Shown: positions 1-33,826 of the stretch, one piece after another
How the letters are laid out: each line of letters opens with the position of its first letter
How positions within the stretch are numbered: the stretch's first letter is position 1
Assembly: GCA_031264185.1 (NCBI GenBank)
Contig: JAISEL010000063.1
Coordinates: forward strand, 1-33,826
Source: Deltaproteobacteria bacterium
Lineage (GTDB): Bacteria; Desulfobacterota; Desulfarculia; Adiutricales; Adiutricaceae
Direction: 5' to 3'
DNA: 33,826 nucleotides
Notes under the pieces: model-generated
The model's input: the letters and a program-made list of their open reading frames with translations, nothing else
Database searches by the model: none
What the model was told of the DNA's origin: nothing
Translations under genes and position numbers: made by a program

Positions 1-308
1 TCTTTAGTATACTCAAAAATTATGCAATTTCTATAGTCTGTTTGTAATATGGCTAAAGAATTATTATACCGTGATCATCTATAAATAATAAGGAATATTT
101 GATCTATCATAATTATCCGCCGGGTTAATAACTTTAGCCACCCCCATTGCGGGCATGACGACTAATTTCCCTATTCAAGACGGGACGGTCAGTTTGAAGT
201 GAATTTGAACTGAGTGCACTGTTAAAAAAAGCAGGCCAAAACGGCTTGCCTTTAAAGGCAGGTTTGGAGAGGGAAGCCGGCTAAAATCAGGCTGCTGCCG
301 GCAACTGA

Positions 309-355
309 GGTTTTTCCGGAACTTGCTCCGGTAAGGGGCATTGTCCGGAAAAACC
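309..355. repeat. Perfect 12-bp inverted repeat
   Basis: The left arm GGTTTTTCCGGA (309-320) is the exact reverse complement of the right arm TCCGGAAAAACC (344-355), with a 23-base loop. A T-run within 'TTTCGGTTTTTAG' follows. It could be a terminator of a transcript entering from the left edge, or a small structured RNA. No gene abuts it, so its role is unknown. Confidence 0.55.
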
Positions 356-450
356 TTTCGGTTTTTAGTAAGGAATGTTTGCCCTTAAAGAATGAGATGA
401 TATTAATTGAATAAAATTACATATTTTTAAAATAGAAAAAGGGTGTCAAT

Positions 451-1078
451 CAGGTTTTTAAGCGTTTACTGGCAGCATTCAGCCGGAGGGGGTCAAATCT
501 CTAAAACCCGGCATCTGTTCCAATTAAACGGGCTGATTTTTCAGCGTTTTTTGATCGCCCGGAGAGACCTGTGCCTTTTGGATTTAAATTGACTGAAGCG
601 GCCGAATTTTTTTGCTAAATCACAACTGAACATCCGGAATTCTTCCGTTTTCGGTTTTCCGGCAGGCCAGAGTAAACGGGCAGGGTATTCTTTTTTACAA
701 TTAGGTTTAAGCTTTGAGTCTGACTGCTGATGGTCAGCGTCTGGTTCTGGGGCCTGTTCCATTTTGGGGCAGCCGGAACAGGTTTTCTCGTCAGGAGTGT
801 CAAAAATACTCTCAAAAAGTTCAGCCTCCTTGAACGGCTCAATTCACTGGCCGGGCGGACTGTTTTGGCCTCCTGTTTTCAGTTCATTGCCGTGAGATCG
901 TCGGTTTTTTCTTCAGACTTGAAAGAGCGTTTGCAGTCTGGCACAGGATAGATGGGACAGGCTGTAAGGCAGCGGCTTTTCAGGAGCTTATGCTGGGCGA
1001 AGACTGTCCGCAGAAAAGGCCGTCATATTGCGGGCCGTCTGCCGGAGCAGGAGGTTAATGACTTTATATTTTTGAGGC
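451..1078. repeat. Degenerate repeat copy A (pairs with 24425-25068)
   Basis: This stretch aligns by eye, in the same orientation and in order, with 24425-25068. Shared blocks include CAGGTTTTTAAG/CAAGTTTTTAAA at the left end, TGATTTTTCAGCGTTTT/TGATTTTTCGGCGTTTT, GACTGCTGA, the block GCCGGAACAGGTTTTCTC (with a 3-base insertion just before it in copy B), and GCGAAGACTG near the right end. I judge identity at very roughly 65-75% in the best parts, with many small indels. Neither copy keeps an open frame. The minus strand of both copies gives a short peptide resemblance around EKTCSG, so the ancestor may have been coding, perhaps a transposase or other mobile gene, but I cannot name the family. 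Confidence 0.7.
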
Positions 1079-1442
1079 TTGAACGCCTGTTCTTTAATTA
1101 TATATAATTTAGTCTAATTTAGATTTTATTAAATTAAATTTACCAAAAAGGCTTACCATTGTCCTTTGGTCCGACTGCTGGATGAGGCTAAAACAGGATT
1201 TATGTTTTTCAAATTTTTCCGCATGTGGTATTATGCCTAAATTATATATTGGGAAATAATTTGGGGCTATTTTTTTGTTTTCAGATGTCCAAGACCCAGT
1301 GTTTTCCTGAAATAAAATTCGCTTGGTAAGTGCCTGAAATTGCTAGTCATTAACGACTCTGGACTGTGATTTTTTTTACAGCAGGCCTCCATGGATCTTT
1401 GGTCTATCCTCCGGTCTGTTAGTTAAGTTCGTGATTTAAACT

Positions 1443-1471
1443 TTGACAATTGATCTATATAAGTATATATT
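1443..1471 (+). promoter_or_regulatory. Sigma70-type promoter upstream of the DUF2726 gene
   Basis: A consensus -35 TTGACA (1443-1448) is followed after a 17-base spacer by -10 TATATT (1466-1471). The predicted transcript would start near 1478 and give a ~145-base leader before the ATG at 1624. The call is made by motif only. Confidence 0.55.
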
Positions 1472-1623
1472 TTGTCAGTTATGTCAGAATAAATATTTAA
1501 GTTAAAGTCAATAAGGCCAGGACAGCCAGACGGTCTATTGTTTTAAGCTCCTTTAGCCTGGGCCTTGATCTACTTGTACATGTTCAATGTCGATGGCCGA
1601 TCGAATCATCTTTAAGGTGTGCC

Positions 1624-3135
1624 ATGGATAGTTTTTTTGATTTTATAGGCGGATTGTTCAGCGGAGAAAACTGGCCTTTGGTTGCAGGAGCAGTTTTTTT
1701 ACTGGGCCTTATTCTGGCTCTGGCTATCAAAAAGCGCAAAGCCTCGCCCGAAGATCGTTCCAAAGCCGGGGCCAAACCGCCAAAACCGGCCAGGCAGCCG
1801 AAGCTGACCAAAGAACCGGCTCCGCCTAAAGCCAAAAAAAACGGCGGACTTTTCAGCCGGTCTAAAAGTACGAAAGGTCAGGCAGAGCCGCTGCCGGGAC
1901 CGCCTCAGGTTCCGGACATCAAGCTGCCGCCCGTCGTTCAGCCGCTCATGGGGTCTGATATGGTGACTCTGCCGGCCTCTGTCGTTCAGGGAGGGGAGGC
2001 CGCCGGATTCAGGGCCGTTCAGCTGCGCTCGGTCCAGGGGTCAGGCTCGGAAGATACCCAGTCATTGGTTCAGGCTCAGATGGATTTCGTTCCGGCGGTC
2101 AATGCCATTCCGGAATTGGTACCTCAAATGCCTTTTCAGTCAATAGATCAGTTTCAGTCAATAGATCAGGTTGTTACGCCTCCGGTGCCGCCCATGCCTC
2201 CGGTCCTGCCTCCGGATGTGGTCCTGCAGCCTGCTCCGCCGGACGGAGCGTTTCAGGCGGGCGTTCAGTCTTTGGCCAGGCCGGTTGTCCAGCCGGTGGT
2301 TCAGCCTCTTGTTCAACCTCCTGCTGTTCAGCAGGTTGAAGAGATAATTCAGCCGGCTGTCCAGGAAGTTCAGAAGTTAGCTCAGCAGGCTCCGCCTGCG
2401 GTCCAGGCAGCAGCCGAGCCTGTGGTTCAGCCTATGGTTCAGCCTGTGGTTCTGCCAGCTGTTCAGCCTCAGGCGGCGGTTCCGCCTACTGTCAGTGTCC
2501 AGCCGGTAGCCGTAACCCCGGTCCAGGAAATAGCAGTCATGCCGGTTAAGTCCGCTGTTCCGGTCGTTGAGGTCCAGCCTGTCCACGATGTCTCAGCTGA
2601 TTTAGAAGACCTGACTCCGCCGCCGCCGCCTAAACCGGCCAGGCTGACCCGTCCGGATCAGACTCAGTTGAGTACGCCCATCCAGATCGATCAGACTCAG
2701 ATGCCCAAGTCGGCCAGACCTCAGTCTGACAAAAAGGCCGTCACCATTCAGGACCTTGATGTTACATACGAAGTTACGCCTTTTATGAGTCCTTTGGAGA
2801 TTGTGTACTATAAGCTTTTGAGGGCCGCTTTGAACCAGTATCTTATCTTCCCCAACGTTATCTGCCGGTCGGTGGTCAGGGCCAACTCCGCCCAGCCAGA
2901 GCATCAGAAGATTGCCGAAAATGTCTTAAACGGCACCAGCTTAAGTTTTATTGTCTGCGACGTTAAACTTAATATCAAAGCCGTGGTGGAAGTCATTGAC
3001 GAAAGCCACACTCCCACCAATAAAGACAAAGCCCGCAACTTTATTTTAAAGAAAGCCGGGTTTTTGCTTTTAAGATTTTACAGCGGCGATAAACCGCCGG
3101 ACACGGAGACTATAAGGCGGAACATTTTAGGCTAG
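1624..3135 (+). CDS. Membrane-anchored DUF2726-domain protein with VQP repeats
   Basis: The 503-residue protein starts at ATG 1624, with AAGGTG five bases upstream. An N-terminal hydrophobic segment (about residues 18-34) is followed by a basic, lysine-rich stretch, which suggests a single membrane anchor with the rest in the cytoplasm. Residues ~60-375 are low complexity, rich in P, V and Q, with many degenerate VQP units and a tandem FQSIDQ pair. The last ~115 residues form a folded domain that I recognise as DUF2726. It has a conserved start (SPLEIVYYKLLRAAL), the central FIVCDVKLNIKAVVEVIDESH block, and a KAGFLLLRF strand. DUF2726 has a restriction-endonuclease-like fold, with acidic residues and H/K in the VxVIDxSHxxxxKDKAR region as candidate active-site residues. 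The biological role is unknown. The gene stands alone. Confidence 0.8.
   Translation: MDSFFDFIGGLFSGENWPLVAGAVFLLGLILALAIKKRKASPEDRSKAGAKPPKPARQPKLTKEPAPPKAKKNGGLFSRSKSTKGQAEPLPGPPQVPDIKLPPVVQPLMGSDMVTLPASVVQGGEAAGFRAVQLRSVQGSGSEDTQSLVQAQMDFVPAVNAIPELVPQMPFQSIDQFQSIDQVVTPPVPPMPPVLPPDVVLQPAPPDGAFQAGVQSLARPVVQPVVQPLVQPPAVQQVEEIIQPAVQEVQKLAQQAPPAVQAAAEPVVQPMVQPVVLPAVQPQAAVPPTVSVQPVAVTPVQEIAVMPVKSAVPVVEVQPVHDVSADLEDLTPPPPPKPARLTRPDQTQLSTPIQIDQTQMPKSARPQSDKKAVTIQDLDVTYEVTPFMSPLEIVYYKLLRAALNQYLIFPNVICRSVVRANSAQPEHQKIAENVLNGTSLSFIVCDVKLNIKAVVEVIDESHTPTNKDKARNFILKKAGFLLLRFYSGDKPPDTETIRRNILG
2134..2169 (+). repeat. Exact 18-bp tandem duplication inside the DUF2726 gene
   Basis: The unit TTTCAGTCAATAGATCAG occurs twice without interruption (2134-2151 and 2152-2169) and encodes FQSIDQ twice. 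The two copies are identical, which points to a recent slippage or duplication. It lies at the edge of the proline/valine-rich repeat region. Confidence 0.9.
2275..2520 (+). repeat. Degenerate VQP-coding repeats
   Basis: The DNA carries many short, imperfect units of the form GTTCAGCCT or GTCCAGCCG, encoding V-Q-P/A steps such as VVQPVVQPLVQPP and VVQPMVQPVVLPAVQP. Copies differ at third positions, so most are old, but the arrangement favours copy-number change between relatives. Confidence 0.75.
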
Positions 3136-3154
3136 GGCCTTCGGCTCTAGGCCC

Positions 3155-3189
3155 CAGGCCTTTAATCCTGTTTTTTAGTAAAAGGCCTG
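3155..3189 (+). terminator. Possible terminator hairpin after the DUF2726 gene
   Basis: The left arm CAGGCCTTT (3155-3163) pairs with the right arm AAAGGCCTG (3181-3189) around a 17-base loop that itself contains TTTTTT. A second hairpin-prone block (GGGCCTTCGGCTCTAGGCCC) lies directly before it. There is no T-run after the right arm, so classic intrinsic termination on the plus strand is uncertain. Confidence 0.35.
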
Positions 3190-3348
3190 AATCAAAAAAG
3201 CTTTTAGTTTAGAAAAAACTTCCTGAAGCCGAAATAAAACGGCCGAGGGAAGTTTTTCTAAGTTGCGGTCCGGCTGCAGGGCCTGTAATTCGGCCAGAAA
3301 AGGGCCAAACACGTCCCCAAACCCCTCAAAACCGTTTTTCTTATTCAA
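3175..3348 (-). pseudogene. Possible small or decayed ORF, unknown product
   Basis: A 57-codon minus-strand frame begins at a TTG (3348) and ends at TAA (3175-3177). Its translation looks protein-like: FGPFLAELQALQPDRNLEKL, then an amphipathic stretch ending KAFLIQAFY. Just upstream, another frame gives SQVFVEHLGLNKF before a stop, as if one longer gene had been frameshifted near 3360. No ribosome binding site is evident and no family is recognised. The imperfect inverted repeat at 3210-3260 overlaps it, so this may be chance. Confidence 0.25.
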
Positions 3349-3465
3349 GTCATATAAATTTATTTAGGCCCAAATGTTCAACAAAAACCTGGGATTCGCC
3401 TATTCCTGTCCCAGAGATGAGACTTTAATGCGGGCTGGGACCTGGCTGTTTTGGTTTTGTCCCGG

Positions 3466-3494
3466 TTGACAATCTGGAAATTTATTAGTACAAT
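3466..3494 (+). promoter_or_regulatory. Near-consensus sigma70 promoter with long downstream leader
   Basis: TTGACA (3466-3471), a 17-base spacer and TACAAT (3489-3494) make one of the best promoter matches in the window. The predicted start of transcription is near 3501, about 400 bases before the ATG of the outer-membrane-type gene at 3901. The long leader could be regulatory, or the promoter could drive a separate small RNA. Confidence 0.6.
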
Positions 3495-3900
3495 TTATTA
3501 TACAAAAAAAATTTAATACACTAACTTTTTTCAAATCCAATGGCGGGCATCTAAGGAGAAAAAGTCTTCTTTTGGGCAATTAGACGTCTAGCTGCTTGCT
3601 TTTCAGGATTTATTTGCTTTCAGTGCAGTTTATCGGGGTTTCATAGCTTGTTTGGACCGGAGACCAAAAGCTGAACTATCGAAATTTAGGGTAATGACAG
3701 TCTGGCCGGTTTAGGTTTGGTCACTTAATCCGCAATTAGTTTGACTTATGGCATCTGAAAAGTTGCCGCCGGACCTGTCAGCCTTGGGGAGAGAGGCGCA
3801 GGTTTTTTAAAAACAGAACTGGGCGTTTTTTTAGAGCCGCCGAGCTGGCTTCAGGTTTAAGTTAAGGCGGCCTTTTTAACTGTTATTTAGGTTGGATAAT

Positions 3901-4803
3901 ATGAAAAAAATAATTCTGACAGCAATACTCATGTTGCTGGCCTTTACTTTGACTAAGGCCCGACCGGCTGCGGCCGGAGCTCACTTTACCTCCGGCGGCA
4001 GCGGCTACATGCTGGCCTCCATGCCGCCGCCCGGACTTTATTACCTGATGTACAACGTCTGGTTCCAGTCGGACGATTACTATGACAATGACGGCCGCAA
4101 AATGCGCGGCGCTGATTTCAAGACCAGAGTCTTTTCCCAGACCCACCGTTTCGTTTATTCCACTCCGGTCCAGATTCTGGGCGGCAACCTGATGTTCGAT
4201 TTACTCATTCCCGTCAGTTACAGCCATTACGGCGACGGTCTGGTCGGCGGCCTGGATAACCGCAAATTCGGCCTCAATGACATCAGCTCCCACACCACCA
4301 TAGCCTGGCACGGTAATCGGTATGACGCTCTGGCTTCTATGTGCATCTTCTTTCCCATCGGAGAATACCACAAAAACGAGCCGACCAGTCCGGGTAAGGG
4401 ATACTGGGGTCTTCAGCCGACGGCCGGTCTGACTTTGTATTTTGACGAGGCCAAGACCTGGACATGGTCAACTGTTTTGCGCTACGAGATAAGCTACCGC
4501 CAGAGAGGCACCGACGTAACCGAAGGAAATTTCTTCCACATGGAAAGCGCTCTCGGCAAACAGTTGGGCAATATGTCCCTGGCCGTGTCGACCGCCGGTT
4601 CCTGGCAGACGACAGATGCCAAGGGCAAAGGTCCGGTGGTCAATCCCTGGAGAAGTGAAAGATTCGCTTTAGGTCCGGATGTGGGCGTCAATCTTCCCGG
4701 AACATGGGGTAACTTAAATCTCCGCTGCCTTTTTGATGTCACGGCCCGCTACAACCCCAAGGGCGTCATGACCGTCCTGACCTGGACTAAAGTCATCTTC
4801 TAG
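3901..4803 (+). CDS. Outer-membrane beta-barrel-like protein (Phenol_MetA_deg-like)
   Basis: I place the start at ATG 3901, preceded by TAGG with a 9-base spacing. An in-frame TTG at 3892 lies on top of that site and is less likely. The product is 300 residues with a clear Sec signal peptide (MKKIILTAILMLLAFTLTKA...AAAG). The mature chain alternates polar and aromatic residues in beta-strand fashion, with motifs such as NLMFDLLIPVSY, FGLNDIS, FFPIGEY, GLTLYFDEAKTWTWSTVLRYE and LGPDVGVNL. This pattern fits the MetA-pathway 'phenol degradation' family of outer-membrane proteins, which are presumed barrels linked to uptake of hydrophobic compounds. No substrate can be inferred. It stands alone between terminators. 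Confidence 0.7.
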   Translation: MKKIILTAILMLLAFTLTKARPAAAGAHFTSGGSGYMLASMPPPGLYYLMYNVWFQSDDYYDNDGRKMRGADFKTRVFSQTHRFVYSTPVQILGGNLMFDLLIPVSYSHYGDGLVGGLDNRKFGLNDISSHTTIAWHGNRYDALASMCIFFPIGEYHKNEPTSPGKGYWGLQPTAGLTLYFDEAKTWTWSTVLRYEISYRQRGTDVTEGNFFHMESALGKQLGNMSLAVSTAGSWQTTDAKGKGPVVNPWRSERFALGPDVGVNLPGTWGNLNLRCLFDVTARYNPKGVMTVLTWTKVIF

Positions 4804-4837
4804 TTTTTTTCTCGGCCTTGCTTGGGCCTGCTTTAAA

Positions 4838-4869
4838 ACATCGCCTTCATCCGGGCGGTGTTTTTTTTT
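4838..4869 (+). terminator. Rho-independent terminator of the beta-barrel gene
   Basis: The stem ACATCGCC (4838-4845) pairs with GGCGGTGT (4854-4861), with one G-T pair and an 8-base loop, and runs directly into a T9 tract (4861-4869). It begins 35 bases after the stop codon. Confidence 0.85.
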
Positions 4870-5157
4870 GAGCTTAAATCCGGACAAAAGCCTGAAATTA
4901 TAGGTAAATTAAGAGAAAGTTACTTCCGTTAAGCTATGTTTTTTAAAGCAATGCTTAAGATCAGCGCAACTTACTCATATAAAAAAATGACAGGCTGGAG
5001 TATAATGGAAGAAATCTAAGTTCTGGTTAAATTCCGAGCCGGTTCCAGGGTAAGTTCCGGCAGCCGAGTATTTTTGTCTTAAAACGGCCGCTGGGATATT
5101 TTGTCTTTCTAATCAAAACATTACCGGATCAACCGGTTAATTTATGCGTGAGGCTCC

Positions 5158-6480
5158 ATGTTTTTTCGTGTCCCAAAGAGTTCCGAACCGCCTTCTGAGG
5201 CCGGAAAAGAAGTCCGGCCGTCTTTCGGAACTGCCTGGCTCTTAGTTTTCTGGCTGATCCTGGGATTCGGTTTAGGCCCGTCCCCGAGCGGTTTTGCCCA
5301 GACAGAGCAGGAAAGTTCGCCCGTCTCCGATTCCGGGCAGAAGATATTTTTCATTCCCGCTGAGTCCGGGCCCAAAGCAAAAATTACCCTGCCCGCCCGG
5401 CCCCGTCAGTTAGCCGGCCGAAAATGCTCCGTCCGCCTCATGGCGGTGGGCGACATATTAATGCACACTTCTTTAAGGCAGGCGGCGGCCGTTAAGGAGG
5501 GCGGTTTTGATTTCAGTTCTTATTTCCGGGATGTGGCCGCTCTCTTTGCCAGGGCCGACCTGGTTATCGGTAATTTAGAGACCCCTTTAGCCGGAGCCGG
5601 GCGGGGTTACGGCGGCTACCCCCAGTTTAATGTGCCTGAGGAATTGGCTGCCAATCTTAAATCCGTTGGTTTTACCACCGTTACGCTGACCAATAATCAC
5701 GCCTTGGACAGAGGCTGGGAAGGCTTGGCGGCCACAATTGAAAATGTCCGCGCCGCCGGTCTTGATTATGTCGGCGCTTATACAGGACCCGACGATAAGG
5801 CCGGTCGTCTGGTCAGGGTCTATAATGGCGTAAAAATAGGCTTTTTGGCCTATTCCTACGGCTTTAACGGCCCCAAAGGCCCGCCAAAAGAAGAGGACTG
5901 GCGTCTGGGCTTTATTGATAATGACGTGGTAATGGAAGATATGGCTGCGGCCAGAATCCAGGGGGCCGATTTTGTCATTGTCAGTCTCCATTTCGGCAAT
6001 GAATACCAGCGGCTGCCAAGTCCCCGGCAAAAGAAGCTGGTTGAAAAGATCTTACAGGGCGATCCGGAAAAAGATCTGAAGGGGGCCGATCTGGTCTTAG
6101 GTCACCATCCCCACGTGGTCCAGCCGTATATTTTGAAACAAAGCCCGGACCAAAGCCAGCTGGCTGTCTACAGCCTGGGTAATTTTATCAGCAATCAGAT
6201 GCGGTCGTACACCAACTTGGGAGTGATACTGGAGTGCCAGTTAAATGTCGGGCCTGACGGCCGGCAGAGCATTACCGATATCCGGCTGAGGCCGACCCTC
6301 TGCTACACCCGAATCTTTGAGGGCCGCCGGATATTCAGGGTTATACCCCTGGATGCGGCCACGGAAAAACCAGAGGACTTCAGTTTTTTAGATAAGGAGA
6401 GTCTTAAGAAAATAAGCAGGCAGAAAGAGGAAATGGATAAGCATCTGGCGGCTTTGCTTGAGATGCCGGAGGCCAGATGA
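5158..6480 (+). CDS. CapA-family (PGA_cap) metallophosphatase-like protein
   Basis: The 440-residue protein belongs to the CapA/PGA_cap family, related to calcineurin-like phosphatases and named after poly-gamma-glutamate capsule synthesis. A signal or anchor segment (about residues 25-47, LLVFWLILGFGLG) ends near FAQ, so the domain is probably periplasmic. Family motifs appear in order: AVGDILMH (~95), VIGNLETPL (~138), TNNHALDRG (~178), SLHFGNEY (~275) and GHHPHVVQPY (~318). They supply the Asp, Asn and His metal-ligand set. Near the C-terminus is VYSLGNFISN. The start at 5158 has AGG four bases upstream. No other capsule genes (CapB, CapC) are nearby, so a capsule role is not supported. 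A stand-alone periplasmic hydrolase is equally possible. Its end lies 30 bp from the end of the convergent Hsp70 cluster. Confidence 0.85.
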   Translation: MFFRVPKSSEPPSEAGKEVRPSFGTAWLLVFWLILGFGLGPSPSGFAQTEQESSPVSDSGQKIFFIPAESGPKAKITLPARPRQLAGRKCSVRLMAVGDILMHTSLRQAAAVKEGGFDFSSYFRDVAALFARADLVIGNLETPLAGAGRGYGGYPQFNVPEELAANLKSVGFTTVTLTNNHALDRGWEGLAATIENVRAAGLDYVGAYTGPDDKAGRLVRVYNGVKIGFLAYSYGFNGPKGPPKEEDWRLGFIDNDVVMEDMAAARIQGADFVIVSLHFGNEYQRLPSPRQKKLVEKILQGDPEKDLKGADLVLGHHPHVVQPYILKQSPDQSQLAVYSLGNFISNQMRSYTNLGVILECQLNVGPDGRQSITDIRLRPTLCYTRIFEGRRIFRVIPLDAATEKPEDFSFLDKESLKKISRQKEEMDKHLAALLEMPEAR

Positions 6481-6510
6481 TTTCCTGGTATTATGCCAAT
6501 TTCATATAAT

Positions 6511-8079
6511 TTAAGATCTGGTCAAAAATGCAGCAAAGTTGCCTTGTTCCGTCCCGCAGTCGGACAGTTCTGCGCTCCGGGCCGGTTTTAAAAAGGCCAG
6601 GAAAAATATGACCAGAGCCAGAAGAATTAAGAAAATGACAATATACTTAAGAGATTTCCTGGGTTGGCCGTTTTGGGGGGAAGAGCCGCTTAAACTTCGG
6701 CTGATACTGGTCAGATCGGAAGAAAAAAGCGAGGCATAGGGCTCGGCGTGTTCAAATATCCGGCCCAAAGAGGCCAGCAGGCTGGAGGCGTATTTGGTCA
6801 GCCCGTAGCGGTTATAGAGGCTTAAAGCCAGATTCCGGACAAGCAGGGCCACTTTCTGGACTGCGGGATTAAGCTTATCGGCTGTGGTGACGGCTTTAAG
6901 GAGTCCGCCCAATTCGTCAATATGAGGCCCTATTTCGGCAACGGGCATTTTCTTGTCCAGTTTGGAGGATATTTCCCTGGTCTTAAAAAGAACCACTGAA
7001 AGGAGCTGATTTAAGTAATCAGACATCTCCCTGGCCTGCTCGGTTATTTCCCGGACTTCCTTTTCCTGGGCCAGCCGGTCCAATAAGAGCTTGTCTTTTT
7101 CGGCCTGTTCGGCCACATCGACCACTTCGGCAAAAACTTCCCGCATCAGATCGGTTAAATCCTGGGCCAGAGCCAGAAAACCCCGGGTGTTGTAAGCTGA
7201 AAAAGCCAGTTCCCGGATTTTCAGGGCCACAGTCTGGCTTTGGTGGTGGTTCGCGCCCAGGCTTTTGGTCAGGAGCTGGAACGGCTGGGCCAGGCGGTCC
7301 CAGTCTTTAAGGGAACTGCTCAGGCCCTCTAAGTTAATGTCTGTTTTTCCCGGGGCATTGTCCCGGAAGTCATCAGGCGGAGGAAAGTCAATTCTGGAGT
7401 GGAGACGCAATACTTCGTCAAAAACGGTCTGAGCCTTAAGATGCAAAGTGTTTTTAACTTCCTGTTCGTAACTTTCCAGGAGCGCGGTCAGGAGAGACGG
7501 CGGGGGCTGGGTTCCGGACTGAGTGGACTTTTTGGTCAGAAGGGTAAGAAACTCCAGTTTCTGGGCCGGTTTCAACTTGGCCAGCTGATTTCGGACAGCT
7601 GCCAGAAAATAGTCCCGCCGTTCGTTAAGGTTGTCTTGGATCTGAGACAAGACGACCTGAGGCCAGCCGGATTTTTCCCTGGTCTCGTTAATGGTTTTAA
7701 GAAGCTCATCCGGCTTTATCTCGTTACAGGAACGGAATAAAATCAGGCAGTAGTCCGGAAGCCTCTCTTTGGCCTGAGCCAGAACCGAAGCCAGCAGATT
7801 GGCCCTGGCTAAAGGTGACAGTTCATCGTTAACCAGACAGGAATCCGGATCAGTCTTCAGTAAGCCAATAATATGATTCTGCTTTTCCGGGGCCAGTCCG
7901 GGCAGCCAGCTTATTTCTGCCGCCAGTCTCTGGCCGGAATTGAAGAGGTCCTGCCTGATCTGATCTAAGACCAGGTAGTTAATGGATCTGGCCATTTCTT
8001 CGATCTGCTCAAAAAGCTTGGCCGAGTCGTCATAAGGGCTTGAATTCAATAGATAAAAAGGATTTTTATATAATTCCAT
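6511..8079 (-). CDS. J-domain-like (HPD-less), tail-anchored partner of Hsp70/AAA cluster
   Basis: The protein has 522 residues. The N-terminal ~70 residues (NPFYLLNSSPYDDSAKLFE, then RLAAEISWLPG) have the NPF-L-x-P-x-DD layout seen in J-like domains found beside unusual Hsp70s. No HPD tripeptide, which DnaJ proteins need to stimulate Hsp70, is visible. The middle (about 100-460) is helical and coiled-coil-like, rich in L, E, K and Q. Near residues 479-497 is one strong membrane segment (YIVIFLILLALVIFFLAFL) followed by a ~25-residue tail, which suggests a tail-anchored protein with most of its mass in the cytoplasm. It is the last gene of the hsp70-AAA-this cluster, 48 bases after the AAA gene. 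The start ATG 8079 lacks a strong ribosome binding site. The J-like label is inference from pattern; the rest is unassigned. Confidence 0.6.
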   Translation of the reverse strand: MELYKNPFYLLNSSPYDDSAKLFEQIEEMARSINYLVLDQIRQDLFNSGQRLAAEISWLPGLAPEKQNHIIGLLKTDPDSCLVNDELSPLARANLLASVLAQAKERLPDYCLILFRSCNEIKPDELLKTINETREKSGWPQVVLSQIQDNLNERRDYFLAAVRNQLAKLKPAQKLEFLTLLTKKSTQSGTQPPPSLLTALLESYEQEVKNTLHLKAQTVFDEVLRLHSRIDFPPPDDFRDNAPGKTDINLEGLSSSLKDWDRLAQPFQLLTKSLGANHHQSQTVALKIRELAFSAYNTRGFLALAQDLTDLMREVFAEVVDVAEQAEKDKLLLDRLAQEKEVREITEQAREMSDYLNQLLSVVLFKTREISSKLDKKMPVAEIGPHIDELGGLLKAVTTADKLNPAVQKVALLVRNLALSLYNRYGLTKYASSLLASLGRIFEHAEPYASLFSSDLTSISRSLSGSSPQNGQPRKSLKYIVIFLILLALVIFFLAFLKPARSAELSDCGTEQGNFAAFLTRS

Positions 8080-8127
8080 GGTACTGTAAGTTTAACCGCT
8101 GGCCATAGAGAAGTCAATAATTTGTCC

Positions 8128-9516
8128 TCAGTCCGGTTGGCGAAAGCCGACTTTTCGGGGTTTCATTTCCTGGGGCAGAGATTTTAAGGCTTCCTCCAGG
8201 ATTTCCAAGTCAATAAAGCTCTGTCCTTTTTTGGCCGTCAGCCTGGCCGCTTCCCGGATCACAAAGGCCGAGTCGGACAGTGCCCGGCCGGTCAGACGCT
8301 CTGTTATCGGCCTTAAGTTCAGTTTAGGGTCATAGGGCAGTTTAGCCAGCAGGCAGGTTAAAAGAGCTTCTGTTTCTGCGGCAGTCGGGGGGCCGACTTC
8401 TAAAACATGGTCAATCCGGCCCCGCCTTAAGACGGCCGGATCTACTAAGTCTATGGCGTTGGTCATGGCCAGAAGCAAAACTTTGTTTTGGGGGGCTTGG
8501 GGAATAAGGCGCAAAAACTCGGCCACCTCTTCCAGATGATGGACCTGACTGCCGGCCGTCTGCTGCCGGCTGGCCAGAAAAGCCTCCATTTCATCCATTA
8601 TAATGACCGACGGGGCGGCTTTAACGGCCAGCTCAAAGACCTCGGCTATTTTTTGGCCCGTCTGGTGAACATAGGGACTGCCGATACTGGTTGAATCAAC
8701 GGAAAAAGAAGGCCAACCCAAAAAATCGACCAGCTTTTGGACAGCAAATGTTTTGCCGCAGCCTGGCGGTCCGTGGAGGACAACCGGAGCCGGAAAATCC
8801 AGGCCCACAGCCTGATATTTGGGCAGATTGAATATTATGTCCAGAATATGGTCTTTAAAAAAAGTCTCCAGTTCCGGACGGCCGGGCAGGGAGAATTCTT
8901 CCGGCGGCCGGTTTTCGGGGTACAGCCGGGGACCTGGCTCTTTTTTCTGATTATGCGGTTTGGTGAGCCCGGCTTGATTTATGATGTCAGTCAGCTCGCT
9001 CCGGTCAAGCCAGCCGACCAGCTGACACAGGCGGACAAAATTATCGGTCGAAAGACAAACCCCGCCGGTCAGCCAGGTGCCCAGAACGATGTCATCGGGC
9101 ACATTTTCGCTCTGGTCCGGGGAAGGCAGGAGCCGGTCCAATTCTTCAAAATAGACGGCCGAATGAAGAGACAGGTCCCGGTTTACGGACCGGGTGGCTT
9201 TTAAAGCCCGGGCTAAAGAAAGGGCCTCGGTTTCATTTGAAGGCCCTTTATGGCCGGCCAGACAAAAAATATCATTTCCGGCCGCGCTTTCCCAGGCATA
9301 GAATTCCCGGCCTAAAAATTCCAGAAGCCCCCGGCGGTTTTCTTTTAATAAGCCGGCTCTCTCCCAGCTTAAACTTAAGTTTTTCTCGGCTAAAAGGACT
9401 TTTTGGCCAGCATGGGAGGCAAAGATTTGCCAGCCGTCCCCTTTCTCCAGACAGGTTTCTAAAATTAAGCCGCCGGGCAAAACTTGGCCCACTGATACCC
9501 AACTGTCCTCGGTCAA
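8128..9516 (-). CDS. AAA+ ATPase of the Hsp70 cluster
   Basis: This 462-residue protein has a start codon TTG at 9516 with a GGGGGGA purine run about seven bases upstream. Residues 1-200 match nothing I recognise; the first 45 have a glycine-rich beta-strand look. The AAA+ module occupies roughly 210-440: Walker A GPPGCGKT (249-256), Walker B VIIMDEME (304-311), sensor-1 region LLLAMTN (347-353), arginine finger RRGR (364-367), and a sensor-2 helix region around SDSAFVIREAARL. This is the classic single-ring 'ATPase associated with various activities' type (FtsH/Cdc48-like core), probably a hexamer that remodels proteins. No protease domain is present. Its position between an atypical Hsp70 and a membrane-tethered J-like protein suggests a joint protein-handling task. 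Confidence 0.8.
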   Translation of the reverse strand: MTEDSWVSVGQVLPGGLILETCLEKGDGWQIFASHAGQKVLLAEKNLSLSWERAGLLKENRRGLLEFLGREFYAWESAAGNDIFCLAGHKGPSNETEALSLARALKATRSVNRDLSLHSAVYFEELDRLLPSPDQSENVPDDIVLGTWLTGGVCLSTDNFVRLCQLVGWLDRSELTDIINQAGLTKPHNQKKEPGPRLYPENRPPEEFSLPGRPELETFFKDHILDIIFNLPKYQAVGLDFPAPVVLHGPPGCGKTFAVQKLVDFLGWPSFSVDSTSIGSPYVHQTGQKIAEVFELAVKAAPSVIIMDEMEAFLASRQQTAGSQVHHLEEVAEFLRLIPQAPQNKVLLLAMTNAIDLVDPAVLRRGRIDHVLEVGPPTAAETEALLTCLLAKLPYDPKLNLRPITERLTGRALSDSAFVIREAARLTAKKGQSFIDLEILEEALKSLPQEMKPRKVGFRQPD

Positions 9517-9570
9517 TTTTCAGTCCCCCCAAAAATCCGCAAAATCAGTCGGCTGACTTTCTGTTCCAGT

Positions 9571-12063
9571 TTAAGCTTTGACAATATTGGCCGGATTCAA
9601 AATCTCCGCGTCGGCCGCCGGCCTGATTTGCCTGAGCGCCAGTTGGCTGACGATGCTGCGGAGCTCTTTGATATTGTCGTTTTTGACCAGAAGCCTTCCT
9701 TTTTCGATTAAAGACTCAAAGTCTTTCTGGTCAACAAACAGATGAGGCGAGGCCATGAGCCGGTTAAAGTTGTCAATGACATACCAGTCCTGGCGCCAGA
9801 GTATCCGGAAGTTCCGGTCCATGAGCCGGCCGAAGTGGCGCTCAAAATTCTGATCGTCCAGTTCAATGGACTTTTGGGCTTCTCCAACCATAAGATCAAA
9901 AGCCGCCGCTTCATTTTCTCCGGCTTTGTCCCGGTTATAGCGCTCAAAGCACTGGACGGCGCTGGCCAGATCTATTCGCCTGATCTCTTTTTGGTGATCC
10001 TTTCGGACTTTAGCCAGTATCCGTCTGGCTGCGTAGACATTTTCCATGGCCTCCTGAGCTTTTTCCGTTTCCGTTTCTTCCGGTTTGAGGTTTAAAGCCG
10101 AGGTCAGTTTCCGGCGGGCTTCCTCCAGTTTGGGCTCAAAGATCAGCCTGTTTATAAGTTCAATCCGCTCTGAAGTTTTGTGAGCTTCTTCGGCCACCCG
10201 GAGCGAGGCGGTCGTAAAATCAATCTGACCTTCCTGGGGGGAATAGAAATTGCGGCCCGATCCGAATGTGCCGTGAATGCACGGGACGGAGATTTCCAGG
10301 TGAATATGGCCGGAATCTAAAATCTCATAGTCGCAGACCAGATCGGCTCCCACCGGGATAGCCGAGTCTTTAAAGTCCTCTCCGGAGATTTTCAGAACTC
10401 CGATGGCCCTGTTGTCGGTAATAGGGTTTTCTATTTCTCCCTCCCAGATATTAAAATTTAAGGAAGTGTCCTGGCCGGCCCGGAGAGATTCGGCGGCATG
10501 GAAAATCTTGCGGCCTTTTTTGGGCAGACTTTCTCCGGCCCTGACTAAAAAATCAAGGTTGGATTTTCCGTCCGGCTTTTCCAGAACCTCAATGCTCAGG
10601 GAATGGGAGGCCGGGATAGATTCCACCGAAACCCGGGCCCGGGTGATGACGAGACGGTCCTCGTTTAACGGCAGAGCCTGGCCGGAGGCCTCAAAAACAA
10701 AGACTTTGAATGTATTGGCGCCGTATTTGGCCAGACTGACCGCAACTTCCGAACTTTCGGCCAGAGGTTTCCGGCCGCTAGTCCAGCCGGTATCCGAACT
10801 GTCGACCTGAAACTCGGCCCCTTTAGGAGGATTGGCCAGAGTCAGAATGATACCGGCCCTGGCTTCAGTGGTCCGGTCGGGGTACCTGAAGACCAAAGGC
10901 AGCCTGCCTTTGGAGGAGTGCTTCCGGCGGACTCCTTTGAGTCCTCTTTTGGGGGAGTCCCAGTCGACCGATTCGGCTAAGACACTGGCTCCCTCGGCCA
11001 CTGCCGTCATGGGGTTAACCTCGGAGGAGCCTTTAATGCCCAGCTCAAAGGCCACTTTGTCCCGCAGCGGCTTATAGCTCGTCGGGCCGCCGATAAAGAC
11101 TACCTTTTCCAGTTCTCCTGGCTTAAGTCCGGCTTTGTCCAAAGTTTCCAGGGCCGCCTCGACTGATTCGTTAATCTGCCGGGCTATGAGACTGTCATAT
11201 AAAGTTCTGGACAGGGGGATATCAAGGTATATTTCTGTGCCCTTAAGATCCAGTGCCCTGGCTTCTGACTCGGCCAGAGAGATGGCGGTCTCGTTTTTAG
11301 AGGACAGCTCAATTTTGGCTTTTTCGGCCGCCCAGGCGGCCAGCCGGTTTAAAGCTTTAAATTTAGGATTTACGGCCAGATCCTCGGGCAGACTGAAATT
11401 ATCATGCAGCCATTTTCTGACTAAACTTTGAACCAGAATCCGGTCAAAATCCCGGCCGCCGCAGAAAGCCAGTCCGCCGTGGGCCAGAAGCTTAACCCGG
11501 CCGCCTAAAGCCTCCGCCAGGGCGATATCCAAAGTTCCGCCGCCTAAATCGTAGATCAGAAAAAGTCCGTCTATGGGTCCGGCTCTCATGACGCTCATGA
11601 CCGCAGCCACCGGTTCCTGCATTAAAGCGATCTTTTGAAGACCGGCTAAGGCAGCGGCTTTTTGGGTGGCCTCTTTTTGCATCTGGTTAAAGGCGGCCGG
11701 AACAGTCAGAACAGCGGCGGTCCGGTCATCGGACTGAATTTCTTCGGGCAGGTAACTGAAGAGGACTTTAATGATTTCAGCCGAACATTCCTGGGGGGTG
11801 AGGGTTTTTTCGACAGCCGCCAGCTTTACCGGAGTGCTGGTGCCCATGAGACGCTTAAACAGGAGGGCGGAGTGATCCGGACTGTGGGGAGCTGCGTCAT
11901 AGGCTCTTTGGCCGATATATTTGCGGCCCCGGCGATCTATGTAGATAGCCGAAGGGGTAATCTCCTTTTGGTCGGGATTTTTCCAGATTCTGGCAGCCAG
12001 TCCGTCGAAAGAGGCGATGACACTGTTGGTGGTGCCCAGATCTATTCCGATGTAGTGTTTCAT
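9571..12063 (-). CDS. Atypical Hsp70-family chaperone with long C-terminal extension
   Basis: The protein is 830 residues, much longer than DnaK (~640). The N-terminal ~375 residues form an Hsp70 ATPase domain: phosphate-1 loop IDLGTTNS (6-13), VPAAFNQMQKEAT, phosphate-2 loop IYDLGGGTLDIAL (~168-180), adenosine motif FIGGPTSYKPLR (~320), then NPMTAVAEGASV. After that the usual DVTPLSLGIE linker and substrate-domain signature are absent. A basic linker (KRGLKGVRRKHSSKGR) leads to two beta-rich segments, then a helical region from about residue 620. This fits specialised Hsp70s of the HscC/DnaK-like type rather than housekeeping DnaK. ATG 12063 has GGAG eight bases upstream. It heads a three-gene unit, with the AAA gene 54 bases downstream. 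The client is unknown. Confidence 0.85.
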   Translation of the reverse strand: MKHYIGIDLGTTNSVIASFDGLAARIWKNPDQKEITPSAIYIDRRGRKYIGQRAYDAAPHSPDHSALLFKRLMGTSTPVKLAAVEKTLTPQECSAEIIKVLFSYLPEEIQSDDRTAAVLTVPAAFNQMQKEATQKAAALAGLQKIALMQEPVAAVMSVMRAGPIDGLFLIYDLGGGTLDIALAEALGGRVKLLAHGGLAFCGGRDFDRILVQSLVRKWLHDNFSLPEDLAVNPKFKALNRLAAWAAEKAKIELSSKNETAISLAESEARALDLKGTEIYLDIPLSRTLYDSLIARQINESVEAALETLDKAGLKPGELEKVVFIGGPTSYKPLRDKVAFELGIKGSSEVNPMTAVAEGASVLAESVDWDSPKRGLKGVRRKHSSKGRLPLVFRYPDRTTEARAGIILTLANPPKGAEFQVDSSDTGWTSGRKPLAESSEVAVSLAKYGANTFKVFVFEASGQALPLNEDRLVITRARVSVESIPASHSLSIEVLEKPDGKSNLDFLVRAGESLPKKGRKIFHAAESLRAGQDTSLNFNIWEGEIENPITDNRAIGVLKISGEDFKDSAIPVGADLVCDYEILDSGHIHLEISVPCIHGTFGSGRNFYSPQEGQIDFTTASLRVAEEAHKTSERIELINRLIFEPKLEEARRKLTSALNLKPEETETEKAQEAMENVYAARRILAKVRKDHQKEIRRIDLASAVQCFERYNRDKAGENEAAAFDLMVGEAQKSIELDDQNFERHFGRLMDRNFRILWRQDWYVIDNFNRLMASPHLFVDQKDFESLIEKGRLLVKNDNIKELRSIVSQLALRQIRPAADAEILNPANIVKA

Positions 12064-12066
12064 TAA

Positions 12067-13304
12067 AAATTCTCCATCGGCCGCAGTTTAAACCGGGGAA
12101 ATGGCGCTCCCTTTCTGGTAACCGAAACAAAGTATTCGTATCTGTCTTCTTAATAAGGTGTCCGCAGGCATAACCAGGCGGTTCCGGCAGACAGAGCGTC
12201 TGTTGGTGCCAGCTGGGGGCTTTTTTTAACTGCCAGCAGGTACGGGTCTCAGGGTCTTAAAGACAGCAAAAGCCGGCTGGATAGCCTTTTGCGCTTACTG
12301 AACCGAAAAATCCGGCCAGAATTGACTGACCTCACGGACTTAAAAAGTAAAATTTTTATAACTAAGAATCAAAGCAAGGGGGTTGAAAAAATTCGGCCCG
12401 GATATTTCTGTCTTATGGCAGGTTAAAAAACTGCCCTGGGCTGGTTTGATAAATGTAAATGAATTTTAAGACAAAGCTTAGGCGAGATCAAGTTTTAAGT
12501 CATGATGTTATATATTTTTTGGTAAAAAAACAACATTAGATAGATATTTTGTAAATTTTTTTGTAATGAATTTTAGTTTTCCCGATTTTTTACGGACTAA
12601 AACGCTTTTCTAAAGGGCCGTATAGGAATTAGGGCCTGCTCTGGGCTCAGGGGCTGAACATGAAATCTAATTAAAGAATATCTGTCCGGCAATATGCTCC
12701 TGCGGATCATGAAATACAGACGGCCGCTGGGCCATTTTTTTGACTCAGGCGCAAAAAAAACACCCGGTTTGAGGGAGCTATATATTAAGGGCGAGTTGCG
12801 TAAGCTGCCCCGATCTCACGAACAGGAGGCGCTTGATCCGAATATCCGCTGAACCATTACGGGCAGTTCAAAAAGGTCCAGAGACAATTAACGCATAATC
12901 AACCAGGAAAAAGCTGGCTATGCTAAGGGGTGTCAGCTTAAAGGCAGGCAATAGTTACGGTATTGCAGTATTCTCAGATTTATATGCCGTGGTTATATGC
13001 CATCTCAGTTCAACACAGGAGCTGAACTTGCCTCCTCCCTTAATTTTTGCCATGCCGTTTTAAATGAGAAATCAGCGGCAGCCGCATTTTTACGTTTTTC
13101 AAAAAAATCTTCAGCTCCTTCGCAAGAAACAGCCGGAGGCCTGAAGACTTAACTGTTCCTGAAACCTTATCTCTTCCGCAGACTGCCGCTCACAGGCCTG
13201 TTATTTTTCTGGGAGGCAATTTGAATGGAACAGTATATTACCTCGGCATCTAATTCTGAGAATGCTGTAGTACTGTTTCTATTACAGGTTTTGAGCTAAT
13301 CCTC
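12067..13304. other. 1.2-kb gene-free region
   Basis: No convincing gene was found on either strand. The stretch starts with the 5' leader of the Hsp70 gene, is AT-rich around 12340-12600, and then becomes mixed. A 6-bp inverted repeat, AGTTCA/TGAACT (13007-13012 and 13023-13028), is present. The minus strand around 12630-12830 stays open for ~60 codons, but with no start and no recognisable family. I see no clear promoter for the Hsp70 gene by motif. Confidence 0.5.
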
Positions 13305-14948
13305 TCAGAGTTTCGCGCCGTGGTAATATTTCCTCTTTTTTATAGCCGTCAAGGCTTCATTCAAGGCCTTCGCCAGTATTTTCCTTCCGTCTTCCTCTTT
13401 ATGGTTGAGAAGTTTTTCCCTGTATTTCACCTCAGAGATCAACCGCCCCCGTTTTTCAGAAATGAGGTCATATCTATCCGGCCTCTGGACGCAGTCATCT
13501 CATCAGCAGTCATCTCATCATGGGTTTCTATCCCCGTGGGCCTAAGGAAGCATTGATTAGCGCACGGTAAAAGTGTTCACCGGGTATATGATAATAATAG
13601 ACCCCGGAAAAAATATTGGTGAAAAGAACGGCGGTTTGTTCCGAATTCCGTTTGGCCAAAGCCTCTAGAAATTCCTGCCGAAATGAGTCATATTTTGCAG
13701 TACTGTAATCAAAGATGGTTTGAAATAAAAAGGCGTTGCAGGAACTTTTGACCTCTGTGCTGGGGAGTCTGAAGTAAAAGTGTTCAGCATCAGCTATTTC
13801 TCCGTCTGAAGTCTCAGGAACAGTCCAGCTGCGATCAATTGTCAGGCAGCCGCTGTGAAACAGGATCGGCACAGTTCCCAGTTGGCGAAGGCCGGCTTTA
13901 CGAACAGTTTGTCAGAGATAACCAGCCAGTTTGAGTTGGATAAAATCATAAGGTTTTTCCCTGATAAGAGCGGTAAGATGAGAGGGCTGTCCGCTAAAGG
14001 GCCAAAAGGCGGAGAAATTTTTGGTCATGAAGAAATAAAGTATGGAGCAGGAATTTAAAATTCTCTACGGACCGGGTCAATTGCAGCCGCCGTTCCAGCT
14101 TAGAATTTTTTTCCGTAAGTCTTTAACTTGAGCCCCCTGTTTCATCTTCCCGTTATCCGCCATAATTGCAAGAGTCTCAGCTATCCTGTCTCTGAAAGAA
14201 TCGTCTAATTCCGGGATCGTGAAACCGCAGATGCCTGCGTATTCAGGGCCAAAGGACAGATCATAAAAATAGTTAGAGCCGGAATCCATGGCAGTGTAAG
14301 CGAATCCGGAGATGCCGGCGACGAAGGCAAACCGTGTGTCTTTAATGCTGTTTTTAAAGCCAGAGTAAAAGTCGCGGAGAACCCTTCTGCTGCCAGAAGC
14401 TATTTCAGAGTTTCCAATATGTCTGGCCACAGGAGCGTCATGCCCGTCAGACAAAATGACTGCGCCTGCGCCGTATTTCTGTTTAAGCTTTTTAAAAAGC
14501 TCTTCCACAATTAAGTCAATATCTTCTTTAGTTTATGGTTACATCCTCATCAAAGGCCACGTCATTCAGAGCCCCAATTACAATGGACTCCAGTTTTTCC
14601 GGGCTGTTGGCCCTGGCGCAGTTCATCCTGAGCCGGACGACCGGATGTCTCAGGAACTCGCAGCCCAGGGGTTCAGTCTTAAGCCCCGGAAAAGATCTTT
14701 GCTGCCCAGGAATAATTCCTCAATAATGTCAAGCAGGAGAGTTTTCCCGTTTTCCCGAATCGCCTGGGACGGGAGAGAAAACAGCTCTTGGTATGACTTT
14801 TGAGCAAACTGGAAATGCAGCCGGTTTTGTCGGCGTACAGAAGGCCTGACTCAATTATTTCCCTAAATGACATGTCCGGTACAGGCAGTTCTTTGATGAT
14901 TAATTTCCTGGGCTTTACGTCCTCCAAGGCAAGGTAAAAAATTTTCAA
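13305..14948 (-). pseudogene. Decayed AAA-ATPase-like / PD-(D/E)XK protein
   Basis: Translated pieces in several minus-strand frames join in order into one protein of the AAA-ATPase_like plus C-terminal PD-(D/E)XK nuclease (DUF1703) type. From 14948: SFREIIESGLLYADKTG and a P-loop remnant FLSRPRRFGKT; then ELFLGSKDLFRGL; then RHPVVRLRMNCARANSPEKL; then VEELFKKLKQKYGAG with HDAPVARHIG and LSFGPEYAGICGFTIPELDD; then SGQPSHLTALIREKPYDF; then VPILFHSGCLTIDRS and AEHFYFRLPSTEV; and finally RPDRYDLISEKRGRL with EVKYRE (nuclease core), ending KKRKYYHGAKL at TGA 13305-13307. Frameshifts lie near 14760, 14690, 14525 and 13530, with nonsense codons at about 14077, 14067 and 13907. The intact family averages ~500-550 residues. 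It cannot make a working protein. Confidence 0.88.
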
Positions 14949-15775
14949 TGATCCAATATAATTTTATCTTATCCCAAGTAAAAATTTACTTTGGTTATAG
15001 ATTATAGATTATATGGTTGGGAATAAAATTTGACCATAAAAATGGAAATTTTATATGCTATAGTGTCTAACATTAACATTAATATTGTATAAAAATAAAT
15101 TAATATCTAAAATTTGCCATAATCACTCCCAAGCTCAGACTCCAGCCGTTAGTCCGGAAAATACCGCGCCTATGGTTTCTGCAGCAAGGCAGGAAGATAT
15201 CCGAATTTTGGGGCTGGGAGTCTTCGGTAACGGACTGGAGCGGCAGCGCCTGAAGCCCATGCCGGAATCGTCAGGATCGACAGGTTCTTTCCCGGATTCA
15301 AGACCTGTTACGTCTGCTGATCTGGGGCAGGTGAACTTGATTTGAAGATCCGGAAATGGAAATGCCGTAAGGCGGCGCCGTCATGACCGCAGTAAAAAAG
15401 CCGAAGCTTCCGGCAGTTCTGGTCAGTCCGGTCCGGCCGTGGTCAGACTTGACCGCCGAGCCTGGGGAATGAAAAAACCCGCCAAAGACTATTTGAAGAC
15501 AAAAGGTCTTCCTGACTCCGGATTCAATCAGTTTTCCCGAACGAACGGCTGTATTGGGGTTTTAATGTCAGCCCGGCGCCTGATCCGAAGTCAGGCCTTT
15601 TTCACTTTGACAGCCCTGCTGTCATCTCTCTCCTCGAATATCAAAGGGAATGGTCAGGCGCCGGGTTTCGGGCGATGCTGTCCCTCCTGAGGTAAAATTT
15701 GACAGGCGCGTCCTTTTTGTAGAAAATTATTTAATGATATCCAGGCTTTTAAGGTGTAATTTCCAAGGAGATGGT
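14949..15775. other. Intergenic region before the VIT/vWA gene
   Basis: The first ~150 bases are very AT-rich, and the pseudogene promoter may have been there. Plus-strand frames at 15085-15345 and 15439-15690 show no recognisable motif and no ribosome binding site, so I do not call them genes. A TTGACA at 15699-15704 lies 72 bases before the next start codon. Confidence 0.45.
15699..15727 (+). promoter_or_regulatory. Weak promoter candidate for the VIT/vWA gene
   Basis: A consensus -35 TTGACA (15699-15704) is followed after 17 bases by GAAAAT (15722-15727), a poor -10. The spacing and position, about 50 bases before the ATG at 15776, are suitable. The weak -10 keeps confidence low. Confidence 0.35.
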
Positions 15776-18001
15776 ATGCCTGTTTTTAAATATTTGTTCG
15801 TGTTTCTGGCTGCTTTGTCTCTGGCCGGTCCGGCCTGGGCTCAGGAATCCAAACCCAGTCCAATGAACGACATGCTTCCTCCGGTTCTCCCTCCCGCAGC
15901 TCAGGCCGAGTTTTACTCTGTGGAAAGACTGGAACTGGATATCAAGATTGACGGCCAGTTAGTGCGGGCTGTTTTGCGGCAGACTGTCCGCAATACCGGT
16001 GCAAGTCTTTTGGAAATGGATTATCTGGTTCCTTTACCAACGGAAAGCGAGATTTCGGGTCTGATTTTATTGGCCGACGGTCAGGAGCTGGCCGGAAAAA
16101 TATACGACCGAAAGGAGGCTTTCGCCGTCTACCAGCAAATTGTCCAGCAGATAAAAGATCCGGCCTTAATGGAATACGTCGGGCGGGGTCTTTTCCGGGC
16201 CCGGATTTTTCCCATACCTCCCAAAGAAGCCCGCACTCTGGAACTGTCCCTCCAATACATGCTGCAAAAAAAAGACGATGTCTTAACCTTGAATTTTCCT
16301 TTGGCCGGGCCTCTGACTAAAGGAAAAACCGTATCCAATCAGGAAGTTAAGGTCTCGCTGGTCAATGTTCCCAATCTGGCCAATGTCTACTCGCCGATTT
16401 CCGGGGTCGAGGTGGAAGAGGGCGAGGAGGTTAAAGTCAGTTATTCGGCTGAATCCAGTCCGGCTTTGGATAATTTTCCGCTCTACATCAAGCAGCAGGA
16501 AGGCTCCCTTGGGGCCATGATCTTAAGTCACAAACCCGATGACAAAGAGGACGGCTATTTTCTTTTTTTGGCTGAGCCGTCTTTGGCTGAATCCGATGAA
16601 GCCTTTGAGACAGGCAAAGAAGTGATTTTCGTTTTGGATACTTCGGGGTCCATGGTCGGCAAGAAATTCGGGCAAGCGGTCCAGGCTCTGAAATTTGTTC
16701 TGGAGAGGCTCAAGCCGGAAGATTCTTTCAATTTGGTGGATTTTAATTCCAGGGTGTCCTCCTGGGCAAAAGAACCCAGAATCATGACTCCGGAAAACCG
16801 GAAGCAGGCTTTAGACTACCTCAGTAATTTAAGAGCCGCTGGCGGCACCAATATTGAAAGGGCTCTGACTGAATCTTTGAAGATGGCCGGCCTTCAGGGC
16901 AAACCCACGTATTTGCTTTTTTTGACTGACGGTGAGCCTACAACAGGCAAGACCGGCGAAAAAGAACTGGCTCTGCTAGCCCAAAAAAATAACCAGAAGT
17001 CAGTCAGGATTTTTTCCTTCGGTGTGGGTTTCGGAGTTCAGGCCAGGCTTTTGGACCGCCTTTCCGGGGATGCCGGCGGGATAACTGTTTATGTGAATCC
17101 GGAAGACAATCTTGAAGATAAAGTGGCGCTTTTATACTCCAGACTGGAAAGTCCTGTCTTAACCAATCCGAAGCTGACTGTTGACCTGAAAACCAACCGC
17201 TTAATTCCAGGAAAAATGCCGGATATTTTTCAGCATAATCAAACCCTTGTTGTGGGCCGCTATCCGGCCGGCGGATCTGTAAAATTCACCTTAACCGGTC
17301 AGGCGGGCGGGAAAAGCCAGGAATTCACCTTCCCCGGGGTTCTGGCCAGGGAGTCGGATCCCAACGGGGAATTTGTTGAACTGCTCTGGGCCCAGCGCCG
17401 GGTGGGCGAGATTGTTGATTATATAGATCTTAACCAGCTCAAAGACGGCCCTGAGTTTGAGGAACTGGCCGGAGAACTCTTAACTTTGGCCAAAAAATAC
17501 GGGATTTTGACTCCTTACACCAGTTTTCTGGCCTTGGAGAATATCAGTTTGACTGACAACCGGGCCAATGCCAGGGCGGTAGGCAGAAATTTGGATATCA
17601 TCCAAGAAGTCACCGGTTCTTCGGCTACCGTCCAAAGGGGCAGAAAACAAGACTTAATGGCCGCCGCCGCGCCGATGAAACCTGTTCCGGAGGCTGAAGC
17701 CAAGGCTCAGTTTGAGGCAATGGCTGACATGGATATGGCTGCAGCCGGTTCCGGCGATAAAATGATTCCGCCAAAGCAGCTGGGCAGTAAGAATTTTTTT
17801 CTCAAAAACGGCCAGCTCATGGACGGATCTTTAACCGAGGCTGATTTGAAGAAAATTGTGGAAATTGAACAGTTCAGTCCAGAATATTTTGTTTTGGCCG
17901 GCGAAGTAGCTCCGGAGGGCAGCTCTTGGTTAAGCCAAACTACCCCGGTGGTTTTTAAGCACAAAAGCAAGGTTTATCTGATTAAGCCGGTTGCTTCATA
18001 G
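15776..18001 (+). CDS. Secreted VIT + von Willebrand factor A domain protein
   Basis: The true start is ATG 15776, behind AAGGAG (15765-15770). An in-frame upstream extension to 15650 has no such site and would bury the signal peptide. The 741-residue product opens with a Sec signal (MPVFKYLFVFLAALSLAGPAWAQ). Residues ~42-170 form a VIT (vault/inter-alpha-trypsin) domain: FYSVERLELDIKIDG, MDYLVPLPTES, YDRKEAFAVYQQ and FRARIFPIPP. A vWA domain follows with MIDAS motif DTSGS at Asp288, TNIERAL and LTDGEPTTG. The C-terminal part contains a short NFFLKNGQLMDG module typical of bacterial VIT/vWA proteins. The pairing resembles inter-alpha-trypsin inhibitor heavy chains. It probably binds protein ligands through a metal in the periplasm or outside. 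There is no C-terminal anchor or sortase motif. Confidence 0.85.
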   Translation: MPVFKYLFVFLAALSLAGPAWAQESKPSPMNDMLPPVLPPAAQAEFYSVERLELDIKIDGQLVRAVLRQTVRNTGASLLEMDYLVPLPTESEISGLILLADGQELAGKIYDRKEAFAVYQQIVQQIKDPALMEYVGRGLFRARIFPIPPKEARTLELSLQYMLQKKDDVLTLNFPLAGPLTKGKTVSNQEVKVSLVNVPNLANVYSPISGVEVEEGEEVKVSYSAESSPALDNFPLYIKQQEGSLGAMILSHKPDDKEDGYFLFLAEPSLAESDEAFETGKEVIFVLDTSGSMVGKKFGQAVQALKFVLERLKPEDSFNLVDFNSRVSSWAKEPRIMTPENRKQALDYLSNLRAAGGTNIERALTESLKMAGLQGKPTYLLFLTDGEPTTGKTGEKELALLAQKNNQKSVRIFSFGVGFGVQARLLDRLSGDAGGITVYVNPEDNLEDKVALLYSRLESPVLTNPKLTVDLKTNRLIPGKMPDIFQHNQTLVVGRYPAGGSVKFTLTGQAGGKSQEFTFPGVLARESDPNGEFVELLWAQRRVGEIVDYIDLNQLKDGPEFEELAGELLTLAKKYGILTPYTSFLALENISLTDNRANARAVGRNLDIIQEVTGSSATVQRGRKQDLMAAAAPMKPVPEAEAKAQFEAMADMDMAAAGSGDKMIPPKQLGSKNFFLKNGQLMDGSLTEADLKKIVEIEQFSPEYFVLAGEVAPEGSSWLSQTTPVVFKHKSKVYLIKPVAS

Positions 18002-18048
18002 GCTGGCCTGACTCCGCAGTTCCCGCGTTGGGTCTGAGATAAAACACC

Positions 18049-18093
18049 AAAGCCGGTCCATGGCCTCTGACGAGGATTTACGGACCGGCTTTT
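18049..18093 (+). terminator. Terminator of the VIT/vWA gene
   Basis: The arm AAAGCCGGTCC (18049-18059) pairs perfectly with GGACCGGCTTT (18082-18092), giving 11 base pairs around a 22-base loop, with T's at the end. It sits 48 bases after the stop codon. Confidence 0.7.
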
Positions 18094-18699
18094 CAGGGCA
18101 CTGCCTTTCAAATGCCTCAAAGGTTTCCTTTTAAGGTCCATCAAAATTTTGCCTGAAAAATGTCTCGAAGGCTGTCTGAGGCTCAAGATATCCTTATGCT
18201 GCTGTATGCCGGCAAATCTGACAGCTAAAGCGCTTCGGCGCTACCGCAAAGTATCGCGGGATTGGGCATGTTCTCCGTTTTGCGGCCGGAAACGGACGAA
18301 GGTGACGTTTGCGGACAATGTCGGGCCGGCTTTTTGGGATGATTTTTGGATCTTGGACATTTTATGCTGATGGAGAGAGGTTAACCGGTCAGCCTGGCTT
18401 CTGCCGGCCTGTCCTTCAGCGCGGAAGGAAAAAACAGTCTTATGTTCAACGAAAGGCGCATAGCTGATATAATTCAGCGGAGGCAGTCCGGCCTGCCGGC
18501 CAGTGCTGCGGGGGGACATCGGGCTGCAGTTTCGGCAGGCAGGCTGCGGAAAGATTTCAGTTAAATCTTGAATAGGCCATTTTCCGTGAATGCTTTAAAG
18601 CTCAAATAATTCAAGCCGCCGAAGAACATCGCCGGATTTCCAGGTCGGCCGGGACGAATAAAATGCCGGAAAAAAGGCCGGAAAAGGCGTCAGTTCTTC
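18094..18699. other. 606-bp stretch without a supported gene
   Basis: Open frames at 18149-18370 (plus) and 18241-18519 (minus) overlap each other on opposite strands. Both lack ribosome binding sites and known domains. The plus-strand frame contains a CSPFCGRK pattern that superficially suggests a zinc ribbon, but nothing around it supports that. It separates the convergent VIT/vWA gene and mutS2. Confidence 0.45.
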
Positions 18700-21066
18700 T
18701 CAGTCCAGTTCGACGGTGGTTATGCCCTGACCGCCGGGCACGTCATTCGGATGGAAGAACTCCCGGACTTTGGGATGGGTTTTCAGATGTTCGGCAATAC
18801 CGCGCCTCAGCCGGCCTGTACCTAAGCCGTGAATAATGGTCAGCCGGCTCTGGCCCCGGATTAAAGCCCGATCTATTTCCCGGTCAATGACCACGGTGGC
18901 CTCGGCCACCGTCTGGCCCAGTAAATTGAGAGATAAGCCCTTTTCATCATCCTGGGCGACCGTAAACGTAACACGGGTCCGGGGAACGTGGCTTTTCTCC
19001 TTGGGAGGATAGAGTTCGGACAGGCAGGCTTTAATTGACAAGCCGCCGGCCTCAATTAAGGCTTCATTTTTTTCCGGGTTAACGGATTTAACGGTCCCAG
19101 AACAGCCCAGTTTCAGGACCAGAACCGAATCCCCCGGTTTAACGTCCTCTATAGGCATGGCCGGCTTTTCTTCAATAAGAACAGGCCTTACATCTGCCAG
19201 CCTTTGAGCTGATTCGGCTGCTTTTAAATTAACGGCTGCCGGATCGGGCCGGAGCCCCTCTTTCAGCTCTTTTTGGATCTGCTCTTTAAGGTCGGCTAAC
19301 TCCCGGCGGTGGCGGGCCAGAGCGGATTTAATATCTTTATCCTGTTCTATTGATTTTCTTTTTAAGGCCTCGGTTTCTTTAGTCAGTTTCGCTCTGGTCT
19401 CCGATTCGGTAACAGCCAAAGATCTCCTGACTCTGGCCAGCTCGGTTCTTTCTTCAAATAAAGCCGCCCGCTCGTCTTCCAGTCTTTGTAAAAGAGCTAT
19501 AGCCTCTTTCTGGCCGTCCTCCAGATAATTTTCGGCTCTGGCTACGAGTTCTTCCGGCAGACCTAGTCTTCTGGCCATAGCCAATCCGCCAGAGAAGCCG
19601 GGACTGCCGTAGGCTAATCCATAGACCGGCCTGCCGTCCCTTGAAGATTTGACAGCCACCGGGATAACCCCGTCGGTTAAAGCGGCCCAGCTTTTAAGCA
19701 GATGAAAATGGGTGGCGGCCAGACAAAGAGCCCCGCTTAAACGGAGTTTTTCCAGAACAGCCAGGCCTAAGGCCGCCCCTTCGGCCGGATCAGTTCCTCC
19801 GCCGATTTCGTCCAATAAGATGACAACTCCCGGCCTGGCCTCTTTTAAGACTTGCCCGATGGCCCGGACATGGCCGGAGAACGTTGACAGATCGGCCGTC
19901 AGATCCTGGCCGTCTCCCATGATGGCCAGGATATCCTCGGGAAAATCAAGTCTGGAGCCGTTCTGGGCCGGTATGGGCAATCCTGAGCAGGCCAAAGCTA
20001 AATTCAGGCCCAGAGTTTTTAAGGCCACTGTTTTGCCGCCTGTATTTAAGCCGGAAATTACCAGCATGGGAGAGGCGGGGGAGACAGTCAGATCCAAAGG
20101 CACCATGTTCCGGCCCTGGTCCCTCAGCCTTTTTTCTAAAATTGGGTGGCGAAGTTCCCTCAGGTCAAACCCTTCCCCCGGACAGTATTCCGGGGTTACA
20201 GCCCGCCAGTCTCTGGCCAGGCGGGCCTGGGCCATGATCAAATCCAGCTTGGTTAAGCTTGAAACCGCCAGAAGCAAGTCCTCGGAATGGGCCCGGCAGC
20301 GGGCGGAGAGACTTTCTAAAATCCGGCGGATTTCCTCTTTTTCCCGGTTGCGGAGATAGGCCAGCCGGTTATTGTCTTCCACAGTCTCCATGGGTTCCAA
20401 ATAGGCCGTAGCTCCGCTTTTGGACCAGTCGTGGACCATCCCGCGGGATCGTCCGGCGGCTCCGGCTCTGACCGGAACGACAAATCTGCCGCCTCGGGTG
20501 GTGACTATTTCATCTCTGATTAATGGCTTAAATTCTTCCGAACGCATCAGTTCCGTCAGCTTCAGCGTCAAGCTGGAACGGGCCTGGGACTGCTCCTGGC
20601 GGAGACTGAACAGAAGAGGACTGGCGGAATCTAAAATTTCGCCTTCCGGACCGATACTTTTTTCCAGGTCTTCCACTAAAGGCGAGAAGGGATTTAATTC
20701 TCCGGCCAGGGTCGAAAGAAGGGGAGCCGATTCAGGGTAGGGTTTAAAATACTCCAGAGTTCTCCGGCTGACGGCCGCTACTTGGCTTATGATTAAAAGA
20801 TCCGTCGGCTCAAGTAAGGCGCGTTCCGGGGCCAGCTCTTTAATTAAAGGGGTCAGATCGACCAGCTCGTGAAAAGAAGGGCTTTGAGTCTCGTCTAAAA
20901 TGGCCCGGGCTTCTTTTATTTTAGCCCAGGAATTTAAGATCTCAGGAGCCGTTAAATCCGGAGTAAGAGACTGACCGGCTAAAGCCCCGGGTTCGGAATG
21001 GGCTTCCTCGGCCAGAATTTTCAAAACACTGTCGTAGTCTAAAATTTCCAGGGCCGATAAATTCAT
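18700..21066 (-). CDS. mutS2: MutS2-family ATPase with altered Smr domain
   Basis: The 788-residue length fits MutS2, a MutS relative tied to suppression of recombination and to ribosome rescue. The N-terminal core and clamp (1-320) precede the ATPase: Walker A GLNTGGKT (~338-345) and Walker B VILLDEIGGGTDP (~415-427) with AALGLAVLEKL. A long coiled coil follows (~520-610, ERAALFEERTELARVRRSLA and on). Next comes a KOW-like barrel (IEDVKPGDSVLVLKLGCSG) and a C-terminal Smr domain (~705-788) with IIHGLGTGRLRRGI and the end GGQGITTVELD. In place of the usual LDLRG at the start of Smr, this protein reads LNLLG (codons AAT and CTG at about 18925-18935), so the Asp and Arg tied to nuclease activity are gone. 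The start ATG is four bases after the hisA stop. Confidence 0.93.
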   Translation of the reverse strand: MNLSALEILDYDSVLKILAEEAHSEPGALAGQSLTPDLTAPEILNSWAKIKEARAILDETQSPSFHELVDLTPLIKELAPERALLEPTDLLIISQVAAVSRRTLEYFKPYPESAPLLSTLAGELNPFSPLVEDLEKSIGPEGEILDSASPLLFSLRQEQSQARSSLTLKLTELMRSEEFKPLIRDEIVTTRGGRFVVPVRAGAAGRSRGMVHDWSKSGATAYLEPMETVEDNNRLAYLRNREKEEIRRILESLSARCRAHSEDLLLAVSSLTKLDLIMAQARLARDWRAVTPEYCPGEGFDLRELRHPILEKRLRDQGRNMVPLDLTVSPASPMLVISGLNTGGKTVALKTLGLNLALACSGLPIPAQNGSRLDFPEDILAIMGDGQDLTADLSTFSGHVRAIGQVLKEARPGVVILLDEIGGGTDPAEGAALGLAVLEKLRLSGALCLAATHFHLLKSWAALTDGVIPVAVKSSRDGRPVYGLAYGSPGFSGGLAMARRLGLPEELVARAENYLEDGQKEAIALLQRLEDERAALFEERTELARVRRSLAVTESETRAKLTKETEALKRKSIEQDKDIKSALARHRRELADLKEQIQKELKEGLRPDPAAVNLKAAESAQRLADVRPVLIEEKPAMPIEDVKPGDSVLVLKLGCSGTVKSVNPEKNEALIEAGGLSIKACLSELYPPKEKSHVPRTRVTFTVAQDDEKGLSLNLLGQTVAEATVVIDREIDRALIRGQSRLTIIHGLGTGRLRRGIAEHLKTHPKVREFFHPNDVPGGQGITTVELD

Positions 21067-21070
21067 AAAT

Positions 21071-21802
21071 TCAGCCGAAAATCTCCCGGGCCATGGCCAG
21101 AGTCAGGGTTTTTTCGTAAACCGCCCGACCGGATATGGCTCCGATAATGCCCGGAGCCTTTAAGTTTTTAATGGCCAAAAGATCGTCCGGTCCGGACACT
21201 CCGCCGGCTATCAAAGTCGGCAGCTCCGAAACTTCGGCCACCCGGGCGGCTAATTCCAGATTCGGACCGGCTTGGGTGCCGTCTCTTTCTACGTCCGTAT
21301 GAATAACCAGACTTATCCCCAGTTCTTTTAAGCCGGCTGCAGCGGTCAGGACATCCTGGCCGCCGTCTTGAAGCCAGCCCCGGATCTTTAGCTTATGGCC
21401 CGCCGAATCAAGAGAGGCGGCTATCCTGCCCGGATAGAGTTTGGCGGCCTCCCGGACCATTTCCGGTTCTTCACAGACCGCCGTGCCTAAGATAAGACGA
21501 TCTAAGCCGGCCTCCAGCCAGATTTTAATGTCTTTCAACGTCCTAATTCCGCCGCCTAACTCATATTTGGCCGGTACGGACTTAACAATGGCGATAATGG
21601 CGTCCCGGTTGGCTTCATTATTGCCTATAGAGCCGTCTAAATTGACCAGATGGATCCACTCGGCCCCCTGAGCGCGGAAATATTGGGCCATTGCCACGGG
21701 ATCCGTACCGTAGACAGTTTCGTCTTCAAAACGGCCTCGGGTTAAGCGGACGCAGCGGCCCTGCTTTAAATCAATCGCCGGAAGGAGTGTCAGACGGTTC
21801 AC
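21071..21802 (-). CDS. hisA: HisA, ProFAR isomerase (histidine biosynthesis)
   Basis: HisA converts ProFAR to PRFAR in histidine synthesis and is a cytosolic (beta/alpha)8 barrel. I start it at GTG 21802, where GTGA overlaps the hisB stop and GGAG lies just upstream. A longer frame to 21892 would run inside hisB. The resulting 243 residues are the usual length. Motifs are LLPAIDLKQGRCVRL (catalytic Asp early), GGIRTLKDI, the second catalytic Asp in ASLDSAGHKLKIRGW, TDVERDGTQAGPN, IAGGVSGPDDL and IIGAISGRAVYE. The two phosphate-binding glycine loops are intact. It is translationally coupled to hisB, and mutS2 follows four bases later. The other his genes (hisF, hisH, hisI, hisG, hisD) are not here. 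Confidence 0.95.
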   Translation of the reverse strand: MNRLTLLPAIDLKQGRCVRLTRGRFEDETVYGTDPVAMAQYFRAQGAEWIHLVNLDGSIGNNEANRDAIIAIVKSVPAKYELGGGIRTLKDIKIWLEAGLDRLILGTAVCEEPEMVREAAKLYPGRIAASLDSAGHKLKIRGWLQDGGQDVLTAAAGLKELGISLVIHTDVERDGTQAGPNLELAARVAEVSELPTLIAGGVSGPDDLLAIKNLKAPGIIGAISGRAVYEKTLTLAMAREIFG

Positions 21803-22395
21803 AGGACTCCCTTGGTGGAAAAGACGCCGCCCTGACGGGGAGCCAGAGCTTTCCTGGCCGCCAAGCCTACAGCTTTGAACAACGCTTCGCATAAGTGGTG
21901 GCTGTTGCGCCCGTGCCTTAAAATGACATGCAGAGTCCAGCCGGCTTTCTGGGTCAGGGCCCGGAAGAATTCTTCCACCAGATAAAGATCAAACTGCCCG
22001 GTCACAGTCTGAGGCCAGGCCCCCTCAAGCCGGAAGTAGGGCCGGTTGCTGATATCCAAAGCCGCTTCGGCCAAAGATTCGTCCATCGGGACAAGACTGT
22101 GGCCGAACCTTCTATGACCGGAGAAGTCGCCTAAGGAGACGGACAGCATCTGCCCCAAAACCAGGCCGGTGTCTTCTACGGTATGATGGTCGTCCACGTG
22201 CCGGTCGCCGGTAACGGTCAGCTTCAGTCCCCAGCCGGCGTAAACAGCCAAAGTATTGAGCATATGAAGGAAAAACCCCGGGCTGCCCTCCAGTTTAATC
22301 GGGCCCCCGTCCAAGTTTAAGCGCCCTTCAATGGTGGTCTCCAAGGTAACCCGGTTTAATTGAGCCTCTCGGGGAGGTGTCTGGGGCTTAGGCAT
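21799..22395 (-). CDS. hisB: HisB, imidazoleglycerol-phosphate dehydratase
   Basis: The 198-residue monofunctional IGPD catalyses dehydration of imidazole glycerol phosphate and works as a metal-dependent oligomer. Key ligands are visible: DDHHTVED (about 69-76) and NSHHLCEA (about 166-173), with GHSLVPMDESLAEAALDISNRPYF between them. The usual GFLDHML loop reads GFFLHML here. The histidine is kept but the neighbouring LD is changed, which is a mild oddity. Its ATG overlaps the ilvH stop by one base (TGATG) and its own stop overlaps the hisA GTG, so translation of the three is probably coupled. There is no fused phosphatase domain, unlike the enterobacterial HisB. Confidence 0.95.
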   Translation of the reverse strand: MPKPQTPPREAQLNRVTLETTIEGRLNLDGGPIKLEGSPGFFLHMLNTLAVYAGWGLKLTVTGDRHVDDHHTVEDTGLVLGQMLSVSLGDFSGHRRFGHSLVPMDESLAEAALDISNRPYFRLEGAWPQTVTGQFDLYLVEEFFRALTQKAGWTLHVILRHGRNSHHLCEALFKAVGLAARKALAPRQGGVFSTKGVL

Positions 22396-22895
22396 CAGGA
22401 CTCCTGGCGGACGGTATTTTGCCGGCGGGGCAAAGCCACCAGACCGGTGCGGGCTATGGCGATGATGGTAAAGGGAGTCAGGGCGGCCACCACCGTATCC
22501 ACATCACGGGCCGAGCCGGCTACCTGGACGGTGACCCGATCAGCCAAGATGTCAATTAGCCGGAAGCCCATTAAACTGGCCAGACTGACAATCCTGTTCC
22601 GGCGTCCCGGACCGGCCTGGATGGTGATGATGGCCAGCTCGCCGGTCAGAGCGTCCTCGTAGTCCAGAATTTCCACGGAGATGACGTCAATAAGCTTCTG
22701 GAACTGCTTTACGACCTGTTCGACCGTTGCCGTATCCCCGGCCACCACGAGAGTAATGCGGGTTATGCTGTGATCCTCGGTGGGGCCGGCGGCAATGGAT
22801 TCCACATTATAGCCCCGGCGGGTAACTAAACCGGCGACATGGGACAGAACCCCTGGGCGGTTATGACATAAGATGGTGATGAGATTTTTTTTCAT
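22395..22895 (-). CDS. ilvH: IlvH, acetolactate synthase regulatory (small) subunit
   Basis: The 166-residue protein is the regulatory partner of acetolactate synthase, first step of valine/leucine/isoleucine synthesis. Residues ~2-77 form an ACT domain (NLITILCHNRPGVLSHVAGL, GYNVESIAAGPTED, ITRITLVVAGD) that usually binds valine for feedback control. The C-terminal half (LAIITIQAGPGRRNRI, then DILADRVTVQVAGS) is the second small-subunit domain. It heads the ilvH-hisB-hisA-mutS2 unit. Its catalytic partner ilvB (31959-33704) lies 9 kb upstream on the same strand; in many bacteria the two genes are adjacent. ATG 22895 lacks a strong ribosome binding site. Confidence 0.92.
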   Translation of the reverse strand: MKKNLITILCHNRPGVLSHVAGLVTRRGYNVESIAAGPTEDHSITRITLVVAGDTATVEQVVKQFQKLIDVISVEILDYEDALTGELAIITIQAGPGRRNRIVSLASLMGFRLIDILADRVTVQVAGSARDVDTVVAALTPFTIIAIARTGLVALPRRQNTVRQES

Positions 22896-23477
22896 GCGCC
22901 ATTACAGAAGGCCGAATTAGCCTTGGGGAAAATATAGCTGACCAAAAAATATGATGTTCGGCCCGGCCGAAATGCCGAAGCCAGAAACAGGGTGATTTTA
23001 TCATATTTACAGGTTACTTAGAAGAGTTGAGGTTGAAATAGCTGACAGTTTCTGAGCCCCAAAAGCCAAAAACTACGGGGCATTATATCTTCACCCCTGG
23101 TAAAATGAGAATTTTCGGCGGGGCAGCGGAGTTATATAGCTTAAGGTTTCTCGCCTGATCGGAGAACTGGGGAACGCAAGGTTAAAAGTTAAAAAATCCG
23201 TTCGGGCTGCCTGTTCCGGCAATGAAGGGCAGTAATTTATTGCTTGTTAGACAATTAAATAAAACAATTTAATGAAAAATAGCATCTTAATTGTTCTATT
23301 GTGCGGTAAACAATTTTAGGCATAATAAATATATTGTGCCCAAGTTAGTAATCGTTCCAGGATACAGCAGCTTCCAAAAGCTTATTGAGGTCCGGCGACG
23401 GCTGGGGAGACCGGTGCCAGCTTTTATATTTTACAGGTTTTGAATTTTTGAAGGTTCCGCCCCTAAAAGCCTTTAGT
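22896..23477. other. Leader and wasteland upstream of ilvH
   Basis: This region contains no gene. At about 23289-23316 a 7-bp inverted repeat, AATTGTT/AACAATT, is set in AT-rich DNA; it could be an operator or the remains of the ilvH promoter region. No clear TTGACA/TATAAT pair faces ilvH. Confidence 0.45.
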
Positions 23478-23791
23478 TTAAACCTTCCTGACAAAATAAT
23501 GAGACTGCCCCGGCTTTTTCGCCAATGTCCAATTGTCCGCTTCCGCAAAGACGGCTAGGACACCACACTGCCTGATATGACTAAAGCGGTTTTATATATT
23601 TTACTGCCCTGACCCTGAAATTTCAGGGCATATTTTCTGTCCTCCACCTGCTTCATGGCCGCTGTGAGGGCTTCTTCCATACCCTCCCGGATTTTTTCGT
23701 CCGTCAGATCCCTGTCCTTGCCGTCTTTATCCTTAACCGCAGCCCTGACGAATTTCAGCTCAATGACGTAACCGTTTCCGTCTCTTGCCAT
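23478..23791 (-). pseudogene. C-terminal fragment of a DUF1703-type PD-(D/E)XK protein
   Basis: Only the nuclease-like tail of the AAA-ATPase-like/DUF1703 family remains. The first frame gives GNGYVIELKFVRAA (the ExK core), then ALTAAMKQVEDRKYALKFQG and KIYKTALVISG. A frameshift near 23570 then moves the reading to VLAVFAEADNWTLAKKPG, ending at TAA 23478-23480. The ATPase part (about 400 residues) is missing. The family resemblance is to the tail of the pseudogene at 13305-14948, but the sequence differs, so it is a separate copy. Confidence 0.75.
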
Positions 23792-25289
23792 TAATCGGAG
23801 TGTCTAAAAATAGGCTATCCCGACTGGTATTTTTTTCACACCTGTCCAAGAAAAAAATAACGTAAAAGCAATGGGTTATAAGAAATTGCAATTTTGCAAT
23901 ACGAGAGCAATACAAGTGCAATGCTATAATTATATTATAAAGATTAACTGATGTTATTAAAGGACGTTCTGGTGAAAATTACATCAGAAATTTCCTTGTT
24001 TTCTTTTGATTTTTAAAAATGCAATCTATAAAACCAGGTTTCCGCAGGAGACTTCATTTTTCCGCTTTTTTTTGCGGGCCGATCGCCGCAGCCGTTCAAC
24101 CTGCAAGAGCTAGGCAGTGGATTTTTTTTGGACAGCTGGTCTCATACGCGTAAAGGGGGGTTAGGATTTCAAACCGCCATTTTTGACGGTTAAGTGGGAG
24201 CTGTTATCAAGGAGTTACGGCGATTGACTTAGCTTTTTGAAATTTTCTTGGACGTTTATATTATTAACGGTTACCGTCATTCCAGTTCAAATAAGCGGAC
24301 CGGGGAATATGTCCATATAATTAATGTCATAAAATTATAAATTATTTCCATCAAAGTATACAACAACCTGGGCGCCGGCGCCGATAGATTTGTAAATTAT
24401 TTATACGTAAAAACAGGTTTCAAACAAGTTTTTAAACATTTATTGGCCTCCTTCAGCCATGGGAGATCAAATCGCCGAAACACCGCATTTATTCCAAAAA
24501 CTAGGTGATTTTTCGGCGTTTTCTGATCACACCTGGATCATCGGTCAGCCTGTAAGCTTAAATCGGCAAAAGGCGGATAAATTTTCCCTGCTGAACCGCA
24601 GCTGATCAGACGGCAGTTTTTCAATTTAGGTTTTCCGGAAGGTCTGGCCGGTGTAAACAAGCCGGATACTTTTTTTCTTTAAAATCCGTTTCGGCTTTGA
24701 GCCAGACTGCTGAAGGGCGGCATACGGTTTTGGGGGCTGCTCCGTTTTGCAGCCGCCGGAACAGGTTTTCTCTTCAAGAGAGCCAGAAACAATCTCTCAA
24801 AGTGAAAGCCTCTCTAAATGCCTGAATTTACGAAGAGGATGGCCTTTTTCGGCTTCCAATTATTCGTGCGTTAATCAATGCCGGCATTTTTTCCGGACTT
24901 AAAAGGGTGCGGGCAGGTTGGCTCAGGACAGACGGAATCGGTTATAAAGCCGCAATTTTTTAGGAAGCCAATAGTGAGCGAAGACTGGCTTACGAAAAGG
25001 ACATCATTTTGAGGGCTGCTTGCCGGGGTTGGAGGCAATTGGCTCTATATTTTGAAGGAGTGAGCGCTAATTAATTCGCTTCTCTCTGAGAAATTTCAGG
25101 ATTTTAAAAAGGTGTATTTTGCTTCGGCCCGGTTTGATAAGGTTTCGGTGCTGACTGCCTCAGTACGCAGAATGACTCATAAAATACTTCCGGTCGGTTC
25201 TGTTATCTGGCTGTTATAAGCCCCATTGGTGTTCAGGGGACTATTTTCGGCAGCCCGCCGAGCGGATGGTCAGACCATATACTTTTTAG
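23792..25289. other. 1.5-kb gene-free region with repeat copy B
   Basis: No intact gene is present. The first ~600 bases are AT-rich and unremarkable. About 24425-25068 is copy B of the degenerate repeat. The remaining ~220 bases lead into the next pseudogene. Confidence 0.55.
24425..25068. repeat. Degenerate repeat copy B (pairs with 451-1078)
   Basis: This is the same-orientation partner of copy A; see that entry for shared blocks. Here the blocks are CAAGTTTTTAAA at the left, TGATTTTTCGGCGTTTT, CAGACTGCTGAAGG, CCGGAACAGGTTTTCTCTTC and GCGAAGACTGGCT at the right. Stops occur in all frames. No terminal inverted repeats or target duplications can be made out at either end. Confidence 0.7.
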
Positions 25290-25779
25290 TCTCCTTCAGT
25301 ATTTCTTCTTTTCAAGGCTTTTTAAAGTCTCAGTCAAAAAACACCAGCCGGTCTTAGGCAGCTCCGATTTTATCCAGGTACCCGGAAAGCTGTTCCATTT
25401 TTTTTCAAGAGTCATGTGGTTTTTGATCTTTAGTTTCACCGGGTAGTGCCGTCCCAGTAAACTGATGCATGTATCTGACCTTGAACCGCCAAAAGCGAAT
25501 ATTCGCTGGGCAAAACCGGCTTGGCCGTGGCTCCTCAGTAATGGCTGTAATAAGACAGGCGTCCCCTTTGGCAAGAAAAAAGTGTTCCTGTTTTTGAAAT
25601 CGTGAACTTTTACTGAAAAATCCAATTAAGTTAACCAGTTTTCCATCATAATCAGCAGAATTTATGTTAATGTCAGTTTGGGCTTGTCTGTGACAATTGC
25701 CAAGCCTGCCCGCCGACCTCTTTACCTGAGTTTGGAACATAATATCTGATCTTAAAATAGTGCTTTCGCTTAAAGACAC
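25290..25779 (-). pseudogene. Second C-terminal fragment of a PD-(D/E)XK/AAA-like protein
   Basis: Two overlapping minus frames piece together the nuclease tail typical of AAA-type ATPases with a C-terminal PD-(D/E)XK domain: GGSRSDTCISLLGRHYPVKL, then KIKNHMTLEK, then MEQLSGYLDKIGAA, RLVFFD, DFKKP and KEEIL. Between the last pieces lie three in-frame stops: TAA after GAA, then TGA where Arg (FFDxDF) and Trp (KPxKEEIL) are expected. The pattern 'QLxxYLDKxGxxxxxLVxFDR' is a known ending of that group. This is a different subfamily from the DUF1703 pieces. Only the last ~150 residues survive. Confidence 0.7.
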
Positions 25780-26010
25780 ACCCCATAATTCAGGGCCGGT
25801 TTACTGTTAGTCAATAAATTGCTACAATACTGGGGCTTGTGGTATTTTCGTCACTGCTGTGTTTTTTTCTGGTTGTTGACTTAGGCGGGTTCTGGACTTT
25901 AGGCCAAACAACCGGAGCTTTTACTAAAGATCAGTTTAGGGTGAATTTGTAACATTGATACTGGACAGGCGGCCTGAATTTATATCCGGTATTTGGTCTT
26001 TAGCTTTCTA

Positions 26011-27090
26011 ATGTTAAGGCAGAAGTGTGGTGTTAAGTTGAAAAACTTTATTAAGACCAATTTAAGAAGATATTTGGTTAAAAGCTGTCTTTTTTTCTTG
26101 ATTTTCGCTTTTTTTCCGCTCTCTGTTGGTCAGATAGCAGCCCAGACCGATCCAGAGAGTACGGTCGCCAAAGAACTGGGCCTTCAATTTGTTCTGATTG
26201 AGCCGGGCAGTTTTGTCATGGGGGCTGAACCGACTTTGGAGAAGTTTACCAGCTACGCCACTCCCAAGCATGAAGTGACCATATCCAAGCCATTTTATTT
26301 AGGTAAATTTGAGGTGACCCAGCAGCAGTGGACAGCGATCATGGGCCGCAATCCCAGCCGCTATAAAGGAGCCTCTAATCCGGTTGACTCTGTGTCCTGG
26401 GACAGGGCTCAGGAATTTGCCGACAAGCTGAATGAAAAAGAAGGCCGGACGATTTTCAGACTGCCGACCGAGGCCGAATGGGAATACGCAGCCCGGGCCG
26501 GAACCTCCACGGTCTATCCTTTTGGTAACCGGCCCAACTCCTTAGGTGATTACGCCTGGTTCAGCAACAATTCCGGGATGACGACCCATCCAGTTGGCCA
26601 GAAAAGACCCAACCCCTGGGGGCTTTATGACATGTTCGGCAATGTCCGGGAATGGACCGGCGACTGGATAGGCACTTATCCCGACGAACCGGTCACTGAT
26701 CCTAAAGGGCCGGATAAAGGCACGGATAAGGTGGCCAGGGGCGGGGCTTTTTCTTTTATTGATGTTAACTGTACATCGTCCAGGCGGGTCGGCTATCGGC
26801 CTGACTACAAGCAAAACTTCCACGGGCTCCGTCTGGTGATGATGCTGGAAGAAGAAAAGGCGCCGGTGCCTGAAGAGGGAATAGCCGCTGCTCCGCCGGA
26901 CAATGACAAGGCCCCCCGGACTACTGAGGCTGAAGAACCATCGGCCGCTCCGGCCGTTTCTCCGGAAGAGCCAAAAGATGTTTCTGAGCTTTCGGCGGCC
27001 GGACCGGCGTCTGCCGGTTCTGTCCCGGCTGAGGCGGCTCCCCCGGAATCCAGACCGTCCGTATCGTCTCCGGCAGCAGAAGGTTCTTAA
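26011..27090 (+). CDS. Secreted SUMF1/FGE-fold protein
   Basis: I use ATG 26011; the TTG at 25993 is less likely, and neither has a good ribosome binding site. The protein has 359 residues. A hydrophobic export signal (VKSCLFFLIFAFFPLSVGQIAAQ) is followed by a formylglycine-generating-enzyme-type domain: FVLIEPGSFVMGAE, KHEVTISKPFYLGKFEVTQQ, NPVDSVSWDRAQEF, FRLPTEAEWEYAARAGT, NPWGLYDMFGNVREWTGDW and ARGGAFSFIDVNCTSSRR, ending FHGLRLVMM. True FGEs carry two cysteines in GGSxxCHxxYC. Here the first is absent and one remains, so sulfatase activation is unlikely; many bacterial SUMF1-fold proteins act as binding or modifying proteins instead. The last ~85 residues are a low-complexity A/P/E/S tail. 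Confidence 0.85.
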   Translation: MLRQKCGVKLKNFIKTNLRRYLVKSCLFFLIFAFFPLSVGQIAAQTDPESTVAKELGLQFVLIEPGSFVMGAEPTLEKFTSYATPKHEVTISKPFYLGKFEVTQQQWTAIMGRNPSRYKGASNPVDSVSWDRAQEFADKLNEKEGRTIFRLPTEAEWEYAARAGTSTVYPFGNRPNSLGDYAWFSNNSGMTTHPVGQKRPNPWGLYDMFGNVREWTGDWIGTYPDEPVTDPKGPDKGTDKVARGGAFSFIDVNCTSSRRVGYRPDYKQNFHGLRLVMMLEEEKAPVPEEGIAAAPPDNDKAPRTTEAEEPSAAPAVSPEEPKDVSELSAAGPASAGSVPAEAAPPESRPSVSSPAAEGS

Positions 27091-27114
27091 GCCGGCCGGG
27101 ACCTGAAGGCCGGC
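27091..27114 (+). terminator. GC-rich hairpin at the end of the SUMF1-type gene
   Basis: GCCGGCC (27091-27097) pairs with GGCCGGC (27108-27114) across a 10-base loop, starting immediately after the stop codon, followed by AAAAGTTTTTAG. It likely acts with the next hairpin. Confidence 0.5.
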
Positions 27115-27151
27115 AAAAGTTTTTAGTGAGGGAAAATCATAAATTATGGCT

Positions 27152-27174
27152 AAAGAGCCTTTTTGAGGCTTTTT
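27152..27174 (+). terminator. Rho-independent terminator after the SUMF1-type gene
   Basis: AAAGAGCC (27152-27159) pairs with GGCTTTTT (27167-27174) with one G-T pair and a 7-base loop. The right arm ends in the T-run. It could also work on the opposite strand because of its A-rich left arm. Confidence 0.7.
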
Positions 27175-27692
27175 GGTCATAACAGTAACGACAACTTATA
27201 AAGTATAGGCAGAACCTCCCCAGGTCGGGTCTTTTCCTGACCGGGGAGTGAATTAAATGCTCCCGCCGTTTAGGTTTTCCGGCCTTAATTTTCAAAGTCT
27301 CTTTTCTTTTTTTTAATAATTAGTGATATTTTTTTGGATTTGGGGTATTGTAAAGCTAAGTCTGGATCAATTTTCGTCTCTGAATTTATGTCAGACCTTA
27401 AATCGATAGAGCTGAGTGTTTAAAAATACGATGTAATTTTATTAAAAAGATAAAATAATTATCCATATAAATTTAATTTAATATAATGCAGATAAGTTAA
27501 GAGAGACGATTTAAGTCTTTTTTTTAAGCTTCCAATTGTCCGCAATCAGGAAAGAAGCGGGAATCAGAAGATTCAAGAGGGAATAGCCTCTAAATCTTTA
27601 TAGGCAAATCGGATTTTCAGCGTTTTTCCCTCTTGGAAAGAAAAAATTTGGCTCAGTGAGGCTATTTTGAGCAGAATGGACTGTCAAAATTA

Positions 27693-27721
27693 TTGACTGG
27701 AAAAAGCCCAGAGACTATAAT
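27693..27721 (+). promoter_or_regulatory. Strong sigma70-type promoter of cydAB
   Basis: TTGACT (27693-27698), a 17-base spacer and a perfect TATAAT (27716-27721) face cydA. The predicted start near 27728 would give a ~175-base leader before ATG 27903. No FNR- or ArcA-type site was identified with confidence. Confidence 0.75.
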
Positions 27722-27902
27722 TTTCTAGTCTATTGGTCAAAGTTTCTAGTTTTTAGGGACAGTAAGATCCGGGTCATTTAAAGTCAGATAGTTCGGATAA
27801 AAAAGATGTGACCTGGCGTTAATTTAGGAAATTGACACTCTGGCCGGTCCGGCCAAGGGCAGTCCTTGTGCTTTTTGCCTGTAATCATGTTTGGAGGCCC
27901 TG

Positions 27903-29228
27903 ATGGACCCAATTATTTTATCCCGGTTGCAGTTTGCCTTTGCTACAATTGTCCACTTCTTCTTTGTCCCTCTGACTATAGGACTGGGATTTTTCATTGC
28001 TATAATGGAGACCAGGTACGTCAGGACGGGCAATGAGAAATTTAAGCAGCAGGCCCAGTTCTGGGGCCGCATTTTCCTGATTAACTTTGTTTTAGGGGTG
28101 GTCACCGGCATTGCCTTGGAATTCCAGTTCGGAACTAACTGGGCTCTGTATTCCAAGTACGTAGGTGACATTTTCGGCTCCTTACTGGCCATTGAGGCCA
28201 CTTTGGCCTTTTTCCTGGAATCGACCTTCATCGGGATCTGGGCTTTCGGCTGGAATAGGGTGCCTAAAAAGATCCACCTTATGGCAATTTGGTTTGTGGC
28301 TTTTGCCAGCACCATCTCCGCCCTGTGGATTTTATTGGCCAACGGCTTCATGCAGCATCCGGTCGGCTACACCATCCAGGACAGTGTGGCCAGACTGGCC
28401 AGTTTTACGGAAGTTCTGACCAATCCCTACGGCTGGGCCATGTATCTCCATACGGTTAGCGGGGCCTTCCTTTTAACCGGTTTTCTGGTCATGGGAGTTT
28501 CGGCCTGGCATCTGTTCTGCGGCCGGAATGTGGAGTTTTTCTCCGCCTCTTTCCGGTTAGGCTCCTCGTTCGCGGTTATTTTTTCCATCTTAATTATTAT
28601 TATAGGCCACTCATTAGGCCAGGTTACCGCCAAGTATCAGGAATCAAAATTTGCGGCCATGGAGTCGGTCTGGGAGACTCAGACGGAAGCGCCCATGCAT
28701 CTGATTAAGATTCCTCATTTCACCCGCGAGGAAGGTAACTTGGTTGAAGCCATGCCGATACCTAAGTTTTTAAGCTTTCTGGCCGGCAATGACTTTCAGC
28801 ATAAAGTCACCGGCATGAAGGATGTTCCTCCGGAAAACCGTCCCCTGGTCTGGCCAATCTTCTACTCTTTCCGGCTCATGGTCGGTCTGGGCTGCATATT
28901 CCTGGTCGTGGCTGTGGCCACGTTCTTTGTCAGGGGAATGATAGCCAGTTTCGGCTGGGGGCTTTGGGTCTACATCTTACTCATACCTCTGCCGTACCTG
29001 GCCCTACAATTGGGCTGGATAGTCACAGAGCTGGGGCGCCAGCCCTGGGTAGTTTTCGGACTGATGCGAACAGCCGATGCCGGCAGTCCTCCGGTTGACT
29101 GGTACCAGATTCTGCTGACCCTGCTGGCCATGATCGGCATATACGGGGTCATCAGCCTGACCGGGTTCATATTGATGATCCGGTCCGCCTTAAGCAATCC
29201 CCAAAAACCGGTCGAGCACTACGTGTAG
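27903..29228 (+). CDS. cydA: CydA, cytochrome bd oxidase subunit I
   Basis: CydA is the haem-carrying subunit of the membrane quinol:oxygen oxidoreductase. ATG 27903 follows GGAGG (27893-27897); an in-frame TTG at 27891 sits on top of that site and is rejected. The length is 441 residues, with about nine membrane helices. Haem and quinol residues are visible: His in ATIVHFFFVPLTIGLG (b558/b595 region), EFQFGTNW and EATLAFFLESTF (the conserved Glu pair), His in MYLHTVSGAF, Met in FYSFRLMVGLG, and Glu in VTELGRQPW. The stretch before PENRPLVWPIFYS is short, so this is the short-Q-loop type. cydB follows 17 bases later. It allows respiration of, or protection from, low oxygen. Confidence 0.96.
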   Translation: MDPIILSRLQFAFATIVHFFFVPLTIGLGFFIAIMETRYVRTGNEKFKQQAQFWGRIFLINFVLGVVTGIALEFQFGTNWALYSKYVGDIFGSLLAIEATLAFFLESTFIGIWAFGWNRVPKKIHLMAIWFVAFASTISALWILLANGFMQHPVGYTIQDSVARLASFTEVLTNPYGWAMYLHTVSGAFLLTGFLVMGVSAWHLFCGRNVEFFSASFRLGSSFAVIFSILIIIIGHSLGQVTAKYQESKFAAMESVWETQTEAPMHLIKIPHFTREEGNLVEAMPIPKFLSFLAGNDFQHKVTGMKDVPPENRPLVWPIFYSFRLMVGLGCIFLVVAVATFFVRGMIASFGWGLWVYILLIPLPYLALQLGWIVTELGRQPWVVFGLMRTADAGSPPVDWYQILLTLLAMIGIYGVISLTGFILMIRSALSNPQKPVEHYV

Positions 29229-29245
29229 GGCCAGGAGGTGATGTC

Positions 29246-30286
29246 ATGGATTGGCAGTCTATTTTACCCGCTGTCTGGTTTGTCGTCTGGGGAGTGCTGT
29301 GGGGCATTTATTTCGTTCTGGACGGCTATGATCTGGGAATTGCCATGTGGGTGCCCTTACTGGGCGCTTCCAGTGAAAAGGAACGGGCCACCATGCACCA
29401 GGTGACCGGACCTTTCTGGGACGGCAATGAGGTCTGGCTGATTACTGCCGGAGGCGTGACTTTTGCCGCCTTCCCCTTAGCTTACGCGGTTCTGTTTTCC
29501 AGTCTCTACAGTCCTTTGATGATTCTGCTGTATTGTCTGATTTTGAGGGGTGTCTGCTCGGAACTGAGGTTCCAGTGGGACAACATTACCTACCGCATGG
29601 TCTGCGACGGTCTTATCGCCCTGTCAAGTCTGGTGGCCGCTGTCCTTTTGGGTGTGGCTTTCTCCAATCTTTTCCGGGGCCTGCCTCTGGAGTTTGACGC
29701 CGGTCAGAATTTCTTCATGTTCCAGGGCAATATCTTAAACTTGCTTCATCCTTACTGTCTGTTAGGCGGGGTGCTGTTTGTGCTGATGTTCCTGGTTCAC
29801 GGGGCTCTTTATCTCTGCTGGCGGGTGGAGGGAGACCTTAAAAACAAAGCCTTCTATATGGCCACTATGACCTGGCCCGTTTTTATGCTGGTCTTTTTGG
29901 TCTATGTGGCTCTGACCTTTACTTTTGCCGGTCTGTATGTCAACTACTTAAGTGTTCCGCCCCTTCTGGCCCTGCCTTTACTGTGCGCCGTACTGTTCAT
30001 ACTGTCGGGTTTTGAACTCTACAAAAAGAAGAATGTAGCCAGATCCCTTCTGTTCTCCTGCGGCGGCATCTTGACTCTGACTCTGACCGGGGTAATCGGC
30101 ATGTACCCAAACGTCATTCCTTCAAGGTTAAGCGAGGCCGGTAATTTGACTATTGGAACAGCAGCCTCTTCAACCTTGACTTTAACTATCATGCTGGTGG
30201 TGGCGCTTATCTGTGTGCCCCTGGTCATCTACTACCAGATTTGGGCCCACAAGAAGATGGCTGTGACCATTAAAGCTGATTACTGA
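29246..30286 (+). CDS. cydB: CydB, cytochrome bd oxidase subunit II
   Basis: The 346-residue integral membrane subunit of bd oxidase supports CydA and assembly. ATG 29246 follows AGGAGG at good spacing. Typical signatures are YFVLDGYDLGIAMWVPLLG near the N-terminus, TGPFWDGNEVWLITAGGVTFAAFP (~50-75), a conserved Arg-rich turn ILRGVCSELRFQW, and SxxxxGxxxMYPNVIPS near the end. About eight or nine hydrophobic helices are visible. No small cydX-like frame follows before the terminator, and cydCD is absent from the window. Confidence 0.96.
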   Translation: MDWQSILPAVWFVVWGVLWGIYFVLDGYDLGIAMWVPLLGASSEKERATMHQVTGPFWDGNEVWLITAGGVTFAAFPLAYAVLFSSLYSPLMILLYCLILRGVCSELRFQWDNITYRMVCDGLIALSSLVAAVLLGVAFSNLFRGLPLEFDAGQNFFMFQGNILNLLHPYCLLGGVLFVLMFLVHGALYLCWRVEGDLKNKAFYMATMTWPVFMLVFLVYVALTFTFAGLYVNYLSVPPLLALPLLCAVLFILSGFELYKKKNVARSLLFSCGGILTLTLTGVIGMYPNVIPSRLSEAGNLTIGTAASSTLTLTIMLVVALICVPLVIYYQIWAHKKMAVTIKADY

Positions 30287-30308
30287 TTTTTTAGACTTCA
30301 TGCCGCAA

Positions 30309-30336
30309 AAAAGACGGGCCGGACGGCCCGTCTTTT
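30309..30336 (+). terminator. Strong terminator of cydAB
   Basis: AAAAGACGGGCC (30309-30320) pairs perfectly with GGCCCGTCTTTT (30325-30336) around GGAC. The stem is 12 bp, ends in T's, and lies 22 bases after the cydB stop codon. The A-rich left arm could make it act on the minus strand too. Confidence 0.9.
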
Positions 30337-30472
30337 GGTTTGAGGAGCGGATTAAGGCGGCATTTTTTTCTGAAATAAAGGCCGTCAGGGTGATTTGGAA
30401 GAGGACATCTCAGCTGATCGGAGCAGAGGCCGGAAAGAACGCAGGGAAATTAGGAATTTTTCAATTGTCGGC

Positions 30473-31661
30473 CTACATCCCGCATTGGCTGATTACTGTG
30501 GTGATGGCAGTTTCTAATCCTTCAGGCGGGTACTTATATTTTTTCAGCAGCTTCTTAACCCGGCGGCGCATGCCGGCCCGGGCCGATTCCTTTTTCTGCC
30601 AGTCAATGGAGCGGTTGATTCGGAGCATCTTAGTCAGTTCCTGAGTCATGGCCACCAGCTGGTCATTTTCATAGAAGTCTTTGATGGCCGCCGGTCTGGT
30701 CAGGGCGTCACAGAAGGCCAGTTCTTCTTAGGACAGACCCAGCTTTTTGCCCTCGGCGTGGGCGTTGGCTATGTCTTCGGCCATCTCCAATAGCCTGGCG
30801 ATGACTTCTTCGTTGGTCAGTAAGCCGTTGAAGTAAGCTTTCATGGTCCTGGACAGCATCTCAGAAAATTTTTCCGATTTAACCACGCTGGTCCTGCGGT
30901 AAGAAGAGACCTGATCTGCCGGAAGCTTTTTCAGAATTTCCACTGCCAGGTTTTTTTCCTTCATGCTGGCTATTTCGGTCAGAAAGACCGGGTCGAATAT
31001 TGAAAAGCCGGTGACTGCATCGGAGAAAAGATCAATAACTCCTTCACTTTTAATGGTATTTTTTAAAAATTCATTGATATAGGCATTCAGTTCTTTGAAA
31101 TTAAGTTTATGGCTGTCTCCGGTTAAGCGGATTAAAGACGTCCTGACTGACTCAAAAAAGGCGGCCTCGAAACGTTCCTTATGCCCCACAATGGAACTGC
31201 ACAGAGACAAAGACTGGCGCAGAATTTGAGCTTCTTTCACAAAGGTTTCCTGCTGTTTTAGTTTTTTTACGGCTGACAGAAAATTGACTCCGCCATTGAT
31301 TATTTTAGTCCGGTCATAATCGGAAGCTTTATCGCTCAAGAAAGCCGAATAATTGAAACCGTGGAACAGGTCGCGGCAGACTTCGAGTTTTTCAGTGAAT
31401 TTCGGCAGGACGGTCTTGGCAATGTCAATTTCGCCGTAGTTTTGGCGATCGCGCCGGGTGTAGTCCTTCATGGCCTGTTTTAAGGCTGAGGCAATGCCGA
31501 TGTAATCCACTATCAAACCGACTTCTTTCTGGACAGCGGTGCCGTTGATCTTGTGGGTGAAAACGCGGTTGACCCGGGCAATGGTCTGCATTAGGTTGTG
31601 AGCGGCGGCGATCGGCTTGTAGAGATACATGGCGACAGGCTGGGAACATCGAAACCGGTTT
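30473..31661 (-). pseudogene. hsdR: C-terminal remnant of type I restriction HsdR
   Basis: The last third of a type I restriction R subunit is readable from about 31630: [20 protein letters not shown] (helicase motif VI region), [48 protein letters not shown], then the DUF3387-type tail (LCSSIVGHKERFEAAFFESV, GVIDLFSDAVTGFSIFDPVF, KEKNLAVEILKKLPADQVSS, SEKFSEMLSRTMKAYFNG, NEEVIARLLEMAEDIA). At 30728-30730 an in-frame TAA stands where Glu is expected (GLS*EELAFCDAL). The same frame then continues to the natural end (RSIDWQKKESARAGMR, KYKYPPEGLET) at TAG 30473. The N-terminal nuclease and most helicase motifs are gone. It cannot function. Confidence 0.9.
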
Positions 31662-31861
31662 GAGTTCCTGGAAGCGCTCCTCAAATTTGTCCGAAATGTA
31701 CTTCAGAAAGATGAGGCCGAATACAATGTGTTTGTATTCGGCCTCATCCATATTGCCTCGAAGGATATCTGCCGCCGACCAGATTTTCTGCTCAAAGCCT
31801 ATGGAGGCTGTACCGTCTGAGGCTCCTTTTTTGTCTCCCTGGCTGTCAGCTCTACACCCAT
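31662..31861 (-). pseudogene. hsdM: N-terminal remnant of type I restriction HsdM
   Basis: About 45 recognisable residues of an HsdM methylase N-terminus remain: [20 protein letters not shown] followed by [20 protein letters not shown] and RFQEL, then loss of homology at about 31662, where HsdR sequence begins in another frame. Upstream, an A6 run at 31825-31830 separates this frame from one beginning [12 protein letters not shown] at 31861; a slip there may have cut off the start. The methyltransferase catalytic part (NPPF/Y) and hsdS are missing, so this and the hsdR remnant are two ends of one operon joined by a deletion. Confidence 0.8.
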
Positions 31862-31958
31862 GAACTCAATTTTGTAGGTAGCTGAAGACTTCTTGTTTTT
31901 CGCCGGCGGATTGGTTTTTACGGCTGCCTCTTTGATGGAGTTACATTTTAGGCGGAAC

Positions 31959-33704
31959 CTATCTTAAATCAGACCCTGGGATATCCTGCTCTTCGTAGAA
32001 GTCCGTCTGACCGCGTCCGGCCGGTATCATGGGCATGACGTTCTCTTCCTCAGGGACCACCAGATCCAAAAGACTGGGACCTTTGGACTTTATTAAGATC
32101 TCCAGGGCCTTTTCCACCTGCTCAGGTTTTTCGATCCTCTGGCCGGGAATGTCATAGACCTGCCCTAAAGCCGTAAAATTTGGGTTCCAGTTAAAGATGG
32201 TCTGTGAAAAGCGGCTGCTGAAGAAAAACTTCTGCCATTGTCTGACCATGCCCAGACAGCCGTTGTTGACCACCAGGATCTTAATGGGCAGACTGCAGGT
32301 CTTTAGAGTGGCCAGTTCCTGAATGTTCATCTGAAAACTGCCGTCACCGGTAATTAGGATGACATTGGATTTAGGTGAGGCTATCTGGGCTCCGATGGCC
32401 GCCGGGAGGCCGAATCCCATAGTGCCCAGTCCGCCGGAGGACAGAAAGTGCCTCGGCTCTTTAGCGATATAGTGCTGGGCCGCCCACATCTGATGCTGGC
32501 CGACATCGGTAACGACAATAGTATCTGGAGCGGCCAGTTCCGACAGTCGGCGGATTACCTGCTGAGGCTTTATGCCGGGAGTTGATTCTGAATCAATATC
32601 TGCGTTTTCGGAATTTATTTTGTGGAGTTGGTCCTGCCATTCAGGTCTTTTCTTTGCTCCAATTAAAGTCAGGGTCCTCTCCAGAACTGTTTTGAGGTTC
32701 CCGACAACTGAGAGATCCGGAGTTAGGCGTTTTCCGATTTCCGCCGGATCAATGTCTACATGGATAATTCTGGCTGCCGGAGCAAATCTTCGGACATCTC
32801 CGACTACCCGATCGTCAAATCTGACTCCTAAGCCTAAGATCAAATCTGAGTGGTAAATGGCCAGATTAGCCAGTTTGGAGCCGTGCATCCCTGGCAGTCC
32901 AAGGACCAGAGGGTGATCATCGGGCAAGATGCCTTTGGCCTGCAGTGTAACCACCACCGGAATGTCGGCTTTTTCGGCCAGTTCGCGGACCAGTTTTTCG
33001 GCATTGGCTATTGAGGCTCCGCCGCCGACGTAGATAACCGGCCTTTGGCTGACATTGACGGTTTCGGCCATGGCCTGGATTTGGGCGACATTAATCCGGG
33101 GCTCAGGTTCATAGCCGGGAATAGAGACTTTTTCCGGCCAAAGGCGGGTGACCTCCTGGGTCTGGATGTCTTTGGGCACATCAACCAATACCGGACCGGG
33201 ACGTCCGGAATTGGCCAGATAAAAGGCTTCGGCCAGGACCACCGGCAGATCGTTAGGATCTTTAATCAGGTAGTTATGCTTGGTGATGGGAATGGAAATC
33301 CCGTAAATGTCCGCTTCCTGAAAACTGTCGCTGCCGATGGAAGTGGTGGCGACCTGACCGGTAATAACGACCAGAGGCACACTGTCCATATGAGCATTGG
33401 CCAGGCCCGTGACCAAATTGGTGGCGCCTGGGCCGGAAGTGGCGAAAACTATGCCGGGCCGGCCGGTAATTCTGGCCCAGCCGTCGGCGGCGTGGATAGC
33501 TCCCTGCTCATGACGGGACAGAATGTGCTGGATTTTAGAGTCATAAAGAGCGTCGTAGAGAGGAATAACGGCTCCGCCGGGATACCCGAAAACAGTGGTA
33601 TGGCCATGCCTTATTAGGCCGTTGATTATAGTCTGCGCTCCGGTGACCTTACCAGCCACCGAGGGACTGTTAGAAGTTTTGGTTGGGGGAGTTTTAGTAC
33701 GCAA
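31959..33704 (-). CDS. ilvB: IlvB/IlvI-type acetolactate synthase catalytic subunit
   Basis: The 581-residue ThDP-dependent enzyme condenses pyruvate (or pyruvate with 2-oxobutyrate) at the first step of branched-chain amino acid synthesis. The N-terminal ThDP-binding domain has VFGYPGGAVIPLYDAL and the catalytic Glu in LSRHEQGAIHAADGWAR; the SGPGATNLVTGLANAHMDSV segment follows. The central domain has PVIYVGGGA and LGLGVRFDDRVVG. The C-terminal domain has the GDGS...NN metal/ThDP motif (ITGDGSFQMNIQEL, LVVNNGCLGMVRQWQ). The start is TTG 33704 with AGGG about ten bases upstream; an in-frame TAA precedes it and no ATG is available near the N-terminus. It pairs with ilvH 9 kb away. Possible feedback inhibition by valine is family knowledge. 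Confidence 0.95.
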   Translation of the reverse strand: MRTKTPPTKTSNSPSVAGKVTGAQTIINGLIRHGHTTVFGYPGGAVIPLYDALYDSKIQHILSRHEQGAIHAADGWARITGRPGIVFATSGPGATNLVTGLANAHMDSVPLVVITGQVATTSIGSDSFQEADIYGISIPITKHNYLIKDPNDLPVVLAEAFYLANSGRPGPVLVDVPKDIQTQEVTRLWPEKVSIPGYEPEPRINVAQIQAMAETVNVSQRPVIYVGGGASIANAEKLVRELAEKADIPVVVTLQAKGILPDDHPLVLGLPGMHGSKLANLAIYHSDLILGLGVRFDDRVVGDVRRFAPAARIIHVDIDPAEIGKRLTPDLSVVGNLKTVLERTLTLIGAKKRPEWQDQLHKINSENADIDSESTPGIKPQQVIRRLSELAAPDTIVVTDVGQHQMWAAQHYIAKEPRHFLSSGGLGTMGFGLPAAIGAQIASPKSNVILITGDGSFQMNIQELATLKTCSLPIKILVVNNGCLGMVRQWQKFFFSSRFSQTIFNWNPNFTALGQVYDIPGQRIEKPEQVEKALEILIKSKGPSLLDLVVPEEENVMPMIPAGRGQTDFYEEQDIPGSDLR

Positions 33705-33826
33705 TAGACTAGTACCCTGTAACCTTTAATTTGATGGATAAAGACGCTTCAGTTTGACCTGTGCATCAGATGCAGTAAATTGCCATTTTATCCTGGAAGT
33801 CCGATTGTTCCTGTCTTTCTGCCAGG
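33705..33826. other. Upstream region of ilvB, window edge
   Basis: Only 122 bases are available. No leader peptide, T-box or clear promoter facing ilvB is visible. An in-frame stop lies about 24 bases before the TTG start. Confidence 0.4.

What the first reader, a model, noticed from the sequence alone, without database searches (positions are those of the whole stretch)
6511..12063. Three-gene Hsp70 / AAA+ / membrane-tethered J-like cluster
An 830-residue Hsp70 without the usual substrate-domain signature, a single-module AAA+ ATPase with an unassigned N-terminal 200 residues, and a 522-residue tail-anchored protein with a J-like N-terminus lie in one direction with gaps of 54 and 48 bases. 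Hsp70 and AAA+ disaggregases cooperate in known systems (DnaK-ClpB), but this AAA has one ring and no ClpB-type middle domain. A dedicated unfolding or remodelling unit fixed at the inner membrane is possible; so is a stress- or defence-linked role. Intact genes amid many pseudogenes suggest it is retained for use.
Basis: partly seen in the sequence, partly recalled or inferred. Interest (0 to 1): 0.7.

Follow-up and report, generated by a model that had tools for sequence, protein, structure and literature searches.

The report
Mobile membrane-linked Hsp70–AAA chaperone cassette
The three genes are a shortened copy of a previously unnamed chaperone cassette (a modified Hsp70, an AAA+ unfoldase and a membrane-linked J-like protein, usually with a GrpE-like gene) that keeps its order across many bacterial phyla, rides on transposons and plasmids next to anti-phage systems, and has lost both sides of the standard Hsp70–J contact.

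Summary
The three ORFs are real, intact and co-directional (minus strand). They belong to a conserved cassette, [GrpE-like]–Hsp70–AAA–J-like, found in 52 loci from at least eight phyla. In all 32 loci with the AAA gene, the J-like gene follows on the same strand, and the four families diverge in step (Mantel r 0.90–0.97). The J-like domain lacks HPD in all 50 relatives; reciprocally, DnaK's HPD-contacting residues R167 and Q378 are lost in all 43 family Hsp70s, while ATPase residues are kept. The AAA's N-domain models as kinase-like without catalytic motifs. Elsewhere the cassette is Tn7-like cargo, lies between Zorya and BREX, and ends 3 bp before Hachiman. The window copy lies among housekeeping genes and lacks the GrpE-like gene; four of six congeners keep only the J-like gene. 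Most likely it is a dedicated membrane-linked Hsp70/unfoldase machine spread by transfer, probably in a defence or envelope role. Function is untested; no description was found in the open literature searched.

The parts
9571..12063 (-). Hsp70-family protein, 830 aa (first gene of the unit)
   Evidence: ORF; PF00012 E 1.6e-54; relatives 51-56% identical over the full length; catalytic residues kept
10969..12063 (-). Hsp70 nucleotide-binding domain (residues 1-365); J-contact residues replaced (DnaK R167->A, N170->Q, Q378->F/Y/L across the family)
10624..10956 (-). Extra insert of about 110 residues (approx. residues 370-480) between NBD and SBD-like region, where DnaK has its linker
   Evidence: Profile alignment gap; boundaries approximate
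10264..10605 (-). SBD-beta-like region (approx. residues 487-600)
   Evidence: hhalign to the DnaK profile, full length E 1.7e-48 and C-terminal part alone E 0.0034
8128..9516 (-). AAA ATPase, 462 aa (second gene)
   Evidence: Cdc48/AFG2-type hits in PDB; Walker A GPPGCGKT, Walker B IMDEME, pore loop SPYVH, RRGRID arginine region; family conservation
8947..9516 (-). AAA N-terminal domain (residues 1-190), kinase-like fold without kinase catalytic motifs; occurs as a stand-alone 214-aa gene in relative L027/L048
6511..8079 (-). J-like tail-anchored protein, 522 aa (third gene)
   Evidence: AlphaFold2 pLDDT 89.6
7900..8079 (-). J-like domain (residues 1-60) lacking HPD
   Evidence: hhalign to J-domain profile E 1.9e-5, control profiles 0.57-0.61; helices 7-10, 19-29, 35-46, 48-56; no HPD/HPE in 50 relatives
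6685..7890 (-). Helical-repeat region (residues 64-465)
   Evidence: Model and matches to ARM/HEAT-like solenoids, Z in the range where a common arrangement is enough
6589..6645 (-). Transmembrane tail anchor (residues 479-497), conserved in four congeners
   Evidence: model helix 478-496
12067..13500 (-). Upstream stretch where relatives carry the GrpE-like gene: no such gene here
   Evidence: Six-frame HMM search negative; none in the whole genome

Best explanation
The unit is a dedicated Hsp70-plus-unfoldase machine of a conserved, horizontally spread family. Shown by sequence: (1) an Hsp70 with intact ATPase residues, an extra insert and an SBD-beta-like region; (2) a Cdc48-type AAA with one ATPase ring and a kinase-like N-domain; (3) a J-like protein that has lost HPD, carries a long helical-repeat body and, here, a membrane tail anchor; (4) in most relatives a GrpE-like exchange factor, absent here. 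Inferred: the J-like protein works as a targeting platform. Its helical body binds a client or sensor at the inner membrane and recruits the Hsp70 through a contact that does not use HPD and R167. This would keep the system insulated from DnaK/DnaJ. The Hsp70 loads the client onto the AAA ring, docked through the AAA N-domain, for unfolding or disassembly, and a GrpE (here the cell's own) resets the Hsp70. The most likely use is conflict with mobile elements or phages, or surveillance of the envelope during such conflict; the window copy is an old chromosomal resident.
For: Gene order in 32/32 AAA-bearing loci, 3-bp Hsp70-AAA spacing and 4-nt GrpE-like/Hsp70 overlap in most loci. Matching divergence of all four families, Mantel r 0.896-0.965. 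Among 59 relatives the GrpE-like gene occurs in exactly the seven that have this Hsp70. J-domain profile match E 1.9e-5; loss of HPD in 50/50 together with loss of R167, N170 and Q378 in 43/43, of which DnaJ D35 contacts R167 and Q378 in DnaK (PMC8215388). Intact ATPase motifs. TM on the J-like protein here and in 10/50 relatives, and on 36/45 operon partner proteins elsewhere. Mobility and defence context: Tn7-like cargo, between Zorya and BREX, 3 bp upstream of HamA-HamB, HmaC and PDC-S20 near others, conjugative plasmids.
Against: No experiment. No protein-protein contact was modelled. No rate control was run for defence-gene proximity. The window copy is among housekeeping genes (PGA_cap, MutS2, histidine biosynthesis). 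The AAA and the J-like gene also occur without the Hsp70 in relatives, so the unit is not obligate. None of its proteins matches a known defence family beyond generic AAA similarity. The kinase-like and solenoid fold matches have modest Z.
Confidence: 0.55

Rival explanations
1. An envelope-protein quality-control system, analogous to HscC with tail-anchored DjlB/DjlC: it maintains or extracts membrane proteins or their cytosolic domains, and is carried on mobile elements as a stress-fitness cargo rather than for defence.
For: TM on the J-like protein; partner proteins in other operons with TM and peptidoglycan-binding domain; HscC/DjlC are a membrane-linked precedent (PMC8215388); Cdc48-type AAA proteins extract proteins elsewhere (family knowledge).
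Against: HscC keeps R167/N170/Q378 and DjlB/C have no detectable similarity to this J-like family; placement beside Hachiman, Zorya, BREX and Hma genes.
Confidence: 0.3
2. In the window lineage the unit is a decaying remnant: the GrpE-like gene is already gone, congeners have lost Hsp70 and AAA, and the J-like protein now works alone or with DnaK.
For: No GrpE-like gene in the genome; congeners G001, G003, G004, G005 keep only the J-like gene, two of them shown beside PGA_cap and MutS2.
Against: All three ORFs are full length with intact ATPase and pore-loop motifs; Hsp70 62% and AAA 48% identical to distant relatives.
Confidence: 0.25
3. Three independently useful genes that cluster by chance or by sharing of an island.
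For: AAA and J-like genes also found apart.
Against: Constant order, strand and spacing across phyla with correlated divergence.
Confidence: 0.03

Closest known systems
E. coli HscC with DjlB/DjlC
   Same: Diverged Hsp70 with its own tail-anchored J-type proteins, encoded close together; suspected membrane role (PMC8215388)
   Different: DjlB/C have HPE and HscC keeps R167, N170 and Q378; no AAA; no detectable similarity between DjlB/C and the 522-aa family
DnaK-DnaJ-GrpE with ClpB
   Same: Hsp70, J-type protein, GrpE-type factor and an AAA+ unfoldase as one functional set
   Different: AAA is a single Cdc48-type ring with a kinase-like N-domain, not two rings with a middle domain; J-like domain lacks HPD; genes form one mobile cassette
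Pam16/Tim16 and other type IV (pseudo) J-domain proteins
   Same: J-type fold without HPD, membrane-associated, working with an Hsp70 motor (PMC13254874)
   Different: Pam16 pairs with a true J protein (Pam18); here no HPD-bearing J protein was seen in the cassette and the Hsp70 has lost the matching residues
GAP1-N2 GTPase-centric conflict systems with HSP70/GrpE/DnaJ-FNIII
   Same: Predicted conflict systems that bring their own Hsp70 and GrpE and a J-domain fusion (PMC7159879)
   Different: GTPase-centred and mostly actinobacterial/firmicute; no GTPase is annotated beside the four plasmid cassettes examined
CoCoNuT CnuD Hsp70-like proteins
   Same: Hsp70-like protein in a defence setting (PMC11090510)
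   Different: CnuD goes with McrB-type GTPases and has degenerate ATPase motifs; here ATPase residues are all kept

Membership tests
Hsp70 (DnaK-type) | Actin-like NBD with D8, K70, E171, D194, T199 (DnaK numbering) | tested here: met
   43/43 family members
Hsp70 (DnaK-type) | Substrate-binding domain after NBD | tested here: met
   SBD-beta aligned within full-length profile comparison; weak when tested alone (E 0.0034) and displaced by an insert
Hsp70 (DnaK-type) | J-domain contact residues R167 and Q378 | tested here: not met
   R167->A 43/43; Q378->F/Y/L 43/43
J-domain protein (class A-C) | HPD motif | tested here: not met
   0 of 50 relatives; none in the window protein
J-domain protein (class A-C) | J-domain helical hairpin fold | tested here: inconclusive
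   Profile match E 1.9e-5, prob 77 and helix layout agree; the fold search did not test this part
GrpE (upstream gene of relatives) | GrpE profile match | tested here: inconclusive
   hhalign E 1e-4, prob 57, over the beta-domain register; PDB GrpE 4ani ranks second at E 0.94; no Pfam GrpE hit
ClpB/Hsp104 | Two AAA modules and coiled-coil middle domain | tested here: not met
   One PF00004 match, 462 aa, no ClpB family hit
Classical AAA (Cdc48/PAN type) | Walker A/B, second region of homology with arginine finger, pore loop | tested here: met
Protein kinase fold (AAA N-domain) | Kinase fold | tested here: inconclusive
   Nearly all listed Foldseek matches (best E 5e-4) and all listed VIA matches are kinases, but Z is at most 6.6
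Protein kinase fold (AAA N-domain) | HRD and DFG catalytic motifs | tested here: not met
   No HRD; four DFG strings among 27, outside the expected position
HscC-DjlB/C | Sequence relation of J partner to DjlB/C; Hsp70 keeps J-contact residues | tested here: not met
IetAS anti-phage system | IetA-level score and an adjacent IetS protease | tested here: not met
   NF042959 70.7 bits against cut-off 510; no protease gene adjacent
Anti-phage defence system | Demonstrated protection against phage | not testable with these tools
   Only genomic context available

The most novel reading that the evidence does not exclude
A new class of mobile defence machine in which an Hsp70 and a Cdc48-type unfoldase with a pseudokinase-like domain are recruited to the membrane by an HPD-less J-like sensor, using a rewired Hsp70-J interface that keeps the system apart from the host DnaK/DnaJ network.
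Probability: 0.35. Interest if true: 0.88.

Novelty: new variant of a known kind. Interest (0 to 1): 0.7.

Why it matters
J proteins tested so far depend on HPD contacting R167 and Q378 of their Hsp70 (PMC8215388). Here is a widespread family in which both sides of that contact were lost together while the Hsp70 ATPase residues were kept, so it offers a natural test of how an Hsp70 can be driven without HPD. If the defence link holds, it also adds a whole chaperone machine, carried by Tn7-like elements and found in defence islands but absent from the defence catalogue searched, to the known arsenal.

Tried and rejected
Pfam, PADLOC and NCBIfam scans of the 522-aa protein gave only sub-threshold hits. 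PDB sequence searches with the J-like, GrpE-like, AAA-N and Hsp70 C-terminal profiles gave nothing significant. Foldseek/VIA with the whole J-like model returned mainly helical solenoids, and no J-domain chain appears among the 50 entries listed; this says nothing about the J-like part. No match in phage records or, by near DNA search, in E. coli genomes. Relation to DjlB/DjlC rejected. ClpB-type partner rejected (single ring). A PADLOC scan of 156 neighbour proteins gave scattered hits but no per-locus counts and had no control, so no enrichment is claimed. Literature searches in the held library found no description of this cassette; most subscription papers are not covered. Promoter and terminator scans were little better than shuffles.
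Full report
What is there. The Hsp70 NBD and a single AAA module are clear; PDB sequence matches place the AAA with Cdc48/AFG2-type ATPases. The 522-aa protein has no family and one transmembrane helix near its C-terminus. The genome also has a normal DnaK and a second Hsp70.

It is a conserved cassette. A profile of the Hsp70 C-terminal part found 54 loci in named genomes; 52 remained after dropping one near-copy and one locus without a readable Hsp70 ORF. They come from Thermodesulfobacteriota, Pseudomonadota, Acidobacteriota, Verrucomicrobiota, Synergistota, Bacillota, Cyanobacteriota, Bacteroidota and others; many are MAG bins. In a draw of 297 genomes across the window's phylum only five have it, the window's own included. 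In all 32 loci with the AAA gene, Hsp70, AAA and the J-like gene follow in that order on one strand, usually with 3 bp between Hsp70 and AAA; in 35 loci a gene of about 125 aa lies just upstream and in most overlaps the Hsp70 by 4 nt. Pairwise distances of the four families correlate at 0.90-0.97, above all of 2000 permutations in each pair. The Hsp70 tree mixes phyla, with near-identical copies in different ones, which fits transfer, although bin contamination may explain some.

The upstream small protein is GrpE-like. Profile comparison with GrpE aligns the beta domain (E 1e-4), and GrpE is the second PDB hit though not significant. Among 59 relatives it occurs in exactly the seven that carry this Hsp70. 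The window's genome lacks it.

Correction on the Hsp70. In a full-length profile comparison with DnaK residues 1-365 are the NBD, then about 110 extra residues lie where DnaK has its linker, then about 487-600 align with the DnaK SBD-beta, and a further C-terminal part follows. On its own the SBD match is weak (E 0.0034). So the substrate domain is displaced, not absent.

The J-like protein. Its first 50 residues match a J-domain profile built here (E 1.9e-5; control comparisons 0.57-0.61), and the model (pLDDT 89.6) has helices at 7-10, 19-29, 35-46 and 48-56 in J-domain order with a short loop. HPD is missing in the window protein and in 50 of 50 relatives. DnaK residues R167 and Q378, which take the HPD aspartate (PMC8215388), are replaced in 43 of 43 Hsp70s of this family, N170 too, whereas E. 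coli HscC keeps all three; D8, K70, E171, D194 and T199 are all kept. Both sides of the standard contact are thus gone together. This is a sequence fact; that a new contact replaces it is inference. Residues 64-465 form a long helical repeat.

The AAA. Walker A and B, pore loop and arginine region are conserved in 31 sequences. Its N-terminal 190 residues exist as a separate gene between Hsp70 and the J-like gene in one relative. The AlphaFold2 model (pLDDT 87) matches almost only protein kinases (Foldseek best E 5e-4, VIA Z up to 6.6), but kinase catalytic motifs are absent. With Z under 8 this is a lead, best called kinase-like.

Membrane link. Here the J-like protein is tail-anchored, as in four congeners. 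In other lineages it mostly has a different C-terminus without a TM, and the operon adds a TM protein, often with a peptidoglycan-binding domain.

Setting. On Shewanella and Aeromonas plasmids the cassette follows TnsA-TnsE genes of a Tn7-like element, and likewise in Aeromonas simiae. On Polaromonas plasmid pPNAP01 it lies between zorA and brxD. In Desulfopila the last operon gene ends 3 bp before HamA, followed by HamB (E 6e-110 and 3e-260). HmaC and a defence candidate lie near two others. No phage record has it. I have no background rate for this, so the defence link is suggestive only. The window copy stands among housekeeping genes; congeners have the J-like gene, in two cases beside PGA_cap and MutS2, but no Hsp70 or AAA. 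This is most simply loss of those two genes in them, given that the full order is the general one.

Reading. The best account is a dedicated Hsp70 and unfoldase machine brought to the membrane by an HPD-less J-like adaptor, spread by transfer and sometimes kept with defence genes. Steps shown: gene set, order, motif retention and loss, membrane anchor, mobile setting. Steps inferred: contacts, client transfer from Hsp70 to AAA, and biological use. Known systems share single traits (HscC-DjlC, DnaK-ClpB, Pam16, GAP1-N2 systems, CoCoNuT CnuD), but none has this set. I found no earlier description in the held library, which lacks most subscription papers.

Noticed in passing
window 30728-31684 (-): C-terminal fragment of a type I restriction HsdR (PF11867 E 8e-50; matches only 645-935 of the 1029-position PADLOC profile), apparently truncated.
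   Followed up: partly
window 14077-14508 (-): Fragment of a PF09820 predicted AAA-ATPase (E 1.7e-8) in a low-GC gene-poor stretch (about 12.1-15.6 kb), consistent with decay.
   Followed up: no
window 15650-18001 (+): 783-aa VIT plus VWA protein resembling marine proteobacterial sortase-target proteins (TIGR03788 E 3.5e-65, below cut-off).
   Followed up: no
own genome G000:C65 33672-36344 (-): A second small Hsp70 set in the same genome: Hsp70, short J-domain ORF and GrpE-family ORF side by side.
   Followed up: no
L186-L195: Relatives carry the AAA with its kinase-like N-domain as a lone gene of about 500-700 aa, often with a long charged linker, apart from any Hsp70.
   Followed up: partly
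L163 18339-22146; L167 18465-22272: Tn7-like copies have several further unknown genes after the J-like gene, one an RDD membrane protein, possibly part of an extended operon.
   Followed up: no
L055, L057: Mesosutterella multiformis has several tandem and broken Hsp70 copies of this family and J-like proteins with an internal TM segment, one sharing a segment with the periplasmic partner proteins.
   Followed up: no
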